A stretch of 64,000 bases of DNA, taken from positions 124,001-188,000 of the forward strand of contig CANMQO010000005.1 in assembly GCA_947500055.1 (NCBI GenBank), in the 5' to 3' direction. The notes beneath the pieces were generated by a model. That model did no database searches and was not told the origin of the DNA. It saw only the letters and a program-made list of their open reading frames with translations. A program made the position numbers and the translations under genes. Positions 1 to 64,000 of the stretch are shown here, in pieces (position 1 is the first letter of the stretch; each line of letters starts with the position of its first letter). Origin of the DNA: an uncultured Paracoccaceae bacterium (GTDB lineage: Bacteria; Pseudomonadota; Alphaproteobacteria; Rhodobacterales; Rhodobacteraceae).

Positions 1-801
1 TCTGACCTGATCACTGCGAAATCCTTTGGCTTCGTGAATTTCACCGGTTCCGTCGGGGGCGGTCAGGCGATTGAACGTGCCGCGGCGGGCACATTCACCG
101 GTATCGGGCTGGAACTTGGCGGCAAGGATCCCGGCTATGTCTGTGATGACGCTGATCTGGATGCGGCTGTTGATACGCTGATTGACGGTGCGATGTTCAA
201 CGCGGGGCAGTGTTGCTGCGGGATTGAGCGTATCTATGTTGCCGAGCAACATTTTGATGCCTTCGTGGAGAAGGCGGTAGCCATTGTGAACGGCTACAAG
301 TTGGGCGACCCGCTCGACCCTGAAACGACACTGGGGCCGATGTCGCATAAACGCTTTGCCGCTGAGGTACGGACGCAGATAGAGGAGGCGGTCGCCGAAG
401 GCGCAACCGCGCATATCGCGACCTTTGCCGAGGATGATGGCGGCGCCTATCTGACCCCGCAAATCCTGACCAACGTGACCCACGACATGCGGGTGATGCG
501 TGATGAAAGCTTTGGCCCTGTTGTCGGCATCATGCCGGTCAAGGATGATGCGGAGGCGATTAAGCTGATGAATGACAGCCATTTCGGGCTGACTGCGTCG
601 GTCTGGACGAAAGACGCCGCGCGTGCTGAGGCCATCGCAGATCAGATCGAAACCGGCACCGTGTTCATGAACCGCGCCGACTACCTCGATCCCGGCCTGT
701 GCTGGACGGGCTGCAAAGACACCGGGCGCGGTGGTGGTCTGTCCCTGATCGGCTATCACAACCTGACCCGTCCCAAATCCTACCATCTGAAGAAGGCTTA
801 G
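1..801 (+). CDS. Aldehyde dehydrogenase, C-terminal part (5' end outside window)
   Basis: The reading frame is open from base 1, so the gene starts upstream; about 266 residues are visible. The fragment has the NAD(P)-dependent aldehyde dehydrogenase hallmarks: FTGSVGGG (about residues 14-21), the ELGGK active-site motif (38-42) and GQCCCG, whose middle cysteine (about 72) is the expected nucleophile. It oxidises an aldehyde to a carboxylate in the cytoplasm; the substrate cannot be told. Its stop lies 3 bp before the iron alcohol dehydrogenase start, so the two probably form a two-step alcohol-to-acid route with a shared aldehyde. Confidence 0.9.
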   Translation, partial: SDLITAKSFGFVNFTGSVGGGQAIERAAAGTFTGIGLELGGKDPGYVCDDADLDAAVDTLIDGAMFNAGQCCCGIERIYVAEQHFDAFVEKAVAIVNGYKLGDPLDPETTLGPMSHKRFAAEVRTQIEEAVAEGATAHIATFAEDDGGAYLTPQILTNVTHDMRVMRDESFGPVVGIMPVKDDAEAIKLMNDSHFGLTASVWTKDAARAEAIADQIETGTVFMNRADYLDPGLCWTGCKDTGRGGGLSLIGYHNLTRPKSYHLKKA

Positions 802-804
802 AAG

Positions 805-1950
805 ATGTCACCGACTGCCAACTGGTCATACCCCACATCAATCCGCTTTGGCGCGGGGCGGATCGCAGAGATTGCCGATGCCTGTGCCGCCGCAGGGATC
901 ACAAAACCATTGCTGATCACGGATCGCGGCCTCGCGGATATGGACATCACAACCCGCACACTGGACCTGCTGGAAGCTGCCGGGTTGGGTCGCGCCATCT
1001 TTGCGGATGTGGACCCGAACCCCAATGAAAAGAACGCCGCTGCTGGCGTGCAAGCCTTCAATGAAGGCGGGCATGATGGGGTTGTCGCCTTTGGCGGTGG
1101 GTCGGGTCTTGATCTGGGTAAGCTGGTGGCATTTTTGGCGGGCCAAACACGCCCGCTTTGGGATTTTGAGGATATCGGCGATTGGTGGACCCGCGCGGAT
1201 GCGGATGCCATTGCCCCCATCGTGGCGGTGCCCACGACAGCCGGAACCGGATCAGAGGTCGGGCGCGCCTCTGTCATCACCAATTCGGAAACGGCAGAGA
1301 AAAAGATTATCTTTCACCCCAAATTCCTGCCGAGCGTGGTGATCTGCGACCCCGAACTGACTGTTGGGATGCCCAAATTCATTACCGCAGGCACCGGCCT
1401 TGATGCCTTTGCCCATTGTGTGGAGGCTTACAGCTCCCCGCATTATCACCCGATGAGCCAGGGCATGGCGCTGGAAGGGATGCGGTTGGTCAAGGAATAC
1501 CTGCCCCGCGCCTATGCGGATGGAACCGATATCGAAGCGCGGGCGCATATGATGTCGGCCGCCGCGATGGGGGCCACGGCGTTCCAAAAAGGGCTTGGCG
1601 CCATTCATGCGCTGTCACACCCGGTTGGGGCGATTTATCATACGCATCACGGCACGACGAATGCGGTGTTCATGCCAGCGGTGCTGCAATTCAATAAATC
1701 AGCGATTGCGGACAGGTTTGATGCAGCTGCGGCCTATCTGGGGATTGAGGGTGGATTTGACGGGTTCTGCAGTTTTGTGGATGATTTCAACGCGTCCTTC
1801 GCCATTCCCAAAACGCTGGCTTGCCTTGGCATAGAGAGCCCCGATATCGACCGGATCGTCGCCGGTGCGTTGATTGACCCCAGCACCGGCGGCAACCCGA
1901 TCGAGATGACTGCTGAGAACACCAGGGCGCTGTTGCAACAGGTACTCTGA
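805..1950 (+). CDS. Iron-containing alcohol dehydrogenase
   Basis: A 381-residue protein of usual length for the group III (Fe-dependent) alcohol dehydrogenases. It shows the GGGS nucleotide loop (97-100), PTTAGTGSE (143-151) and the metal-binding region with D200, H204, H268 (GAIHALSH) and H282 (YHTHHG), all in the positions known for the family. It probably interconverts an alcohol and an aldehyde with NAD(P)H. Only 3 bp separate it from the upstream aldehyde dehydrogenase, so the two are cotranscribed. The exact alcohol is unknown. Confidence 0.92.
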   Translation: MSPTANWSYPTSIRFGAGRIAEIADACAAAGITKPLLITDRGLADMDITTRTLDLLEAAGLGRAIFADVDPNPNEKNAAAGVQAFNEGGHDGVVAFGGGSGLDLGKLVAFLAGQTRPLWDFEDIGDWWTRADADAIAPIVAVPTTAGTGSEVGRASVITNSETAEKKIIFHPKFLPSVVICDPELTVGMPKFITAGTGLDAFAHCVEAYSSPHYHPMSQGMALEGMRLVKEYLPRAYADGTDIEARAHMMSAAAMGATAFQKGLGAIHALSHPVGAIYHTHHGTTNAVFMPAVLQFNKSAIADRFDAAAAYLGIEGGFDGFCSFVDDFNASFAIPKTLACLGIESPDIDRIVAGALIDPSTGGNPIEMTAENTRALLQQVL

Positions 1951-2026
1951 CGCCCCCATCAACGGAACGTGTGTTGCGCGGTAGATTGACCTATGGTCAT
2001 CTTGCCGCACCAAAGGGGGTGCGCAT

Positions 2027-2482
2027 ATGAGACAAGTCTTACCAGCAATCGTGGCCGGATTGGCGGCCCTATCCGGCCCCGCATTCGCGGTTGGCGGCGA
2101 ACGGATCAGCGTGAAGGGCGAGATCATCGATACCTGGTGCTATTTCTCGGGCGTCATGGGCGGCCCGGATGCGGTTGTCGGTACTGCTCACCATACATGC
2201 GCCCTTTGGTGTTCGGCAGGCGGTATCCCCGTTGGTCTGCTGGCCGAGGATGGCACTGTTTACATGGTGCTGAAGATTGAAGACAGCGCGGACAGTGCCA
2301 GCGGCGACACGCAACTGCGTTTGGCCAGCCACGTGATCGAGGCCGACGGCCTGCTTTATGAGCGTGACGGCCTGAACTACCTTGTGGTCGAAGAAGTGGT
2401 GAATGATCTGGATATCCAGGTGCTGAGCCATGACAGCTATGGCCCCGTGCCACCGTTTGCTGTGCCGGAGGCGGACCAATGA
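2027..2482 (+). CDS. Secreted cysteine-containing protein of unknown function
   Basis: 151 residues with an N-terminal Sec-type signal peptide (MRQVLPAIVAGLAALSGPAFA). The mature part begins GEIIDTWCYFSG and carries HHTCALWCSAGGIPVGL, giving three cysteines and two adjacent histidines that could bind copper or form disulfides. I do not recognise the family. It overlaps the next secreted gene by ATGA and is followed by SCO1/SenC and rhodanese genes, so a periplasmic copper or redox-maturation role is a reasonable inference only. The start has a GGGGGTG-like ribosome site just upstream. Confidence 0.7.
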   Translation: MRQVLPAIVAGLAALSGPAFAVGGERISVKGEIIDTWCYFSGVMGGPDAVVGTAHHTCALWCSAGGIPVGLLAEDGTVYMVLKIEDSADSASGDTQLRLASHVIEADGLLYERDGLNYLVVEEVVNDLDIQVLSHDSYGPVPPFAVPEADQ

Positions 2483-3048
2483 AACGCTTTTTCCTGATTG
2501 CGGCGACCTTCTTGACGACACCTGCCTTTGCGCAGGACTTCGCGGAAGGGTCCGAGGCCAAGACGTGGAACCTATACGCCGAACAACCCGCCCGATTTGA
2601 GGCGACAGTAGTGGATATCCTGTGCGAACTGACCGGTGATTGTCCTGACAATTGTGGTGACGGCAACCGCCAGCTTGGCCTTGTGCGCAGTGTTGATGAT
2701 GTGCTGGTCTTTCCCAACAAGAACAGCCAGGCGGCCTTCACCGGTGCGGTCCAGGAATTGCTGCCCTATTGTGCCCAGACGGTCGAGGTGGACGGATTGC
2801 TGCTGGAAGATGAGTATGTCGGGGCCAGGAATATCTATCTGGTGCAGCGTATTCGGGCAGGGGATAGCGAGGATTGGGTGAAGGCCAATAGCTGGACAAA
2901 GCGCTGGGCTGAAAACCATCCGGAAGCGACAGGCAAGGGTCCATGGTTCCGCCGCGATCCGCGCGTTCTGGCGGAAATCGCGGCTGAGGGGTATTTCGGC
3001 CTTGGGCTGGAACAGGATGAAGAGATCAAGGATTTTCTGTTCGAATGA
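2479..3048 (+). CDS. Secreted cysteine-rich protein of unknown function
   Basis: 189 residues with signal peptide MKRFFLIAATFLTTPAFA-Q. The body contains VVDILCELTGDCPDNCGDG, then ELLPYCAQTVEVDGLLLED, so five cysteines in the mature protein. It looks distantly like the preceding gene product (both have a V-x-D-x-x-C start followed by a cysteine cluster and a DGLL segment), which may mean a duplicated fold. It overlaps its neighbours by 4 bp on both sides, so translation is coupled with the SCO1 gene. The function is not known; metal delivery is only a guess from context. Confidence 0.7.
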   Translation: MKRFFLIAATFLTTPAFAQDFAEGSEAKTWNLYAEQPARFEATVVDILCELTGDCPDNCGDGNRQLGLVRSVDDVLVFPNKNSQAAFTGAVQELLPYCAQTVEVDGLLLEDEYVGARNIYLVQRIRAGDSEDWVKANSWTKRWAENHPEATGKGPWFRRDPRVLAEIAAEGYFGLGLEQDEEIKDFLFE

Positions 3049-3599
3049 TCACGCGTTTGGCAATCATTGCTATCCTGGCGGCGACCCCGGCAGCCCCGGA
3101 TGGCTTTCCGTTTAATGTTGGTGGTGATTTCAGCCTGACGGATCAGCATGGTATGACCCGCACTCAGGCGGACCCGGACGGGCATTTTCAACTGCTCTTC
3201 TTCGGTTACGCCAATTGTGAACAAATCTGTTCGGCCACGCTGCCCCTGATGGCGGATATCGTCGACCAACTGGCGGAGGCCGCCAGGCTGCGCCCTGTGA
3301 TGATCACAGTGGACCCCAAGCGTGATACCGTTGACAGGATTGGCCCGCCGCTGGAACAATATCACCCGGAATTTGTCGGCCTGACCGGGGCCGAAGAGGC
3401 GTTGCAAGTTGCCTATGATGCGTTTTCCGTTGACCGGGAGCTGTTGTTTACCGATCCCGCAGGCGGTGAAGTGTTCGCCCATGGCAGCTTTGTCTATCTG
3501 CTGGATGGGGATGGCGCGGTATTGACGCTGGTGCCACCTGTGATGGATGTGGACGGGGCGGTGAAGATTATCTCACCATATCTCGGGGCGGCAGGCTGA
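3045..3599 (+). CDS. SCO1/SenC family copper/thiol protein
   Basis: 184 residues, short hydrophobic N-terminus (MITRLAIIAILAATPAAP) acting as signal or anchor. It has the SCO thioredoxin-like fold: FGYANCEQICSATLP supplies the CxxxC metal/thiol motif, ITVDPKRDT follows, and a conserved histidine lies in VFAHGSFVYLLD. Family members deliver copper to cytochrome c oxidase CuA or act as thiol reductants on the periplasmic side. No oxidase gene is nearby; the partners here are the two upstream secreted cysteine proteins and the downstream rhodanese, all in overlapping frames. Confidence 0.85.
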   Translation: MITRLAIIAILAATPAAPDGFPFNVGGDFSLTDQHGMTRTQADPDGHFQLLFFGYANCEQICSATLPLMADIVDQLAEAARLRPVMITVDPKRDTVDRIGPPLEQYHPEFVGLTGAEEALQVAYDAFSVDRELLFTDPAGGEVFAHGSFVYLLDGDGAVLTLVPPVMDVDGAVKIISPYLGAAG

Positions 3600-4078
3600 T
3601 GAGCAAACCAAAACTAAGTCTTCTGATGAGTGTCGCGGTTTTGGTGGGCGTTGCGGGCATTGCCGCGGTGGCCAATCCCAATTTGTTTTACACGCTGATC
3701 ACCGAGGATGTCGACGGCGCGGCCTTGACCGCCCCCGAGGCGCATGCGGCGGCAATTGCTGGTGACATTACGCTGGTCGATATCCGCCGCCCTGATGAAT
3801 GGTCCAAAACAGGCAGTGGTGAAGGCGCGCATCGACTGGATCTGCGACGCGATGATTTTGTCGATGCCCTGTTGGAGATCACCGGGGGTGACACGGCTGT
3901 GCCGGTTGCCCTGATCTGCGCACGTGGTGTCCGATCCGCCCGGACGGCAAATCGCCTGATTGAGGCGGGTTTCACCAATATCATTGATGTCCCGGAAGGT
4001 ATGCTTGGTTCGGCCGCTGGTCCGGGCTGGATTGCCAGGGGTCTGCCGCTTAACATCACGCCTGTGCCTGGCGGCTAG
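3599..4078 (+). CDS. Membrane-anchored rhodanese-domain protein
   Basis: 159 residues. One hydrophobic N-terminal segment (residues 8-27) is followed by a rhodanese domain with VDIRRPDEWSKTG, the active loop LICARGVRSARTA with the catalytic cysteine, and the end motif VPEGMLGSAAGPGW. It would move sulfur or bind a persulfide in the periplasm. The start ATG overlaps the SCO1 stop by one base, and the pair of palindromes downstream ends this operon. Rhodanese plus SCO pairs suggest a sulfur or thiol task, but the acceptor is unknown. Confidence 0.85.
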   Translation: MSKPKLSLLMSVAVLVGVAGIAAVANPNLFYTLITEDVDGAALTAPEAHAAAIAGDITLVDIRRPDEWSKTGSGEGAHRLDLRRDDFVDALLEITGGDTAVPVALICARGVRSARTANRLIEAGFTNIIDVPEGMLGSAAGPGWIARGLPLNITPVPGG

Positions 4079-4094
4079 ACTGTGAGGCAGTGCC

Positions 4095-4185
4095 AAAAAT
4101 CTGTGGACACAGATTTTTAGGCGACACGATGCTGCAGGGTGTTGGGTGCGTCGCGTGCCCCAAAAATCTGTGTCCACAGATTTTT
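4095..4185. terminator. Two 24-bp palindromes between convergent genes (bidirectional terminator)
   Basis: 4095-4118 and 4162-4185 are each an AAAAATCTGTG / CACAGATTTTT hairpin with a 2-base centre (GA in one, TC in the other), so the copies are exact inverted complements of each other. A-runs and T-runs flank both stems, allowing intrinsic termination in both directions. They sit between the rhodanese gene (+) and opgH (-). The 43 bp between them (including CTGCAG) is itself weakly symmetric. Confidence 0.75.
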
Positions 4186-4199
4186 TCGGCGAGGCGCGC

Positions 4200-6089
4200 C
4201 TATTCCGCCGCGATCTGATCGGTGTTTTGAAGGGCACGTTCTGCCAACCGGCGTTCCGCCATCGCGCGTCGGATGATGGGCGGTGCGTTGATCACTTCTG
4301 GCGTACCCATATGGCGTGCCGACCAGCGCCGGGCTGAGAGATCCACGCCGCTCAGCGCCGAGAGCGGGATCGCCAGCGCAAGGCTGAGCGCGATGGGCAG
4401 CAACCACAAGGTCACCAGGCCCTGTGTCATCCCAAAGAGCGCGGACAAGCCCAACACAGTCTCGAACCCATGGAATTTGACCATTACCCGCAAAGGGTAA
4501 TGCCCACCGCTGCGGTTCTGCGGTACCCATTTTTCCCGATATCCAAGGAGTTTACGCGCGACCGCACGGGTCTGTTGGACCATCAGGACGGGGGCGTAGG
4601 CGATCGACAGCAGCACTTCGAGCGACAGTGACGTGATGAATTGCCGGATGCCCCCCATATCGCGCAGCCGCAACCCGGTCTTGTGGATCACACCGGCGCC
4701 TAGCACTTTGGGTGCGAGCAGCATCGCATACATGAAGGCAAGGATCGCCATACTGTTGCCGGTCGACATGGTCGGCCAGTTGACCTGGGCATCAAAGCCG
4801 CTGAAATATTTGACCACATTGTCCTGATCGCCATTGCCCACCAGCGCCCAGATGATCAGCAGGGTGAACCAGGCGGGTGACATCAAGTAGCCCATGGCGC
4901 CGCTGATCAGGTGGAACCGCGACATGGCATGAAAGCCGCGTGAGGACAGCAGGCTCAGATGCTGCAAATTCCCCTGACACCAGCGCCGGTCGCGCAGGAT
5001 GTAATCGATCAGGGTCGCGGGGACCTCTTCGTAACTGCCTTGCACGCGCGGCAGGAACCGCACGGCCCAACCAGCCCGGCGCAGCAATCCCGCCTCAACA
5101 AAATCATGGCTCAGGATCAGATCGCCCTTGCCGTTGCGCATCCGCGGCAGGCCGGCGCATGAGGCAAAGGCGCGGGTCCGGATAATCGCGTTATGGCCCC
5201 AGTAATTGCCTTCCTGATCGGTCCAGCGGCTCAGCCCTTCCGCCAGCGGTGCCCCGTACACCCGGTTGGAAAACTGCTGTACCCGGGCAAAGACGGTGCG
5301 TGCGCCAAAGATCGTCGGGAACGACTGAATCAGCCCGGCGGCGGGTTCTGCGGCCAGGGCGTCGGTCAGCGCGGTGATCGCCTCACCGCTCATCAGGCTA
5401 TCGGCATCCAGCACCAGCATGGCGTCATAGCCGCCGCCCCAGCGTTCGACCCAATCAGCCAGATTGCCGACCTTGCGGTCGATATTGTCGTGGCGACGAC
5501 GATAGTAGACCTGGCAGCCATCGGGCAGCCGGGCGCGCAGGTTGTAAAAGGCGCGCAACTCCAACGCGGCGGCGTCCTCGCCACGCGTGTCGGACAGGAT
5601 GAACAGGGAAAAATCATGCGCGCTGTGCTGATCACGAAGGGCCATCATCATGGCGGCGGCATTGCCAAAGACGTCAGCGGGGGATTCGTTGTAAACCGGC
5701 ACCAGCAGAGCCACGTTTTGTGGCGCAAGCGACGTTGGCCGGTCGGGGCGCGCATGGTTCAGGAACATGCTACTGATCCCGACGATCGTGGTGGACAGCG
5801 ACAGGGCAATCCAGAAGAACGTGACCGTGATCAGACCGATAATCGCGTATTCCAGCGGATAAAGGCCCGACATTGCAAACCAGTCGATGATCATCCCAAT
5901 GACAAAGGCGGTGATCACAACCGCCGGGGCAAAAGCAAAGAGCCGCCACCAGCGCGTGGTGGATTGGTCAGCCGTGCCGGGCGCGGTTTGGTCCCGGTGT
6001 GGCCGGTTGAGCGCCTGGATAGGGCGCTCCAACGGGGCCTCTGCGGGCATCAGAAATGGCGGGGTCATGCCGTCCATCGATACAGCCAT
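4200..6089 (-). CDS. opgH: Glucans biosynthesis glucosyltransferase H
   Basis: 629 residues, shorter than E. coli OpgH (about 850) but usual for alphaproteobacterial versions. It is an inner-membrane family 2 glycosyltransferase: membrane segments near 50-71 and 82-110, the cytoplasmic catalytic domain with LVPVYNE (129-135), DAD (228-230), HDFVEA (328-333) and RDRRWCQGN (366-374), then further C-terminal membrane segments. It polymerises beta-1,2-linked glucose from UDP-glucose for osmoregulated periplasmic glucans. It overlaps the opgG end by 25 bp and is the last gene of opgC-opgG-opgH. Confidence 0.95.
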   Translation of the reverse strand: MAVSMDGMTPPFLMPAEAPLERPIQALNRPHRDQTAPGTADQSTTRWWRLFAFAPAVVITAFVIGMIIDWFAMSGLYPLEYAIIGLITVTFFWIALSLSTTIVGISSMFLNHARPDRPTSLAPQNVALLVPVYNESPADVFGNAAAMMMALRDQHSAHDFSLFILSDTRGEDAAALELRAFYNLRARLPDGCQVYYRRRHDNIDRKVGNLADWVERWGGGYDAMLVLDADSLMSGEAITALTDALAAEPAAGLIQSFPTIFGARTVFARVQQFSNRVYGAPLAEGLSRWTDQEGNYWGHNAIIRTRAFASCAGLPRMRNGKGDLILSHDFVEAGLLRRAGWAVRFLPRVQGSYEEVPATLIDYILRDRRWCQGNLQHLSLLSSRGFHAMSRFHLISGAMGYLMSPAWFTLLIIWALVGNGDQDNVVKYFSGFDAQVNWPTMSTGNSMAILAFMYAMLLAPKVLGAGVIHKTGLRLRDMGGIRQFITSLSLEVLLSIAYAPVLMVQQTRAVARKLLGYREKWVPQNRSGGHYPLRVMVKFHGFETVLGLSALFGMTQGLVTLWLLPIALSLALAIPLSALSGVDLSARRWSARHMGTPEVINAPPIIRRAMAERRLAERALQNTDQIAAE

Positions 6090-7561
6090 ACTTCTGTCAG
6101 GGGCGCACCGTCGCGGCGTAGCTGCGCCCGCAATTCGACCATCGGCGCGTCACCGGGCAGGATGCTAAAGCTCATCCGCACACCGCCCGTGCCGGGATTA
6201 CGCTGCACAATGGCGGGCGATACGTCACCATGTGATCCGCGTAGAACGATCGTCAGATTTTCCAGTGCCCCTTCCAGCGCGGGATGGGGGGCAAAGTCGA
6301 TGGTGATGACTGTCTTGATCTGGTCAAAGCCCTTGCCGATGCGGGTATTGGTCACCGGGGCAAGGTCGGGCAGGCCAGCCGGGTCATTCCCCCATGCCAT
6401 ATGGTAGCTGAAATCCTGCCGCGCGCCGGTTTTCATCACCTCACGGGGGCGCCAGAACGCGACAATATTGTCGTAGATTTCCTTGTCCGCCGGAATTTCG
6501 ATCAGTTCGACGACGCCCTTCCCCCAATCACCATCCGGGGTGATCCACAGGGAGGGCCGCGCCTCGTAATGCGCCTCCAGATCGGCAAAGCTTTCCGGGT
6601 CGCGGTCGCGCTGCATCAGGCCGAACCCCTGCGGGCCGTCATCAACAAATGCGCTGATCTCAACCTTCTTTGGGTTTGCGAGGGGCCGCCAGATCCGTTC
6701 GCCATTACCGTTGAGCATCAACAAGCCTTCGCTGTCATGCACGGCGGGCCGGAAATCATCGAACCGGTGGCGGTTGGTTTCGTCGAACAGGAACATGGAG
6801 GTGAGCGCGCCCAGCCCCACATGGGTCAGATCCACGCGGGGGAAAAGCGTGGCGGCGACGGTCATTTCCGTTGTTTCGCCATGTTTGATCGTGAATTGAT
6901 AGGCCCCGGTTACCGATGGGCTATCCAGTAAGGCGTGCACGATGAAGTGATCCGCGCCGGGTTCGGGGGCCTCGACCCAGAAATCCGTGAAATCGGGAAA
7001 CTCTTCGCCATCGGGATCGCCAGTGCGCAGGGCCAGCCCGCGCGCAGACAACCCATAGGTTTGCCCGTTGCCGATGGCCCGGAGATAGCTCGCACCTTGA
7101 AACACAGTGAATTCTTCAAAAATGCCGGGTGCGTTCAACTCGGCCCGCATGCGCAGGCCCGCATATCCCATCGTGTCATCAATGGGCAAGTCAGGGAAAT
7201 CGCCGGTCTTGTCAAAAAGCGAGATATCATAGGCGAGCTGACGCGCCTGACCGTCCTCGACCAGATGGATTGTCGTGGGGCGTTCGACGTAAAGACCGGC
7301 AGTGAACAAGTCCAGCTTCAATGGCCGGTCGGTATCGTTCCAGATCGCCTTCTTTTCGTTGAACCAGATATGCTGGAAATCATCATAGCTGATCTTGCGC
7401 CACGCCTCGGGGATCAGGGGGCGGGCAACATAGTCGGCTTGCGATTTCTGCAACGCCAGATCTATCAGCCAGTCGCGCGAGAATGGTTGCGCCGTCTGCC
7501 CGATCGCCGGGCTCGCGGCGGCGGCAGCGATCAGGGCCATGAAGGTGCGGCGATCCATCAT
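6065..7561 (-). CDS. opgG: Glucan biosynthesis protein G/D, periplasmic
   Basis: 498 residues of the MdoG/OpgD family; it adds or organises branches on periplasmic glucans. I choose the ATG at 7561 because it forms an ATGA overlap with the opgC stop; a second ATG follows at once (7558). The N-terminus MMDRRTFMALIAAAAASPAIG has a twin-arginine-like motif and a short hydrophobic stretch, resembling Tat-exported OpgD more than Sec-exported E. coli OpgG. The body shows family landmarks such as DFQHIWFNEKKAIW, FEEFTVFQGASYLRA and FRPAVHDSEGLLM. Confidence 0.93.
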   Translation of the reverse strand: MMDRRTFMALIAAAAASPAIGQTAQPFSRDWLIDLALQKSQADYVARPLIPEAWRKISYDDFQHIWFNEKKAIWNDTDRPLKLDLFTAGLYVERPTTIHLVEDGQARQLAYDISLFDKTGDFPDLPIDDTMGYAGLRMRAELNAPGIFEEFTVFQGASYLRAIGNGQTYGLSARGLALRTGDPDGEEFPDFTDFWVEAPEPGADHFIVHALLDSPSVTGAYQFTIKHGETTEMTVAATLFPRVDLTHVGLGALTSMFLFDETNRHRFDDFRPAVHDSEGLLMLNGNGERIWRPLANPKKVEISAFVDDGPQGFGLMQRDRDPESFADLEAHYEARPSLWITPDGDWGKGVVELIEIPADKEIYDNIVAFWRPREVMKTGARQDFSYHMAWGNDPAGLPDLAPVTNTRIGKGFDQIKTVITIDFAPHPALEGALENLTIVLRGSHGDVSPAIVQRNPGTGGVRMSFSILPGDAPMVELRAQLRRDGAPLTEVWLYRWTA

Positions 7562-8778
7562 GGCTTGGCGCTCCCTCTCCAAGGTTGGCCCTTGATCCAG
7601 GCGACGCCATAAGCAACAGCAAGTATGATGGCAAAACCAGCGATGTTGACTGTCGCAATCGGTAATGCCCCGTTCCCCAATTGATCAATGGCAAAGCCCA
7701 GCAGCCGCGATAGAACGACCGTCGTCAGGAAAACCGCCAATGATTGCTGACCGACCTTGGTGATCAGCCGGACGATCCCCCGCCAAATGCTGGCGAAGAT
7801 GGATGTGCCTGTCGCCATGATATTGCGCCCGTTCGGCCCTGCAATTGCCCAGCCAAAATACGCCACAGCAAGAAAGTGCAGGTAGCGCAAAATGCCGGTA
7901 TCGGTCTTGGATATCCACATGCGGTTATCGGCCTTCCACGGGTTCACCCAGCCCCAGCCCAATTCACGTGCCGCAACGATGGATACCAGAAACCCGCCAA
8001 TCAGTGCGGCACCGACCAAGGCGATCATGTAGCGGTTGATGGGTGGGGCGGAAATCCAGCCGCTCATCAGCGCGAAACCGGTGAAAAAGACAAGTTGCCA
8101 CGTGAAGGGATTGAAGAACCATTCGCGCTGCGACCAAGGCTCCGCTGGCAGGCTGATTTGCAACCAGCCGATACCCAGCCAATCCAACACCCCGCCCTGG
8201 CCCAGAAACCACGTGACCCCGACAAAGGCCCCGACGAGCCAGAGGTTGATCTTCGACAACGCCATGACAATGGGAACCATCATCAGGATGACCATGTACA
8301 TGGGCAAAATATCAAAGAAATTGGGTACATAGGTCAGTGTGAACAGACCCACAATCTGTGGTGCCGTGTCGTTGACAAAGCGGCCCAGATTGAGACCCCC
8401 GATATAGCTGTTCTCAAACTCACCATAAGTGTCAAATGCTGCCAGAACCGCGACCGTCAGCAGGAACGTGGCGATATGCGCCCAGTAAATCTGCCAGACA
8501 CGAAAACCAATGCGTGCCGTACCCAGCGCCCAGCCGCGCCGTTCATAGGTGCGCCCAAACGCAACGGCGGAGGCCATGCCGGAACAGAAAACAAATATCT
8601 CGGCCGCATCCGACAGGCCGAACCGGGCGGGAATCCACTGATTCCACCAGTTACCGGGGGTGTGTGCCATCAAAATGATGAACATCGCCATGCCACGATA
8701 AAAGTCGAGCCGCGGGTCACGGATCGTTTTCGGCGCAGCCACCGCACCGGAAGTTGTCATCGTGGACGTCATATTCAT
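7558..8778 (-). CDS. opgC: OpgC family membrane protein (glucan succinyl/acyl modification)
   Basis: 406 residues with about ten predicted membrane helices. The N-terminal signature RDPRLDFYRGMAMFIILMAH followed by TPGNWWNQW is typical of OpgC, the inner-membrane protein that transfers succinyl-type groups to periplasmic glucans. It is the first gene of the opgCGH operon, overlapping opgG by 4 bp. The start at 8778 has no clear ribosome site; an in-frame ATG at 8772 is an alternative. Acceptors would be the glucans made by OpgH. Confidence 0.88.
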   Translation of the reverse strand: MNMTSTMTTSGAVAAPKTIRDPRLDFYRGMAMFIILMAHTPGNWWNQWIPARFGLSDAAEIFVFCSGMASAVAFGRTYERRGWALGTARIGFRVWQIYWAHIATFLLTVAVLAAFDTYGEFENSYIGGLNLGRFVNDTAPQIVGLFTLTYVPNFFDILPMYMVILMMVPIVMALSKINLWLVGAFVGVTWFLGQGGVLDWLGIGWLQISLPAEPWSQREWFFNPFTWQLVFFTGFALMSGWISAPPINRYMIALVGAALIGGFLVSIVAARELGWGWVNPWKADNRMWISKTDTGILRYLHFLAVAYFGWAIAGPNGRNIMATGTSIFASIWRGIVRLITKVGQQSLAVFLTTVVLSRLLGFAIDQLGNGALPIATVNIAGFAIILAVAYGVAWIKGQPWRGSAKP

Positions 8779-8805
8779 CTAACTATCGGGCGCCCGCGTT
8801 CTTAG

Positions 8806-10176
8806 CTAAGCAACAACATGGGCAGCGTTGCCAGCTGCACCGCGGCCATCTGAGATCAGCTTTTGCCGCGCCGCAGCGTAGCCGTCAATACGTCCGTTGC
8901 GCTGGGCGGTCCGCTTGGCCAGAATCGCCTCTGCCTCATCAAGGAAACCGGCCCGAATGCCGCTATCGATGGTCAGCCGCTCAAAAACATCGCGTTGGGC
9001 ATGGCTGCCGCCGGCCAATTGCAGGTGCTGGTTGGCCCTGGACAGGTTGATGAATGCGGCTTCAAAATTCGCCTCTCCAAAGGCCTCAAGCCCTGCCGCG
9101 GTTGCCAATCCGGGCGATGCCATCGCCTTTTGCATATCGGTGCGGCCTTCCTTGGCGTCGCGGTGCAGACGGCCCATCATCTGGGTGATCGCTTCGTCGC
9201 GGCCACCGCCTACAAGTGCCAGTAGATAATGCAGATCTGCAAAGATCAGGCAGCCATCCTCTGTCCGGTTGGCTGAAAGATCGGCCAGTTCGTCCCAGCG
9301 GTCGCCAACATCAACGCCGTCAAGCTCCAGCCGCGACAGGAGTGATGTCGCGTTTGAGATGTCGCGGTAATCGTCGGTCTTGTCCTGCCTGATCTGCTGG
9401 TCATAAAGGTCGAGCACAACCTCGCGTTCGCCCATGTCAAGATGCATCAGCGCCTTGTGCCACCAGACGTGATAGCGGAAATTGTTGCAATGGGCCCAAG
9501 CCTCTTCCCGGCCGGTCAGCCACTTGATCCCACCAGCCGCATCGGCGGTCATGTCGTGAACGTGGGCCACCGCATGCAGACCCCACGCATCATCAGGGGC
9601 CAGCAAAAGTGCCTCGCGCCCGGCAATCTGGGCGCGTTTATATTCGCCGGTTTCTTCCAAGGTGAAGGCGTGGCAGCCGAGCAGGTAACCATAGCCGGGG
9701 TGCTTGTTGTCATAGGCGGGCATCACCGCCTCGACCATCCGCCGCATGCCGTGATTGTCGCCCAGAACAAACCGCAGCGCATGATCCAGTTTCATCGCCA
9801 GCGTGTCCGTGGGGTTTTGCGCAAGGGCAGCTTCAAAATGGCGCAAGGCCATTTTTGGCTGCCCCTTCATCCAATCGCGCAGCGCCTCCAGAAAAAACAT
9901 CTCGCGCTTGCTGATCGGTTGCTGACGGTTGGCCGCTTCTGCCGCATCATATGCAGCCTCAGCCGTGGCCAGCAACTCCCTGCGGCCCAGCAGGATATAG
10001 AACATCGCCTTCGTGATTTGCCCGAGGGCGAAATGCGGTTCCGCCTCTAACGCAGCACCCAGATGCGTCGGTGTCGCTGCCCCATGGGCCAGAAAGGCAA
10101 GCTGTGTTTTGTTCCAGCTTTCCAGCGCCGCCGGGGTCGCCAGTGTGGTGTCTTGGCCGAAAATATCTTGCATCAT
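8806..10176 (-). CDS. Tetratricopeptide-repeat protein, TTC38-like
   Basis: 456 residues of alpha-helical repeats: LEAEPHFALGQITKAMFYIL, HFEAALAQNPTDTLAMKLDH and REALLLAPDDAWGLHAVAHV are TPR-like units, and the HEMG/HVHDM-type pattern (AVAHVHDMTADAAGG) resembles the TTC38 family. No enzyme motif is seen. The ATG at 10176 has AAGGAG about 10 bases upstream; the GTG at 10185 lies too close to it. The gene lies downstream of the CoA-transferase and ThDP enzyme genes on the same strand. Its function is unknown. Confidence 0.75.
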   Translation of the reverse strand: MMQDIFGQDTTLATPAALESWNKTQLAFLAHGAATPTHLGAALEAEPHFALGQITKAMFYILLGRRELLATAEAAYDAAEAANRQQPISKREMFFLEALRDWMKGQPKMALRHFEAALAQNPTDTLAMKLDHALRFVLGDNHGMRRMVEAVMPAYDNKHPGYGYLLGCHAFTLEETGEYKRAQIAGREALLLAPDDAWGLHAVAHVHDMTADAAGGIKWLTGREEAWAHCNNFRYHVWWHKALMHLDMGEREVVLDLYDQQIRQDKTDDYRDISNATSLLSRLELDGVDVGDRWDELADLSANRTEDGCLIFADLHYLLALVGGGRDEAITQMMGRLHRDAKEGRTDMQKAMASPGLATAAGLEAFGEANFEAAFINLSRANQHLQLAGGSHAQRDVFERLTIDSGIRAGFLDEAEAILAKRTAQRNGRIDGYAAARQKLISDGRGAAGNAAHVVA

Positions 10177-10303
10177 GTGCTGCACGCTCCTTGGTCTGTC
10201 CTATGGGGTATCAGCCCCGCGTTGATTGCACATCACACAGACCCGTGAATGACGAACCTGTCATAAGTGTTTCAATGCTGTTTCGCACATAAATTTCAGG
10301 TAT

Positions 10304-11503
10304 TTAGCGTTCAACCGCTGATTTCAGCCATTGCAGAATATCGGCTGTATCCTGCCCAAGCTTTGGCGGCGCCCTGCGATAGGATACTGGTGTCGCTGAA
10401 AATTTCAGCGGATTGCCGATCAAACGGACATCTTCGGTTGCGGCATCCGGGCAATCCATGCTGATTGCCATCTCCCGCGCCGCCACCTGATCGGAGGCAA
10501 AGACCTGATCCAATGTCTGCACTGGCCCCACCGGCACGCCGCAGGCTTCCAGCCCAGCGATGACGTCTTGGGTTGAGCGGGCAGCAATCGCGGGTTCCAG
10601 CGCGGCAACCAGAGCATCCCGATTGTTCAGCCGCGCGGAATTGGTCGCAAAGCGAGGGTCACCGGGCAGGGCGTCCAGCCCAAGAAACCCGCAAAAGCGA
10701 CCGAACTGCCCGTCATTGCCGACCGCGACAATCACGTGGCCATCCGCCGTCGCAAATACCTGATAGGGTGCGATGTTGGGGTGGCCATTGCCCCGCCGGA
10801 TCGGACGCTGCCCGGTTGTCAGATATCCCGTGCCTTCGTTGATCAGCCAGGCCACCTGACTGTCCACAAGTGACAGATCAATATGCTGTCCCTCGCCCGT
10901 CTGATCCCGGTGCCGAAGGGCGGCCAGGATACCAACGCTGGCATACATCCCGCACATCACATCGGCGATGCCAACGCCAACCTTCATCGGTTCACCTTCT
11001 GCTTCACCGGTCAGCGACATGATCCCGCCATAGCCCTGCGCCATCAGGTCATAGCCGGGTTTGTGGGCGTTGGGACCGGTCTGCCCGTAGCCGGAGATTG
11101 AGCAATAGATCAGCGCTGGATCAGTGGCGCAAAGTGTTTCGGCATCAAGCCCGTATTTTTGCAATCCGCCGGGTTTGAAATTCTCGATCACGATATCGGA
11201 TTGCGCAGCAAGGGCACGAATGGTCTCTTGCCCTTCTGCGGTCGAGATATCCACTGCCACCGAGTATTTGTTGCGGTTGGCGCAAAGGAAATAGGACGAT
11301 CTGTCAGTGGGCTGCCCGTTTTTGTCCGTCACAAATGGTGGCCCCCATGTGCGCGTGTCGTCACCGCCCTTGGGGTTTTCGATCTTGATGACTTCGGCCC
11401 CCAGATCGCCGAGGAGTTGGGTGCAGGTTGGTCCTGCCAGAATGCGGCTGAGGTCCAGCACGCGAATGCCCTGCAATGGGCCTGTATTAGATGCGTCCGT
11501 CAT
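10304..11503 (-). CDS. CaiB/BaiF family CoA-transferase
   Basis: 399 residues, usual for class III CoA-transferases. It has RVLDLSRILAGP near the N-terminus, NRNKYSVAVDI, and the catalytic aspartate in PGYDLMAQG (D152). These enzymes move CoA between carboxylic acids through an aspartyl-CoA anhydride. I start at the ATG at 11503, which overlaps the ThDP enzyme end by 17 bp; the longer frame upstream is low-complexity sequence inside that gene. Pairing with a ThDP decarboxylase-like enzyme recalls formyl/oxalyl-CoA systems, but the substrate is not proved. Confidence 0.88.
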   Translation of the reverse strand: MTDASNTGPLQGIRVLDLSRILAGPTCTQLLGDLGAEVIKIENPKGGDDTRTWGPPFVTDKNGQPTDRSSYFLCANRNKYSVAVDISTAEGQETIRALAAQSDIVIENFKPGGLQKYGLDAETLCATDPALIYCSISGYGQTGPNAHKPGYDLMAQGYGGIMSLTGEAEGEPMKVGVGIADVMCGMYASVGILAALRHRDQTGEGQHIDLSLVDSQVAWLINEGTGYLTTGQRPIRRGNGHPNIAPYQVFATADGHVIVAVGNDGQFGRFCGFLGLDALPGDPRFATNSARLNNRDALVAALEPAIAARSTQDVIAGLEACGVPVGPVQTLDQVFASDQVAAREMAISMDCPDAATEDVRLIGNPLKFSATPVSYRRAPPKLGQDTADILQWLKSAVER

Positions 11504-13100
11504 AGGCTTGCCTGTCGATCTCTGCTGCGATGAGGGTGAACCTGTCTGCGGATAGCGCATCGGTCAAGGCCGTTGACAGTGTGTCACGGTCACGCACTGT
11601 CACCCCGTTGCCGCCAAAGGCGCGGGCGATGGCGGCAAAGTCGTGCTGCCCGAAATCCACGCCGGTATTGGCCATCTGGCGTTGCCGTTGTTTCAGCTCG
11701 ATCAGCGCAAGCGAGGCATCGACAAAGACGACAAAGATTGTGTTCTGACCCAGTTCGGCTGCGGTCGAAAGCTCACCTGCCACCATCAGCAGGCCGGCAT
11801 CGCCGGAAAAGCTGACGACCGGGCGATCAGGTGCCGCGATCTTGGCCCCCATGGCCAGCGGGACGGCACAGCCCATGGTGCAAAGCCCCGATGATTGCAG
11901 CAATGTGCGCGGGCTGGCGCAGCTCCACATCTGCGACAGCAAGATGCGATGCGCGCCGCTATCGACCGTGGCGATCGTGTCGGCGGGCAGGACAGTGCGA
12001 CAGGTGTCAATCACGGCCCCCGGACCCCACGTCTCGTCCTTGGGGAAGGCATCGGCCAATGCTGCTTTCAACGCTGGGATTTCGCCGCCGGCCCATGTGG
12101 CGTTGGGTTCCAGGCCATCCATTATCGCCAGGAGTGCCGCACCTGTATCAGCCACAAAACTCAACCCGGCCTGATGCATATAGTGATGATTGGGGGCGGC
12201 GTGGATGTCGATCACCCGCTTGGATTGCGGGTTCCATGCGTCGCGCCAGCCGGTCCGCATCTCAATCGGGTCATAGCCGACCAGCAGGATCAGGTCGGCA
12301 TCGTCCAGAAGTGGCAGCAAGTGTTTGTCCGCAAGTGGCGAAAGGCCCGCGCCGCCTAGTGAAAGCGGGTGATCCTCCGGCAACACGCCCTTCGCCTTGT
12401 AAGTGGTGATGACCGGTATACGGAAGGTTTCGGCAAACGCGGCGAGCACGTCGGCAGAGCCGTCTTTCAGCACATCAAGCCCCGCGACGATCACCGGGCG
12501 CTTCGCCGCCGCCAGCCAGTCGCGCGCGGTGACGAGATCAGCGCCATATGGGGCCACAGGGGACGCAACCGCGCGGCCAATCCCCGACGGTGTGGCTGCA
12601 GCATCGGCGACGCTGATCGGCACATCAATATGCACCGGCCCCGCGCGGCCTTCGGTGGCGATGCCAACGGCTTTGTCGGCAATCACACCTGCGGCGACAG
12701 GATCAAGGGTGAATGTGGCTTTCGTGATCGGGTCGAACACCTTGCGGTGGTCCAGCACCTGATGGGTGTAGGTCTGCGCCTCTGCCGCATCTACACAGCC
12801 GGTCAGCACGATCAGGGGCACCCTGTCCTGTTCAGCATTTGCAACGACATTGACGCCATTCATCGCGCCCGGCCCAACGGTGGCGACGAGAATGGCAGGC
12901 GCACCATCCACATGATGGACCCCTTCGGCCATGAAACCGGCGGCGTTTTCGTGTTTGGTGAGGATAAACTGAATGCCCGCCTTTTCCAGCGCGTCGATCA
13001 GGCTCAGTACCTCACCCCCGGGCATTCCAAAGGCATAGCGGCAGCCCGCCGCATATAGGCGGCGCGCCAGAACATCGGCGGCGCGGATCGTATCTTGCAT
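11487..13100 (-). CDS. Thiamine diphosphate enzyme, acetolactate synthase-like
   Basis: 537 residues with the three-domain plan of the acetolactate synthase/oxalyl-CoA decarboxylase superfamily: GMPGGEVLSLIDAL (25-38), the ThDP-activating glutamate in LTKHENAAG (E51), a middle domain, and the C-terminal ThDP/metal motif SGDAGLLMVAGEL. The motif reads GDA rather than the usual GDG. No regulatory subunit gene is nearby, so housekeeping acetolactate synthesis is unlikely. The start at 13100 is preferred for its upstream AAGGA; the operon continues into the CoA-transferase. The substrate may be a 2-oxo acid or acyl-CoA. Confidence 0.83.
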   Translation of the reverse strand: MQDTIRAADVLARRLYAAGCRYAFGMPGGEVLSLIDALEKAGIQFILTKHENAAGFMAEGVHHVDGAPAILVATVGPGAMNGVNVVANAEQDRVPLIVLTGCVDAAEAQTYTHQVLDHRKVFDPITKATFTLDPVAAGVIADKAVGIATEGRAGPVHIDVPISVADAAATPSGIGRAVASPVAPYGADLVTARDWLAAAKRPVIVAGLDVLKDGSADVLAAFAETFRIPVITTYKAKGVLPEDHPLSLGGAGLSPLADKHLLPLLDDADLILLVGYDPIEMRTGWRDAWNPQSKRVIDIHAAPNHHYMHQAGLSFVADTGAALLAIMDGLEPNATWAGGEIPALKAALADAFPKDETWGPGAVIDTCRTVLPADTIATVDSGAHRILLSQMWSCASPRTLLQSSGLCTMGCAVPLAMGAKIAAPDRPVVSFSGDAGLLMVAGELSTAAELGQNTIFVVFVDASLALIELKQRQRQMANTGVDFGQHDFAAIARAFGGNGVTVRDRDTLSTALTDALSADRFTLIAAEIDRQAYDGRI

Positions 13101-13116
13101 GGATGTGTCCTTGTCT

Positions 13117-13584
13117 TCAGCGGGCGGCGGCATTGGCGATGGTCAAGAAGACGGCGTCAAGCTCTTCCGCTGCTACCATCAGGTCGGCGCTTGCGTCCAG
13201 TGCATAGGGGGCGAACACGTGGCTGGGTGTTTTGTAGGAAAGGGTGGTGGCGCCATCGTCATCTTCGGTCAGGTAAAACCGAATGGGTGCTTCGATCATG
13301 GCGGGTACAGACGCCTCCAGAATACGGACCGCGTAGACATTGTTAAAGACGCCAATCACCCGGTTGTTGGGGATGGTGATGCCACGGTTACGGGCGGCAC
13401 CCGTTGGTCCGGCCTGCGTGACAACGCCAAACTGATTGGCGCGCACGGCAGTTTTGAGGTCATCCAGCAAAGTGTCAAAATCCTTTTCGGTCGACAGGAC
13501 AACCCAGCCGTCCCGTTCTGTGACGGATTGTGCTGCGACCTGAGCGCCCAGAAACAGAAAGATGCCGAATATGATGCTGCGCAT
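13117..13584 (-). CDS. Secreted DUF302 protein
   Basis: 155 residues with signal peptide [19 protein letters not shown]. The mature part is a DUF302-type domain ([20 protein letters not shown], then [19 protein letters not shown] and [13 protein letters not shown]). The biochemical role of DUF302 proteins is not established. It lies 16 bp before the ThDP enzyme gene on the same strand and may lead that operon, with a divergent promoter region facing the cupin gene. Confidence 0.82.
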
Positions 13585-13735
13585 TGTACGCCCCTTTGGT
13601 GTATTTGCGCCCAGCCATAGAGCAAAACAATATTGCAGTGTTTCAAATCGGCGTGTCGTTGATCCCGATTGGGCTGGCAGGCCGCTACTGGTTTATGTCA
13701 GGCATGACAGGCGCATCAGTGAAAGGACCGTACCT

Positions 13736-14404
13736 ATGGAATTGAACACCGATTTCGGAGCCCGTGTTGTGGTTCATGCTGATCAACAGCCTTGGCAAGC
13801 CTCACCCATGCCGGGTGTTGATCGGCGGATGCTTGACCGGATCGGAGACGAAGTGGCCCGCGCCACGACGATTGTGCGGTACGCGCCCGGCAGTCAGTTT
13901 TCTGCCCACACCCATACAGGCGGTGAAGAGTTCATTGTATTGGAGGGCGTTTTTCAGGATGAGCATGGCGACTATCCTGCCGGCACATATGTGCGTAATC
14001 CGCCAACAACTGGCCATACGCCGGGGTCCGCCCCGGGATGCACGATTTTCGTCAAGCTCTGGCAGTTTGACATGGATGACCGCCATCAGTTTCGTAAAAC
14101 TATGGCGGAAGGGTTGGGCGCGCCCGTTGACGGGGTCGCGACCGCCGAGCTGCACCGCGACGCGCGCGAGGTTGTGACCTACCACGCCCTAGATGCGGGC
14201 GCAGAACTGACCATGACCGAGTCGGGTGGCATCGAAATGCTGGTGCTTGATGGTGACGTGACAGAGCAGGATGAAACGCTGTCGAAAAACAGCTGGCTGC
14301 GCTTGCCAGACGGGGTCGCATTGGTGGCCAAAGCAGGGGCAGATGGCGCGCGGCTCTGGATCAAATCGGGCCATCTGCGATATGCGCAGCCGCCCGGACA
14401 GTAG
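13736..14404 (+). CDS. ChrR-like cupin protein
   Basis: 222 residues. The ATG at 13736 follows GAAAGGA at good spacing; the longer frame to 13562 runs into the divergent DUF302 gene. The N-terminal cupin has [19 protein letters not shown] and [11 protein letters not shown], which supply the metal-ligand histidines and glutamate of the ChrR/anti-ECFsigma cupin type; a second, weaker cupin half follows. It lacks the N-terminal zinc anti-sigma domain of ChrR, so it is more likely a stand-alone enzyme or metal-binding sensor. No sigma factor gene is adjacent. Confidence 0.82.
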
Positions 14405-14626
14405 CGGCATTCCGGATTGGGGTAGCGAACAGGGTGCAGAACATTGCGATGTGACATCCTTTCACAAAAAGCTGATCTGCCATGCTTGAATGCCAGCAAA
14501 ACAAGGGTTTTCGCCGCCCGGATATCCAAGATCACCCGGCGTGATATCGCTTAGCAGGGGACTGCGTGCTGTTGTGATGTTTGCTTAACGGGTGCAAACA
14601 GGCCCCTTCAGACATAGGTAAGGTTT

Positions 14627-15232
14627 ATGACCAAACGTTTCTTCACTCTCGCCTTTGCAATGATCCTTACGGTTGTTGCAGGCACCGCATCTGCGCAACA
14701 GCTTAGCCTTGCGCAGATATCGCAATATCTCAACCAGTTGCAGACGGCGCAGGGTGGCTTCACCCAGATCAACGCCGACGGCACCCTGTCGACCGGGACG
14801 ATTTACATCAAACGCCCGGGGCGCATCCGGTTCGAATATAATCCGCCGGAAAAATCGCTGGTAATCGGGCAGGGGGGACAATTGGCGATCTTTGATCCGC
14901 GTTCCAATACCGGACCCGAGACATATCCCCTCAACCAGACACCGCTGGGCATTATCCTGCAACGCAATGTTGATCTGGACCGGGCGCGGATGGTGACCAA
15001 TCAGACCTCGGACGGTACAACGACGACGATCACCGCGCAGGATCCGGACAACCCGCAATACGGGAACATCCAGATGGTCTTTACCGGCAGCCCGATTGAG
15101 TTGCGTCAGTGGATCGTAACAGATGATGTGGGCAGCCAGACAACCGTGATCCTGAATGATCTGGTCTCGGGCGGCAGCATCAGTGAACGGAAGTTCAACA
15201 TCGTTTCAGCAACGAGTAACTGGAACCCCTAA
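14627..15232 (+). CDS. lolA: Outer-membrane lipoprotein carrier LolA family
   Basis: 201 residues with signal peptide MTKRFFTLAFAMILTVVAGTASA-Q. The mature part shows LolA-type features: YLNQLQTAQGGFTQINADG, GTIYIKRPGRIRFEY, and the C-terminal half ending in FNIVSATSNWNP. It shuttles lipoproteins through the periplasm from LolCDE to the outer membrane. It is a single gene closed by a strong intrinsic terminator. The 222 bp upstream hold no gene I can see. Confidence 0.9.
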   Translation: MTKRFFTLAFAMILTVVAGTASAQQLSLAQISQYLNQLQTAQGGFTQINADGTLSTGTIYIKRPGRIRFEYNPPEKSLVIGQGGQLAIFDPRSNTGPETYPLNQTPLGIILQRNVDLDRARMVTNQTSDGTTTTITAQDPDNPQYGNIQMVFTGSPIELRQWIVTDDVGSQTTVILNDLVSGGSISERKFNIVSATSNWNP

Positions 15233-15255
15233 AAGGGACGCGACGGACAGATGCG

Positions 15256-15282
15256 AGGTGAGCCTTTCGGCTCACCTTTTTT
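15256..15282 (+). terminator. Intrinsic terminator after lolA
   Basis: A 9-bp stem (AGGTGAGCC / GGCTCACCT) with a TTTC loop is followed by a run of six T. It lies just after lolA and just before the convergent lipoprotein gene. Confidence 0.9.
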
Positions 15283-15286
15283 GGTT

Positions 15287-15880
15287 TCAGCGCTTCCCGC
15301 AGCTCCGCAATTGCGTGTCATAAAGGACCGCGCGGGCCTCAACCTCGCCAGATATCCTTACCAACCAGCTTTTTGATTTCCAGGTGCCCCGGTTAAACCC
15401 GGTTCGGCCATCATGATAAGCTAGGTACTGGTTGCGGGTGTCGTAGATTGGCACGCCGGTTTCTTCAACCGTCTGGGCCATGTACCATCCCATGAAATCA
15501 GTGGCGGCATAGATGTCATCGCGACGGGCGCGGCGGCCACCGACCTGATCCTGATATTCCTCCCACGTACCATCAAGCGCCTGACTGTAGCCAAAGGCGG
15601 ATGACTGGCGGCCGACCGGGATTACCCCCAGCGCATATTGATGCGGGGTCCGGTTATCGCTGATGAATTTGCTTTCCTGATAGATGATCGCCATCAGGGA
15701 CGGCACAGGAACACCGTATTTGCGTTCAACCTGCTTGAACGCACGAAGATATTCAGGGCGCTGCGACACGATACTGCAAGCATCATCCAGATTGCGTGGC
15801 GCTGTCCCGTAACCGGAACCACCGCCGCCGCAACTGCCCAATGCAAGCATCACGATCATTGCGCGAAAGAAACTGCTCAT
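15287..15880 (-). CDS. Lipoprotein with lytic transglycosylase (SLT) domain
   Basis: 197 residues. The N-terminus MSSFFRAMIVMLALGSCGGG is a lipoprotein signal with lipobox LGSC. The rest is a small SLT-like domain: YGVPVPSLMAIIYQESKF contains the expected catalytic glutamate, followed by AFGYSQALDGTWEEYQDQ and AATDFMGWYM. It probably cleaves or binds peptidoglycan at the inner face of the outer membrane. It is convergent with lolA. Confidence 0.85.
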   Translation of the reverse strand: MSSFFRAMIVMLALGSCGGGGSGYGTAPRNLDDACSIVSQRPEYLRAFKQVERKYGVPVPSLMAIIYQESKFISDNRTPHQYALGVIPVGRQSSAFGYSQALDGTWEEYQDQVGGRRARRDDIYAATDFMGWYMAQTVEETGVPIYDTRNQYLAYHDGRTGFNRGTWKSKSWLVRISGEVEARAVLYDTQLRSCGKR

Positions 15881-15955
15881 CTGCCTCTCGCTTATCTTTG
15901 TTTTTCTTTGACCCTAACCGATCACATTGTGTCTGTGAATCCCAAAGACCACTTC

Positions 15956-16837
15956 TCAGATCACAAATGCCAGGATCAGCGGTAATGCGACCACCGATAA
16001 CAGGCTTGAGGCGACGACCAGCCCGGCGACAGGCTGCGGATCGGCACCGTATTTTTCCGCCAACAGGTAGGAGGTGACCGCGACGGGCGTTGCCACCTGC
16101 ACGATCAAGACGGCCGCGGCGACGGGTTCAAGCGCGAATATGGTTGCGGCTGCCGCCGCCGCCGCGACGCAGACCACAAGCTTGACAATCGACAGGGCGA
16201 TGGCCTGTCCCATTGCCCTGGTGCTGAGCCGGGCAATTGCCACGCCGAGCGTGATCAACATCATCGGGATCGCCATCTGGCCAATTAAATCCAGCGTATT
16301 TGTCAAAAAGGCGGGCGTTTCCCAACCCTGCCATAGAAACAACGCGCCCAACAAAGTGGCGCCCGCCGATGGTTCACGGATAACGCGGGTCAGCGATCCA
16401 CCGCCCGAAACGATCCAGACGCCGATGGTAAATGACAGGATCATCATGACTGCAAACACAACCACCGCGTAGCCCAATCCCGCCTCGCCAAAGGCAAAAA
16501 GTGCCAATGGCAGGCCCAGATTGCCTGTATTGCCAAAGGATAGCGGCGCCAGAAAGGTCGGGATGTCCAGTCGCAACACTCTGACAACCACAAAAAGAGA
16601 AGCGATAACAAGGATATAGGCTGAGAGCGATGCCAGTGACAGGGCGGCCAGTGCCTCTGGCGGGATATCGGTGCGCATCAGGGCGACAAAGATCAGGCAT
16701 GGCACGGCAAGGGTCATTGCCATGCGGGTGACGAAGGCAACCCTGTATTCAAATCCCAGCTTGACCCAGACAAATCCAATCGCCGCCAAAAGAAAAACAG
16801 GGGCGGCGATATTCAGCACTGTAAGGGCAATGTTCAC
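15956..16837 (-). CDS. AEC family transporter
   Basis: 293 residues with about ten hydrophobic helices covering the whole protein. The auxin-efflux-carrier fold is recognisable from FGNTGNLGLPLALFAFGEAG in the middle and VATPVAVTSYLLAEKYGADP near the end. It is an inner-membrane permease of unknown substrate, probably for small organic acids. The start is GTG at 16837 with AAGGAAA upstream. It is divergent from hspQ. Confidence 0.85.
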   Translation of the reverse strand: MNIALTVLNIAAPVFLLAAIGFVWVKLGFEYRVAFVTRMAMTLAVPCLIFVALMRTDIPPEALAALSLASLSAYILVIASLFVVVRVLRLDIPTFLAPLSFGNTGNLGLPLALFAFGEAGLGYAVVVFAVMMILSFTIGVWIVSGGGSLTRVIREPSAGATLLGALFLWQGWETPAFLTNTLDLIGQMAIPMMLITLGVAIARLSTRAMGQAIALSIVKLVVCVAAAAAAATIFALEPVAAAVLIVQVATPVAVTSYLLAEKYGADPQPVAGLVVASSLLSVVALPLILAFVI

Positions 16838-16920
16838 AAACTGTTTCCTTAATTTTAAAGGTCAAAACCTAGACAGCGCCTCTTTTCGGGGCATATACCG
16901 AAAAGTGGGGTATTGTTATT

Positions 16921-17247
16921 ATGTTTACGACTCGTGCGAAATATCATCTGGGCCAGATTGTCCGCCACCGGAAACATCCTTTCCGGGGGGTAGTCTTTGA
17001 CGTGGATGCGATGTTTTCGAACACGGATGCTTGGTACAATGCCATTCCTGAGGATAGCCGCCCCAAGAAGGATCAGCCGTTTTACCATCTGTTGGCCGAA
17101 AATGAGCAGAGCTTTTATGTGGCCTATGTGTCTGAACAGAACCTGATTGCCGACTATTCCGGTGAACCCGTGGATCACCCCGATCTGGATGATCTGTTTG
17201 GTCCGTTCGAAGATGGCCAATATCCGCTACAGGTTCAGTTGAACTAA
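16921..17247 (+). CDS. hspQ: Heat shock protein HspQ
   Basis: 108 residues, the normal length for HspQ (hemimethylated-DNA-binding/YccV fold). Diagnostic pieces are KYHLGQIVRHRKHPFRGVVF, NTDAWYN, QPFYHLLAE and YVSEQNL. In Escherichia coli and Salmonella it acts as a heat-shock protein and Lon specificity factor. A GGGG-rich ribosome site precedes the ATG. It is followed 46 bp later by yaaA. Confidence 0.93.
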   Translation: MFTTRAKYHLGQIVRHRKHPFRGVVFDVDAMFSNTDAWYNAIPEDSRPKKDQPFYHLLAENEQSFYVAYVSEQNLIADYSGEPVDHPDLDDLFGPFEDGQYPLQVQLN

Positions 17248-17293
17248 CCGACCTGCGTGTTAAGTCTTCCGCAAGATAAACAGGAAGGCTGCC

Positions 17294-18076
17294 ATGCTCG
17301 TCACGATATCACCTGCCAAATCGCTTGATATGGAGCCCGTAGCCATCGCGGCGACGCAACCGGCTTTCTCGAAAGAGGCCATCAGCCTGGCCCGGACGGC
17401 GCGCAACCTGACCTTGAAAGACCTCAGGGGCTTGATGGGTATTTCCGATGATCTTGCGCGGCTCAATCGGGACCGGTTCAAGGAATTTGCTGACGATCCC
17501 GCGCCGGAGGTAACAAAGCCCGCCGCGCTCGCCTTTAACGGAGACACCTATCAGGGGTTGGAGGCGCGGACATTGACAGAGGATGATCTGGCTTGGGCAC
17601 AGGATCATCTTTGCATTCTGTCTGGTCTCTACGGGCTTTTGCGGCCTTTGGATGCAATTCAGCCTTACCGACTGGAAATGGGCAGCCGGTTAAAAACCCG
17701 CCGGGGCAAATCGCTGTATGACTACTGGGGGGACACGATTGCCAAGGCGCTGAACGCACAGGCGTCCGCGCAAGACACCGGCACGCTTATCAACTGCGCC
17801 AGTCAGGAATATTTCGGCGCCGCAGACCGCAAGGCGCTGAAACTGCGGGTGATCACCCCGACCTTCATGGAGTTGAAGGACGACAAACCGCGCATCGTCA
17901 GTTTCTTCGCCAAGCGGGCCCGTGGGGCCATGGCGCGCCACATCATCGAAAACCGGCTGACGGCGGCCGATGATATCAAAGGGTTCAGCGCAGGCGGCTA
18001 TAGTTATGACGCGGACCTGTCCGAAGGCGACAAATGGGTGTTCCTACGCGATTATCCCGAAACGGCATCCGCCTGA
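17294..18076 (+). CDS. yaaA: Peroxide stress protein YaaA
   Basis: 260 residues of the UPF0246/YaaA family: it begins MLVTISPAKSLDMEPVA and contains LSGLYGLLRPLDAIQPYRLEM and FFAKRARGAMARHIIENR. In E. coli YaaA lowers free iron under peroxide stress and binds DNA. The start follows AGGAAGG. Its last 25 bp overlap the convergent rtcR gene end, so antisense interplay of the two transcripts is possible. Confidence 0.93.
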   Translation: MLVTISPAKSLDMEPVAIAATQPAFSKEAISLARTARNLTLKDLRGLMGISDDLARLNRDRFKEFADDPAPEVTKPAALAFNGDTYQGLEARTLTEDDLAWAQDHLCILSGLYGLLRPLDAIQPYRLEMGSRLKTRRGKSLYDYWGDTIAKALNAQASAQDTGTLINCASQEYFGAADRKALKLRVITPTFMELKDDKPRIVSFFAKRARGAMARHIIENRLTAADDIKGFSAGGYSYDADLSEGDKWVFLRDYPETASA

Positions 18077-19641
18077 CATCGCGCCCAATCAAGACCAAAC
18101 TTGTCGAGATATTTGCGCAGCCGATCTGCATCATTGCGGCTGGCCCTAGCCGCGCGGGAGGCGGCGAATAATGTGCGCCCCGCAGCACTCAGGCTCGCGC
18201 TTTTCTGACAGATTCGGATCACGGCGGCCAATTGCACCCGGTCAAAGATGTCGATGTCGTCCGCCGCCGAACCCAAATGCGTCTGCAATAGCTGCAGATC
18301 CGGGTCGCGCGTCGCATCGCGCCATGTCTTGCGCAGGGTGGCAATCTCTTCCTCCACCATTGCCAATGTGATCCGCCCCCGCGGGGCCAAGGTACACATG
18401 CGTTGCACCGATGCGGATAGATCGCGGAAGTTACCCGGCCAGTCCGTGCCCGGATCGGTTGCAAAACGTTGGTAGCGGGTGAAGGCGTCAGCATTGAAGC
18501 TGAGCCTTTGCCCCAGCAGTTTTTCCACCCGCGTCAGCTCATAGGCAATATTCGGGTCGATATCCTCCGGTCGTTCGCGTAACGCGGGCAGATGGAAGGT
18601 CCACAGGTTCAGGCGCGCGAACAGATCAGCCCGGAACCGGCCGCTCGCCACCAAAGCGGCCAGATCACGACCTGCACCTGCAATCAGGTGGAACCGGCTG
18701 GTGACTTCGTAATCCGACCCAAGCGGCAGGTATTTCCCAGTTTCAACCGCATGCAGGATCATTGCCTGTTCATCGAGACCCAATTCGTCAATCTCATCGA
18801 GAAACAGCACCCCGCCATCCGCCTCTTGCAGCAAGCCCCGCCTGTCCGCACCGGCACCGGGGATCGCCTGCCTGCGATGCCCAAACAGGGTCGACATGGC
18901 GCGTTCACCCTTCAGCGTCGAACAATTGACATGGACCAAGCGGCCCTTGATCCGGCGGCGTTGCAGCTTCAGTTCATACAACCGGGCGGCAAGGTCCGAC
19001 TTCCCCGTTCCGGTCGGCCCCATCAACAACAGCGGCGCATCGGAGTTAGAGGTCACAACCTCCATCCGGTCAATCATTGCGTTGAATGCAGCGTTCTTCG
19101 TGTCAATCCCGCCTTTCAGCAGGGTGTTGTATTCCTTGGCGACCAGATCAAACCGCTGTTGCAGCGCGTTGTAGCGCGACAGATCCAGATCAACGATCTG
19201 CAACGTGCCGGGGCCGGTATCATCGCCGCGCGGTGGGCCAGTCTGAACCAGCTTGGCCGGGATATGCCGGGCCTCTGTCAGCAGGAACCAGCAGATTTGG
19301 GCGACATGCGTGCCGGTGGTCAGATGGACGTGATATTCCTCCCGCTCATCATCAAAACCATAGTCACGGGCGAAATCGAACATCGCGCCGTACATCTCCT
19401 CAAAATCCCACGGATCACGGGTATTGACCTCATGCAGCAGAACCTCGGTTTCGGGGTGCGCGCGTGCAACCTCGCCCTGGATTTTCGTGGCAAGCCCGGT
19501 CCAGCGGCGATCATGCAGCAATTCCAGCCGGGCGATGGGAAAACCGGGGTGATCATTGATCTGCACCGAAGGACGCCAGCGGCGCCTCTTGCCCGCATCA
19601 AGATTCGTGCCGAGAAAGCCGATGACAACATTCGTTTTCAT
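18052..19641 (-). CDS. rtcR: RNA-repair regulator RtcR (CARF + AAA+ domains)
   Basis: 529 residues. The N-terminal CARF domain (about 1-180, with HLTTGTHVAQICWFLL at 106-121) should bind damaged-RNA ligands; in Salmonella RtcR responds to tRNA fragments with cyclic phosphate. The AAA+ domain has Walker A GPTGTGKS (208-215), Walker B VLFLDEIDE (278-286), arginine finger region RFRADLFARLN (335-345) and WPGNFRDL (401-408). A helical DNA-binding C-terminus follows. The sigma54-contact motif GAFTGA is replaced by QAIPGA (258-263). It is divergent from rsr across a 175-bp AT-rich gap; an AGGAT ribosome site precedes the ATG. Confidence 0.92.
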   Translation of the reverse strand: MKTNVVIGFLGTNLDAGKRRRWRPSVQINDHPGFPIARLELLHDRRWTGLATKIQGEVARAHPETEVLLHEVNTRDPWDFEEMYGAMFDFARDYGFDDEREEYHVHLTTGTHVAQICWFLLTEARHIPAKLVQTGPPRGDDTGPGTLQIVDLDLSRYNALQQRFDLVAKEYNTLLKGGIDTKNAAFNAMIDRMEVVTSNSDAPLLLMGPTGTGKSDLAARLYELKLQRRRIKGRLVHVNCSTLKGERAMSTLFGHRRQAIPGAGADRRGLLQEADGGVLFLDEIDELGLDEQAMILHAVETGKYLPLGSDYEVTSRFHLIAGAGRDLAALVASGRFRADLFARLNLWTFHLPALRERPEDIDPNIAYELTRVEKLLGQRLSFNADAFTRYQRFATDPGTDWPGNFRDLSASVQRMCTLAPRGRITLAMVEEEIATLRKTWRDATRDPDLQLLQTHLGSAADDIDIFDRVQLAAVIRICQKSASLSAAGRTLFAASRAARASRNDADRLRKYLDKFGLDWARCQADAVSG

Positions 19642-19686
19642 TATGCTATCCTATCATATAAGTTACGATAAAAGTAAATCGTAAAA

Positions 19687-19715
19687 TTGACTATATCTAT
19701 CGCTTTGCAAAAAAT
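19687..19715 (+). promoter_or_regulatory. Candidate sigma70-type promoter of the rsr-rtcB operon
   Basis: The rtcR-rsr gap is far more AT-rich than its surroundings. TTGACT, a 17-base spacer and AAAAAT resemble -35/-10 boxes. I find no TGGCAC-N5-TTGC sigma54 element in the 175-bp gap on the + strand. This fits the missing GAFTGA of RtcR but is a visual call only. Confidence 0.4.
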
Positions 19716-19816
19716 ACTCAAATAAAAACAGTAACTTAAAGCGAAAACGTTTTTTCTTCGTCCGCTCCTCAAAATCAGCGAAAACAGCATCACCGAAAGA
19801 GAGAAGGACAAAGACA

Positions 19817-21373
19817 ATGGCAAACAAATCCGTGTTTGCATCGATGAAAGGCCGGTTGCTTCCGGCGGCTTCTGCCAAGAACCTGGCGGGGGCACCGGCC
19901 TACACATATTCCGATGCGCATGCCTTGGCGCAGCTGGCGATGACTGGCACGTTTGGGCAGACATTCTATCAGGACCCGATGCAGGAACTGTCCCGCACCT
20001 TGGAACTGGCCGGTAAAGTTGATCCATCCTTTCTTGCAAAGGCGGCGATCTACACCCGGCAAGAGGGGCATATGAAAGATATGCCCGCCCTTTTGCTGGC
20101 GGTTCTGTCGGCCCGTGACCCGATCCTTTTCCAGCGCGTCTTTGGGCGGGTTGTGGATAACGGCAAGATGCTGCGGACTTTCGTGCAGATCATGCGATCT
20201 GGGCAAACCGGGCGGAAATCGCTTGGCTCCGCGCCAAAGCGGCTGGTGGCCAATTGGTTGAATGAAGCGTCCGACCGGACGATCCTGCAGGCCAATGTGG
20301 GGAACGATCCGTCGCTGGCGGATGTGATCAAGATGGTCCACCCGAAGCCTTCCTCGAAGGCGCGAGACGCGCTGTTTGCGTGGATCATCGGGAAGCCATG
20401 TGACGTCGCATTGCTGCCGGATGATGTGCAGGACTTCCTGCGGTTCAAGAAAACGGGCCGCGGCCGCGTGCCAAACGTTCCGTTCCAGATGCTGACGCAG
20501 CTTGAATTGTCTACGAAACAGTGGGCAAAGATTGCTGAGAACGCATCCTGGCAGATGACCCGTATGAACCTGAACACGTTCCTGCGGCACGGGGTTCTGG
20601 CCCAGCCGAAGATGCGGCGCATGATCGCGGATCGTTTGCGTGATCCGGCGCTGATCGCCAAGGCACGGGTGTTCCCGTATCAGCTGATGACGGCCTACCA
20701 GGCCATGTCTGCGGAGATGCCGGAGGATATCCGGGAGGCGCTGCATGACGCGATGGAGCTTTCGGTGCAAAACGTACCAAAGCTGCGCGGTCAGGTGGTT
20801 GTTGCCCCGGATGTGTCCGGGTCCATGTCCGGCGCTGTGACCGGCTACCGCAAGGGGGCCACAACAGCGACACGGTTCGTGGATGTGGCTGGTCTGGTGT
20901 CTGCGGCTGTGCTGCGGCGCAACCCATCCGCAACGGTGCTGCCGTTCGAGGTGAAGGTGCGTGATGTGCGGCTGGAACCACGCGACACGATCCTGACAAA
21001 CGCGGCGCGTTTGGCGGATCAGTGGGGCGGCGGGACCAACTGCGCGGCACCGCTGGAATGGTTGCTGGCCAAGGGGCGTGCCCCGGATCTGGTGATCATC
21101 GTCTCGGACAACCAGTCCTGGGCGCATAACCAGTACGGCAATGCCGGGACGGTGATGGTGCAAATGTGGGAGAAGCTGAAAAAGCGGAACCCGAAGGCCA
21201 AACTGGTCTGCATCGATATCGCCCCATACGGGACGACCCAGGCGAAAGAGCGTGCCGATGTGCTGAACATCGGCGGGTTCTCGGACAGTGTCTTTGACCA
21301 GATCGCCGCTTTCGCGAGCGGGGAGATGGGCCCGGACCACTGGGTTGGCCAGATCGAGGCCGTGGATGTATAA
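19817..21373 (+). CDS. rsr: Ro60-like RNA-binding protein (TROVE + vWA domains)
   Basis: 518 residues, the size of bacterial Ro (Rsr). The first about 320 residues form the HEAT-like TROVE ring (e.g. LARTLELAG-like repeats, FLAKAAIYTRQEGHMKDMPA), and the C-terminal vWA domain carries the MIDAS motif DVSGS (332-336) with GGGTNCAAPLEW. Ro rings bind Y RNAs on the outside and misfolded RNA ends in the cavity, and work with exoribonucleases. An AGAAGG ribosome site precedes the ATG. Directly downstream is the array of candidate Y RNAs, its expected partners. Confidence 0.92.
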   Translation: MANKSVFASMKGRLLPAASAKNLAGAPAYTYSDAHALAQLAMTGTFGQTFYQDPMQELSRTLELAGKVDPSFLAKAAIYTRQEGHMKDMPALLLAVLSARDPILFQRVFGRVVDNGKMLRTFVQIMRSGQTGRKSLGSAPKRLVANWLNEASDRTILQANVGNDPSLADVIKMVHPKPSSKARDALFAWIIGKPCDVALLPDDVQDFLRFKKTGRGRVPNVPFQMLTQLELSTKQWAKIAENASWQMTRMNLNTFLRHGVLAQPKMRRMIADRLRDPALIAKARVFPYQLMTAYQAMSAEMPEDIREALHDAMELSVQNVPKLRGQVVVAPDVSGSMSGAVTGYRKGATTATRFVDVAGLVSAAVLRRNPSATVLPFEVKVRDVRLEPRDTILTNAARLADQWGGGTNCAAPLEWLLAKGRAPDLVIIVSDNQSWAHNQYGNAGTVMVQMWEKLKKRNPKAKLVCIDIAPYGTTQAKERADVLNIGGFSDSVFDQIAAFASGEMGPDHWVGQIEAVDV

Positions 21374-21377
21374 GAAC

Positions 21378-21401
21378 GGGTCAGGCGAGTGCGCCTGACC
21401 C
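21378..21401 (+). other. Hairpin at the end of rsr
   Basis: A perfect 10-bp stem GGGTCAGGCG / CGCCTGACCC with loop AGTG lies 4 bp after the rsr stop. There is no T-run, so it is more likely a stabilising or processing hairpin, or a partial terminator, between rsr mRNA and the RNA array. Confidence 0.6.
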
Positions 21402-21510
21402 AACCAAAGGAAAAGAAACTCTCGGAAATGCGTGGGTCACGTCACGCCTTGGCGAAGCGGCCTTGTCGTCCAAATGATAGTAGGGCGCCGATTGAAAAGA
21501 AAGGAATAAA

Positions 21511-21606
21511 CCCGGCGAATGCCGATGGAACTACATAAGGAACGTGATGGCGGTTTTGTTTGCAGAATACGCGCATGTTGATGTTTCACATACACTTGTC
21601 GCCGGG
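21511..21606 (+). ncRNA. Y RNA-like unit A
   Basis: 96 nt. The ends pair as CCCGGCGA / TCGCCGGG. Inside the stem are the array consensus elements AATGCCGATGGAACTACAT (5' arm) and GTTTCA followed by CTTGTC (3' arm). The loop shows no tRNA-like arms. Closed Ro-binding stem plus position behind rsr suggest a Y RNA. Confidence 0.72.
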
Positions 21607-21622
21607 ACCGACAGACAAACAC

Positions 21623-21761
21623 CTTGGCAAATGCCGATGGAACTACATGCACGGATGATGTCGCGGGTTCGAGCCCCGCCATCGCAGCCGGGATCACCGG
21701 AGCGATGTAGCTCAGTTGGCAGAGCACCTCCCCAACGTTTCATCAAACCCTTGTTGCCAAG
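21623..21761 (+). ncRNA. Y RNA-like unit B with permuted tRNA-like core
   Basis: 139 nt. Outer stem CTTGGCAA / TTGCCAAG; consensus 5' arm AATGCCGATGGAACTACAT and 3' arm CGTTTCA...CCCTTG. Between them comes a T arm (GCGGG-TTCGAGC-CCCGC, 21663-21679), a six-bp acceptor CATCGC / GCGATG closed by a CCGG-GATCA-CCGG linker, then TA and a D arm (GCTC-AGTTGGCA-GAGC, 21710-21725). This is a tRNA elbow in 3'-half/5'-half order, as in YrlA-type bacterial Y RNAs. Confidence 0.82.
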
Positions 21762-21772
21762 ACCCGAAATCA

Positions 21773-21916
21773 CTGGCGAATGCCAAAGGAACTACATCGC
21801 TCCAAAGCGGGATCACCCGAGGGTTCAACTCCCCTCTTGCGACACGCCCAGACGGAAAACCATTTCTGCGGAAATGGGGGCGGGGCCCCGAAACGTTTCT
21901 TTCCCCTTGTCGCCAG
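21773..21916 (+). ncRNA. Y RNA-like unit C, degenerate tRNA-like core
   Basis: 144 nt. Outer stem CTGGCGA / TCGCCAG; 5' arm AATGCCAAAGGAACTACAT and 3' arm CGTTTC...CCCTTG. A T-arm-like hairpin GAGGG-TTCAACTC-CCCTC (21819-21836) is present, but in place of the D arm stands a hairpin CCATTTC-TGCG-GAAATGG. It may be a decayed or specialised member. Confidence 0.68.
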
Positions 21917-21927
21917 ACCTGAAATTT

Positions 21928-22063
21928 CCGGCAAATGCTGGTGGAACTACATTCATGGATTGGTCGCGGGTTCGAGCCCCGCCACCGCAGCCGGCACAAC
22001 CGGAGCGGTGTAGCTCAGTTGGTAGAGCAGTTCCCCTTCGTTTCACCCATCCCTTGTTGCCGG
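21928..22063 (+). ncRNA. Y RNA-like unit D with permuted tRNA-like core
   Basis: 136 nt. Outer stem CCGGCAA / TTGCCGG; arms AATGCTGGTGGAACTACAT and CGTTTCACCCATCCCTTG. T arm GCGGG-TTCGAGC-CCCGC (21966-21982), acceptor CACCGC / GCGGTG closed by a CCGG...CCGG linker, then TA and D arm GCTC-AGTTGGTA-GAGC (22013-22028). It is nearly the same design as unit B, with compensating changes in the acceptor pairs. Confidence 0.82.
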
Positions 22064-22075
22064 ACCCGAAACAGA

Positions 22076-22206
22076 CCTGGCGAATGCCTTGGTGGAACTA
22101 CACTACGAATGTCGAGGTCGTGGGTTCGAATCCCACTCCCGTTACCATGACGGGATAGCTCAGATGGATAGAGCGCGTAACGTTTCGCCAGATACTTGTC
22201 GCCGGG
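22076..22206 (+). ncRNA. Y RNA-like unit E with permuted tRNA-like core
   Basis: 131 nt. Outer stem CCTGGCGA / TCGCCGGG (one G-T pair); arms AATGCCTTGGTGGAACTACA and CGTTTCGCCAGATACTTG. T arm GTGGG-TTCGAAT-CCCAC (22120-22136), acceptor TCCCGT / ACGGGA closed by the seven-base loop TACCATG, then TA and D arm GCTC-AGATGGATA-GAGC (22158-22174). The acceptor and T stem differ from units B and D but keep pairing. Confidence 0.82.
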
Positions 22207-22292
22207 GCATCATGATCACCCCCTTGCGGGACCGAAATGCGCGATGCTAAAACCGCGTCGCCCACCAAGGCCCCGTTTGGGATCAAAACGGC
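22207..22292 (+). other. Spacer between unit E and the first tRNA
   Basis: 86 bp without a recognisable gene. It holds CCCTTGCGGGACCGAAA, which resembles the 3' arm plus spacer of a Y RNA unit but lacks a matching 5' arm, so it may be a remnant. Just before the tRNA, GGCCCCGTTT / AAAACGGCC can form an imperfect hairpin. Confidence 0.4.
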
Positions 22293-22369
22293 CAGGGATT
22301 AGCTCAGTCTGGTAGAGTGCTGCATTCGGATTGCAGAGGCCGGAGGTTCGAATCCTCTATCCCTGACCA
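22293..22369 (+). tRNA. Atypical tRNA, anticodon CGG (Pro)
   Basis: A complete 77-nt cloverleaf including encoded CCA. Acceptor CAGGGAT / ATCCCTG, D stem GCTC / GAGT, anticodon stem CTGCA / TGCAG with loop TTCGGAT (anticodon CGG at 22327-22329), T arm GGAGG-TTCGAAT-CCTCT and A73. The anticodon reads CCG proline codons and C1-G72 fits proline. However, position 37 is A, whereas proline tRNAs normally have G37, and the D arm is of the generic GCTC type. It may be a decoy or sensor tRNA rather than a housekeeping one. Confidence 0.85.
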
Positions 22370-22377
22370 CCCAAACC

Positions 22378-22439
22378 GGAGGAATGCCTGTGGGACTACA
22401 TCTTGAAAATGTCAGCGTCTCACTGAACCTTTGTCCTCC
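22378..22439 (+). ncRNA. Y RNA-like unit F (short form)
   Basis: 62 nt. Outer stem GGAGGA / TCCTCC; arms AATGCCTGTGGGACTACAT and CGTCTCACTGAACCTTTG keep the array consensus. The loop is very short and has no tRNA-like core, so this is a minimal Ro-binding stem. It lies between the two tRNA genes. Confidence 0.68.
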
Positions 22440-22444
22440 ACCAT

Positions 22445-22520
22445 TGGAAGGTAGCTCAGTTGGTAGAGCAACGGTTTTTGGTACCGTGGGTCGCAGGTTC
22501 GAGCCCTGCCTTTCCAACCA
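22445..22520 (+). tRNA. Atypical tRNA, anticodon TTG (Gln)
   Basis: A complete 76-nt cloverleaf with encoded CCA. Acceptor TGGAAGG / CTTTCCA (one G-T pair), D arm GCTC-AGTTGGTA-GAGC, anticodon stem ACGGT / ACCGT with loop TTTTGGT (anticodon TTG), T arm GCAGG-TTCGAGC-CCTGC. U1-A72 and the anticodon arm are glutamine-like, but the discriminator is A rather than the usual G73 of glutamine tRNAs, and the elbow matches the generic tRNA-like cores of the neighbouring Y RNAs. It may be charged poorly or serve as a damage target. Confidence 0.87.
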
Positions 22521-22540
22521 AGTGAATTTGAGCGTGGCGC

Positions 22541-22633
22541 GCGGAGGGAATGTTCCGCCCGGCATCGCCGGGCAGCGCCCGGACCTCCCCCATGGGGAGG
22601 GCGCTTCGCACCCACCCCGAGGTCCGGGCACTG
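22541..22633. repeat. Palindromic interspersed repeat in the RNA array
   Basis: An inverted repeat GCCCGGACCTC (22577-22587) / GAGGTCCGGGC (22619-22629) encloses further hairpins (CCCGGCATCGCCGGG, CCTCCCCCATGGGGAGG). 22555-22605 matches, in inverted orientation, 49198-49248 at 44 of 51 positions by hand alignment. It interrupts the array between tRNA-Gln and unit G and looks like a small non-coding mobile repeat. Confidence 0.75.
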
Positions 22634-22667
22634 CCCTCATCACCTCGCACAAATGAAAGGAAACACA

Positions 22668-22744
22668 TCCGGGGGAATGCCCGTGGGATTACATCGCAGA
22701 AAACGGTCGCCGAAAGGCGTCTCACGCTTCCCTTGTCCCCCGGA
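22668..22744 (+). ncRNA. Y RNA-like unit G
   Basis: 77 nt. A long outer stem TCCGGGGGA / TCCCCCGGA; arms AATGCCCGTGGGATTACAT and CGTCTCACGCTTCCCTTG. The loop holds a CGCC-GAAA-GGCG tetraloop hairpin and no tRNA-like arms. Confidence 0.75.
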
Positions 22745-22745
22745 C

Positions 22746-22890
22746 CCAAGACATGGAAATGAATGTCAGGATTACAGGTAGACGCGAGGCCTTTTAGGGT
22801 CTGGGCCACAAGGCCCGTGCTGGTTCAACCCCAGCCCGGAGCAATCCGGTGGCGGAAAATCATCCTGCAAATGCCTTGTTCCGGTCTTGG
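22746..22890 (+). ncRNA. Y RNA-like unit H, partial tRNA-like core
   Basis: 145 nt, starting one base after unit G. Outer stem CCAAGAC / GTCTTGG plus GGAA / TTCC; 5' arm AATGAATGTCAGGATTACAG, 3' arm ...GCCTTG. It contains a T arm GCTGG-TTCAACC-CCAGC followed by a CCGGA...TCCGG hairpin, as in the capped acceptors of units B and D. The D arm is not clear. It is the last RNA before the protein genes. Confidence 0.65.
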
Positions 22891-22912
22891 TTTGATTTGA
22901 GAGTGAACGGAT

Positions 22913-23353
22913 ATGAATAATGAGGTCATCATACTGAAGTGCAGCGCTTGTGACGCTGATCTGACCAAAACACTGACGCCGATTACAAGTTCGGACGCTA
23001 TGGAGAATTTGTGTACCTTCGCTGAAGGTGAAGCCGTCACGCCGCGCGGGTATGTTCTGCTGCTCGACAAGGATGCGATTGTGAAGCAGGGAAAAATGCA
23101 CCGTGCGACCATTCCGGCAAATATGGCATGGGTTCACCTCGACGATCTGGCGGAAGCTGTTGGTTTGACGCCAATCACAAAACGGTTGGCGGGATGCTGC
23201 GATATCTCCGGCATTGATGGACCCAATCGGATTTGCGCATGCGGCGCCCATGTCGGCACGCAGTTCTCGGACTGCTATGAGTACCACACGTTCCAACCTG
23301 ATCCGAAAACGACAAGATGGATTGGCGTAAGAAGAAGCGAAAACACCAAATGA
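22913..23353 (+). CDS. Small cysteine-rich protein of unknown function in the RNA-repair operon
   Basis: 146 residues. It has CSACD near the N-terminus (10-14) and GCCDISG...RICACG near residues 102-119, so a CxxC pair and CC / CxC clusters that could hold zinc, as in a split zinc ribbon. No family is recognised. It overlaps rtcB by ATGA, so the two are translationally coupled, which suggests a part in RNA repair or recognition. It begins 23 bp after Y RNA unit H with a weak GAGAG ribosome site. Confidence 0.8.
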   Translation: MNNEVIILKCSACDADLTKTLTPITSSDAMENLCTFAEGEAVTPRGYVLLLDKDAIVKQGKMHRATIPANMAWVHLDDLAEAVGLTPITKRLAGCCDISGIDGPNRICACGAHVGTQFSDCYEYHTFQPDPKTTRWIGVRRSENTK

Positions 23354-24762
23354 CAAAAGTAGACATCACAGGCGAGACCCTCAAGGAATGGGGCCACATC
23401 CCCGGCAAGGAATTCGGGCGCGCATTGGAGATTGCGCGGGCGGCTGCTGCGGCAGGTTATGAACTGGACCAGATCAAGGCAAAACTGGACAGGATGAAGC
23501 CGCCGCCACCACCGCCCACACTGCCTTTGCAGAAGGCGGGCGATGTGCCGTTTCATTTCAATATCGAAGCTTCCGATGACCCTGATGAGGTCCAGAACCT
23601 CGCCCAGGTGCGCGAAACGATGACCGCCGTCATCCGCACGCCAACGGTTCAGGCCGCTGCCGTGATGCCGGATGCCTGCCCGGCGGGGCCCGTTGGGACG
23701 ATCCCGGTGGGCGGCGTTGTTGCGGCGAAAAACGCGATCCATCCGGGCATGCACTCGGCCGATATCTGTTGTTCAGTCATGATGACCGATCTGGGCGAGA
23801 TTGACCCCAAGGCGGTGTTGGATGCGGCCGAAAAAGTCACGCATTTTGGCCCCGGCGGTCGCCCAAATGGCAAGCGCTTTACCATGTCGCAAAAGCTGAT
23901 GGATGAGTTCAGAGAGAATGAATTTCTGAATAATCCCAAAGTTTTGCGCATGGCGGTCGAACATCTGGGCACCCAGGGCGATGGCAACCATTTCCTGTTT
24001 GTGGGCAAGTCCCGCAACACCGGGCGCACGGCAATTGTGACCCACCACGGCTCTCGCGGGCCGGGGGCCGTGCTGTATAAACTGGGGATGGAGGTGGCCG
24101 AAAAATACCGCAAGAAACTGTCACCCGATACGCTCAAGCAGAACGCATGGATTCCGGCGGATACGCAAGACGGTCAGGAATACTGGGCGGCCCTGCAACT
24201 GATCCGCAAATGGACCAAGGCGAACCATAACGCGATCCATCAGGCGACTGTGGAAGGGTCAGGCGCGCAGCCGGGTGACCGGTTCTGGAACGAACATAAC
24301 TTCGTGTTCCGGCGCGGCGATCTGTATTACCACGGCAAGGGGGCAACCCCGGCCTGGGGCGATTACGCACAGGATGCAACCGGCCTGACCCTGATCCCGC
24401 TGAACATGTCAGAACCTGTTTTGGTTGTGCGTGGCAAGGATGCGGATCATGCGCTGGGCTTTTCGCCGCACGGGGCGGGGCGCAACTTTTCGCGCTCCGA
24501 ACACAAGCGCAGAATGGGCGAGATGACGGCGCAGCAGGCGCTTGAGGCCGAGACAAAGGGCCTTGATATCCGGTTCCCTGCGGGCGGGATCGATGCATCG
24601 GAATTGCCGTCGTCTTACAAGAACGCGGCCAATGTAGTGCGGCAGATCGACCAGTTCGGGTTGGCCGAGATCGAGGACTATATCGATCCTTACGGTTGCA
24701 TGATGGCAGGGGACGTGCCGCCATTCTGGATGAATAAGAAGAAAAGGAAGGGGCGGCGTTAG
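23350..24762 (+). CDS. rtcB: RtcB family RNA ligase
   Basis: 470 residues. The ATG at 23350 gives an ATGA overlap with the preceding gene. RtcB joins 2',3'-cyclic-phosphate or 3'-phosphate RNA ends to 5'-OH ends with GTP and Mn2+. Expected ligands are visible: D138 and C141 in DICCS, GDGNHF (H214), HHGSRG (232-237), HN at 316-317, and H374 in SPHGAGR, the likely guanylated histidine region. DICCS differs from the common DIGCG, placing it in a divergent clade. A proline run (51-56) separates an N-terminal helix region from the core. Confidence 0.92.
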   Translation: MTKVDITGETLKEWGHIPGKEFGRALEIARAAAAAGYELDQIKAKLDRMKPPPPPPTLPLQKAGDVPFHFNIEASDDPDEVQNLAQVRETMTAVIRTPTVQAAAVMPDACPAGPVGTIPVGGVVAAKNAIHPGMHSADICCSVMMTDLGEIDPKAVLDAAEKVTHFGPGGRPNGKRFTMSQKLMDEFRENEFLNNPKVLRMAVEHLGTQGDGNHFLFVGKSRNTGRTAIVTHHGSRGPGAVLYKLGMEVAEKYRKKLSPDTLKQNAWIPADTQDGQEYWAALQLIRKWTKANHNAIHQATVEGSGAQPGDRFWNEHNFVFRRGDLYYHGKGATPAWGDYAQDATGLTLIPLNMSEPVLVVRGKDADHALGFSPHGAGRNFSRSEHKRRMGEMTAQQALEAETKGLDIRFPAGGIDASELPSSYKNAANVVRQIDQFGLAEIEDYIDPYGCMMAGDVPPFWMNKKKRKGRR

Positions 24763-24777
24763 GTCGCCCCCAAACAT

Positions 24778-25311
24778 ATGAAACAACAAAGCAAATTTCT
24801 CAGCCTTGTGTTGCGCCACACACCTGAGAAAGCGGGATTGACGCTGGATGCGCAAGGCTGGGTCACAGTTGATGATCTGCTCGACGGATGTGCCAAGGCG
24901 GGCCAGAAGATCGACCGGGCAACGCTCGCACAGATCGTTGCAACATCGGACAAGAAGCGGTTCACCCTATCGGATGATGGTACCCGGATCCGGGCCGCGC
25001 AGGGCCATTCTGTTGCCGTGGAATTGGGGCTGAACCCAGCGGAACCACCAGCGACGCTGTTTCACGGAACGGCCGCGAAATCTGTTGCGGCGATTATGGC
25101 AGAGGGGCTGAAACCCGGACGCAGGCAGCAGGTGCATCTGTCACTGGATGTTGATACTGCAACAAAGGTGGGCATGCGGCACGGCAAACCTGTCGTTCTG
25201 ACAGTCGATGCGTTTGGCATGCATCAATCGGGCTACCAGTTCTTTCTGGCCGACAATGGCGTCTGGCTCACTGATCTTGTACCGCCGCAGTTTCTGTCTG
25301 CGCTGAGGTAA
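24778..25311 (+). CDS. kptA: RNA 2'-phosphotransferase KptA/Tpt1
   Basis: 177 residues, the standard size. N-terminal winged-helix part SKFLSLVLRHTPEKAGLTLD and GWVTVDDLL; catalytic ADP-ribosyltransferase part with LFHGTAAKSVAAIMAEGLKP and QVHLSLDVDTATKVG. KptA removes an internal 2'-phosphate from RNA using NAD+, giving ADP-ribose cyclic phosphate. It lies 15 bp after rtcB, so it belongs to the same operon; the cyclase RtcA usually found there is absent. Its last 44 bp overlap the convergent DUF2927 gene. Confidence 0.94.
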   Translation: MKQQSKFLSLVLRHTPEKAGLTLDAQGWVTVDDLLDGCAKAGQKIDRATLAQIVATSDKKRFTLSDDGTRIRAAQGHSVAVELGLNPAEPPATLFHGTAAKSVAAIMAEGLKPGRRQQVHLSLDVDTATKVGMRHGKPVVLTVDAFGMHQSGYQFFLADNGVWLTDLVPPQFLSALR

Positions 25312-26140
25312 GCTGATAAGCGGCGTCCAGCCCCAGGTAAAGCTGCGCGACCTTTTCGGCTGAGTCGCCTGCCGCAATGTCGTGGTCGTATAGCGCCTGC
25401 AAAAGGCGGAAATCTGGGGCGCGGTTCGCGCGGACATCGCCAGAGTTGTCGAAGGTAAATACCGATGACCCGCCAGAGTCATTCAGCAGGCCCAGCGTTT
25501 GCATGAACTCCTCATACAGGCATTCAGCCACCGGTGTGCGCGCATCTTCGTTGTTGATAAAGATGAACCCGGCGCGCAGCTCGTCATTCTTTGACATCAG
25601 ATGAAAATAACATTTTGTCTGCGCACCTTCGGCAAACTGACGGCTGAGTGATTGGGTGCTTTGCGTCAAGGCCCCAAGGGTAATGCCGGTTTCCAGACCG
25701 GTCAGAAAGATAAAGATGCTGCCGGTCAGGACGATATTCTGTGCCTCTTCCTCGCCTTTGAACAAGGCACGGACGATATTGCCCTCCACCCCGTCAAAAT
25801 CGACCCGGGGCATGCGGAAATGAGTGTTGCCAGCAAGCCGGCGGTCATATTGGTCAAGATCGAAAAATTCGATCGCGCCGACGCCGGGGAAATTGGGTAT
25901 CCGCGCATTAACCATCTCGATAATGCCGTTGATCTCGTCCCGCTGGGGGTCGCCCTCGTGGATCACCGTTACTTTGGGGGCGTAGATCCATTTGCGGACG
26001 GTGCCGCGCTCGGATCCCACAATCTCGACCACCTGATCAAAGATCGGTTTTTCCTCTGCCATGGCGGCCTGTGGACCTGAAAACAAGGCTGATAGCGCCA
26101 TTGCACCGATGATGGTTGGAAGGCGGGAAATATATCTCAA
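25268..26140 (-). CDS. Secreted DUF2927 protein
   Basis: 290 residues. I choose the TTG at 26140, which has GGAG eight bases upstream and gives a good signal peptide (MRYISRLPTIIGAMALSALF...AAMA-E). The mature part has the DUF2927 pattern: VRKWIYAPKVTVIHEGDPQR, a CYFHLMSK segment, and VAECLYEEFMQTLGLLNDSG, with glutamates like a zincin-type fold. Its role is not known. It is convergent with kptA and divergent from the acyl-CoA dehydrogenase gene. Confidence 0.75.
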   Translation of the reverse strand: MRYISRLPTIIGAMALSALFSGPQAAMAEEKPIFDQVVEIVGSERGTVRKWIYAPKVTVIHEGDPQRDEINGIIEMVNARIPNFPGVGAIEFFDLDQYDRRLAGNTHFRMPRVDFDGVEGNIVRALFKGEEEAQNIVLTGSIFIFLTGLETGITLGALTQSTQSLSRQFAEGAQTKCYFHLMSKNDELRAGFIFINNEDARTPVAECLYEEFMQTLGLLNDSGGSSVFTFDNSGDVRANRAPDFRLLQALYDHDIAAGDSAEKVAQLYLGLDAAYQLTSAQTETAAVQDQ

Positions 26141-26378
26141 CTCGGTCACTCCAATCAATCATGAACCCCCATTATTGTTGCTAAATGCGAAACAAGTCAG
26201 AAATTTGGCGGTTTTTAGGTTTGAAATGGGTTCAATGGATTCGTTGCAATTGGGTCACGTGTGATGCATCCGATTTGGATTGGTGCGGATGAAACTGAGG
26301 CTCGACTTAACCATATACTGTGCCACAATCACCCAAACCGGCGAAACCCAAGCGATCGAAAACCCGAATGAGGACCCC

Positions 26379-27527
26379 ATGCCAAACTATTCATGGATGA
26401 ACGAAGAGCATCATGCCTTTGCCGAAAGTGTTGCCCGCTTCTTTGCCGATGAGTTTGAGCCCAACCGGACGCAATGGACCGATGACGGTGTGATACCGCG
26501 TTCATTCTGGAAGGCTGCGGGTGAGCTGGGCATGCTTGGTGCGACGATCCCGGAAACCTATGGCGGGTTAGGGTTATCCCGGCATTTTGATACCGTGAGT
26601 TTCCTGGAACAGGCGAAAGCTGGCGACAGTGGCTGGGGCCATTCGGTTCACAATATTGCGATCCACTATATCCTGTCGTTCGGCACGGAGGACCAAAAGC
26701 ACCAATGGCTGCCAAAGCTGGCATCTGGTGAACATGTGGCTGCAATCGCCATGACTGAGCCGGGCACGGGCTCGGATTTGCAGGCAATCAAGACAACGGC
26801 GATCAAGGACGGCAATGAATACCTGATCAACGGCGCCAAGACATTTATCACCAATGGTGCCAGCGCCGATATTCTGGTTTTGGTGGCCAAGACGGACCCG
26901 GCGTCGCGGGCCAAGGGCGTTTCCCTGCTGATCATCGAAACACGCGGGCTTGAGGGGTACAGCGTTGGTCGCAAGCTCAAGAAACTGGGCATGAAACGCA
27001 ATGATACGGCCGAGTTGAATTTTTCAGATGTGCGCGTGCCGCAGACTGCACTGCTTGGTACAGAAGAAGGGCAGGGGTTCTATCAACTGATGCAGCAATT
27101 GCCTTGGGAACGGCTTTTGCTTGGCTACGGGGCATTGGGTGCGGCGCAATGTGCCTTGCGGGTGACGCTGGAATATGTCCGCGAGCGCAAGGCCTTCGGT
27201 AACCGCGTCATGGATTTTCAGAACACAAGGTTCAAACTTGCCGAGGCGGCGACCAAGATCGAACTTTTGGCGGCGTTCCTTGATCAATGCCTTGATGAAC
27301 TGGATCGCGGGACGCTGACACCCGAACGGGCGGCGATGGCGAAATGGTGGGGCAGTCAGGCGCAATGCGACATCATTGATGAATGCCTGCAGCTGCACGG
27401 CGGATACGGCTATATGAGCGAGTATTTGATTTCAGAACTTTATGCGGATGCGCGCGTCCAAAAGATTTATGGCGGCACCAATGAAATCATGAAGGAACTG
27501 ATCGCCAGATCGCTTGATATCGATTGA
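26379..27527 (+). CDS. Acyl-CoA dehydrogenase, long-chain type
   Basis: 382 residues; ATG at 26379 follows GAGGA. It has the FAD acyl-CoA dehydrogenase landmarks IAMTEPGTGSDLQAIKTTA, FITNGASADILVLVAKT and QLHGGYGYMSEY. The C-terminal YGGTNEIMKELIAR has Gly where many members carry the catalytic Glu (YEGT), as in the long-chain/isovaleryl type that takes its base from another helix. It introduces a 2,3-double bond into an acyl-CoA. The next gene, a racemase-like CaiB protein, suggests branched or 2-methyl acyl-CoA breakdown. Confidence 0.92.
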   Translation: MPNYSWMNEEHHAFAESVARFFADEFEPNRTQWTDDGVIPRSFWKAAGELGMLGATIPETYGGLGLSRHFDTVSFLEQAKAGDSGWGHSVHNIAIHYILSFGTEDQKHQWLPKLASGEHVAAIAMTEPGTGSDLQAIKTTAIKDGNEYLINGAKTFITNGASADILVLVAKTDPASRAKGVSLLIIETRGLEGYSVGRKLKKLGMKRNDTAELNFSDVRVPQTALLGTEEGQGFYQLMQQLPWERLLLGYGALGAAQCALRVTLEYVRERKAFGNRVMDFQNTRFKLAEAATKIELLAAFLDQCLDELDRGTLTPERAAMAKWWGSQAQCDIIDECLQLHGGYGYMSEYLISELYADARVQKIYGGTNEIMKELIARSLDID

Positions 27528-27584
27528 CGAAAAAGTCGAGCGCCTCAGCAATTCAACCAACCCGCATCGCAGAAGGAATAACAT

Positions 27585-28676
27585 GTGCTGAAAGGTGTTC
27601 GCATCATTGAGATTGAAGGGTTGGGGCCCGGTCCCTTCGCTGGGATGCTGCTGGCCGATCTTGGTGCGGATGTGATTGTGGCGCATCGAAAGGGGGGATC
27701 GTCCGCCCCCGGGATGCCGGAGCAATCACTGATCGATCGCGGGAAACGCTCCATCACGGTTGATTTGAAGGATCCCGATGATCTGGACCTGATCAAAGCG
27801 TTGATTAGCAGCGCCGACGGCCTGATCGAAGGATTTCGACCGGGGGTAATGGAGAAACTGGGGCTGGGTCCGCAGATCTGCCAAGGTATCAATCCCGCTT
27901 TGGTCTATGGGCGGGTGACCGGTTGGGGGCAAAATGGGCCGCAAAGTCACGCGGCGGGGCATGATCTGAACTATATCGCAATGTCCGGCGCGGCATGGTT
28001 TGCGTCAGAGCCCGGACAGCCGCCATTTACCCCGCCCACGCTGGTGGGGGATATTGGCGGCGGGTCGATGTATCTGACTGTTGGCATGTTGGCGGGCATT
28101 CTGGCGGCCCGCACAACAGGTCAGGGCACCGTGGTGGATGCGGCGGTTTACGATGGTTCAGCCCACATGATGAACCTGCTGCTGACCATGCGCCAACCTG
28201 GCCTGCTGGCAATGGACCGCGGTCAGAGTCTCCTTGACGGCCCCCATTGGAGCCGTTGCTATCGGACGTCGGATGACGGCTATATCAGCGTGCAATGTCT
28301 TGAGCCGAAGTTCTACGCGTTGTTTCTGGACCTATTGAACCTGTCGGGCGATCCGGAATTCCAACGGCAGTTTGACCGCGCGCTTTGGCCGGTTCTGACA
28401 AAACGGCTTGCTGCCGTTTTTCAAGGAAAGACAAGGGAGGCATGGACCGCGATTTTTCAGGGAACGGATGCTTGTGTGGCGCCTGTGCTGAACCCGGAAG
28501 AAGCGTTGCACGATCCGCTGAACGCAGCCCGTGCGACATGGCACGATGTGGGCGGCGTTTTGCAGGCAGCCCCTGCGCCACGGTTTTCCGATCAGCCGCC
28601 ATGGACGCCGCCGAAGACGCCTGTTCGGGGTGAACATAACGACGAGATTAGAAAAGAGCTTGGCGCCCGGAGGTAA
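27585..28676 (+). CDS. CaiB/BaiF protein, alpha-methylacyl-CoA racemase-like
   Basis: 363 residues, starting at GTG 27585 with GAAGGA upstream (the overlapping ATG is followed at once by a stop). The active-site residues known in the mycobacterial racemase MCR are found at matching positions: H126 in AGHDLNY and D156 in VGDIGGG, with E240 near the third. It likely epimerises 2-methylacyl-CoA esters, feeding the upstream acyl-CoA dehydrogenase 57 bp away. Confidence 0.87.
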   Translation: MLKGVRIIEIEGLGPGPFAGMLLADLGADVIVAHRKGGSSAPGMPEQSLIDRGKRSITVDLKDPDDLDLIKALISSADGLIEGFRPGVMEKLGLGPQICQGINPALVYGRVTGWGQNGPQSHAAGHDLNYIAMSGAAWFASEPGQPPFTPPTLVGDIGGGSMYLTVGMLAGILAARTTGQGTVVDAAVYDGSAHMMNLLLTMRQPGLLAMDRGQSLLDGPHWSRCYRTSDDGYISVQCLEPKFYALFLDLLNLSGDPEFQRQFDRALWPVLTKRLAAVFQGKTREAWTAIFQGTDACVAPVLNPEEALHDPLNAARATWHDVGGVLQAAPAPRFSDQPPWTPPKTPVRGEHNDEIRKELGARR

Positions 28677-28741
28677 GGCCACCCCGGACCACAGGAGCTG
28701 CAGGATGGTGACATCGGGCGCAGCAATAACTCTGCCCCTTT

Positions 28742-30370
28742 TCAGGTCATTCGTTTCACAAGCGTGTCGCCGAACTTTTCCCGCAGCTTGTTCTTGAGCA
28801 TCTTGCCGGTTCCGTTCAGCGGAATGGCGTCAGTGAACACCACGGCATCGGGGATTTGCCACTTGGCGACTTTATCGGCGAACATCGCGATGATTTCGTC
28901 CTCCGTCGGTTCTGCACCATCTGCCTTGACCGCAATGATAATTGGACGCTCATCCCATTTGGGATGTTTGGCACCAATGGCGGCGGCCATGGCTACGCCC
29001 GGATGCGACACCGCGATGCCTTCCAGATCGACCGAGGAAATCCATTCGCCACCGGATTTGATGATGTCCTTGGTACGGTCGCGGATCACCATGTAACCGT
29101 CTGCGTCAATAGTCGACACGTCGCCCGTGTCGAACCAGCCATCCTTGGTCAACGAACTGGATTCATTGCCAAAATAGGTATCGACGACCCAATGGCCCCG
29201 GCATTGCAACGCGCCTTCGGTCTTGCCGTCATGGGGCAGGGGTTTCCCTGTTTCATCAACGATGCGCAAGTCGATGCCGAAGGGTGGGCGACCTTGGCCA
29301 AGCCGCAGGTTGACCATGGCATCATCTTCCAGATGCAGATGTTTGCCTTTGATCTGGTTGGCCGTTCCAACCGGTGACGTTTCGGTCATGCCCCATGCGT
29401 GAATAGTCTCACAGCCATACTTTTCCCGGAACGCAGCAATCATCGATGGGGCAGCGGCCGAGCCGCCAATGACATTCCGGCGCAATGTCTCCAATTTGGA
29501 GCCGGACTTTTCAGCAGAGGCCAGCAGCATCATCCAGATCGTGGGCACGCCCAATGCCAGCGTTACCTGTTGTTCGTCAATCAACCCGACCAGGCTATCG
29601 CCGTCCAATCCCGGTCCGGGCATCACCAGTTTGGCGCCTGTCATCGCGGCGGCATAAGGAATGCCCCATGCGTTAGCATGAAACATGGGCACAACCGGCA
29701 GGATCGTTTCCTGCGATGAGAGATTGAGACAATCCGGCAGCGAAATCGCAAATGTATGCAACATGGTCGAGCGGTTCGTATAAAGCGCGCCCTTTGGATT
29801 GCCGGTGGTGCCGGATGTGTAGCACAGCGAACAGGGCGTATCCTCATCCAGATCGGGCCAAGTGTAGTCATCACTGCCGCCAAGGATCAGATCGTCAAAG
29901 AAGACGACACCGGGCAGCGCCGCTGCAACCTCTGCGTCATGGCCGCCCATATAGATGAAATGCTTGATCGTCCTGAGATGTTCGCGCGCGCCGGTAATCA
30001 ACGGCATGAATGTCTTGTCGAAAAAGATCGCCTTATCGGCGGCATCATTACAGATAAAGATGAACTGTTCGGGAAACAGGCGCGGGTTCAGCGTGTGACA
30101 AACCATGCCCCCGCCGGACACGGCAAACCATATTTTCAGGTGCCGATGATTGTTCCAGGCCAGCGTGGCGACCCGGTCGCCCTGTTCCAATCCCAGGTTT
30201 TCAAGCGCCGAGGAAAGTTTGCGCGCGCTGGCTGCGACGTCGGCCCAATTGGTCGTGTTCAAATCGCCTGCGGTTTCGCGCGAGATAATCGCGGTGTCTG
30301 CATGGTATTTTCCTGCATGTTCGATCAAATCGCTGATCAGCAGGTTCTGTTTCATCATTGCGCCAAGCAT
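28742..30370 (-). CDS. Acyl-CoA ligase, DmdB-like
   Basis: 542 residues of the AMP-forming ligase family. The ATG at 30370 follows AAGGGG; it gives MLGAMMKQNLLISDLIEHAG, very like the start of marine DmdB (methylmercaptopropionate-CoA ligase) and related medium-chain ligases. P-loop YTSGTTGNPKG, adenylation motif WGMTETSP and the C-terminal GTGKMLKNKLRE lysine are present. The other DMSP-demethylation genes are not in the window, so a fatty-acid substrate is equally likely. Confidence 0.88.
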   Translation of the reverse strand: MLGAMMKQNLLISDLIEHAGKYHADTAIISRETAGDLNTTNWADVAASARKLSSALENLGLEQGDRVATLAWNNHRHLKIWFAVSGGGMVCHTLNPRLFPEQFIFICNDAADKAIFFDKTFMPLITGAREHLRTIKHFIYMGGHDAEVAAALPGVVFFDDLILGGSDDYTWPDLDEDTPCSLCYTSGTTGNPKGALYTNRSTMLHTFAISLPDCLNLSSQETILPVVPMFHANAWGIPYAAAMTGAKLVMPGPGLDGDSLVGLIDEQQVTLALGVPTIWMMLLASAEKSGSKLETLRRNVIGGSAAAPSMIAAFREKYGCETIHAWGMTETSPVGTANQIKGKHLHLEDDAMVNLRLGQGRPPFGIDLRIVDETGKPLPHDGKTEGALQCRGHWVVDTYFGNESSSLTKDGWFDTGDVSTIDADGYMVIRDRTKDIIKSGGEWISSVDLEGIAVSHPGVAMAAAIGAKHPKWDERPIIIAVKADGAEPTEDEIIAMFADKVAKWQIPDAVVFTDAIPLNGTGKMLKNKLREKFGDTLVKRMT

Positions 30371-30409
30371 TCCATTCCCCTTCATTGATTGGGTTGCCAG
30401 CCCGACCTC

Positions 30410-32029
30410 TCACGCGGCGTAATCCGCCTTGATCATATCAGCACATTTTTCACCAATCATGATTGTGGGCGCGTTGGTGTTGCCCGATATGACATTGGGC
30501 ATGATGGAGGCATCCGCGACCCGCAGCCCCTCAAGCCCGTGAACCTTTAGCCTGGCATCAACAACCGCCATGTCGTCATGGCCCATCTTGCAGGTGCCGA
30601 CCGGATGATAAACGGTGTCGGCACGATTGCGAATGTTTTGCTCCCACTGAGCGTCGGTCATGTTGTCGTGTACGCCAAAAAGTTCTTTCTGGGCGTATTT
30701 CTTCATGGCCGGGGCTTCCAGGACGGCGCGGGTCATCCTGGCCCCTTTGATCAGTGTTTGCAGATCACGATCATCAGAAAGGAATTGCGGATCGATCCCC
30801 GGTGGATCCATGGGATTTCCCGATTTCAGGAAGACATTGCCTCGCGAATGTGGCCGCAACACGCAGACATGACAGGAATAGCCATGGCCCAGATGCAATT
30901 TGCGCGCATGATCATCCACGATGGAAATCACAAAATGGGTCTGTATGTCAGGGCGATCCAGCGCCGGATCGGTTTTGAAGAAACTGCCCACTTCCGAGAT
31001 GGTCGAGGCGATCATGGAGTTGCCGTCCTTGCGCCATTTGAACATCTCTGACACCAGTTTCAGGGTCGCACGCAGGCCGATGCCAACATTGTCGGTGTCC
31101 TTGGTTTTGTAACCCATGACGAAATCGATGTGATCTTGCAGATTTTGTCCGACACCGGGCAAGTCATGCACCATCGCGATACCGTAGGGCGTGATGTCTT
31201 GCGCGCGACCCACCCCGGAAAGCTGCAGGATTTGTGGCGATTGGAGCGCGCCTGCGCATAATATCACCTCTTTGGCGGCCTTCACCTGATGGGTTTGCCT
31301 GCCCTGACGGTACGCGACGCCCACAGCGCGCTTGCCCTCAAACAGCACTTTGGTTGTATGCGCCTTGGTGATCACCGTCAGGTTCGGGCGGCTGTCCATG
31401 ACGGGAAACAGATAGGCCGCCGCAGCGGTACAGCGTTCACCGTTTTTCTTTTCGCCGTGGTGGATGGTTGTCTGCCAATAACCGGCACCCTCGTTGTCGC
31501 CGGCGTTGAAGTCCTCGGTCCTACGGATCTGCGTTTGGGCGCAAGCCTCGATATAGGCCGCCGAGATCGGTCTGGGGGCTTTCTGGTTTGACACATGCAA
31601 GGGGCCGTCCACGCCATGGGCGTCATTGGCCCCGTTCACGTTGTTTTCGGCCTTCTTGAAATAGGGCAGCACACTGTCCCAATCCCAGCCCTCATTGCCC
31701 AGTGCGGCCCAGCCGTCGTAATCCTCTTTTTGGCCGCGCACATAAAGCATGGCATTGATTGCCGATGATCCGCCCAATGCGCGGCCGCGCGGCTGATACC
31801 CCCGCCTGCCGTTCAATCCGGGCTGCGGTTCCGTCTTGAACGCCCAATTGTTGATCTTGCCATAGCCCGGCAGCATGGCAACAACCCCAATGGGCGCGCG
31901 CACCAGAATGCCCTTGCCCTTGCCGCCTGCTTCCAGCAGGCAGACCTTGACCTTTGGGTCTTCGCTCAATCGCGATGCGATCGTGGCACCGGCAGAGCCC
32001 CCGCCAACAATCACGAAATCATAGGTCAT
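30410..32029 (-). CDS. GMC family FAD-dependent oxidoreductase (choline/alcohol dehydrogenase type)
   Basis: 539 residues. ATG 32029 follows AAGGGA. It has the N-terminal FAD loop FVIVGGGSAGATIASRL, the GMC signature GRALGGSSAINAMLYVRG, the second signature GALQSPQILQLSGVG, and the catalytic C-terminal YHPVGTCKMG. Such enzymes oxidise an alcohol to an aldehyde at the membrane or in the cytosol. No betB or betI is adjacent, so choline is not favoured; an aliphatic alcohol feeding the neighbouring acyl-CoA genes is plausible. Confidence 0.9.
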   Translation of the reverse strand: MTYDFVIVGGGSAGATIASRLSEDPKVKVCLLEAGGKGKGILVRAPIGVVAMLPGYGKINNWAFKTEPQPGLNGRRGYQPRGRALGGSSAINAMLYVRGQKEDYDGWAALGNEGWDWDSVLPYFKKAENNVNGANDAHGVDGPLHVSNQKAPRPISAAYIEACAQTQIRRTEDFNAGDNEGAGYWQTTIHHGEKKNGERCTAAAAYLFPVMDSRPNLTVITKAHTTKVLFEGKRAVGVAYRQGRQTHQVKAAKEVILCAGALQSPQILQLSGVGRAQDITPYGIAMVHDLPGVGQNLQDHIDFVMGYKTKDTDNVGIGLRATLKLVSEMFKWRKDGNSMIASTISEVGSFFKTDPALDRPDIQTHFVISIVDDHARKLHLGHGYSCHVCVLRPHSRGNVFLKSGNPMDPPGIDPQFLSDDRDLQTLIKGARMTRAVLEAPAMKKYAQKELFGVHDNMTDAQWEQNIRNRADTVYHPVGTCKMGHDDMAVVDARLKVHGLEGLRVADASIMPNVISGNTNAPTIMIGEKCADMIKADYAA

Positions 32030-32136
32030 ATATATATCCCTTTCTAGCATTCCACATGTTGGTCGAGATCACTAAGGAAACGAAACTTGGGTAAGTCCAG
32101 AACATTTGCTTCCATTTCAACGCGGGCGGCTTGCCT

Positions 32137-32655
32137 TCAGCTGAAACCCTTTGCCTGACGGCCCCGCTCCCGACTGATCCGCATCGGCAAGATCAGGCCC
32201 CATTCAGTGTCTCTGGGGGGACCGTAAGCCGCAAAACCCAACTTTGTGTAGACAGCAATCGCCCGCGCATTATCCGGATGCGGATCGGTGGCGATCACCG
32301 GGGCGCCCGCATCAAAAAGGACCTGCATTCTTGCAGCAATGAAGGCCGTGCCATGTCCATGCCCAATCATGTCAGGGTCGCCGATATATTGGTCAATTCC
32401 CCGCGTTCCCTTTGGTAGTGCGGCGAAATGATGGTTTTCCCATCCATGGACGGCATAATCTTGCATAAACGCAAACGGCCGATTTTCGGTTGAGACAATC
32501 CAACGTGCAACCCGAGGATCGTTCAGCTCCTCCGCGCCATAAGGCGCATCGGTTCCCCACCATGCACGCATATGCGGGCGTGATTGCCATTCCATGAGCA
32601 AATCTACATCGCGCAAGGTTGCCTTGCGGAAACTGTATTTTTGAACTGGTGCCAT
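32137..32655 (-). CDS. GNAT acetyltransferase resembling aminoglycoside 6'-N-acetyltransferases
   Basis: 172 residues from the ATG at 32655; the longer frame upstream lies in the intergenic palindrome. Motifs are ATLRDVDLLMEWQSRPH, RGIDQYIGDPDMIGHGHGTA (acetyl-CoA loop) and TDPHPDNARAIAVYTKLGF, the pattern of AAC(6')-Ib-like chromosomal homologues. Environmental relatives often have no shown drug activity, so the substrate is left open. It stands alone between the GMC gene and the pyrimidine transporter operon. Confidence 0.8.
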   Translation of the reverse strand: MAPVQKYSFRKATLRDVDLLMEWQSRPHMRAWWGTDAPYGAEELNDPRVARWIVSTENRPFAFMQDYAVHGWENHHFAALPKGTRGIDQYIGDPDMIGHGHGTAFIAARMQVLFDAGAPVIATDPHPDNARAIAVYTKLGFAAYGPPRDTEWGLILPMRISRERGRQAKGFS

Positions 32656-32722
32656 TGGGGCAGTGTAACATATCAATCGCGGTCCAGCCCGGATCCGGCC
32701 GTCAAGAGACGTGCGGCTTGAG

Positions 32723-32743
32723 GTCCCGGGGCAAGCCCGGGAC
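32723..32743. repeat. GTCCCGGG palindrome, copy 1
   Basis: GTCCCGGG-GCAAG-CCCGGGAC, an 8-bp stem with a 5-base loop. It lies between the substrate-binding protein gene end and the acetyltransferase start. The same core recurs at 52968-52994, so it belongs to a short REP-like family; it may end the long pyrimidine operon. Confidence 0.7.
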
Positions 32744-32753
32744 GCCGTTATGT

Positions 32754-33746
32754 TTAGTTCAACGCCTGATCCGTGATCACGCTGGTCCATGCCCCTTCAG
32801 GCTGCGCGGTGATCACCGGGTCGGATCCACCGGCCAGCAACGTATCCACCGTCCGCTGGAAATCTGCCGGGTCAAGCGAGCCATCGGAACCAGCCGTCAG
32901 CTTGGCAATTTCACCCATCATGCGGATCTGTGCGGCCTCGCTCTGCGCGCCGGTCTCGTCGTTATCCAGCACGATACCAGCCGCTTCCTCCGGGTTTTCT
33001 TCCGCCCATTTCCAGCCTTTCATCGAAGCCCGGACAAAACGGACCATCTTGTCAACAAAGACCGGATCATCGAGGTTTTCCTCAAGCGCATAGATCCCGT
33101 CTTCCAACGTGGCGACACCCTGCTCTTCGTATTTGAAGGTGACCAGTTCGTCTGGGCTGACGCCCGCATCCAGCACCTGACCATATTCGTTATAGGTCAT
33201 TGTCGAGATACAGTCGGCCTCGCGGTTCAGCAGCGGATCAACGTTGAAACCCTGCTTGAGAACAGTGACCCCGTCCTCGCCGCCATCGGTGGAAATGCCT
33301 TCCTGGCTCATCCAGCTGAGGAACGGGTATTCATTGCCAAAGAACCAGACGCCGATTGTCTTGCCCCGGAAATCTTCCACCGAGGTGATCCCGGTATCTT
33401 TCCAACAGGTCAGCATCAGGCCGGATGTCTTGAAAGGCTGGGCGATGTTAACCACCGGCAGACCCTTTTCACGCGCGGCGAGGGCGGAGGGCATCCAATT
33501 CAGCATGACATCCGCGCCACCACCGGCCAGAACCTGCGGCGGGGCGATATCCGGCCCGCCGGGAAGGATGGTGACATTCAGCCCTTCCTCTTCATAAAAC
33601 CCCTGATCAAGCGCCACGTAATAGCCCGCAAATTGCGATTGTGTGACCCATTGCAATTGCAGGGTCACGTCATTGGCATGCCCGTCGGCCTGAGCCGTCC
33701 CGCCCAAACCTGCGGCGAGTGCAGCCGCTAGCATTAACTTTTTCAT
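32754..33746 (-). CDS. ABC transporter substrate-binding protein, NMT1/ThiY-like
   Basis: 330 residues with signal peptide MKKLMLAAALAAGLGGTAQA. ATG 33746 has GGAG nine bases upstream. The mature protein begins VTLQLQWVTQSQFAGYYVAL, typical of the NMT1/THI5-like periplasmic binders of pyrimidine-type or related compounds, followed by PPQVLAGGGADVMLNWMPSA. It is the last gene of the pyrimidine-degradation operon, so a pyrimidine base or its dihydro or ureido derivative is the likely ligand (inference from context). Confidence 0.88.
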   Translation of the reverse strand: MKKLMLAAALAAGLGGTAQADGHANDVTLQLQWVTQSQFAGYYVALDQGFYEEEGLNVTILPGGPDIAPPQVLAGGGADVMLNWMPSALAAREKGLPVVNIAQPFKTSGLMLTCWKDTGITSVEDFRGKTIGVWFFGNEYPFLSWMSQEGISTDGGEDGVTVLKQGFNVDPLLNREADCISTMTYNEYGQVLDAGVSPDELVTFKYEEQGVATLEDGIYALEENLDDPVFVDKMVRFVRASMKGWKWAEENPEEAAGIVLDNDETGAQSEAAQIRMMGEIAKLTAGSDGSLDPADFQRTVDTLLAGGSDPVITAQPEGAWTSVITDQALN

Positions 33747-33793
33747 CTTCTGTTCTCCTAGTCTGTTGTTTTGCCCTCTTTGCGGAGCTTGCC

Positions 33794-34645
33794 TTATTTT
33801 CGTTGCGAGGGGTGCCAGAAGGTCACCCAACTCTCGATCCATGCCATCAAACCATAAAACGCGCTTCCGGCGAGCGCTGCCACCACTATCTCTGCCCATA
33901 CCATATCAAGTGCCAGCTGGCCCACCGATGTGGATATCCGAAACCCCATGCCTACCGTGGGTGAACCAAAGAATTCCGCTACAATTGCCCCGATCAAGGC
34001 CAATGTCGTGGCGATTTTCAGCCCGTTGAAAATGAATGGCATCGCCGCCGGCAGGCGCAGCCTGAACAGGGTCGCCCAATATCCTGCCCCGTAGGTGCGC
34101 ATCAGATCCCGTTGCATGGATGTGGTGTCACGCAGCCCCGCCACCGTGTTCACGAGAATGGGGAAAAACACCATGACTGCAACAACCGCCGCCTTGGATT
34201 GCCAATCGCTGCCCAACCAACGCACAAAGATCGGGGCGGTCCCCACAATCGGCAGTGCAGCCATGAAGCCGCCCACCGGCAGGATACCCCGGGTCAGGAA
34301 ATCCGAACGGTCGGCAAGGATGGCCACACCAAAGGCCGCAAGGCCACCAATGATATATCCGGTCATCGCCCCTTTGATGATTGTCTGCTCAAAATCGGCC
34401 CAAAGGGTGGGAATTTCGCCAGCGAACCGGTTTGCAATCATTGTGGGTGGTGGCAGGATCACGGGGCTGATCTCAAGCATGCGGACCAGCAATTCCCACA
34501 TGATCAGCAATGTCAGCCCAAAGATGGCCGGCACCAGCAGCTTGACCGCCCGCGTCCCAGCCGCAGCACTCCTCGCCAGAAGGGTGTTCACAAACCACCC
34601 CGCGCCCCAGATGCCAAGCGCACTTATGATCGCCATGCCCGTCAT
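33794..34645 (-). CDS. ABC transporter permease
   Basis: 283 residues with about six membrane helices and the BPD inner-membrane EAA-like loop MQRDLMRTYGAGYWATLFRLRLP-type region near residues 180-200. It pairs with the next permease to make the channel for the NMT1-like transporter. Its start overlaps the stop of the upstream permease gene by 4 bp (ATGA). Confidence 0.9.
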   Translation of the reverse strand: MTGMAIISALGIWGAGWFVNTLLARSAAAGTRAVKLLVPAIFGLTLLIMWELLVRMLEISPVILPPPTMIANRFAGEIPTLWADFEQTIIKGAMTGYIIGGLAAFGVAILADRSDFLTRGILPVGGFMAALPIVGTAPIFVRWLGSDWQSKAAVVAVMVFFPILVNTVAGLRDTTSMQRDLMRTYGAGYWATLFRLRLPAAMPFIFNGLKIATTLALIGAIVAEFFGSPTVGMGFRISTSVGQLALDMVWAEIVVAALAGSAFYGLMAWIESWVTFWHPSQRK

Positions 34646-35562
34646 GCCGCCTGCATCCCCATGCGACGCAGGGTCCAGCGCTCAATCAGGCTGAACAGCC
34701 CCACCAGTGCCGCCGCGGTAATCGCCGCTGCAAAAAGGGCGGCCCATGTCACCATGGGTTGCCCATATTGATCACCCACCAGCATCCGCGCGCCAAACCC
34801 GGCCCGCGCCCCCGTGGGCAGTTCGGCCACAATGGCCCCGACAAGTGACGCCGAAATGCCGATCTTGAGCGAGGCAAACAGATAGGGAACAGACGCAGGC
34901 AAGCGCAGTTTCCAGAGCCCTTGCGCCGGGCTGGCGCTATAGGTGCGCAACAGGTCCAGCTGCATCCCATCGGGGCTGCGCAGCCCTTTCACCATGCCAA
35001 CGACAACCGGGAAGAAGCTCAGGTAGGCGCTGATCACCGCCTTCGGCAGCAAGCCCTGAATGCCGATCGCTCCAAGCATCACAATGATCATCGGGGCAAG
35101 GGCGAGGATCGGGATGGTCTGGCTGGCAATCGCCCATGGCATCACGCTCATATCCATCGCCTTGTTGTAGACGATCCCAACCGCCAGCAGGATGCCCAGC
35201 GTGGTCCCAATCGCAAAACCCAGCAAGGTCGCCGACAGCGTTACCCAGCCATGATAGACCAGCGACCGGCGCGAGGTGATTTTCTTGTCAAAAACCGTGT
35301 CCCATAATTCAAAGCCCACCTGATGCGGCGAGGGCAGGCGCGGGCGTTCAAGCAGATAGGTGCGGCCGATCAGGCCGGTGTTCATGAGCGTCAATCCGAT
35401 GCCTGAATAGGCTTGCCGCTCTACCGGGGTTTCGGGCGACACAACCAACCCGTCCCGCTGTGCCTGATCCGCCGTCAGATGCATATTCATTGGCACGACC
35501 GATACAATCCAGAACAGGAAAATCGCAGCGACAATCGTCAGAATGGGCAAGACCGACTTCAA
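34642..35562 (-). CDS. ABC transporter permease
   Basis: 306 residues: one N-terminal helix, a periplasmic stretch containing ERPRLPSPHQVGFEL, then the permease core with EAA-like loop MQLDLLRTYSASPAQGLWKL. It is homologous to the neighbouring permease (LRTYSA/MRTYGA, KLRLPAS/RLRLPAA), so the pair arose by duplication. The start is TTG at 35562 with a GGTGGG-like site; no ATG fits the frame. Confidence 0.88.
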   Translation of the reverse strand: MKSVLPILTIVAAIFLFWIVSVVPMNMHLTADQAQRDGLVVSPETPVERQAYSGIGLTLMNTGLIGRTYLLERPRLPSPHQVGFELWDTVFDKKITSRRSLVYHGWVTLSATLLGFAIGTTLGILLAVGIVYNKAMDMSVMPWAIASQTIPILALAPMIIVMLGAIGIQGLLPKAVISAYLSFFPVVVGMVKGLRSPDGMQLDLLRTYSASPAQGLWKLRLPASVPYLFASLKIGISASLVGAIVAELPTGARAGFGARMLVGDQYGQPMVTWAALFAAAITAAALVGLFSLIERWTLRRMGMQAA

Positions 35563-35601
35563 ATCCCACCCTCATCATTTTGCCAAAAATACTCAAAAAC
35601 C

Positions 35602-36444
35602 CTAGTCATCCGCATGTCCTGCCCGCAAACCATCACGCACCCGGTGCGCAATCTCTATGAATTCAGGGGTATCGCGAATATCCAATGGCCGCTCTTTCGG
35701 CAGCGGGCTGTCAATGACATCCGTGATCCGGCCCGGGCGGGGGGACATGACGACAATCTTGGTGGACAGATAGACGGCTTCGGGGATCGAATGGGTGACA
35801 AATCCAATGGTCTTTTCGGTCCGCGACCAAAGCTGGAGCAGCTGTTCATTCAGGTGATCGCGCACAATTTCATCCAGCGCACCAAAAGGTTCATCCATCA
35901 AGAGAATATCGGCATCAAAGGCAAGCGCGCGGGCAATCGAGGCGCGTTGCTGCATCCCGCCAGAAAGCTGCCATGGAAATTTCTTCTCAAACCCGGCTAG
36001 ATCAACCAGTTCCAACACCCGGGCCACGCGTTCCGCCTGATCGGATCTGGAAAATCCCATGATCTCCAGTGGCAGCTTGATATTGCCGCCGATTGTGCGC
36101 CACGGATATAGGCCCGCCGCCTGAAACACATAACCATATGCCCGCGCGCGCCGCGCCTCATCCGGGGTCATGCCATTAACCGTGATCTCGCCACCGGTTG
36201 GCGTTTCAAGCCCGGCGATGCAGCGCAGAAATGTGGTTTTGCCACAGCCCGACGGGCCGATGAAGCTGACGAAATCACCCTTTCCGATCTCCAGTCCCAC
36301 GTCCTTGAGTGCATGCACCGGCCCGTCATTCGTCTTGAATGTCAGATCGAGGTCACGCGCGACGATCACCGCCTGAGATGGCGGTGACACCTGCGTGTTA
36401 TCCTTTTGCAGAGCTTGCCCCGCCAGTTCGGCAATTGTCGGCAT
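35602..36444 (-). CDS. ABC transporter ATP-binding protein
   Basis: 280 residues with all nucleotide-binding motifs of the nitrate/taurine type: Walker A GPSGCGKTT, Q-loop, signature LSGGMQQRASIARAL, Walker B ILLMDEPFGALDE and the switch histidine in VTHSIPEAV. It drives the NMT1-like importer. Its ATG overlaps the dihydropyrimidinase stop by one base, tying transport directly to the catabolic enzymes. Confidence 0.93.
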   Translation of the reverse strand: MPTIAELAGQALQKDNTQVSPPSQAVIVARDLDLTFKTNDGPVHALKDVGLEIGKGDFVSFIGPSGCGKTTFLRCIAGLETPTGGEITVNGMTPDEARRARAYGYVFQAAGLYPWRTIGGNIKLPLEIMGFSRSDQAERVARVLELVDLAGFEKKFPWQLSGGMQQRASIARALAFDADILLMDEPFGALDEIVRDHLNEQLLQLWSRTEKTIGFVTHSIPEAVYLSTKIVVMSPRPGRITDVIDSPLPKERPLDIRDTPEFIEIAHRVRDGLRAGHADD

Positions 36445-37898
36445 CAGACCCCCGTCGCCGGAATACCTGACCGCTCAACCGGGCGCGGTGCTGTCAGCTC
36501 TTTCCATGTGCTCAGCGCTTTATTCGTTGGCGTGTTGGCCTCGCGCGCGACGAACTTCCCATGCCCTTCCTGTGTGCGCACTTCGCCGTCGTGAATGGCT
36601 ACATGGCCACGGGTCAGGGTAAAGCGGGGCAGGCCTTTGACCTTCTTACCTTCGAACACGTTGTAATCGATGGCGGATTGCTGACTGCCTGCGCTGATGG
36701 TTTTCGATTTTTCCGGATCCCAGACAACCAGATCAGCATCAGCGCCCACCAGAACGGCGCCCTTCCTGGGGTAGCAATTCAGGATCTTCGCGATGTTGGT
36801 CGAGGTGACAGCCACAAATTCGTTCATCGTCAACCGCCCTGTGGCGACGCCATGGGTCCACAACATCGGCATCCGATCCTCAAGCCCGCCGGTTCCATTG
36901 GGGATCTTGGTGAAGTCCCCCACGCCGGATCGTTTCTGTTCGGTGGTGAATGCGCAGTGATCCGTTGCCACCACAGACAGGCTGCCGCTTTGCAGCCCGG
37001 CCCAGAGGCTATCCTGATGCTGCTTGTTCCGGAACGGGGGCGACATGACGCGGCGGGCGGCATGGTCCCAATCCTTGTTGAAATACTCGGATTCATCCAG
37101 CGTCAGATGCTGGATCAGCGGCTCACCCCAGACGCGCTTGCCCTGCTGACGGGCACGGCGGATCGCCTCATGCGCTTCCTCGCAAGAGGTATGCACCACA
37201 TAAAGCGGCACGCCCGCCATATCGGCGATCATGATGGCGCGGTTCGTGGCCTCGCCCTCAACCTGAGAAGGCCGGGAATAGGCATGTGCCTCTGGCCCGG
37301 TATTCCCCTCGGCCAGCAGCTTCGCCGTCATCTCGGCCACCACATCGCCGTTTTCGGCGTGAACCATGGCGATGGCGCCCAGTTCGGACAGGCGATTGAA
37401 GGATGAGAACAGCTCATCATCATTCACCATCAGCGCGCCCTTATAGGCGAGGAAGTGTTTGAACGTGTTGATGCCCCGGTCCTTCACGACCGTTTCCATG
37501 TCGTTGAACACCTGCTCGCCCCACCAGGTGACGGCCATGTGGAACGAATAGTCGCAATTCGCGCGGGTCGATTTATTGTCCCAGCGCTTGATCGCATCCA
37601 GCAGGCTTTCGCCCTGATTGGGCAGGCAGAAATCGACAACCATCGTGGTGCCGCCAGCCAGGCCCGCGCGGGTGCCGGATTCAAAATCATCACTGGAATA
37701 GGTGCCCATAAACGGCATTTCCAGATGCACATGCGGGTCGATGCCGCCGGGCATGACATAGCAGCCCGTCGCGTCCAGTTCCTCATCGCCCTTCAAGTCC
37801 GGGCCAATCTCAACGATCTTGCCGCTGTTGATCAGGACATCCGCCTTGTAGGTCAGATCATGCGTGACGATGGTGCCGTTCTTGATGACTTTGGTCAT
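36444..37898 (-). CDS. hydA: Dihydropyrimidinase
   Basis: 484 residues, usual length. It opens the dihydropyrimidine ring of dihydrouracil/dihydrothymine to the N-carbamoyl beta-amino acid. The binuclear metal site is visible: GGIDPHVHLEMPF, the carbamylated lysine region FKHFLAYKGALM, and the histidines in VVHTSCEEAHEAI-type and CAF segments (VVATDHCAF). It overlaps the small upstream gene by 4 bp. It is step two of the reductive pathway begun by PreA/PreT. Confidence 0.95.
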   Translation of the reverse strand: MTKVIKNGTIVTHDLTYKADVLINSGKIVEIGPDLKGDEELDATGCYVMPGGIDPHVHLEMPFMGTYSSDDFESGTRAGLAGGTTMVVDFCLPNQGESLLDAIKRWDNKSTRANCDYSFHMAVTWWGEQVFNDMETVVKDRGINTFKHFLAYKGALMVNDDELFSSFNRLSELGAIAMVHAENGDVVAEMTAKLLAEGNTGPEAHAYSRPSQVEGEATNRAIMIADMAGVPLYVVHTSCEEAHEAIRRARQQGKRVWGEPLIQHLTLDESEYFNKDWDHAARRVMSPPFRNKQHQDSLWAGLQSGSLSVVATDHCAFTTEQKRSGVGDFTKIPNGTGGLEDRMPMLWTHGVATGRLTMNEFVAVTSTNIAKILNCYPRKGAVLVGADADLVVWDPEKSKTISAGSQQSAIDYNVFEGKKVKGLPRFTLTRGHVAIHDGEVRTQEGHGKFVAREANTPTNKALSTWKELTAPRPVERSGIPATGV

Positions 37899-38191
37899 GC
37901 TTCATTCTCCCTCATCTGGCCAACCTGCCAGTCCGTTTCGCTGGCTGTGGCCTTCCAAACTTCATAACCCTGCTCAACTTCTGGGACGGCCCACCTCGAC
38001 AAAAGTTCAATTCCGCAATTTTCACAGAGCGGAACGTAACTTTCGCCTTCAGGGTGGTCATCAAAACCACAGTTGTAGCCCAGCCGCCCGTCATCGCTGT
38101 ATCGCCAGACATAAAGAGGTGGTCGCTCACTGCCTGCTACATGGCGGCAAACGATGTGATAGTCTTTCGCATCGTGCGAGCAAGCAATCAC
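37895..38191 (-). CDS. Small cysteine-rich protein in the pyrimidine operon
   Basis: 98 residues from the GTG at 38191, which overlaps the hydrolase stop as GTGA; the stop overlaps hydA as ATGA. Both overlaps argue that it is real, although an upstream in-frame start exists. Cysteines are placed as CSHDAKDYHIVCRH, YNCGFDD and PLCENCGIEL, with several nearby histidines, so zinc binding is likely. No family is recognised; a role in enzyme maturation or regulation of the pathway is only an inference. Confidence 0.68.
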   Translation of the reverse strand: MIACSHDAKDYHIVCRHVAGSERPPLYVWRYSDDGRLGYNCGFDDHPEGESYVPLCENCGIELLSRWAVPEVEQGYEVWKATASETDWQVGQMRENEA

Positions 38192-39438
38192 CCCACAATC
38201 TCCGCCGTTTCGACCACCGCATGGAACAGCACATCCGTCCCCGCCCGCGCCCATTCCGGTGAAATCTCTTCCGCCTCGTTATGGCTTAACCCGTCCACGC
38301 AGGGGCACATCACCATGGATGTCGGGTAGAGGTCGTTGATCCAGCAGGCGTCATGCCCCGCGCCCGAAACGATATCCATGTGGGAATAGCCCAACCGCTC
38401 TGCCGCGTTCCGCACGGCCTTTACGCAACCTTCGTCAAAGGCGGGCGGATCGAATTGGCCGACGATTTCCGCGTCAAAAGTCACCCCGATCTCTTCGCAA
38501 AGCTTCGGTGCGCGTTCCATCAACTCATCTACCATCCCATTCAGCTTATCCAAGAGATGCGTGCGCATATCGACGGTAAAGACCACCTTGCCGGGGATGA
38601 TGTTGCGTGAATTCGGATACACATCGATATGGCCGATGGCGCCCACCGCGTTGGGCTGGTTTTTCATCGCAATTTCGTGGACCAGTTCAGTGATCAGGGC
38701 GAGGCCGCGCCCCGCATTCTTGCGCATATGCATCGGGGTCGAGCCAGTGTGGCTTTCCTTGCCCGTCACCGTGCATTCGATCCAGCGCAGGCCCTGCCCG
38801 TGGGTGACAACACCGATATCCTTGCCCTCGGCCTCCAGGATCGGGCCTTGTTCGATATGCAGTTCAAAGAAGGCGTGCATCTTGCGGTCGCCCACCTTTT
38901 CGGGGCCCTTCCAACCGATCCGCTCCAACTCATCGCCAAAACGTTTGCCATCGGCATCCACGCGGTCATTGGCCCATTCCAGTGTATGTTTGCCTGCAAA
39001 AACGCCGGAGGCGAGCATGGCCGGGGCGTAGCGCGTGCCTTCCTCATTTGTCCAGTTGGTGACGACAATCGGGTGCTTCGTCTTGATGTCGAGGTCGTTC
39101 AATGTGCGCAGAATTTCGAGACCGCCCAATACGCCCAGCACCCCGTCATATTTACCGCCTGTGGGCTGCGTATCAAGATGGGAGCCGACATAGACAGGCA
39201 GCGCATCGGGATCGGTACCTTCGCGGCGGGCAAACATATTGCCGATCTCATCAACACCCATGGTGCAGCCTGCCGCCTCGCACCATTTCTGAAACAGGTG
39301 GCGGCCTTCGCTATCTTCGTCGGTCAAGGTCTGGCGGTTGTTGCCACCCGCGATGCCGGGGCCGATCTTGGCCATTTCCATCAGGCTGTCCCACAGACGT
39401 TCACCGTTGATACGCAGGTTCTCACCGGGGGATGGCAT
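38188..39438 (-). CDS. hyuC: Zn-dependent hydrolase, beta-ureidopropionase/N-carbamoyl amino acid hydrolase
   Basis: 416 residues from ATG 39438 (AAGGAG upstream). It belongs to the M20-like amidohydrolase family: GSHLDTQPTGGKYDGVLGVL carries the first metal ligands, NEEGTRYAP the catalytic glutamates, ELHIEQGPILE the next histidine, and GAGHDACW a C-terminal histidine. It splits N-carbamoyl-beta-alanine to beta-alanine, CO2 and ammonia, the third step. It is the first gene of the operon, directly beside the RutR-type operator. Confidence 0.92.
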   Translation of the reverse strand: MPSPGENLRINGERLWDSLMEMAKIGPGIAGGNNRQTLTDEDSEGRHLFQKWCEAAGCTMGVDEIGNMFARREGTDPDALPVYVGSHLDTQPTGGKYDGVLGVLGGLEILRTLNDLDIKTKHPIVVTNWTNEEGTRYAPAMLASGVFAGKHTLEWANDRVDADGKRFGDELERIGWKGPEKVGDRKMHAFFELHIEQGPILEAEGKDIGVVTHGQGLRWIECTVTGKESHTGSTPMHMRKNAGRGLALITELVHEIAMKNQPNAVGAIGHIDVYPNSRNIIPGKVVFTVDMRTHLLDKLNGMVDELMERAPKLCEEIGVTFDAEIVGQFDPPAFDEGCVKAVRNAAERLGYSHMDIVSGAGHDACWINDLYPTSMVMCPCVDGLSHNEAEEISPEWARAGTDVLFHAVVETAEIVG

Positions 39439-39458
39439 GTGGCTCTCCTTCATCTTTG

Positions 39459-39476
39459 TTTGACCAACTGGTCAAA
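39459..39476. promoter_or_regulatory. RutR-type operator between hyuC and rutR
   Basis: TTTGACCA-AC-TGGTCAAA is a perfect inverted repeat and contains the published E. coli RutR consensus TTGACCA-nn-TGGTCAA in full. It lies 21 bp upstream of the hyuC start and about 95 bp before rutR. A weaker half-matched copy (TTTACCA...GTCAA) follows at 39493-39507. It probably represses the hyuC-hydA-ABC operon, and perhaps rutR, until uracil or thymine is present. Confidence 0.82.
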
Positions 39477-39569
39477 ACAACGCTAACAGAGGTTTACCAA
39501 CAGTCAAGTTTTCCCGACGGGCCAGGCTGCGATATCGTCAAACGGCTGCAATTTGAGCAAAGGCACATC

Positions 39570-40172
39570 ATGACCAAACCGCCGACCCGTATCCAGAAAC
39601 GCAACAGGGCGGCGATCCTGACAGCTGGGTTGGACGTGTTTTCGAAGTTCGGATTTCGGGGATCGACCTTAGATCAGATTGCGGCGGCGGCGGGCCTGTC
39701 AAAGCCAAACCTGTTGTATTACTTCCCCTCAAAAGACGCGATTTACACAGCCTTGCTGGAGCGGTTGCTTGAAACCTGGCTGGCCCCCTTGCAGCAGATG
39801 CGCCAGGATGGCGACCCGGTTCAGGAGATCCTTGATTACGCGCGGCGCAAGCTTGAAATGAGCCGGGACTATCCACGCGAGAGCCGACTATTTGCAAATG
39901 AAATCGTCCAGGGGGCGCCGCATATTGCAGATAACCTGAGCGGTGAACTGCGCGCCCTGGTTGATGAAAAGGCGGCGATCGTCAGGGAATGGTCAGAGGC
40001 GGGATTGATCGCGGATGTGGATCCGCATCATTTGATTTTCTCGATCTGGGCACTGACCCAGCACTATGCCGATTTTGATGTGCAAATCCGTGCTGTTCTG
40101 GGGACGGACGATCCGTTTGTGGGGGCAGCGCCGTTCATCGATCATGTCATGCGCAGTGTTCTGCGCGCATGA
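39570..40172 (+). CDS. rutR: TetR-family pyrimidine regulator RutR
   Basis: 200 residues from ATG 39570; the longer frame to 39432 would read through the operator. The N-terminal helix-turn-helix is AAILTAGLDVFSKFGFRGST...LSKPNLLYYFPSKDAIY, and the C-terminal domain has SRLFANEIVQGAPHI, diagnostic for RutR/YcdC. RutR releases DNA when it binds uracil or thymine. It is divergent from the pyrimidine operon, and matching operators lie beside hyuC and preT. Confidence 0.92.
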   Translation: MTKPPTRIQKRNRAAILTAGLDVFSKFGFRGSTLDQIAAAAGLSKPNLLYYFPSKDAIYTALLERLLETWLAPLQQMRQDGDPVQEILDYARRKLEMSRDYPRESRLFANEIVQGAPHIADNLSGELRALVDEKAAIVREWSEAGLIADVDPHHLIFSIWALTQHYADFDVQIRAVLGTDDPFVGAAPFIDHVMRSVLRA

Positions 40173-40311
40173 AGCGTTTCGGCGTCAAATTGCATTGCCG
40201 TTCGACGCATCCTCAATTCGGGTGAACGCGATGTTTCAACAAAAAGGCAAACCGCCATTGTCTGGCATTGTGGTAAGATTTTCGAAACCATAATAGGCCT
40301 AGCGTTGGCGC

Positions 40312-40557
40312 ATGAGACAGATACAGATGCGCCACACCCGATTTGCAAAGGGAAATCCCGCGTTCTTTCACCAGCTGTTTGGCGCGAAGGCTGCGTTGTC
40401 AGGTGGTATTGTCAGGCGTGCGGTCCGCGATGTTGAGCGTGAAGTCGGGCGTGATGCCATGATTGCAGAAGTGGCGCGACGTGGATTTCACCTGATTGAG
40501 TGTGCCGACCAGTTTGTCGTCATTTGCGCATCTGATCATCTGACAGTGCATGTTTGA
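40312..40557 (+). CDS. Small conserved-looking protein of unknown function
   Basis: 81 residues, MRQIQMRHTRFAKGNPAFFH... ending in FVVICASDHLTVHV. It looks like a real small protein (mixed alpha/beta, no low complexity), with a second possible ATG at 40330. Similar-looking short ORFs occur in Rhodobacteraceae, but I know no function. It lies between rutR and the paired terminators. Confidence 0.55.
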   Translation: MRQIQMRHTRFAKGNPAFFHQLFGAKAALSGGIVRRAVRDVEREVGRDAMIAEVARRGFHLIECADQFVVICASDHLTVHV

Positions 40558-40562
40558 GAAAA

Positions 40563-40621
40563 CAAAGTCTTCGTCACGAAGACTTTGTCGTCGTGCAGAC
40601 TTTTCGTGACGAAAAGTCTGC
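40563..40621. terminator. Two tandem palindromes between convergent genes
   Basis: 40563-40587 is CAAAGTCTTCG-TCA-CGAAGACTTTG; 40595-40621 is GCAGACTTTTCG-TGA-CGAAAAGTCTGC. They have 11- and 12-bp perfect stems with three-base loops. They separate the small ORF (+) from preA (-) and probably stop transcription from both sides. Confidence 0.75.
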
Positions 40622-40627
40622 TTGCCC

Positions 40628-41932
40628 TCACTCAGCAGCAACAGCACCTGGATTATTCGGGTGCGTTGTCCAATTGGCATATTCCTTTTCAACCCTCTTG
40701 CCAGTGCGTGGGTCAACGTCGCCGGGTTTCATCGGCTCCATCATGATGCAGTTTTCAACCGGGCAAACATCGACGCATAGGTTGCAGGCAACGCATTCTT
40801 CATCAATCACCGTGAATGACCGGTCCGCGGACATCGCAATCGCCTGATGGCTCGTGTCCTCACAAGCCGCATAGCAACGGCCGCATTTGATGCAGTCATC
40901 CTGATTGATCTTGGCCTTTGCCACGTAGTTGAGGTTCAGATACTGCCAGTCCGTGACGTTCGGCACCGCGCGCCCGACGACCTCCTCCACGGAACGATAG
41001 CCTTTTTCGTCCATCCATTGCGAAAGGCCGCTGATCATTTCCTGCACGACCTTGAATCCATACGTCATTGCCGCCGTGCAGACCTGTACATTGCCACATC
41101 CCAGGCTGATAAATTCGGCCGCATCGCGCCAGGTTGTGATGCCGCCAATGCCGCTGATTGGCAGGCCGCGGGTTTCGGGGTTACGGGCAATCTCTGACAC
41201 CATCGACATCGCAATTGGTTTCACCGCAGGGCCGCAATAGCCGCCATGTGATCCTTTGCCATCAATGGAAGGTTCCGGTGACATTGTATCAAGATTCACC
41301 GAAGTAATTGAATTGATGGTGTTAATCAGACTCACCGCATCGGCGCCACCGCGCATGGCGGCTGCTGCGGGTTTGCGCACATCGGTGATGTTGGGTGTCA
41401 GTTTCACGATCACCGGTTTGTCGTAATACTGCTTGCACCAGCGGGTGACCATTTCGATATATTCCGGCACCTGTCCCACAGCTGCACCCATTCCGCGTTC
41501 GGACATGCCATGCGGGCAGCCAAAGTTCAGTTCAATGCCATCAGCGCCGGTTGCGGCGACACGGGGCAGGATGGCTTTCCAGGCCTCTTCCTCGCAGGGG
41601 ACCATGATGCTGACGATAATGGCCCGGTCCGGATAGTCGGCTTTGACCCGGGTGATTTCCTCAAGATTGGTTTCCAGAGGCCTGTCGGTGATCAGTTCGA
41701 TGTTATTGAGGCCCAGCAATCGCCGGTCAGCGCCATAGATGGCACCGTAGCGTGGACCGTTGACATTCACGACCGGTGGTCCTTCTGCGCCGAGGGTTTT
41801 CCAGACGACACCACCCCAGCCAGCCTCGAAGGCGCGGCGCACATTGTATTCCTTGTCCGTTGGCGGGGCCGAGGCCAGCCAGAACGGGTTGGGGCTTTTG
41901 ATACCCAGAAATTCTGTTGTGAGATCAGCCAT
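40628..41932 (-). CDS. preA: NAD-dependent dihydropyrimidine dehydrogenase subunit PreA
   Basis: 434 residues. An FMN-binding dihydroorotate dehydrogenase-like barrel (KSPNPFWLASAPPTDKEYN, LNFGCPHGMSERGMGAAVG, GIGGITTWRDAAEF) is followed by a C-terminal ferredoxin domain with CIKCGRCYAACED and CVACNLCVDVCPVENC, two 4Fe-4S clusters. With PreT it reduces uracil or thymine to the dihydro form using NADH. It overlaps the preT end by 8 bp. Confidence 0.95.
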   Translation of the reverse strand: MADLTTEFLGIKSPNPFWLASAPPTDKEYNVRRAFEAGWGGVVWKTLGAEGPPVVNVNGPRYGAIYGADRRLLGLNNIELITDRPLETNLEEITRVKADYPDRAIIVSIMVPCEEEAWKAILPRVAATGADGIELNFGCPHGMSERGMGAAVGQVPEYIEMVTRWCKQYYDKPVIVKLTPNITDVRKPAAAAMRGGADAVSLINTINSITSVNLDTMSPEPSIDGKGSHGGYCGPAVKPIAMSMVSEIARNPETRGLPISGIGGITTWRDAAEFISLGCGNVQVCTAAMTYGFKVVQEMISGLSQWMDEKGYRSVEEVVGRAVPNVTDWQYLNLNYVAKAKINQDDCIKCGRCYAACEDTSHQAIAMSADRSFTVIDEECVACNLCVDVCPVENCIMMEPMKPGDVDPRTGKRVEKEYANWTTHPNNPGAVAAE

Positions 41933-43280
41933 TTGATGTGCTCCCCATCAAGGTTGCATGAATGTCCATTGCCGCGTCGCGCCCTTCGGCGACAGCCGTC
42001 ACGGTCAGATCGTCGCCGCCACTGGCGCAATCGCCACCCGCCCAGACCTTTGCGCTGCTGGTGCGTCCGGCCCCGGTCACGGCGATTTTGCGTCCGTCAA
42101 GTTCCAGCCCGGCATCGGTTTCCAGAGTTTGCCCAATCGCCTTGAAAACCTGATCGGCAGGCAATCTGATTGTTTCACCGGTCCCTTTCAGGCCGCTGCC
42201 GTCGTCGCTGGTATATTCTAGCTCAATCTCGCCCACCGCGCCATCGCCGTAAATGGCGGTAGGTTGCAGGTTGAACATCAGCCGCACGCCTTTGGATGCG
42301 GCGAGGTCCTGTTCAAAGGCGCTGGCGCTCATCGCGTCGCGACCACGCCGATAGGCGATGGTCACGTTTTGCGCGCCCAGCAGTTTGGATTGCACAGCAG
42401 CGTCGACGGCGGTCATTCCGCCGCCGATCACCACCACGTCGCGACCAACCGGGAGAGATTTAAGGTCGCTGGCTTGTCGTAATTCTGCAATAAATTCAAC
42501 GGCATCCCTGACGCCGCTTTTGTCTTCGCCTTCGCTGCGCAGGGCATTGACCCCGCCCAGGCCAACGCCGAGAAAGACGGCATCGAATTGATTTTTCAGC
42601 GCATCCAGAGAGAGATCATCACCAAGCCGTTTCCCCGTTTCAATAGTGATGCCGCCAATGCCAAGCAGCCAATCCACCTCGCGGGCGGCAAAATTATCTG
42701 TGCTCTTATAGGCCGCGATCCCGTATTCGTTCAGCCCGCCTGCCTTGGCATTCGCATCGTATATTGTGACATCGTGCCCATGCATGGCCAGCCGGTGCGC
42801 ACAGGCCAGTCCGGCAGGTCCGGCACCAACAACAGCGATGGATTTGCCAGTGGCGGGCGCCCTGTCATATGGGTGGCTTTGCCGTGCCATCAACGTGTCT
42901 GTGGCATGTCGTTGCAGCCGCCCGATTTCGACGGGCTTGCCCTCGGCCGCTTCACGGACGCAAGCCTGTTCGCAAAGGTCTTCGGTCGGGCAGACGCGGG
43001 CGCACATTCCACCCAAGATGTTGCTATCAAATATTGTTTTCGCCGCTGCTTCCGGTGTGCCGGTACTGATCTGGCGAATGAAAAGGGGGATGTCGATATC
43101 CGTCGGGCAGGCCGTGACGCAAGGTGCATCGTGACAAAAATAGCATCGGTCGGCGGCCACTGCGGCCTCATGCGGGGCCAGGGGCGCATGCAGATCACCG
43201 AAGTTTTCAGCGAGCGCATCGCCGGGCAAGCGGTTGGCCGTGATGCCGGGGGTCATCGGTGAGTTTGACTGGCTGGACAT
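41925..43280 (-). CDS. preT: NAD-dependent dihydropyrimidine dehydrogenase subunit PreT
   Basis: 451 residues from ATG 43280 (AGGA upstream); the ATG at 43304 has no ribosome site. N-terminal iron-sulfur region CYFCHDAPCVTACPTDIDIP and CARVCPTEDLCEQAC, then the FAD loop IAVVGAGPAGLACAHRLA, the NAD(P)H loop VVVIGGGMTAVDAA and C-terminal VWAGGDCASGG. It is a GltD-like flavoprotein passing electrons from NADH to PreA. The operon preT-preA begins downstream of a RutR-like site. Confidence 0.94.
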   Translation of the reverse strand: MSSQSNSPMTPGITANRLPGDALAENFGDLHAPLAPHEAAVAADRCYFCHDAPCVTACPTDIDIPLFIRQISTGTPEAAAKTIFDSNILGGMCARVCPTEDLCEQACVREAAEGKPVEIGRLQRHATDTLMARQSHPYDRAPATGKSIAVVGAGPAGLACAHRLAMHGHDVTIYDANAKAGGLNEYGIAAYKSTDNFAAREVDWLLGIGGITIETGKRLGDDLSLDALKNQFDAVFLGVGLGGVNALRSEGEDKSGVRDAVEFIAELRQASDLKSLPVGRDVVVIGGGMTAVDAAVQSKLLGAQNVTIAYRRGRDAMSASAFEQDLAASKGVRLMFNLQPTAIYGDGAVGEIELEYTSDDGSGLKGTGETIRLPADQVFKAIGQTLETDAGLELDGRKIAVTGAGRTSSAKVWAGGDCASGGDDLTVTAVAEGRDAAMDIHATLMGSTSNG

Positions 43281-43331
43281 GGCGGGTTCCTGTCGTGGCT
43301 TCATGGGGGATAGCCTGCCACATTTTTATTT

Positions 43332-43347
43332 TTTATCAAATGGTAAA
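43332..43347. promoter_or_regulatory. RutR-like operator upstream of preT
   Basis: TTTATCA-AA-TGGTAAA, read on the minus strand as TTTACCA-TT-TGATAAA, matches the RutR consensus TTGACCA-nn-TGGTCAA at 11 of 14 fixed positions and keeps the two-base spacer. It lies 52 bp before the preT start in an AT-rich stretch likely to hold the promoter. The deviations mean weaker binding than the hyuC site. Confidence 0.6.
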
Positions 43348-43656
43348 TTTTTGAAACTGAAAATTTCCGGCGCAACGTTCGGTGGGGGTGCGTGCGACGG
43401 GGGCGGCCTGCCTGCCGCGAATCAAGTGTTAACGCTATATTTTCAAGGGAAAATCACGGTCGGCGATGCGTCGGCAAAACGTCGGCAAAGCGTCGGACCC
43501 TTGCAGCGGTCCAACCCCGATTAACGTGGCGCACGGTACAAATATGAAGACAGGCTTAACGGAAAGGGGGCACCACGCTACAGGCGAGTGCCCCCTTTCC
43601 ATCTGGTTTGCGGGTGGCCTTAGAGGTTCAGAAACCAGCGGTTCAGACCACCACGG
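43348..43656. other. Intergenic stretch upstream of preT and downstream of the thiolase gene
   Basis: No convincing gene. It holds three short direct repeats of CGTCGGCAAA (43469-43496) and an inverted repeat GGAAAGGGGGCAC / GTGCCCCCTTTCC (43561-43573 and 43588-43600), probably the terminator of the thiolase gene although it lacks a long T-run. Confidence 0.6.
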
Positions 43657-44832
43657 TCAGATGCGTTCGATTGCCAATGCGATACCCTGACCGCCGCCGA
43701 TGCACATGGTGATCAGCGCGCGCTTTGCGCTGATGCGTTCCAATTCATACATGGCCTTGACCGTGATGATCGCACCTGTTGCCCCTACCGGATGACCCAG
43801 TGCAATCGCGCCGCCATTGGGGTTCACGCGGGCCGGATCAAGACCCAGCTCTTTGGTAACGGCGAGGGCCTGGGCCGCGAACGCTTCGTTCGATTCAATA
43901 ACGTCGAAATCGCCCGCGTCCATTTGCAGCTTTGCCAGCAGGTTTCTGACCGCCGGGACCGGGCCAATGCCCATCACCTCCGGGCGGACACCGGCATGGG
44001 CATAGCCCAGCACCCGGAATTTCGGGGTGAGACCTGCACGCTCTGCCGCGTCGGCGGTGGCCAGCACCACCGCGGCGGCCCCGTCATTGAGGCCCGACGC
44101 ATTGCCTGCTGTGACTGACCCGTCTTTCTGAAACACCGGGCGCAGCCCGGCGAGTGCTTCGGCGGTTGTTGTCTTGGGGTGTTCGTCGGTGACGAAATCT
44201 ACCATCTCGCGCTTGCGTTTGACCTGGACCGGCGCAATCTGGCTTTCGAAATACCCCGCCGCGATCGCCGCTGCGGCGCGTTCCTGACTTTGCAGGGCAA
44301 AGCCATCCTGATCGGCCCGGCTGACATCATGTTCAGCGGCAACATTTTCAGCCGTCACCCCCATATGCCCCGTGCCAAAGGGACAGTTGAGTGCGCCCAG
44401 CATCATATCTTGTGTACGCACATCACCCATTTTCGCGCCCCAGCGCTGGTCAGGGATGATAAAGGGTGACCGGCTCATATTCTCGGCGCCGCCTGCAAGT
44501 CCAAATTCCGCATCACCCAACATCAGCGATTGCGCAACCGAGACGATGGCCTGCACGCCGGATCCGCACAGCCGGTTCACATTCATCGCCGGGGTGGTGT
44601 CAGGGACGCCGGCATTCATCGCCGAAACCCGGCTGACATACATATCCTTGGGTTCGGTGTTGATCACATGGCCTATTGCCACATGGCCGATCTGTGCGCC
44701 TTCGACGCCGGATCTTTCCAGTGCAGCCTTTGCGGCGACGGTGCCCAGTTCGATGGGTGTCGTGCCCGCCAATGCGCCGCCAAATGTGCCAATTGCCGTA
44801 CGTGCGCCACCCAAGATTACGATATCGGTCAT
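43657..44832 (-). CDS. Acetyl-CoA acyltransferase (thiolase)
   Basis: 391 residues from ATG 44832. The thiolase II signature set is complete: nucleophile cysteine in NVNRLCGSGVQAI, NEAFAAQALAV, the GGAIALGHPVGATG histidine and the second cysteine in MCIGGGQGIA. It condenses or cleaves acetyl-CoA/acyl-CoA, in beta-oxidation or polyhydroxyalkanoate supply (BktB/PhaA type). It is monocistronic here; no phaB is adjacent. Confidence 0.93.
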   Translation of the reverse strand: MTDIVILGGARTAIGTFGGALAGTTPIELGTVAAKAALERSGVEGAQIGHVAIGHVINTEPKDMYVSRVSAMNAGVPDTTPAMNVNRLCGSGVQAIVSVAQSLMLGDAEFGLAGGAENMSRSPFIIPDQRWGAKMGDVRTQDMMLGALNCPFGTGHMGVTAENVAAEHDVSRADQDGFALQSQERAAAAIAAGYFESQIAPVQVKRKREMVDFVTDEHPKTTTAEALAGLRPVFQKDGSVTAGNASGLNDGAAAVVLATADAAERAGLTPKFRVLGYAHAGVRPEVMGIGPVPAVRNLLAKLQMDAGDFDVIESNEAFAAQALAVTKELGLDPARVNPNGGAIALGHPVGATGAIITVKAMYELERISAKRALITMCIGGGQGIALAIERI

Positions 44833-44945
44833 GTATGCCTCCCAAATCACCGGTTTTTGCCAGTATAGCGCGGTTTGTTTTGGGTGCAGAAAAACGTCGC
44901 GGAACTGCGGCGGGCTTGAATGTCAGGGATTGTGACCTATATTGG

Positions 44946-44961
44946 GTATACAATTGTATAC
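44946..44961. promoter_or_regulatory. 16-bp palindromic operator candidate
   Basis: GTATACAA / TTGTATAC is a perfect palindrome of the TTGTATAC type bound by many GntR-family regulators. It lies between the divergent thiolase gene and the glycine-rich small protein, 18 bp before the latter's start. The regulator is not in the window. Confidence 0.5.
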
Positions 44962-44979
44962 TAAATCGAGGGAGGTTTC

Positions 44980-45159
44980 ATGACCCAGGATATTCTTAAT
45001 GCTGATTTTTTCATCGTTGTTCTGATTATCGTCGTTATCTTCGGAATCCTGATGCGCGGCGGCGGTGGCGGGGGCCGTGGCGGCGGGGGGCGCAATGGCG
45101 GTGGTCACGACGGTTGGGGCGGCGGTGACTTTGGCGGCGATGGCGGTGGCGGAGACTGA
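44980..45159 (+). CDS. Small glycine-rich single-span membrane protein
   Basis: 59 residues. A GGGAGG ribosome site lies 5 bases before the ATG. Residues about 10-25 form one membrane helix (FFIVVLIIVVIFGILM), followed by a tail of mostly glycine with Arg, Asp, His and Trp (e.g. RGGGGRNGGGHDGWGGGD). The stop is one base before the next gene. The function is unknown; the form resembles small membrane-tethered glycine-rich peptides. Confidence 0.68.
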   Translation: MTQDILNADFFIVVLIIVVIFGILMRGGGGGGRGGGGRNGGGHDGWGGGDFGGDGGGGD

Positions 45160-45160
45160 C

Positions 45161-45529
45161 ATGATCGAAGGCCTTGATCACATTCAACTTGCCCTGCCTG
45201 CAGGTGCTGAAACGGCAATGAAAGCGTTTTATTGTGGGCTTCTGGGCATGCCCGAGATCCCCAAACCGGTTGCTTTGCAGGGGCGGGGCGGGTTTTGGGC
45301 CATGGCGGGCGATCTGCAGGTCCATTTCGGGATCGACCCGGCATTCACCCCCGCCACCAAGGCACATCCTGCCTTTGTTGTTGGCGATCTGGATGGCTTG
45401 GCGCATCAGCTTGTTCAGGCTGATCACCCCGTCACCTGGGATATCAGCTTGCCTGATACCCGCCGCTTTTTTGTGGCTGATCCGGTTGGCAACCGGGTCG
45501 AGTTAATGGCCGCAAAAGCAGCGACCTGA
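45161..45529 (+). CDS. VOC/glyoxalase-like protein
   Basis: 122 residues from ATG 45161. A single vicinal-oxygen-chelate domain: GLDHIQLALPAGAETAMKAF, YCGLLGMPEIPKP, and the C-terminal FFVADPVGNRVELMA, which places the usual His and Glu metal ligands. It may be a metal-dependent isomerase or lyase, or a bleomycin-type binding protein; the substrate is unknown. It is coupled to the next gene by a TGATG overlap. Confidence 0.83.
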   Translation: MIEGLDHIQLALPAGAETAMKAFYCGLLGMPEIPKPVALQGRGGFWAMAGDLQVHFGIDPAFTPATKAHPAFVVGDLDGLAHQLVQADHPVTWDISLPDTRRFFVADPVGNRVELMAAKAAT

Positions 45530-46083
45530 TGCCGATATCCACCGGCATTCCAATGCTTGATATCGTCATCATGATCGGGTCCACGCTTTACGTTGTTTGG
45601 TTGCTTGTTGCGCCCGGTGACAGATACCCTGTGTCGGATAGCGATATACAAGAACACCGCCGTATCAGCACCGGTTTCGAAGATCTTCTGGAGCAGAGGC
45701 GCAGCCGGGACGATGTTGCATTTGGCGGTGCCAACGGCCCGGCATTTCGACCTGTGTTTATCCATGCACCGCCAGAACATATTGCCGCAATGCGCGTGTT
45801 TTATCTGACCATCGTCGAGATGGTTGAGATGGCTGCGCCGGATGGAAGCACATGCGCTGACAGATTTTATGCCAGTAAGAGGCTGACACATTTCAGTTTC
45901 GGCACCGGCCCTGATTTTGATGCGACGGCTGGTGTGATCATCAAAGAACCGCGTCTTGATCGCGTTGCCGAAGCGCTTGCCGCCGCCGGATACGACACAG
46001 AATGGGATCTTGGTTTGCGCTATGTCCGCCAGCTATTTGTGATTGATCCGGCGGGCAACCGCATTACCCTTTCCGGCGCTTGA
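45529..46083 (+). CDS. Membrane-anchored protein with VOC-like C-terminus
   Basis: 184 residues. It starts with one hydrophobic segment (LDIVIMIGSTLYVVWLLVAP, 10-29). The C-terminal part (LFVIDPAGNRITL) repeats the VOC ending seen in the preceding gene product (FFVADPVGNRVEL), suggesting a distant VOC half-domain, but the rest is not recognised. One-base overlap with the upstream gene. Confidence 0.65.
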   Translation: MPISTGIPMLDIVIMIGSTLYVVWLLVAPGDRYPVSDSDIQEHRRISTGFEDLLEQRRSRDDVAFGGANGPAFRPVFIHAPPEHIAAMRVFYLTIVEMVEMAAPDGSTCADRFYASKRLTHFSFGTGPDFDATAGVIIKEPRLDRVAEALAAAGYDTEWDLGLRYVRQLFVIDPAGNRITLSGA

Positions 46084-46149
46084 AGCCATATCGCACATTT
46101 CCTTCGGCGGTTCGCGTGATAAGTCATACCCAAGCGCCGAGGGAATATA

Positions 46150-46803
46150 TTGTTAGACGTTACCGATATTCACAAAACCTATCTGACTGCCGATGGCCCG
46201 TTTGCGGTTCTGCGCGGCGTCAGCCTGTCGCTTGGGACGGGTGAAACCCTGGCACTGACCGGGGAATCCGGCAGCGGGAAAAGCACGCTTTTGCATCTGA
46301 TCGGCGGGCTGGATACGCCTGACCAAGGGCAGATCGTGATCGAGGGTCAGGATATTGCAGCGCTGGACGACAATGGCCGCGCGGCGTTGCGTCGGGGCAC
46401 GGTTGGCGTTGTTTTCCAGCAATTCAACCTGATCCCGAGCCTCAAGGTCGTCGACAATATCGCCTTTCAGGCCCGGCTGGCGGGGCAGCATGATCCTGAT
46501 TGGGCGGCTGCGCTGGCGGATCGGATGGGCCTGACCGCGCAGCTGAACAAATACCCCGAACAATTGTCGGGCGGGCAGCAACAAAGGGTCGCCATCGCGC
46601 GCACGCTTGCGCCCAAACCCCGCCTTGTGCTTGCGGATGAGCCCACCGGCAATCTGGACGAGGCGACCGCCGCAACGGTCATGGACCTGATGCTGGAACT
46701 GGTGGCGGAGACAGGGGCCGGTCTGTTGATGGTGACCCATTCCGAAGCGTTGGCCGGGCGCATGGCCCGCCGGTTGCATCTGCGGGCGGGTCAATTGGCA
46801 TGA
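46150..46803 (+). CDS. ABC transporter ATP-binding protein, LolD/AttE-like
   Basis: 217 residues with TTG start at 46150 (GAGGGA upstream; no ATG in frame). Walker A GESGSGKST, signature LSGGQQQRVAIAR, Walker B LVLADEPTGNLDE and switch histidine in VTHSEAL are typical of the MacB/LolD class. It powers the FtsX-type permease encoded next (ATGA overlap). Such pumps move lipoproteins or lipids, or transmit force, rather than import nutrients. Confidence 0.92.
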   Translation: MLDVTDIHKTYLTADGPFAVLRGVSLSLGTGETLALTGESGSGKSTLLHLIGGLDTPDQGQIVIEGQDIAALDDNGRAALRRGTVGVVFQQFNLIPSLKVVDNIAFQARLAGQHDPDWAAALADRMGLTAQLNKYPEQLSGGQQQRVAIARTLAPKPRLVLADEPTGNLDEATAATVMDLMLELVAETGAGLLMVTHSEALAGRMARRLHLRAGQLA

Positions 46804-49184
46804 CAGGCGCCACGCTTCAGGCTTTGCTGTCGCATTGGTGGCGCAATCCGTTGCAGTTATTCACTTTGCTGGCCGGGCTGGCGCTGGCAACGGCGCTCTG
46901 GTCCGGGGTGCAGGCGGTGAATGCCGAGGCGCGCGCCAGCTATGACGCCGCCGCCGCGACCTTGGGTGAGGGCCAGTATGACAGGTTGCTGCGTCGTGAC
47001 GGGCAGCCGATGGATCAGGCCACCTATATCGCCCTGCGCCGGGCCGGTTGGCTGGTTAGCCCGGTGGTGCAGGGACGGTTGGATGGCGTGCGGATCATCG
47101 GGATCGATCCGCTGACAGCGCCGGGCAGCATTGGGCCGGTGACCATCAACGAGGATGCGGATATCACCGGATTTCTGACCGGGGCCGGCCAATTGTATGC
47201 CAATGCCGAAACAGCTGCCAGGCTGGCCGGGCAACAGGTCATGATCACACCAGAGATCGCGCCCGGCACTGCCATTACCGATATCGGTGTGGCCCAACGG
47301 TTGTTGGGTCGGCAAGGGCAGATCGACAGTCTGATCGTCGCCCCCGGTCAACCAAGATCGCAGCCGCCATTGGCGGATATTGCGCCGCAACTGCTGCGGC
47401 AGGCGGCACAGGGTGGATCGGATATTAGCAGGCTGACGGACAGTTTTCACTTGAACCTGACCGCCTTTGGGTTGCTGTCCTTTGCGGTGGGTATTTTCAT
47501 CGTACATGGGGCAATTGGCTTGGCGTTTGAACAGCGGCGGCCCGTGGTGCGCACGTTGCGGGCGCTGGGTTTGCCGTTGCGACAGTTGATCGTTCTGATG
47601 GGGGCCGAATTGATGTTCTTCGCGCTTTTCGCAGGGGCAATCGGGGTGGCGCTGGGCTATGTGATTGCCGCCCTTTTGCTGCCTGATGTGGCCGCGACCT
47701 TGCGCGGGCTTTACGGGGCGGATGTATCCGGCACCTTGCAATTGCGCCCGGTCTGGTGGCTGTCCGGCCTTGCGATTGCGCTGGGCGGCACGGCATTGGC
47801 GGCCAGTGGCGCGCTGTATAGGCTGTCAAAAATGCCGCTTCTGGCTGCGGCGCAGCCACGCGCGCTGGCCATGGCCGCAGGCCGCAATGCGGCGCTGCAG
47901 GGCGCGGGGGCGGCGATCCTGCTGACCGTCGCCGGGGTGCTGATGTTCACGGCGCAAGGTTTGATCGGCGGCTTTGCCCTGCTTGCTGCCCTGCTGATCG
48001 GGGCGGCGCTGGCCTTGCCCTTGATCCTTGATCGCGTGCTTGCCGCCAGCAGCGGTCTCGCGAAATCGGTCACGGCGCAATGGTTTTGGTCGGACACACG
48101 GCAACAACTGCCGGGGCTGTCACTCGCCCTGATGGCGTTGCTTTTGGCGATGGCGGCGAATGTGGGGGTCTCGACCATGGTGTCCAGCTTTCGGCTGACA
48201 TTTGTTGATTTTCTGGATCAACGGCTGTCATCGGAGCTTTATGTCAGTACGGAGGACGCGGCGCAATCTGATGCGCTGATTGCCTTTGCCACCCAAAAAG
48301 TTGATGTGATCCTGCCAATTCAGTTTGCCGATACCGAAATCGCGGGGCAGCCAACGCAGGTCTATGGTGCCCGCGATCATCGTACCTATCGTGACAATTG
48401 GATTTTCCTGCAAAGCGGTGCTGCCCCTTGGGATACGACATTTGGCGGGCAAACGATCCTGATCAACGAGCAGCTGGCCCGACGTGCCGGGCTGGATGTT
48501 GGCGACCAGATCCAGCTGCAGGATCAGAGCTTTTCTGTCGCGGGGATCTATGGCGATTATGGCAACCCCATCGGGCAGGCCGTGATCGGAGAGGCGAAAT
48601 TTGCCCGGCTTTTCCCTGATGTCCTGCCGCGACGATTTGGCCTGCGGATGGACCCTGATCAGGTCCCGGATTTTGTCGCAGCATTGGAGGGCGAAATGCG
48701 CATTCCTGCCACGCAAACGATCAATCAGGCAGGTATCAAGGCGGTATCGTTGCAGATTTTTGAGCGCACGTTCACGGTGACAACTGCATTGAATATACTC
48801 ACATTGGCGGTGGCCGGGTTCGCCATTCTGATGAGCCTGCTGACACTGGCCACCATGCGCGTGCCGCAACTGGCGCCCGCCTGGGCGATGGGCATGACAC
48901 GCGGGCAATTGGGCCGTTTGGAACTGATGCGTGCGGTGCTTTTGGCGGTATTGACGGCGGTGATTGCGCTGCCGTTGGGGCTGGGGCTGGCATGGGCGCT
49001 GTTGGCGGTGGTTAATGTGGCCGCCTTTGGCTGGGAATTGCCGATGTATCTGTTTCCGGGTGACTATGCGCGGCTTGGTCTTTTTGCTCTGCTTGCTGCC
49101 GGGCTTGCCGCCCTTTGGCCTGCAAGGCGGCTGGCGCGGACCCCGCCTGCGGATTTGCTGAAGGTGTTTTCGAATGAACGGTAG
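46800..49184 (+). CDS. FtsX-family ABC permease
   Basis: 794 residues with two permease halves: helix near 17-35, a large periplasmic domain, three helices around 220-330, a middle helix pair, a second periplasmic domain (about 455-640), and final helices 660-780 ending in LARTPPADLLKVF. This is the AttF/AttG-like fused type of the MacB/LolCE superfamily. With the ATPase before it and the AttH-like protein after it, it matches the att export cluster known in Agrobacterium. Confidence 0.9.
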   Translation: MTGATLQALLSHWWRNPLQLFTLLAGLALATALWSGVQAVNAEARASYDAAAATLGEGQYDRLLRRDGQPMDQATYIALRRAGWLVSPVVQGRLDGVRIIGIDPLTAPGSIGPVTINEDADITGFLTGAGQLYANAETAARLAGQQVMITPEIAPGTAITDIGVAQRLLGRQGQIDSLIVAPGQPRSQPPLADIAPQLLRQAAQGGSDISRLTDSFHLNLTAFGLLSFAVGIFIVHGAIGLAFEQRRPVVRTLRALGLPLRQLIVLMGAELMFFALFAGAIGVALGYVIAALLLPDVAATLRGLYGADVSGTLQLRPVWWLSGLAIALGGTALAASGALYRLSKMPLLAAAQPRALAMAAGRNAALQGAGAAILLTVAGVLMFTAQGLIGGFALLAALLIGAALALPLILDRVLAASSGLAKSVTAQWFWSDTRQQLPGLSLALMALLLAMAANVGVSTMVSSFRLTFVDFLDQRLSSELYVSTEDAAQSDALIAFATQKVDVILPIQFADTEIAGQPTQVYGARDHRTYRDNWIFLQSGAAPWDTTFGGQTILINEQLARRAGLDVGDQIQLQDQSFSVAGIYGDYGNPIGQAVIGEAKFARLFPDVLPRRFGLRMDPDQVPDFVAALEGEMRIPATQTINQAGIKAVSLQIFERTFTVTTALNILTLAVAGFAILMSLLTLATMRVPQLAPAWAMGMTRGQLGRLELMRAVLLAVLTAVIALPLGLGLAWALLAVVNVAAFGWELPMYLFPGDYARLGLFALLAAGLAALWPARRLARTPPADLLKVFSNER

Positions 49185-50280
49185 AGAAATAGAGGGCAGC
49201 GCCCTCCCTTGGTGGGAGGTCCGGGCGCTGGGCGGCGTTGCCGGGCGGTATTTCCTCGTGCTGTTTCTATTCGTTCTGCCTTTTAAGGCCGTGGCCCAAG
49301 GTTTCGCCGGTCTGGGGGCCGATGTCGATGGCTTTGCCGTGCCGCAGCCCAACTATGAATTCCGCTTTCCAGCTGATCATGGCCCGCACCCGGATTACCG
49401 GATCGAATGGTGGTATCTGACGGCCAATCTGATGGCCGAAGACGGCACACCCTATGGGTTGCAATGGACCTTGTTCCGATCCGCCCTTGCGCCCGAAGCC
49501 GGAAGCGGCTGGACCGCGCCGCAACTATGGATGGGCCACGCGGCAGTCACCACGCCGGATCATCACTATGTCAGCGAACGATTGGCGCGCGGTGGGATCG
49601 GGCAGGCGGGTGTGGTTGCAGACCCATTCAGCGCCTGGATTGATGACTGGGTGCTGCAGGGCGACTGGGACAGCTTGCAGATGACAGCCAGCGGGGCTGA
49701 TTTCAGCTATGAGATGGGGCTGACCGCCCAAGGTCCGCTGGTTTTTCATGGTGATCGGGGGTATTCTGTGAAATCTGCGGCAGGGCAAGCCTCCTACTAT
49801 TACTCGCAGCCCTTCTTTGACATTGCCGGTACGCTGCAACTGCCCGATGGCGACGTTGCCGTGACCGGCACAGCCTGGCTGGACCGGGAATGGTCATCGC
49901 AGCCCTTGTCGGAGGATCAGACGGGCTGGGACTGGTTTTCGCTTTCTTTTGACGATGGCAGCAAGCTGATGGGGTTTCGGCTGCAACAGACGGATGGGCA
50001 GAACTTTACCTCGGCCACATGGATCACGCCGGATGGGCTAACGATCGCCTTTTCCAACGGGGCGTTCAGCGCCGATCCGCTGAGCATGCATGAAACAGCA
50101 GGGCGCGAGGTGCCGACGCAGTGGCAGGTCACCTTGCCTGACAAGGGTGTTGATGTCACCATCACCGCGATGAACCCGGATGCATGGATGGCCACATCAA
50201 TCCCCTATTGGGAAGGGCCGGTGACAGTGATAGGTAGTCATAATGGTAAGGGTTATCTGGAAATGACTGGTTATGAATGA
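49174..50280 (+). CDS. AttH/carotenoid 1,2-hydratase-like lipocalin-fold protein
   Basis: 368 residues. The body has the AttH/CrtC domain: YEFRFPADHGPHPDYRIEWW, YGLQWTLFRSAL, the repeated lipocalin-like half GTAWLDREWSSQPL and WDWFSLSFDDGSKLMGFRLQ. It probably binds a lipid handled by the adjacent ABC pump. The ATG at 49174 overlaps the permease stop by 11 bp. Between it and the signal-peptide core (YFLVLFLFVLPFKAVAQ) lie about 24 residues encoded by a palindromic repeat, so a GTG start at 49258 is an alternative. Confidence 0.87.
   Translation: MNGREIEGSALPWWEVRALGGVAGRYFLVLFLFVLPFKAVAQGFAGLGADVDGFAVPQPNYEFRFPADHGPHPDYRIEWWYLTANLMAEDGTPYGLQWTLFRSALAPEAGSGWTAPQLWMGHAAVTTPDHHYVSERLARGGIGQAGVVADPFSAWIDDWVLQGDWDSLQMTASGADFSYEMGLTAQGPLVFHGDRGYSVKSAAGQASYYYSQPFFDIAGTLQLPDGDVAVTGTAWLDREWSSQPLSEDQTGWDWFSLSFDDGSKLMGFRLQQTDGQNFTSATWITPDGLTIAFSNGAFSADPLSMHETAGREVPTQWQVTLPDKGVDVTITAMNPDAWMATSIPYWEGPVTVIGSHNGKGYLEMTGYE
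49198..49248. repeat. Palindromic interspersed repeat inside the attH-like gene start
   Basis: This 51-bp stretch matches the inverted 22555-22605 segment at 44 of 51 positions and keeps its hairpins (GCGCCCTCCC...GGGAGG; GCCGGGCGG end). It is read in frame as about 17 codons at the protein N-terminus, ahead of the signal peptide, without breaking the frame. Confidence 0.75.
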
Positions 50281-50830
50281 ACGCGTCGAAACGCTGAACG
50301 GGTTGCGCCAAGAGGTTTGGGATTGTGTGGTGCAAGGGGTCACGGATCCGGATCATCCCGCGCACACCCCCACATTCGCAACCGTATCACCTAAGAACTG
50401 GCCCGAGGCGCGCAGCGTGATCTTGCGGGCGGTCGATATGGAGGCTGCAACGATTGCCGTTCACACCGACCTGCATTCCGACAAGATCCGCAGCCTGCAA
50501 CACACGCCCCGCGCGGCGGCACATATCTGGGACGCGGACAGGCAGTTGCAAATCAGGCTCAACATGCATGTCGACATCGCATCTGGCGCGGATGTGCGGG
50601 TGATCTGGGATCGGGTACCGGATCACAGCAAGCAAAGTTACGGGGTTACCCCGCCACCGGGGCAGCCGATCAAATCGGCCCTGGCTTATGTCAAAGAGCC
50701 CAATCCCGATACATTTGCCGTATTGCATTGCGAAATCCTGACCATTGACGCCGTGCATCTGGGCGAGGCGCATAGGCGCGCAATCTATTCACGATCTGAC
50801 GATTGGATGGGGCACTGGCTATCGCCGTAA
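50273..50830 (+). CDS. Pyridoxamine 5'-phosphate oxidase-like flavin-binding protein
   Basis: 185 residues, overlapping the preceding gene by 8 bp. FATVSPKNWPEARSVILRAV and SDKIRSLQHTPRAAAHIWD are the FMN-binding split-barrel motifs of the PNPOx family (Alr4036 type). The C-terminal substrate-binding part of true PdxH is not clear, so the ligand is uncertain. It precedes selD by 25 bp. Confidence 0.82.
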   Translation: MNERVETLNGLRQEVWDCVVQGVTDPDHPAHTPTFATVSPKNWPEARSVILRAVDMEAATIAVHTDLHSDKIRSLQHTPRAAAHIWDADRQLQIRLNMHVDIASGADVRVIWDRVPDHSKQSYGVTPPPGQPIKSALAYVKEPNPDTFAVLHCEILTIDAVHLGEAHRRAIYSRSDDWMGHWLSP

Positions 50831-50855
50831 TCGCTGACCCGCTAGAAGACGTTTC

Positions 50856-52955
50856 ATGAAAACACTTCCACTGACCCGCGACCTTGTGCTGATCGGCGGC
50901 GGCCATACCCATGCGCTGGTCCTGCGCAAATGGGGCATGAACCCGTTGCCGGGTGTGCGGCTCACCGTGATCAATCCCGGACCGACCGCCCCCTATTCGG
51001 GGATGCTGCCGGGATTTGTTGCAGGTCATTACACGCGGGATGAACTGGATATTGATCTTGTCCGGCTGGCCCGGTTTGCCGGTGCGCGGCTGATCAACGG
51101 TTACGCCACCGGCATTGACCGCGCGGCACAGACCATCACCGTCGATGGCCGGCCGCCCGTCGCCTATGATGTGGCGGCGGTGGATGTTGGCATCACCTCG
51201 ACCATGCCTGACCTGCAAGGGTTTTCCGCCCATGCCATTCCCGCCAAGCCGCTCGGCGTTTTTGCGTCACGCTGGGAGGTTTTCCGCGCCGCTGCCGGGC
51301 AAAACCCCGAAGTTGTTATCATCGGTGGCGGCGTTGCAGGGGCAGAACTGGCGATGGCCATGGCCCATGCACTGCGGCAGAAGGACCCGACAGTCAAATT
51401 GATCGACCGCAGTCGGGTTCTGACGGCACTTGGCCACAAGGCCCGGCAGAAAATGCTGGATGCGCTGGAAACGGCCCGGATCGAGATTATCGAAGATGCC
51501 GAAGTGTCGGAAGTGTTTCCCGAAGGGATCGTGCTGACCGATGGGCGGACCATCCGCAGCGAATTCACCACAGGGGCCGCCGGGGCCAAGCCGCATGACT
51601 GGATCGGCGCAACCGGGTTGGATCTGCATGAAGGGTTCATCACTGTCGATGCCAATCTGCAATCCAGCGATCCGGCGATTTTTGCGGTGGGTGATTGCGC
51701 GCATCTGACCCATGATCCACGACCCAAGGCAGGCGTCTATGCCGTGCGCGAGGCGCCGGTGCTTTTTGACAATCTGCGTGCGGTGTTGTCGGGCGGTGGG
51801 ATGGCTCCCTATAAGCCGCAAAGCGATTACCTCAAGCTGGTCTCGCTCGGCGGCAAATCTGCGCTGGCCGAAAAATTTGGCACGGCAAGGGCTGGTGGGG
51901 TGTTGTGGCGGCTCAAGGATCATATCGACCGCAAGTTCATGAACCAGTTTGCAGACCTGCGCATGATGGACGCCGTCAAGCCACCACGCACCGCCGCATT
52001 GGGCATGGCAGAGGCGCTGGGCGACAAACCCCTATGCGGCGGTTGCGGGGCCAAGGTCGGGCGGGCCGCGTTGCAGCATATTCTGACAGATACGTTCGGC
52101 GATGACGCGGCAGAGGTCCAGCCCGGGCAGGTGATGACCACCGATCATCTGCGCGCCATGGTCGAAGACCCCGTTTTGATGACCCGGATCACGGCGGTGC
52201 ATGCGTTGGGCGATATCTGGGCGATGGGTGCGCAGCCGCAGGCTGCCACCGCGCAGATCATTCTGCCCCGCATGTCGACAGCATTGCAGGAACGGACGCT
52301 GGCTGAAATCATGACAACCGCGCGGCAGGTGATGGGGGCAGCGGGCGCAAAGATCATTGGCGGGCACACGTCGCTGGGCGCGGAACTGACCATCGGTTTT
52401 ACAATTACGGGGCTGGCGGAAAACCCGATCACTTTGGCCGGGGCCACCCCGGGGGATGTGTTGATCCTGACCAAGCCCTTGGGCAGTGGCACGATCATGG
52501 CCGCCGAGATGCAGGGCAAGGCGCGGGGTGCCGACGTGATTGCCTGTCTTGCGCATATGACAAGGGCGCAGGATGCAGCGGCCCGGTGCCTTGGTCATGC
52601 CACGGCGATGACAGATATCACCGGGTTCGGACTGGCGGGTCACATGCGCGGCATTTGCGATGCGTCAGGCGTTGGGGCGAGGCTGGATGTCGGGGCGATC
52701 CCGCTCATGGATGGTGCGGCCGAACTGGCCGCAGGCGGTATCCGTTCCACCATTTTTGCCGATAACCAGGCCGGGGCCGGGATGATTGCGGGGCCGGGGC
52801 ATGATCTGCTGTATGACCCGCAGACGGCGGGTGGATTGCTGGCGACGGTGCCCGCGCAAAGCGCAGAAAAGACCCTACGGGATTTACAGGAGGCCGGGTA
52901 TCCGGCTGCGATCATTGGCAAGATCACCGATGGGCGCGACATCACCGTAAGCTGA
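50856..52955 (+). CDS. selD: Selenide, water dikinase fused to an NADH dehydrogenase-like flavoprotein
   Basis: 699 residues in two parts. Residues about 1-360 form a pyridine-nucleotide disulfide oxidoreductase-like FAD/NAD domain (LVLIGGGHTHALVLRKWG, VVIIGGGVAGAELAMAMAH, IFAVGDCAHL). From about 385 on comes SelD (LCGGCGAKVGRAALQ with the active cysteine, TTDHLRAMV, ADNQAGAGMI). SelD makes selenophosphate from selenide and ATP. The flavoprotein may reduce selenium to selenide. With MnmH close by, selenium is most likely used for 2-selenouridine in tRNA. Confidence 0.93.
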   Translation: MKTLPLTRDLVLIGGGHTHALVLRKWGMNPLPGVRLTVINPGPTAPYSGMLPGFVAGHYTRDELDIDLVRLARFAGARLINGYATGIDRAAQTITVDGRPPVAYDVAAVDVGITSTMPDLQGFSAHAIPAKPLGVFASRWEVFRAAAGQNPEVVIIGGGVAGAELAMAMAHALRQKDPTVKLIDRSRVLTALGHKARQKMLDALETARIEIIEDAEVSEVFPEGIVLTDGRTIRSEFTTGAAGAKPHDWIGATGLDLHEGFITVDANLQSSDPAIFAVGDCAHLTHDPRPKAGVYAVREAPVLFDNLRAVLSGGGMAPYKPQSDYLKLVSLGGKSALAEKFGTARAGGVLWRLKDHIDRKFMNQFADLRMMDAVKPPRTAALGMAEALGDKPLCGGCGAKVGRAALQHILTDTFGDDAAEVQPGQVMTTDHLRAMVEDPVLMTRITAVHALGDIWAMGAQPQAATAQIILPRMSTALQERTLAEIMTTARQVMGAAGAKIIGGHTSLGAELTIGFTITGLAENPITLAGATPGDVLILTKPLGSGTIMAAEMQGKARGADVIACLAHMTRAQDAAARCLGHATAMTDITGFGLAGHMRGICDASGVGARLDVGAIPLMDGAAELAAGGIRSTIFADNQAGAGMIAGPGHDLLYDPQTAGGLLATVPAQSAEKTLRDLQEAGYPAAIIGKITDGRDITVS

Positions 52956-52967
52956 CCAAAATAAACA

Positions 52968-52994
52968 CCCGTCCCGGGTCAAGCCCGGGACGGG
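52968..52994. repeat. GTCCCGGG palindrome, copy 2
   Basis: CCCGTCCCGGG-TCAAG-CCCGGGACGGG, an 11-bp stem with a 5-base loop, 12 bp after the selD stop and before the convergent GFA gene. It shares its core with 32723-32743 and may terminate selD. Confidence 0.72.
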
Positions 52995-53023
52995 CTCGGT
53001 TGACTGCAAATCTGCATATCGGG

Positions 53024-53425
53024 TCAACTGCCAAACGCGCCTTGGTGTTGTTTGCCTGCATCGCCGATCTGATCCCAAGCAGCCTTTGAGCCAACAAAGA
53101 TATGGTGTGCGACGGCCAATGGATCGCCACCCTCTGCGATCAGACCGGCAGGGATAAACATCCGCTCGGGGTCATTTGCGCCGGGCAGGGCGGAGCCGCA
53201 TGTGCCGCAAAAATGTGCCTGCCAATCGGCGTCGGGTTTGTCCCAATGGTGGACCTGATCCGCCCCCTGGATCCAGCGAAACGCGGCATTGGGCACCACC
53301 ACAACAGCCACCCCATGGGCGCCACTATAGCGACGGCAGATTGAGCAATGGCAGACATAGACATCTGCCAGCGGCGCATCGATTTCAAACGCGACAGCGC
53401 CGCAGTTACAGGCCCCTTTGGCCAT
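53024..53425 (-). CDS. GFA/CENP-V family zinc protein
   Basis: 133 residues. Zinc-binding cysteines occur in the family order: CNCGAVAFE, CHCSICRRYSG and HFCGTCGSALPG. The family includes glutathione-dependent formaldehyde-activating proteins, though most members have no shown activity. A strong GGAGGT precedes the ATG, and the gene begins 3 bp after mnmH, so they are cotranscribed. Confidence 0.88.
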   Translation of the reverse strand: MAKGACNCGAVAFEIDAPLADVYVCHCSICRRYSGAHGVAVVVVPNAAFRWIQGADQVHHWDKPDADWQAHFCGTCGSALPGANDPERMFIPAGLIAEGGDPLAVAHHIFVGSKAAWDQIGDAGKQHQGAFGS

Positions 53426-53428
53426 GGC

Positions 53429-54490
53429 TTACCTCCCTATGGCGGCCACAACAGCATCGGCGGCCCGCGCCAGCCCATCCTGATCCAAGGCGCCTGTTTC
53501 GACAACTGCCAGGACCGCGCGTTCGTCAATGCGGCGTGATTTGGTATAGGCCGGGTCGTAATGGTCCAGCATCAGGGCGGTGGAAAGATCTTCCAACGCG
53601 CCTTGCCGAGACAGTTCAACCCAGCGATCGACCACCGCATGGCCACGTAACCGGCGCAACGGGGCAAGGCGTTTGGCAACAATATCGGGATCTGCAATCA
53701 CCTCCCGGTAAGCGCGGGCCAGATAGGCTGCACGCGCAGGCAAGGGCACATCCATTACAATGCGCGGGGCCGCCAGCATTGCCCGCCACAGGGAGGGGGG
53801 CAAGGTGCGGCGACCGATCTTGCTGCTTTCGGCCTCGACTATCACCGGGCGGGCGGGGTCGAGCTGACGCAGGGCGCAGGCAAGGGCCGTCTCAAACCCC
53901 CGTTGCGCAGGTTGGCCACCGGGCATCGCCCCCAGCAATGACCCGCGATGACAGGCCAGACCTTCAAGATCCAATACCTGCGCGCCGCGTTCGGCGAGCA
54001 TCGGCAGCAGAGCGGTCTTGGCGGTGCCGGTATTGCCATCAAGCAGGATCAATTCATGCGGCAGCGGATCGTCATAAAGGGCGCGGTTCACCAGGCGACG
54101 AAAGGTCTGATAACCGCCTTTGACAGTCTCGGCCCGCCAGCCGATTTCCGACAGCAGCATCGCAAACACCCCAGAGCGTTGGCCGCCCCGCCAGCAATAC
54201 ACCAAAGGACGCCAGCTGCCGTCCCGATCCGCCAAGGGCCCATTGAGATGATCAGCCACATTGCGGATCACCATGGCAGCCCCCATCTTGCGGGCATCAA
54301 AGGGGCTGACCTGTTTATACATGGTCCCCACCTCGGCGCGCTGGACATTGTCGAGAGCAGGCAAGTTGATCGCGCCGGGCACATGGTCCTCGGCAAATTC
54401 TGCCGGGGAACGGACGTCGATCACCGTATCGAACCCATGGTCGAGAAGGGCATCCAGACTATCAAATTCACGCGGCATAGCGGTGGGCAT
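53429..54490 (-). CDS. mnmH: tRNA 2-selenouridine synthase MnmH (SelU)
   Basis: 353 residues from ATG 54490; an ATG at 54478 is possible, and neither has a clear ribosome site. An N-terminal rhodanese domain (VIDVRSPAEFAEDHVPGAIN, catalytic cysteine in LVYCWRGGQRSG) is joined to a P-loop domain (LLDGNTGTAKT). It replaces sulfur by selenium in wobble mnm5s2U of Lys, Glu and Gln tRNAs, using selenophosphate from SelD, whose gene lies convergent about 0.5 kb away. Confidence 0.93.
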   Translation of the reverse strand: MPTAMPREFDSLDALLDHGFDTVIDVRSPAEFAEDHVPGAINLPALDNVQRAEVGTMYKQVSPFDARKMGAAMVIRNVADHLNGPLADRDGSWRPLVYCWRGGQRSGVFAMLLSEIGWRAETVKGGYQTFRRLVNRALYDDPLPHELILLDGNTGTAKTALLPMLAERGAQVLDLEGLACHRGSLLGAMPGGQPAQRGFETALACALRQLDPARPVIVEAESSKIGRRTLPPSLWRAMLAAPRIVMDVPLPARAAYLARAYREVIADPDIVAKRLAPLRRLRGHAVVDRWVELSRQGALEDLSTALMLDHYDPAYTKSRRIDERAVLAVVETGALDQDGLARAADAVVAAIGR

Positions 54491-54582
54491 AGTGGGCGCG
54501 GTGGCAAGACACAAGACAAGGCGCGCCGTTGCATTTGAAATCCAGTGTTGCGACCCATTCCAACGCCGCCTAGCGTAGCCGC

Positions 54583-56508
54583 ATGATTTATGACGACCTG
54601 CATTTGATCACCCAATGGGCGCAAGTGGTGCAGTTGCGGGATGATGGGCTTTTGACCCCTGCCGAACTGACCCTTCTCGACACGGCAAGCGGGGGCGAGA
54701 CGGCGCAGATCGGGTTGACTGTTCCCAACCTCAAGGCGCCCGGCGTGCTGATCAGGGCGGCCTTGCTGCGCTATCTGATCCTTGGGGGCTGCAAGGATTT
54801 TCGCACCCAACCCAGCGGGATCACCGTCAATGGGGCCTGGATTGCCGGGCGGCTGGATCTGTCTTTTACGGCGGCACACGGGCCCATTGATCTTTACAAT
54901 TGCTACATCGCCGAACGGCCGCAGATGGTGCAGTTGCAGGCTGACGGGTTGGCGTTGGTGGGCTGTGCGCTTGTCGATGGGCTGAACGCCCCACGGGTGC
55001 AGATCAGCGGCAACCTGACCCTGAATGGGTCACGCAGCGGCGGGAAAATCTCGCTTTCCGGTGGCGAAATTGGCGGGCATTTGTCCTGTACGCGGGCCAA
55101 GCTGCGCAATCCCGGCAAATCGGCGTTCAAGGCGCAGGGGATCAAGGTCAGCAGCAGTATTCTGCTGGAAGGGACAAGTGCCGAAGGGATGGTCAGCCTG
55201 TTGGGCGCGCAGATCGGCGGGCAGTTGGTGTGCATCGGGGTCTCATTGCACAACGAAGGCGGGTATGCGCTGAACGTGCAAAGCACGCAGGTGCGTGGCG
55301 ATGCGTTTTTGCGCCACGCGGTGACCATGGGCGAGGTCAGCCTGATCGGGGCCGAGATTGGCGGCGTTCTGGACTGCACCCATGCGGAGATGCGCAACCC
55401 TGATGGGTCGCTTCTGAACGCGCAACGGCTGGTGGTGAAAGAGGGGTTCATCTGGCGCAAACTGAAGGATTTGACTGGCGCGGTTGATCTGACCTCTGCC
55501 CATGTGGGCGATCTGTGGGATGATCCTGAAAGCTGGGCAAAATGCGATGGGCTGTATCTCAGCGGGTTTATCTATGACGTGCTGCATGGCGGCATCAATG
55601 TCGAAGACAGGCTGGCCTGGCTAAAAAAGGGGGCAGTGTCGCGGAGGGAGTTTTACCCGCAACCCTATGAACAACTGGCCAAGCTATTGCGCGATACCGG
55701 GCACCGGTCCGATGCCCGGGCGATCATGGTTGCCAAGGAGAAAGAGCAGCGCAAGGCGGCCCGCGAACGCTGGGCGCGGGAACGGGACTGGCGGCGGAAC
55801 CTGCTGGCGGCCAGCCATATGAACGATGCCGACCGCGCAGAGGCAGTGGCGGCGCTGACCCGGCAGCGCCCCTATGATGAACAACTGGCGCGGCTGGTCT
55901 TGCTGCATCCGGTCAAAGGGGCCGATGGGTTCACGGATCCGCTGACCCTGCAATATGCCCAATCTGATTTTCGCGGCGCGCAGCGCTGGTTCAACTTCCG
56001 CAAACAGATGCGTCATGTCGGCAGTGTGATCGCCGACCGTATTTTTGGGCTGGTGGTCGGATACGGGCATAAGCCGGAACGCAGTTTCTATATGCTGATG
56101 ATCCTGGTGCTGATTGGCTGGGCGCTGGCTGATCATGCGTGGAAGCAGGGTGATTTCGCGCCAGCGCAAGGGCCGGTGCTGATGTCTGCGGAATGGCAGG
56201 CGCTGGCGACGGATGCCCGGATCGACAATCCTGCCAGGGTCTGGTCAGATAAATACATGGCCGCGCCTGACGGATCGTCGGTGCTCACCGCGGGGCGCGA
56301 CTATGAGACTTTCAATGCAATCGCCTATGCCGTCGATATCGTGGTGCCCATCGTGTCACTGGGGCAGGAGGCGTCCTGGGCACCATCCACAACGCGCGGG
56401 CCGTGGGGTTGGTGGCTATGGTGGATCAGATGGTTGCTGATCATCTGCGGCTGGATCGTGACAGCGATCGGGGCGGCGGCCGTCACCGGGGTGATCCGAC
56501 GGGACTGA
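54583..56508 (+). CDS. Membrane protein with repeated GAxIGGxLxC units
   Basis: 641 residues. Residues about 153-315 hold four units about 48 residues apart built on G-x3-L-x-GAxIGG-x-L-x-C (SLSGGEIGGHLSC, SLLGAQIGGQLVC, SLIGAEIGGVLDC, then a weaker one), which should form a right-handed beta-helix. A charged helical stretch (about 365-410) follows, then two membrane helices (501-519, 612-637). Relatives are often labelled membrane-associated oxidoreductase without evidence. The function is unknown; the repeat domain probably lies in the cytoplasm. Confidence 0.75.
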   Translation: MIYDDLHLITQWAQVVQLRDDGLLTPAELTLLDTASGGETAQIGLTVPNLKAPGVLIRAALLRYLILGGCKDFRTQPSGITVNGAWIAGRLDLSFTAAHGPIDLYNCYIAERPQMVQLQADGLALVGCALVDGLNAPRVQISGNLTLNGSRSGGKISLSGGEIGGHLSCTRAKLRNPGKSAFKAQGIKVSSSILLEGTSAEGMVSLLGAQIGGQLVCIGVSLHNEGGYALNVQSTQVRGDAFLRHAVTMGEVSLIGAEIGGVLDCTHAEMRNPDGSLLNAQRLVVKEGFIWRKLKDLTGAVDLTSAHVGDLWDDPESWAKCDGLYLSGFIYDVLHGGINVEDRLAWLKKGAVSRREFYPQPYEQLAKLLRDTGHRSDARAIMVAKEKEQRKAARERWARERDWRRNLLAASHMNDADRAEAVAALTRQRPYDEQLARLVLLHPVKGADGFTDPLTLQYAQSDFRGAQRWFNFRKQMRHVGSVIADRIFGLVVGYGHKPERSFYMLMILVLIGWALADHAWKQGDFAPAQGPVLMSAEWQALATDARIDNPARVWSDKYMAAPDGSSVLTAGRDYETFNAIAYAVDIVVPIVSLGQEASWAPSTTRGPWGWWLWWIRWLLIICGWIVTAIGAAAVTGVIRRD

Positions 56509-56537
56509 GCAGCTAAAGCGTTATGCGAAAAACCTGA

Positions 56538-56584
56538 ATCACCTAACGCTGCTTGAAATCAAAGATTTCAACGCGTTAGGTGAT
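56538..56584. repeat. Nested palindrome between convergent genes
   Basis: Outer arms ATCACCTAACGC (56538-56549) / GCGTTAGGTGAT (56573-56584), inner arms TTGAAATC / GATTTCAA around AAA. Shorter flanking arms AGCGTT / AACGCT lie outside. It could act as a bidirectional terminator or be an interspersed repeat. Confidence 0.6.
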
Positions 56585-56606
56585 ACGGGATGTCTCATGT
56601 ATTTCG

Positions 56607-57083
56607 TCAAACGCTATAGTCCAGCTTTTCCCGCACAAGTTTTCGGCGCAGGATAAACCCCTGCTTCTCTTCATTATCGTAACCGCATTTGCGGTAAAAC
56701 TCCTGCGCCATTCCATCCTGACGAGTCAGCAGCATGATCTTGTAGGCCTTCGCGTCCCATGCCAGCCGTGCAGCAAAATCAAGCACACCACGGCCATAAC
56801 CCTGCCCGCGATCCGCGTGATGTGTCACCACGTTTTCGATCAGGCAATAGGGCCGTCCATCGTAGGTCATGTTGGGCAGGATATGCAGTGTTGCCATCGC
56901 CGTAACCGTGCCATCAACCACGGCGCCGATCAACGTGGTGCCGTCGTGATGCAGAATCTGGGCAAAGCGGTCCTCACCCCAGACGCCTGAAATCACTGGA
57001 TGATCGCCTGCCAATTCCGCATAAAGCGCGGCTGCGTCGGCGTAGTCGTCCAGGGTCAGCTTGCGGTAACGCACGTGGCTCAT
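56607..57083 (-). CDS. GNAT family N-acetyltransferase
   Basis: 158 residues from ATG 57083, which sits better behind AAGGAG than the ATG three bases earlier. It shows the GNAT core: YRKLTLDDYADAAALYAEL, TVTAMATLHILPNM and the acetyl-CoA loop ADRGQGYGRGVLDFAARLA, then EFYRKCGYD. The substrate is unknown. It is a single gene, with a small gap to the flavodoxin gene upstream. Confidence 0.85.
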   Translation of the reverse strand: MSHVRYRKLTLDDYADAAALYAELAGDHPVISGVWGEDRFAQILHHDGTTLIGAVVDGTVTAMATLHILPNMTYDGRPYCLIENVVTHHADRGQGYGRGVLDFAARLAWDAKAYKIMLLTRQDGMAQEFYRKCGYDNEEKQGFILRRKLVREKLDYSV

Positions 57084-57143
57084 CATGCACTCCTTTCCGA
57101 TCCCAACCTCCCGGCACTATATCACAACCGGCGGCCAAATGAT

Positions 57144-57665
57144 TTACGCGATGAACGCCCTTATGCTGTCCGAAATCGCATCCCAATCGGTGAATTCCTG
57201 CGTTCCTCCGTCCAGTTCCTTATAGCGTTCTCCCAGAACCGAATGCCGGATCACTTGCTGTTGGAAATAATCATACCCGCTTGGGCGCACGGCACCTGCC
57301 ACAAGAAGTGTTGCATCCGCCTTGCAATCAGATCGCATCTCAAATTCGGTCAGATATTCCTTCGCTTCGCCAATGCCTTCGGGGAAGGCGGCGCTCAAAC
57401 TGACCGAGATCATCAGCGTTTTTCTATCTGCCAGATCATGGCGACTGGCGCCGACAAATACTTCGAATGCACGGGGGTGCCGCCGTTCATGGACCGGCGC
57501 CGCGAGGATCACCTTATCGATCCCGTCAAAGGAGGCATCCGTCATCTTGTCAGCTGTATCGATGCACATCACATCCTCGCCCTGCTTGCGCAGCAGATCT
57601 TCGACAAAGCGGGCGATCTTGCCGGTTTGTCCTTCAAGCGTCTCGTAAACAATCGCAATTCCCAT
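57144..57665 (-). CDS. Flavodoxin-like protein, HemG-type
   Basis: 173 residues from ATG 57665 (GGAAAGGA upstream). Flavodoxin fold: IAIVYETLEGQTGKIARFVED is the FMN phosphate loop, VILAAPVHERRHPRAFEVFV the second loop, and VAGAVRPSGYDYFQQQVIR resembles menaquinone-dependent protoporphyrinogen oxidase HemG. It could act in heme synthesis or as a general NADH:quinone-type flavodoxin; no heme genes are adjacent. Confidence 0.8.
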   Translation of the reverse strand: MGIAIVYETLEGQTGKIARFVEDLLRKQGEDVMCIDTADKMTDASFDGIDKVILAAPVHERRHPRAFEVFVGASRHDLADRKTLMISVSLSAAFPEGIGEAKEYLTEFEMRSDCKADATLLVAGAVRPSGYDYFQQQVIRHSVLGERYKELDGGTQEFTDWDAISDSIRAFIA

Positions 57666-57771
57666 GGCGCGATCCTTTCCTGATGGCCGGTGGACATCAC
57701 CGGATTGCAGCAACTATTGCGCGCCCGTGATCGCGTGACCTTGATCCGGATCAACCCATGAGTGCGGATCG

Positions 57772-58647
57772 CTATGCAGTAAAGCTGTCTCGGCGATACC
57801 CTTGCAGATACAGCAGGGCTGTCAGGTCTCCGTAATTGACCCGGATATCGCATTGCGCCTGCACCGATGGTTTGGCGTGCAATGCAACGCCGGTCCCGGC
57901 CCGCCGCAGCATGCCAAGATCGTTGGCCCCGTCACCCACCGCCAGCACATCACCGGCACCAATCCCAAGCCGCGCGGTGATGTCTTCCAGCGCCTGAACC
58001 TTCGCCGCCTGCCCCAGGATCGGCGTGCCCGGTGCGCCGGTCAGTGTCCCATCCTCGACCAGCAGCGTATTGGCCCGGTTTTCATCAAAGCCCAGTTGCG
58101 CCGCGACCCGCGTGGTAAAAGCCGTGAAACCGCCCGAGACCAGCGCCGCATAGGCGCCGTTGGCCTTCATGGTCGCAACCAGCACCTGCCCACCCGGCAT
58201 CAGACTGATCCTTTGATCCAGCACCTGACCGATCACCGCTTCGGGTAACCCTTTCAGAAGCCCGACCCGTTCACGCAAGGCCGCTTCGAAATCCAGCTCC
58301 CCGTTCATCGCCCGCGCCGTGATCTCCGCGACCCGCGCACCGACCCCCGCCTCGGCGGCCAGTTCGTCGATGCATTCCTGCTCGATCATGGTGCTGTCCA
58401 TATCCGCCAGCAGCATCTTTTTGCGCCGGTTGGTCGTCGGCTGGACGATCAGATCGGTCTGCAATTTTTGCAGATCCTCCCAGATATCCCATTGGTTGTC
58501 AGGGGCTTGCGGAATGTCAAACTCAGCCGCTTCATCCGGTGCCAACCACCGCGTCTTGCCGCCACCCCACGCATTGCGCAGGTTCTCGACCAATGCGGCG
58601 TCAAGCTTGGGTTTGGCAGGTGAAGTAAGCAGGGTGACGGTGAACAT
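57772..58647 (-). CDS. serB: Phosphoserine phosphatase
   Basis: 291 residues. HAD-type catalytic motif [18 protein letters not shown] with the two aspartates, motif II in [19 protein letters not shown], and motif [23 protein letters not shown]. It hydrolyses phosphoserine to serine, the last step of the pathway whose first two enzymes, SerC and SerA, are encoded divergently next to it. An N-terminal ACT-like part (1-75) is present. Confidence 0.95.
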
Positions 58648-58717
58648 GAGTTTCCTATTGGCGGCGCTAGTGTCGCAAAAAGCGGATCAAGCGGCGGTCT
58701 AGCTGCATTTTTGCGGT

Positions 58718-58797
58718 TGTGGAAGGGCGCGCGCGCGGCTATCTGCGGCAGTGGGACACCCTTCCCCAACGAAGGGCGCATATCTGTGAGGATACCA
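58718..58797 (+). promoter_or_regulatory. serC leader: serC leader RNA motif
   Basis: The 5' leader of serC has GGAAGGG (58721-58727) that can pair with CCCTTCC (58759-58765), while CCCTTC can instead pair with GAAGGG (58771-58776) around CCCAAC. A GAGGATACC stretch holds the ribosome site. Layout and position resemble the alphaproteobacterial serC RNA motif, recognised from memory; a ligand has not been established for it. Confidence 0.65.
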
Positions 58798-58800
58798 TTG

Positions 58801-59940
58801 ATGGTTATTGCCAAACCGGTCACGCGGCCGGCTAATCCGCGTTTTTCGTCTGGCCCCTGCGCCAAACCCCCTATCTGGACATTGGAAGCACTCAGCGACG
58901 CGGCATTGGGCCGATCGCATCGGGCTGCTATCGGCAAGGCCAAACTGGCCGAGGCGATTGACCTGACCCGCGAGGTGCTGGGCATTCCGGCAGATTATCG
59001 CATCGGCATTGTCCCGGCCTCTGACACGGGCGCCTTTGAAATGGCCATGTGGTCACTGTTGGGCGAACGCCCGGCGCAGATGGTCGCTTGGGAAAGCTTC
59101 GGCGCCGGCTGGGTGACCGATGTGGTCAAACAGCTGAAGATCGACGCGACCGTTCACACGGCGGAATATGGTGAAATCGTCGATATGGCGGCGCTGAACT
59201 ATGACAATGATGTTTGCTTTACATGGAATGGCACGACATCCGGCGTGCGGATGCCATCAGGCGAAGTGATCCCCGCCGACCGGGCCGGGCTGACGCTTTG
59301 CGACGCGACATCCGCCGCCTTTGCACAGGACCTGCCATGGGACAAGCTGGATGTGACCACCTTCTCCTGGCAGAAGGTGATGGGGGGCGAGGCGGCGCAT
59401 GGCATGCTGATCCTGTCGCCCCGCGCGGTGGAACGGCTGGAAAACTACACCCCACCATGGCCACTGCCCAAGATTTTCCGCCTGACCAAAGGCGGCAAAC
59501 TGATCGAGGGGATTTTTCAGGGGGCCACGATCAACACACCATCCATGCTGGCGGTTGAGGATTATCTGGTCGCCCTGAAATGGGGCCGGTCCATTGGCGG
59601 GCTTGATGCGCTGATGCATCGGGCCAATGCCAATGCGCAGGCGATCTGGCATTTTTGCGCGGCGCATGACTGGATCAGCAATCTCGCCGTTGACCCAAAG
59701 ACGCGCTCCAATACATCCGTTTGCCTGAAATTCACCGATGATCGGATCACGGATGGGGCGGGTTTTGCCAAAGCCGTCGCCAAGCGGCTTGAGGCGGAAG
59801 GGATCGCGCTGGATATCGGGGCTTATCGTGACGCACCCGCAGGCTTGCGGATCTGGTGCGGTGCGACGGTCGAAACCTCGGATATCGAGGCGATGCTGCC
59901 ATGGCTGACCTGGGCATTCGAAACAGAAATCACGGCGTAA
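58801..59940 (+). CDS. serC: Phosphoserine aminotransferase
   Basis: 379 residues from ATG 58801; the longer frame to 58711 would translate the leader RNA. It is the alphaproteobacterial SerC type: [13 protein letters not shown] at the start, the PLP lysine in [16 protein letters not shown], and [17 protein letters not shown]. It converts 3-phosphohydroxypyruvate and glutamate to phosphoserine. Its stop codon lies within a 24-bp palindrome; serA follows 60 bp later. Confidence 0.95.
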
Positions 59941-59961
59941 GATGGGTTTAAACCCATCTTA
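59938..59961. repeat. Perfect 24-bp palindrome at the serC stop codon
   Basis: TAAGATGGGTTT / AAACCCATCTTA; the first three bases are the serC stop. It can form a 12-bp hairpin in the serC-serA mRNA and may set the ratio of the two messages or slow decay. Confidence 0.7.
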
Positions 59962-60000
59962 CCTCCCCTCCCTCTTCCGACATCTCTAAGGAGCGGCATT

Positions 60001-61593
60001 ATGGCCCCCAAAGTACTTATCTCTGACAAACTCTCTCCCGCTGCCGTGCAGATCTTCAAGGATCGCGGCATCGATGTCGATTTCCAACCCGACCTCGGCA
60101 AGGACAAGCTCGCCCTGCTGAAAGCCATTGGAAAATACGACGGCCTTGCCATCAGGTCGGCCACCAAAGCCACTGAAAAGATCATTGCCGCCGCCGAAAA
60201 CCTCAAGGTCATCGGTCGCGCCGGGATCGGCACTGACAATATCGACAAGGATGCTGCATCGCGCAAAGGCATCATCGTGATGAACACGCCTTTCGGCAAC
60301 ATGATCACCACCGCCGAACATGCCATTGCGATGATGTTCGCCGTCGCCCGCCAGATCCCCGAGGCCAGCGCATCCACACATGCCGGCAAATGGGAGAAAT
60401 CGAAATTCATGGGGGTCGAACTGACCGGCAAGACCTTGGGCGTGATCGGGGCGGGCAATATCGGCTCCATCGTCTGTGACCGTGCCCGTGGTCTGAAGAT
60501 GAAGGTCATCGCCATGGATCCGTTCCTGTCAGAGGAACGCGCGATAGAAATTGGCGTGGAAAAAGTGGATCTGGATCAGCTTCTGGCCCGCGCCGATTTC
60601 ATAACGCTGCACGTCCCCTACACCTCTGAAACCGCAAATATCCTCAGCGCCGAAAACCTCGCCAAAACCAAGAAAGGCGTGCGCATCATCAACTGCGCCC
60701 GCGGCGGGCTGGTGGATGAGGCCGCATTGGCCGAACTCCTGAAATCCGGCCACGTTGCCGGTGCCGCCTTTGACGTGTTTGCCGAAGAACCGGCCACGGA
60801 AAACCCGCTCTTCAACCTGCCCAATGTCGTTGTCACCCCGCATCTGGGGGCCGCCACGACCGAGGCGCAGGAAAACGTCGCCCTGCAGGTCGCCGAACAG
60901 ATGTCGGATTACCTGTTGACGGGGGCAGTGCAGAACGCGCTGAACATGCCATCGGTCACGGCCGAAGAGGCCAAGATCATGGGACCATGGATCAAACTCT
61001 GCGGGCATCTGGGCAATTTCATCGGTCAGATGACGGATGAGCCGATCAAGGCGATCAACATCCTGTTTGACGGTGAAGCCAGCGAAATGAACCTCAAGGC
61101 GCTGACTGCGGCAGCAGTGGCCGGGATCATGAAAGCTACCAACCCGGATGTGAACATGGTCTCCGCCCCGGTCATCGCCAAGGAACGCGGGGTCAAGATT
61201 TCCACGACAAAGCAGGATCAGTCCGGCGCGTTCGAGGGTTACGTCAAGGTGACCGTCGTCACCAAGGAGCGCGAACGCTCCATCGCGGGCACCGTCTTCA
61301 GCGATGGAAAGCCCCGCTTCATCCAGATCAAGGGCATCAATATCGACGCCGAGATCGGTGAGCACATGATCTACACCACCAACGAAGATGTCCCCGGCAT
61401 CATTGGCACATTGGGCATGACCATGGGCGAAAACAACGTCAATATCGCCAACTTTACCCTTGGCCGGGCCGAAGCAAAGGGTGAGGCGATCGCCTTGCTT
61501 TATGTCGATGAGGCGGTGCCTGCCCCGGCGCTTGCCGCCCTTGAGGCAACAGGTATGTTCCGGCAGGTCAAACCATTGTCGTTTGACGTTTGA
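60001..61593 (+). CDS. serA: D-3-phosphoglycerate dehydrogenase
   Basis: 530 residues, the long form with an extra intervening domain and a C-terminal ACT domain (HMIYTTNEDVPGIIGTLGMT). NAD-binding VIGAGNIGSIVCDRA, the catalytic region INCARGGLVDEAAL, and histidine motif VVTPHLGAATTEAQ are in place. It oxidises 3-phosphoglycerate to 3-phosphohydroxypyruvate, the first step of serine synthesis; the ACT domain likely senses serine. AAGGAG precedes the start. Confidence 0.96.
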   Translation: MAPKVLISDKLSPAAVQIFKDRGIDVDFQPDLGKDKLALLKAIGKYDGLAIRSATKATEKIIAAAENLKVIGRAGIGTDNIDKDAASRKGIIVMNTPFGNMITTAEHAIAMMFAVARQIPEASASTHAGKWEKSKFMGVELTGKTLGVIGAGNIGSIVCDRARGLKMKVIAMDPFLSEERAIEIGVEKVDLDQLLARADFITLHVPYTSETANILSAENLAKTKKGVRIINCARGGLVDEAALAELLKSGHVAGAAFDVFAEEPATENPLFNLPNVVVTPHLGAATTEAQENVALQVAEQMSDYLLTGAVQNALNMPSVTAEEAKIMGPWIKLCGHLGNFIGQMTDEPIKAINILFDGEASEMNLKALTAAAVAGIMKATNPDVNMVSAPVIAKERGVKISTTKQDQSGAFEGYVKVTVVTKERERSIAGTVFSDGKPRFIQIKGINIDAEIGEHMIYTTNEDVPGIIGTLGMTMGENNVNIANFTLGRAEAKGEAIALLYVDEAVPAPALAALEATGMFRQVKPLSFDV

Positions 61594-61607
61594 TTGCAGA
61601 TCACCTG

Positions 61608-62399
61608 ATGCACCCGATCTACGCCATTGGTGATATTCATGGCCAGAAGGCCATGCTGGATCAGGCGCTGTCGCTGATCGCGGCGGATGGTGGCCCGGAT
61701 GCTGAAATTGTCTTTCTGGGGGATTACACAGATCGCGGGCCGGACAGCCGGGCCGTGATCGAAACGCTGATCGCAGGCCGGGATGCCGGTCGCAACTGGA
61801 CCTTCATCAAGGGCAATCACGACCGGCTATTCTGCAACTTTGTTCGCAACGCCACAGAGCATGATCCGCGTGTGCGGTCCGGGATCAGTTGGCTAAACCC
61901 GCGTCTCGGGGGCGATGCAACGCTCAAATCCTATGGGATAGAAGGGGTCATGCATCTGGCCCCGAAGGACCAAGCGGATGGTCTGGAATGGCTGGCCCAT
62001 TTTGAGGGGCCAACGGGCTGGATTGATGCACGGTCGCTGTCTGCGCGCGCGCAGGAAGCGGTGCCAGAGGCGCATCTGGCTTTTCTTGAATCCCTGCCAT
62101 TGCTGCATCAGACTGATGATCTGATCTTTGTCCATGCGGGCCTGCGGATGGAACTGCCTTTGGAGTGGCAAGACCCGGAGGACCTGATCTGGATCAGAGA
62201 AGGTTTTCTGGAAAGCCGCATCGATTACGGCAAACTGATCGTGCACGGGCACACCGCGCTGGATCGGCCCGAGCATCACGGCAATCGGGTCAACCTGGAT
62301 GGCGGGGCGGGTTACGGCAACCCGTTGATCCCGGCGGTCTTTGAAGGGCGGGATTGTTGGTTGTTGGGCAAGTCAGGGCGGAGACCATTGAAGTTCTGA
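61608..62399 (+). CDS. Metallophosphoesterase, serine/threonine protein phosphatase 1-like
   Basis: 263 residues from ATG 61608, 14 bp after serA. All PPP-family motifs appear: YAIGDIHGQ, FLGDYTDRGPDS, IKGNHD, and HGHTALDRPEHHGNRVNLD. It resembles bacterial PrpA-type protein phosphatases, which can also act on dinucleotide polyphosphates. The location suggests cotranscription with serA. Confidence 0.9.
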   Translation: MHPIYAIGDIHGQKAMLDQALSLIAADGGPDAEIVFLGDYTDRGPDSRAVIETLIAGRDAGRNWTFIKGNHDRLFCNFVRNATEHDPRVRSGISWLNPRLGGDATLKSYGIEGVMHLAPKDQADGLEWLAHFEGPTGWIDARSLSARAQEAVPEAHLAFLESLPLLHQTDDLIFVHAGLRMELPLEWQDPEDLIWIREGFLESRIDYGKLIVHGHTALDRPEHHGNRVNLDGGAGYGNPLIPAVFEGRDCWLLGKSGRRPLKF

Positions 62400-62595
62400 T
62401 ACTGCCATGGGGGGATTTTGCGAGCTTTCGCTGCGGGCGACGTGCCGCTGGACTGGTGGCGGCGCGCTACCATGGGCCCTTTTGGCGTTTGGCAAAATAC
62501 CTGAAACATCGTGCATCGCATGACTCTCCGGGATCAAGATTAGAGCCTGCTGTCAAACAGCGTAAGCAAGCACCACCGCGATGTTTGATGCAAGG

Positions 62596-63546
62596 TTAGC
62601 CGTCAACCAAATCCTTGTTGTTTTTCTTGTGCCTCTGGAGCATTTTTTTGATCTTCTGAGCCGCTGGGGTTGGGGCAACAGGACCCTGGACAGACATGCG
62701 GTCGAGAATTTCAGGAAAAAGCATCGATACTTCTTCCAACGCCTCTGGCCCCAGTGACTTCAAAGCCTCGGGTCCAGTGAACAGGCTCTCTGCAGGCGCC
62801 CCATCTGCGAGCAAGATCTCATGTTCGTCAAGAAGGATGTGAAAATAGGTGATCGATTTGACACTATCATCAATAGCGATGCCGGGAACGCCAACGAGCT
62901 TGATCGCCGGGATCAAGACTTCGCTTGTGCCAAACATCCGTCCGGCTATCTTGGACCTGACCAGAATTCTATGTTGTCGACTCACCACTAAATCTCGCCT
63001 CGGAATTTGACGGCCAAGAGCATCGGCACGAATGCGTATGGGACGAAGCTTGGGCGCGTGAAGCAACTCGAATTCAGAAACGGCGCGCCGACCAATCCAA
63101 CGGATTGGGCAAATGAGGCCCTTCGCCGTCATGACGTCATCACCAACGGCAAGTGCTTCGATGGGCATGGAGCCCTGCGAAGTTGCGATGCGTGTTCCCT
63201 CAGCAAAGCAAACGACGCCAGAGACATCCGCCTCGAAGTTGTTCGACATGTTGTCGCGAATTGCCGACACGTTTTGGCCAGCGGTAAAGGTCGTTGCGCC
63301 GTCCGTTGAATACAGGAAGCCGGTGTTACCGCTCCCTTCATATAAAAAACCAGCACTGCCAATATCGTTTCCGTCACCGGAAACCGCTGCATCCCATTCG
63401 TCGTTTGAGATTGTCCCGTCGTTGTCTATGTCGTCGACAATGATAACCACATCGGTCGTATTGACTGAATCGACAAACCAGTTCCCCATCGAACGCGAAA
63501 CCGCGGCACAAGTGCCTGGTGGGAACGTAAGTGTAAGCAGGGGCAT
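62596..63546 (-). CDS. Hint (hedgehog/intein) domain protein
   Basis: 316 residues. The N-terminal about 112 residues are a calcium-like, Asp/Gly-rich region (VDDIDNDGTISNDEWDAAVS resembles an EF-hand-like loop). Then comes a Hint_2 domain starting VCFAEGTRIATSQGSMPIEAL with the catalytic-type cysteine, and VVSRQHRILVRS with the His motif, ending before an Asn-free charged C-terminus. Such proteins are common in Rhodobacteraceae and probably secreted by a type I system. The function is unknown. Confidence 0.83.
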   Translation of the reverse strand: MPLLTLTFPPGTCAAVSRSMGNWFVDSVNTTDVVIIVDDIDNDGTISNDEWDAAVSGDGNDIGSAGFLYEGSGNTGFLYSTDGATTFTAGQNVSAIRDNMSNNFEADVSGVVCFAEGTRIATSQGSMPIEALAVGDDVMTAKGLICPIRWIGRRAVSEFELLHAPKLRPIRIRADALGRQIPRRDLVVSRQHRILVRSKIAGRMFGTSEVLIPAIKLVGVPGIAIDDSVKSITYFHILLDEHEILLADGAPAESLFTGPEALKSLGPEALEEVSMLFPEILDRMSVQGPVAPTPAAQKIKKMLQRHKKNNKDLVDG

Positions 63547-63798
63547 TATCTAATATTCCGGCGAAAATTTCGCAAAGAAAACAAACATAATCGCACGAAG
63601 TTACGTAAAAGTAACCATAGGGCGATTTGACATGTCAATATCAATCTAAAATTGATTTCAAACGGACTCAGATACCAAACCAACCGGAAACGTTACCTGA
63701 TTGGCCAGACCGCAAAGCTGACTTTGATGCGAAACACGGCATCGTGCAAATTGGACTCAGGCCGCACTCTGGCGGCACCGTGCAACGGGTCGTCTTGC
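63547..63798. other. AT-rich intergenic region before the Hint gene
   Basis: No convincing gene. It contains a perfect 12-bp palindrome TTGACATGTCAA (63627-63638) and an ATCAAT...ATTGAT inverted repeat (63641-63657), which could be regulator sites for the Hint gene promoter. Confidence 0.5.
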
Positions 63799-64000
63799 CT
63801 AGTCCTCTGTCGGACCGCCGGCTTCTTTCCAGTCGCCAAAGCCACCAATATTCGTGACGTTCCGATAGCCCATGTCTTTCAGGGTTTTTCCGGCAAGGGC
63901 TGCCTGACCACCGGCGCCGCAGACCAGATAAAGATCCGCATCTTTTTGCAGGGCGGGGTTATGAAATTGCGTTTCTGCGTCAGCGGTAAATTCCATCATG
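63799..64000 (-). CDS. Rhodanese-domain protein, C-terminal part (5' end outside window)
   Basis: About 66 visible residues, reading frame open at the window edge. LYLVCGAGGQAALAGKTLKD contains the catalytic cysteine loop, and YRNVTNIGGFGDWKEAGGP is the typical rhodanese ending. It transfers sulfur or acts as a persulfide carrier. An ATG at 63999 could be an internal methionine, since the domain start is missing. Confidence 0.8.
   Translation of the reverse strand, partial: MMEFTADAETQFHNPALQKDADLYLVCGAGGQAALAGKTLKDMGYRNVTNIGGFGDWKEAGGPTED

Follow-up and report, generated by a model that had tools for sequence, protein, structure and literature searches.

An array of Y RNA units with permuted tRNA modules, an anticodon arm and interleaved tRNA genes in a bacterial RNA-repair operon: possible decoys for anticodon nucleases

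In a marine bacterium, an uncultured member of the Paracoccaceae, a noncoding interval with eight Y RNA units and two tRNA genes lies between rsr and rtcB in the window, i.e., the whole stretch of 64,000 nucleotides that was analysed. Judged by their sequences, the eight units are built on one Ro-binding-type stem but differ in their modules. Those modules that resemble tRNAs are circular permutations of a tRNA in which the acceptor stem is closed, and in unit E, as in a subset of the modules of relatives, a tRNA-type anticodon arm is retained, its triplet being swapped between species. The best explanation, which taken as a whole has about an even chance of being right, is that the array is the noncoding part of an operon that deals with damaged tRNAs: such an operon would sense and repair cut tRNAs and provide spare ones, with the Y RNAs serving as anticodon-arm decoys for anticodon nucleases.

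RtcR, Rsr, RtcB and KptA are encoded together in one locus according to Pfam. A divergent rtcR and an rtcB ligase gene, which define an RtcR-controlled RNA-repair operon, are both present (rtcR being divergent from rsr), and the Y RNA units adjoin the Ro60 ortholog, as is typical of bacterial Y RNAs. The search for an rtcA cyclase gene covered the stretch from rtcB up to the opposite-strand ORF at 25268-26158, where kptA was the one gene found to fit (ORF list and Pfam). The protein-coding genes are the following:

18052-19641, minus strand: rtcR, CARF-type (PF06956) / AAA+ transcription activator (Pfam RtcR 9.4e-70, Sigma54_activat 3.2e-38)
19817-21373, plus strand: rsr, bacterial Ro60 ortholog (Pfam TROVE 4.7e-9, vWA_Ro60 3.7e-16)
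22913-23353, plus strand: ORF of 146 aa without Pfam match, overlapping the rtcB start
23350-24762, plus strand: rtcB, RNA ligase (Pfam RtcB 4.2e-35, search run on 23317-24762)
24778-25311, plus strand: kptA/tpt1, RNA 2'-phosphotransferase (Pfam PTS_2-RNA 3.1e-50)

The first-pass annotation had proposed eight tandem Y RNA-like units between rsr and rtcB with two tRNAs among them, and both proposals were borne out, the units lying at 21511-22885 and the tRNAs being tRNA-Pro(CGG) and tRNA-Gln(TTG). The interval contains:

21511-21606, plus strand: Y RNA unit A, short module without T-arm (stem-motif scan; Rfam YrlA 33.1 bits)
21623-21761, plus strand: Y RNA unit B, tRNA-like, with T-arm, acceptor and D-arm permuted (stem-motif scan; YrlA 59.2 bits)
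21773-21916, plus strand: Y RNA unit C, T-arm-like hairpin and long CGCCC/GGGCG helix (stem-motif scan; weak YrlA match of 19.5 bits)
21927-22064, plus strand: Y RNA unit D, tRNA-like (stem-motif scan; YrlA 68.6 bits)
22076-22206, plus strand: Y RNA unit E, tRNA-like with anticodon arm (stem-motif scan; YrlA 66.9 bits)
22103-22109, plus strand: CUACGAA, the loop of the unit E anticodon arm, with its ACG triplet at 22105-22107 and lying 13 nt upstream of the T-loop motif
22293-22369, plus strand: operon tRNA-Pro(CGG) with A37; the tRNAs found in this genome include no other Pro(CGG)
22378-22439, plus strand: Y RNA unit F, short (stem-motif scan; YrlA 23.9 bits)
22445-22520, plus strand: operon tRNA-Gln(UUG), sharing 75% identity with the other tRNA-Gln of the genome
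22541-22640, plus strand: palindromic repeat (inverted repeat 22570-22636) that has 11 partial matches at other places in the genome and probably does not belong to the system
22668-22744, plus strand: Y RNA unit G, short (stem-motif scan; no Rfam YrlA match)
22754-22885, plus strand: Y RNA unit H, permuted in the D-loop, with a GCAA tetraloop capping the acceptor stem (no Rfam YrlA match)

Seven of the eight units were found by the stem-and-motif scan of the window, whereas 20 dinucleotide shuffles yielded 0.00 on average; unit H was missed by the scan and was assigned by aligning it to 15 further units of its class. The terminal-stem elements AAUGC and CUUGU of YrlA (RF02553) are present in the window units, and A, B, D, E and F match the Rfam model at E-values of 3e-14 to 0.25, all below its gathering threshold of 69 bits (best 68.6). 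Same-genus arrays hold YrlA units of up to 84.1 bits, with four of 56 genomes exceeding the cut-off. Permuted tRNA-like D, T and acceptor arms are present in B, D and E, partial in C and absent in A, F and G, and the differently permuted unit H is, by reading, a putative class II (Leu-like) tRNA opened in the D-loop. Scores of the modules against tRNA halves were too low for an isotype in most units and were used only for D, with arms closest to tRNA-Asp, and for E, which matched Arg(ACG) best. A 36.6-bit Rfam tRNA match spanning units D and E lies in Y modules and was dropped as a tRNA.

That the outer stems vary in sequence yet keep pairing, as had been claimed from the window, was upheld in 284 units from 77 of 81 loci, which were chosen without using the outer stem. 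Six outer-stem positions are paired in 0.99, 0.99, 0.98, 0.98, 0.97 and 0.89 of these units, and after swapping partners between units the values were 0.91, 0.52, 0.68, 0.90, 0.45 and 0.46. Compensatory changes occur at 14 of 37 pairs in the alignment of the unit C class (25 rows) and at 14 of 28 in that of the unit H class (16 rows), so that covariation in homologous loci, whose absence had been named beforehand as grounds for giving up the idea, is present in the outer stem and in both alignments. The common arm consensus that the first-pass annotation had described (GGAAC/GTTTC) applies to A-E; F and G carry GGGAC- or GGGAT/GTCTC-type arms and H carries AGGAT/ATCCT. Its view of an unusually large set likewise stands in part: eight units are the maximum among 80 named loci of relatives, reached in four, but multi-unit arrays of two to eight are common, and we rejected the notion that eight is extraordinary. 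At least one Y unit is held by 77 of the 80 loci and two to eight by 28 of 29 genome loci, and as several Y units per locus are the norm among relatives, this array belongs to a known kind, in which it is one of the large ones.

The permuted modules and the Arg(ACG) anticodon arm of unit E had been overlooked in the first pass. A YUNNNRN hairpin lies exactly 13 nt before the T-loop motif in 43 of 148 testable units, or 37 after removal of six class C look-alikes, and the other spacings from 3 to 25 nt gave zero to two units each. At spacings of 11-15 nt, 47 units were observed (look-alikes included) against a mean of 2.17 and a maximum of 7 with shuffled prefixes. The look-alike, a CTTCCGG loop at spacing 12-13 in seven class C units (six of them at 13), was excluded as an anticodon loop. 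The result was replicated in 17 loci outside the family, with 12 of 29 units at 13 nt and none at all other spacings, or 12 of 27 without L223, which, judging by its length, is the contig already represented by L204 in the first set, and which gave no hit. The known RYPER model (available part of PMC8394870) would allow for an ordinary array, i.e., several Ro-PNPase adapters whose diverse modules are unrelated to anticodons; the 13-nt spacing and its replication outside the family make this hardly credible.

Overall, only 54 of the 219 units with a T-loop qualify as anticodon-bearing, among them a single one of the window's eight. In the 44 comparable units, base 37 always agrees with the housekeeping tRNA that has the same anticodon, the pattern admitting only purines there, and bases 37 and 38 together match in 39 (shuffled mean 14.5, maximum 24); with distinct loops only, they match in 14 of 18, which was reached by none of 2000 shuffles. 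D-loop-permuted modules were rejected by reading as anticodon carriers, the inspected loops lacking U33.

Unit E itself has a loop identical to that of the genome's tRNA-Arg(ACG), on an anticodon stem of about 3 bp, and free folding of the unit draws no isolated anticodon hairpin. Across 11 orthologues this slot shows five anticodons (Arg, Gln, Met, His and Lys) with at least four changes, on a scaffold that stays nearly constant while the anticodon switches, and U33 and purine 37 are kept in all 11. These observations bear on the possibility that modules repeatedly arise from tandem-tRNA junctions or captured tRNAs and that the anticodon arm is a functionless relic. In genus genomes, weak Rfam YrlA matches of 24-34 bits that lie apart from rsr speak for such an origin: three of four such regions (L033-L036) span tandem tRNA-Asp genes, whose junction has the permuted arm order, and one lies at tRNA-Phe. 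These matches were not counted as loci, tblastn found no Rsr at L033-L036, and the YrlA model also gives matches in control genomes. A vestigial origin would also accommodate the many tRNA-like modules that lack the arm or have the same layout with loops that are not good anticodon loops, either of 6 nt (e.g., L141, L147, L151 and L185) or with C33 (L165, L176 and L192). However, a relic would drift, whereas bases 37-38 track the isotype when all slots are taken together. In the E slot, U33 and purine 37 have survived four or more exchanges of the triplet, and the nearly invariant flanks of this slot argue against fresh capture of whole tRNAs. We therefore consider a relic unlikely.

The tRNA genes, too, are a recurrent and isotype-restricted part of such loci, which the first pass had overlooked. 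They occur in the interval in 43 of 80 relatives and are absent from 37, and by reading none was found in the interval of the 17 loci outside the family. All but one of the 67 interval tRNAs are Asn, Gln, Lys or Pro, and the operon copies form lineages separate from the housekeeping ones. The count was reduced from 70 by dropping ARAGORN calls of Pro agg (L182), Arg acg (L184) and SeC (L191), all three of which fall within H-class Y modules. The Ala call of L222 and Rfam tRNA matches of 30-33 bits in L207, L210, L212 and L214 were treated in like manner. All 67 have the orientation of the operon and occur in alternation with Y units, as would be expected if tRNA genes and tRNA-like modules did no more than mark the sites at which RNase P and RNase Z separate Y RNAs and mRNAs from the long transcript. 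Such punctuation would, however, neither restrict isotypes to Asn, Gln, Lys and Pro nor switch anticodons, and with no interval tRNA in 37 of the 80 loci and the 17 outside ones we hold it to be quite improbable. The operon tRNAs for Asn, Gln and Lys have mostly ordinary anticodon loops, so evasion of nucleases by loop change would be seen at most in the operon Pro tRNAs.

Asn, Asp, His, Arg or Lys account for 43 of the 54 anticodon-bearing units, against 10 of 41 genes for N/D/H/Y/R/K in the housekeeping comparison, the isotype counts not being phylogenetically independent. Tyr(GUA) does not occur among the 54; Gln and Pro, although represented among the operon tRNAs, are rare (three) and absent, respectively; and a comparison by eye of Y anticodons with the operon tRNAs of the same locus gave no pattern. 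Colicin E5 targets the tRNAs for Tyr, His, Asn and Asp, and colicin D those for Arg. PrrC cuts Lys tRNA, as the accessible text of PMC10264068 states.

In the decoy reading, anticodon nucleases would cut tRNAs and the resulting halves would activate RtcR, the CARF domain of which binds 5' tRNA halves or fragments with a 2',3'-cyclic phosphate (accessible part of PMC7790460). RtcB would repair the cut tRNAs, KptA may clean up junctions, and the operon tRNAs would replace lost isoacceptors. The Y RNAs would tether Rsr, and probably PNPase, and their anticodon arms may compete with, or be cut instead of, the attacked tRNAs, with anticodon switching as a putative arms race with nucleases of changing specificity. 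As their acceptor stem is closed, the permuted modules should not be chargeable. The 13-nt spacing, the isotype pattern of bases 37-38, the E-slot switches and the restricted set of operon tRNAs speak for this reading; the small share of T-loop units that qualify, the modules with 6-nt or C33 loops, the short anticodon stem, the isotypes missing or rare among the Y anticodons and the lack of a convincing sigma54 site upstream of rsr speak against it. More tentatively, and falling somewhat short of an even chance, Ro RNPs may carry a rapidly re-targeted panel of such unchargeable decoys, with a triplet matched to local toxins or defence nucleases; the panel would be encoded alongside repair enzymes and spare tRNAs that serve against the same attack.

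The consulted portion of PMC7790460 points both ways: the tRNA-like domain of YrlA is suggested there as a competitive inhibitor of the nuclease, and Salmonella YrlA is reported not to be cut by the SOS-induced anticodon nuclease, which counts against the decoy mechanism. The latter also weighs against the arms being bait that is meant to be cut, so that a cyclic-phosphate 5' fragment activates RtcR and the array widens the range of nucleases able to switch the operon on. The ligand of the CARF domain would fit this role, as would the variety of isotypes among the anticodon arms that such operons encode. Since the Y RNAs exist only once the operon is on, however, it could be feedback at most, and the 5' fragment would bear a Ro-stem strand, not a tRNA D-arm; a sensor is thus doubtful.

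Several known systems come close to this locus. Salmonella rsr-yrlBA-rtcBA (YrlA/YrlB; RF02553, structure 6CU1) likewise combines an Rsr neighbour, a Ro-type stem and the RtcR/RtcB context, and its YrlA has circularly permuted D-, T- and acceptor arms, but it has two Y units instead of eight and rtcA where kptA adjoins rtcB here, and the interleaved tRNA genes are a feature of the present locus. The available parts of the YrlA descriptions (PMC8394870, PMC11472068), from which the permutation is taken, do not include an anticodon arm with a species-specific triplet as found here and in relatives. The Deinococcus Rsr-Y RNA-PNPase particle (RYPER) shares the likely basic function, a Y RNA tethering Rsr to an effector, and its description, in the part of PMC8394870 available, lacks an array of permuted tRNAs of several isotypes. 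In Anabaena, as would be the case here, normally silent extra tRNAs and rtcB are induced under translational stress by one regulator, but this is the repressor TrcR instead of RtcR, the 26 tRNA genes of the trn operon lie on a plasmid apart from rtcB, and neither Rsr nor Y RNAs are mentioned in the accessible sections of PMC10272220. Phage tRNAs with altered anticodon loops also answer anticodon nucleases with extra tRNAs, but they are functional and not permuted Ro-bound RNAs (PMC10264068, available part), and the operon Asn, Gln and Lys loops here are mostly unaltered. Neither anticodon arms in Y RNAs nor recurrent operon tRNAs in a Y RNA interval were found in print in the open-licence papers searched.

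Our findings bear on the roles of bacterial Y RNAs beyond Ro60 tethering and on why Y RNAs resemble tRNAs: a switching triplet on a fixed scaffold suggests mimicry read by something that reads anticodons, which is a testable answer. If true, Ro RNPs would be linked to toxin-nuclease conflicts, which would explain their placement in RNA-repair operons, and the interleaved Asn, Gln, Lys and Pro tRNA genes suggest that such operons replace tRNAs as well as repair them.

Regarding the promoter, simple consensus scoring gave no convincing sigma54 site upstream of rsr in the window; among those of the 80 loci with at least 100 bases upstream, the best sigma54-like site contains GG-N10-GC in 21. GAFTGA is the usual motif at the position where the window RtcR has QAIPGAG, and among the 29 of 79 loci in which this motif is readable, 24 lack GAFTGA and five have it.

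The first-pass annotation had placed eight Y RNA units (A to H) between rsr and rtcB, and this count holds, with seven units returned by a layout scan of the window (none in shuffled sequence) and unit H, outside these seven, placed by alignment. Common to all eight is an outer stem interrupted by AAUG in its 5' strand and by UUGU in its 3' strand, inside which an inner stem runs up to UAC and is followed by a variable module. The outer-stem covariation noticed at this locus was found in homologous loci as well: with units chosen by motifs and inner stem alone, the outer stem pairs at 0.89-0.99 per position (284 units), compared to 0.45-0.91 with partners swapped between units, while at least 7 of 8 inner-stem pairs form in 265 of 282 units chosen by the outer stem (swapped: about 126). 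Alignments of the units matching H (class H, 16 rows) and C (class C, 25 rows) show compensatory change at 14 of 28 and 14 of 37 pairs, respectively.

The set had also been called unusually large, which stands insofar as eight tops the range, but multi-Y arrays as such are general. This follows from the counts at 29 genome loci (G000, the genome of the window, five same-genus genomes with YrlA hits and 23 other Rsr-bearing genomes drawn from 394 family genomes searched), 28 of which hold 2-8 units; at 80 loci of named genomes, which include many of the 29 again; and at 17 loci outside the family (phylum and class draws), with 0-6 units by scan. The 80 loci represent the best 80 of 391 Rsr relatives, the nearest being uncultured Rhodobacteraceae, Litoreibacter, Octadecabacter and Loktanella, and zero to eight units occur at 3, 7, 16, 16, 17, 10, 6, 1 and 4 of them, respectively.

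In units B, D and E, the module opens with the T-arm and ends with the D-arm; between them the 3' acceptor strand comes first and is linked by a closing loop to the 5' acceptor strand. This circular permutation has been described for YrlA (PMC11472068). Since the acceptor end is closed in such modules, these RNAs should not be chargeable, which also argues against a role of Y modules in translation. By our reading of the alignment, unit H and its relatives would be class II, Leu-like tRNAs with the Ro stem placed in the D-loop; this class starts with GGUAGACGC, continues with a long variable arm and a T-arm, ends in UGGCGGA, and has a 5-bp acceptor stem, capped by GCAA in the window. D-loop-permuted class I modules occur in some relatives. 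Tandem tRNA genes have a junction order identical to the B/D/E module, and weak Rfam YrlA hits (29-34 bits) lie over tandem tRNA-Asp junctions at L033, L034 and L035, making such a junction a plausible origin of Y modules and an annotation trap for YrlA searches.

Among 281 distinct units from G000 and the 80 loci, 181 contain a T-loop motif, before which we searched for anticodon arms (YUNNNRN loop, closing stem of at least 3 bp). At 13 nt between loop and T-loop motif, a distance that 33 of 49 tRNA readings in G000 also show (with some genes read repeatedly), 43 of 148 testable units qualified, while the other spacings between 3 and 25 each gave 0-2; six of the 43, carrying the class C element CTTCCGG, were removed as look-alikes, leaving 37. 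Exact matches to G000 anticodon loops at spacings 11-15 numbered 25 (shuffled mean 1.45, maximum 5), including four CTCCAAA strings with stems of 0-1 bp. At the 17 outside-family loci, one of which (L223, without hits) is by its length on the same contig as L204, 12 of 29 qualified at 13 nt and none at any other spacing in the 3-25 range. In several modules of this layout the loop is 6 nt long or has C33.

The two sets pooled hold 219 T-loop units from 98 loci, the L223/L204 contig counted twice. With spacing 14 allowed, the Leu(CAG) loop admitted on a 2-bp stem and CTTCCGG left out, 54 units in 47 loci qualified: GTC 10, GTT 8, GTG 5, ACG 4, TTT 4, TTG 3, CTT 3, CAG 3, CAT 2, TCT 2, ATG 2, ATT 2, and CAA, CCT, GCA, TCG, AGT and ATC once each. 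Compared with the housekeeping loops of one genome, G000, all 44 comparable units agree with the matching tRNA at base 37 (where the pattern allows only purines), and 39 of the 44 agree at bases 37 and 38 together (mean 14.5 and maximum 24 after shuffling). Asn, Asp, His, Arg and Lys make up 43 of 54 Y anticodons, including five A34 forms counted with Asn, Asp and His, while N/D/H/Y/R/K make up 10 of 41 housekeeping genes; unit and isotype counts are raw, regardless of kinship between loci.

The unit E slot is represented by eleven close orthologues, all framed as UACA[loop]UGUCGAGGUCGUGGGUUCGA apart from one change in one row.

Anticodons in the unit E slot, by locus
ACG: G000, L126, L127, L175
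TTG: L128, L133
CAT: L129
GTG: L130-L132
CTT: L134

The first and second anticodon bases vary most among the 47 positions aligned; the third comes eighth, preceded by bases 32 and 37 and by positions in the T-arm and the acceptor. U33 and A38 are invariant, and base 37 is a purine in every row. A minimum of four changes is required for these five anticodons, and four are counted on the Rsr tree, in which the TTG loci do not group as one clade and support at several forks is poor. In a second slot, with the frame UACAGA[loop]UCUCC, the anticodon is GTC, GTT, TCG or GCA. Compared with the open-licence papers searched, what is new is that the mimicry reaches the anticodon loop with isotype detail and that the anticodon itself is exchanged.

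The simplest cause would be an anticodon reader. Synthetases and modification enzymes could fill this role but leave the anticodon exchange unexplained; anticodon nucleases explain it. The Y RNA anticodon arms would then act as decoys for such nucleases, a proposal to which we give an even chance. The Asn/Asp/His/Arg/Lys bias is similar to the tRNA target lists of the anticodon nucleases colicin E5 and colicin D. Lys is likewise the target of PrrC (PMC10264068). According to PMC7790460, anticodon-loop cleavage gives 5' halves with a cyclic phosphate, whose binding by RtcR turns the operon on, and the tRNA-like domain of YrlA is a proposed competitive inhibitor, YrlA itself being uncut in Salmonella. 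That the arms serve as bait for the sensor seems unlikely to us, and that they are a relic equally so.

In 43 of the 80 loci, the stretch from rsr to rtcB (or, if no rtcB was found, the 2500 bases next to rsr) holds tRNA genes, 67 in total and all oriented with the operon: 24 are Asn, 17 Gln, 13 Pro and 12 Lys, and one is without called isotype; three further calls were struck as misread Y modules. These loci are mostly Rhodobacterales (L147, L158, L160 and L189 are titled otherwise), and the 17 outside-family loci gave no accepted tRNA gene. Mean identity within the operon set and to housekeeping copies was 0.88/0.78 for Asn (5 distinct housekeeping sequences, one a partial hit), 0.86/0.74 for Gln (2), 0.88/0.76 for Lys (6) and 0.83/0.68 for Pro (2; operon set including the misread L182), indicating that operon tRNAs form lineages of their own. 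Each of the 13 operon-Asn genomes searched also holds a further Asn-like match of lower similarity, distinct from the operon copy; operon Pro has A37, both G000 housekeeping Pro G37; and the L195 operon tRNA joins a body of the operon Gln family to the Asn anticodon GTT. The operon genes might supply spare tRNAs under stress, as precedented in Anabaena (PMC10272220).

In G000 (3.97 Mb, 22 contigs, Rhodobacterales-type), the order rtcR (divergent), rsr, array, 146-aa ORF, rtcB, kptA shares the layout of the Salmonella RNA-repair operon rsr-yrlBA-rtcBA as given in PMC7790460, except that kptA occupies the place of rtcA.

18052-19641, RtcR, with QAIPGAG at the GAFTGA place
22541-22640, palindrome inside the array, 18-nt arms, 94% complementary
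22913-23353, 146-aa ORF with Cys pairs, between array and rtcB
24778-25311, kptA, 2'-phosphotransferase, directly after rtcB

The 146-aa ORF had no Pfam match; homologues (41-98% identity) occur at 5 of 28 family loci compared. GAFTGA, the usual motif of sigma54 activators, is absent from 24 of 29 readable RtcR relatives (of 79), no clear -24/-12 site was seen upstream of rsr, and the window RtcR may act with another sigma factor. Eleven partial matches (80-100% identity) elsewhere in G000 suggest that the palindrome is a dispersed intergenic repeat.
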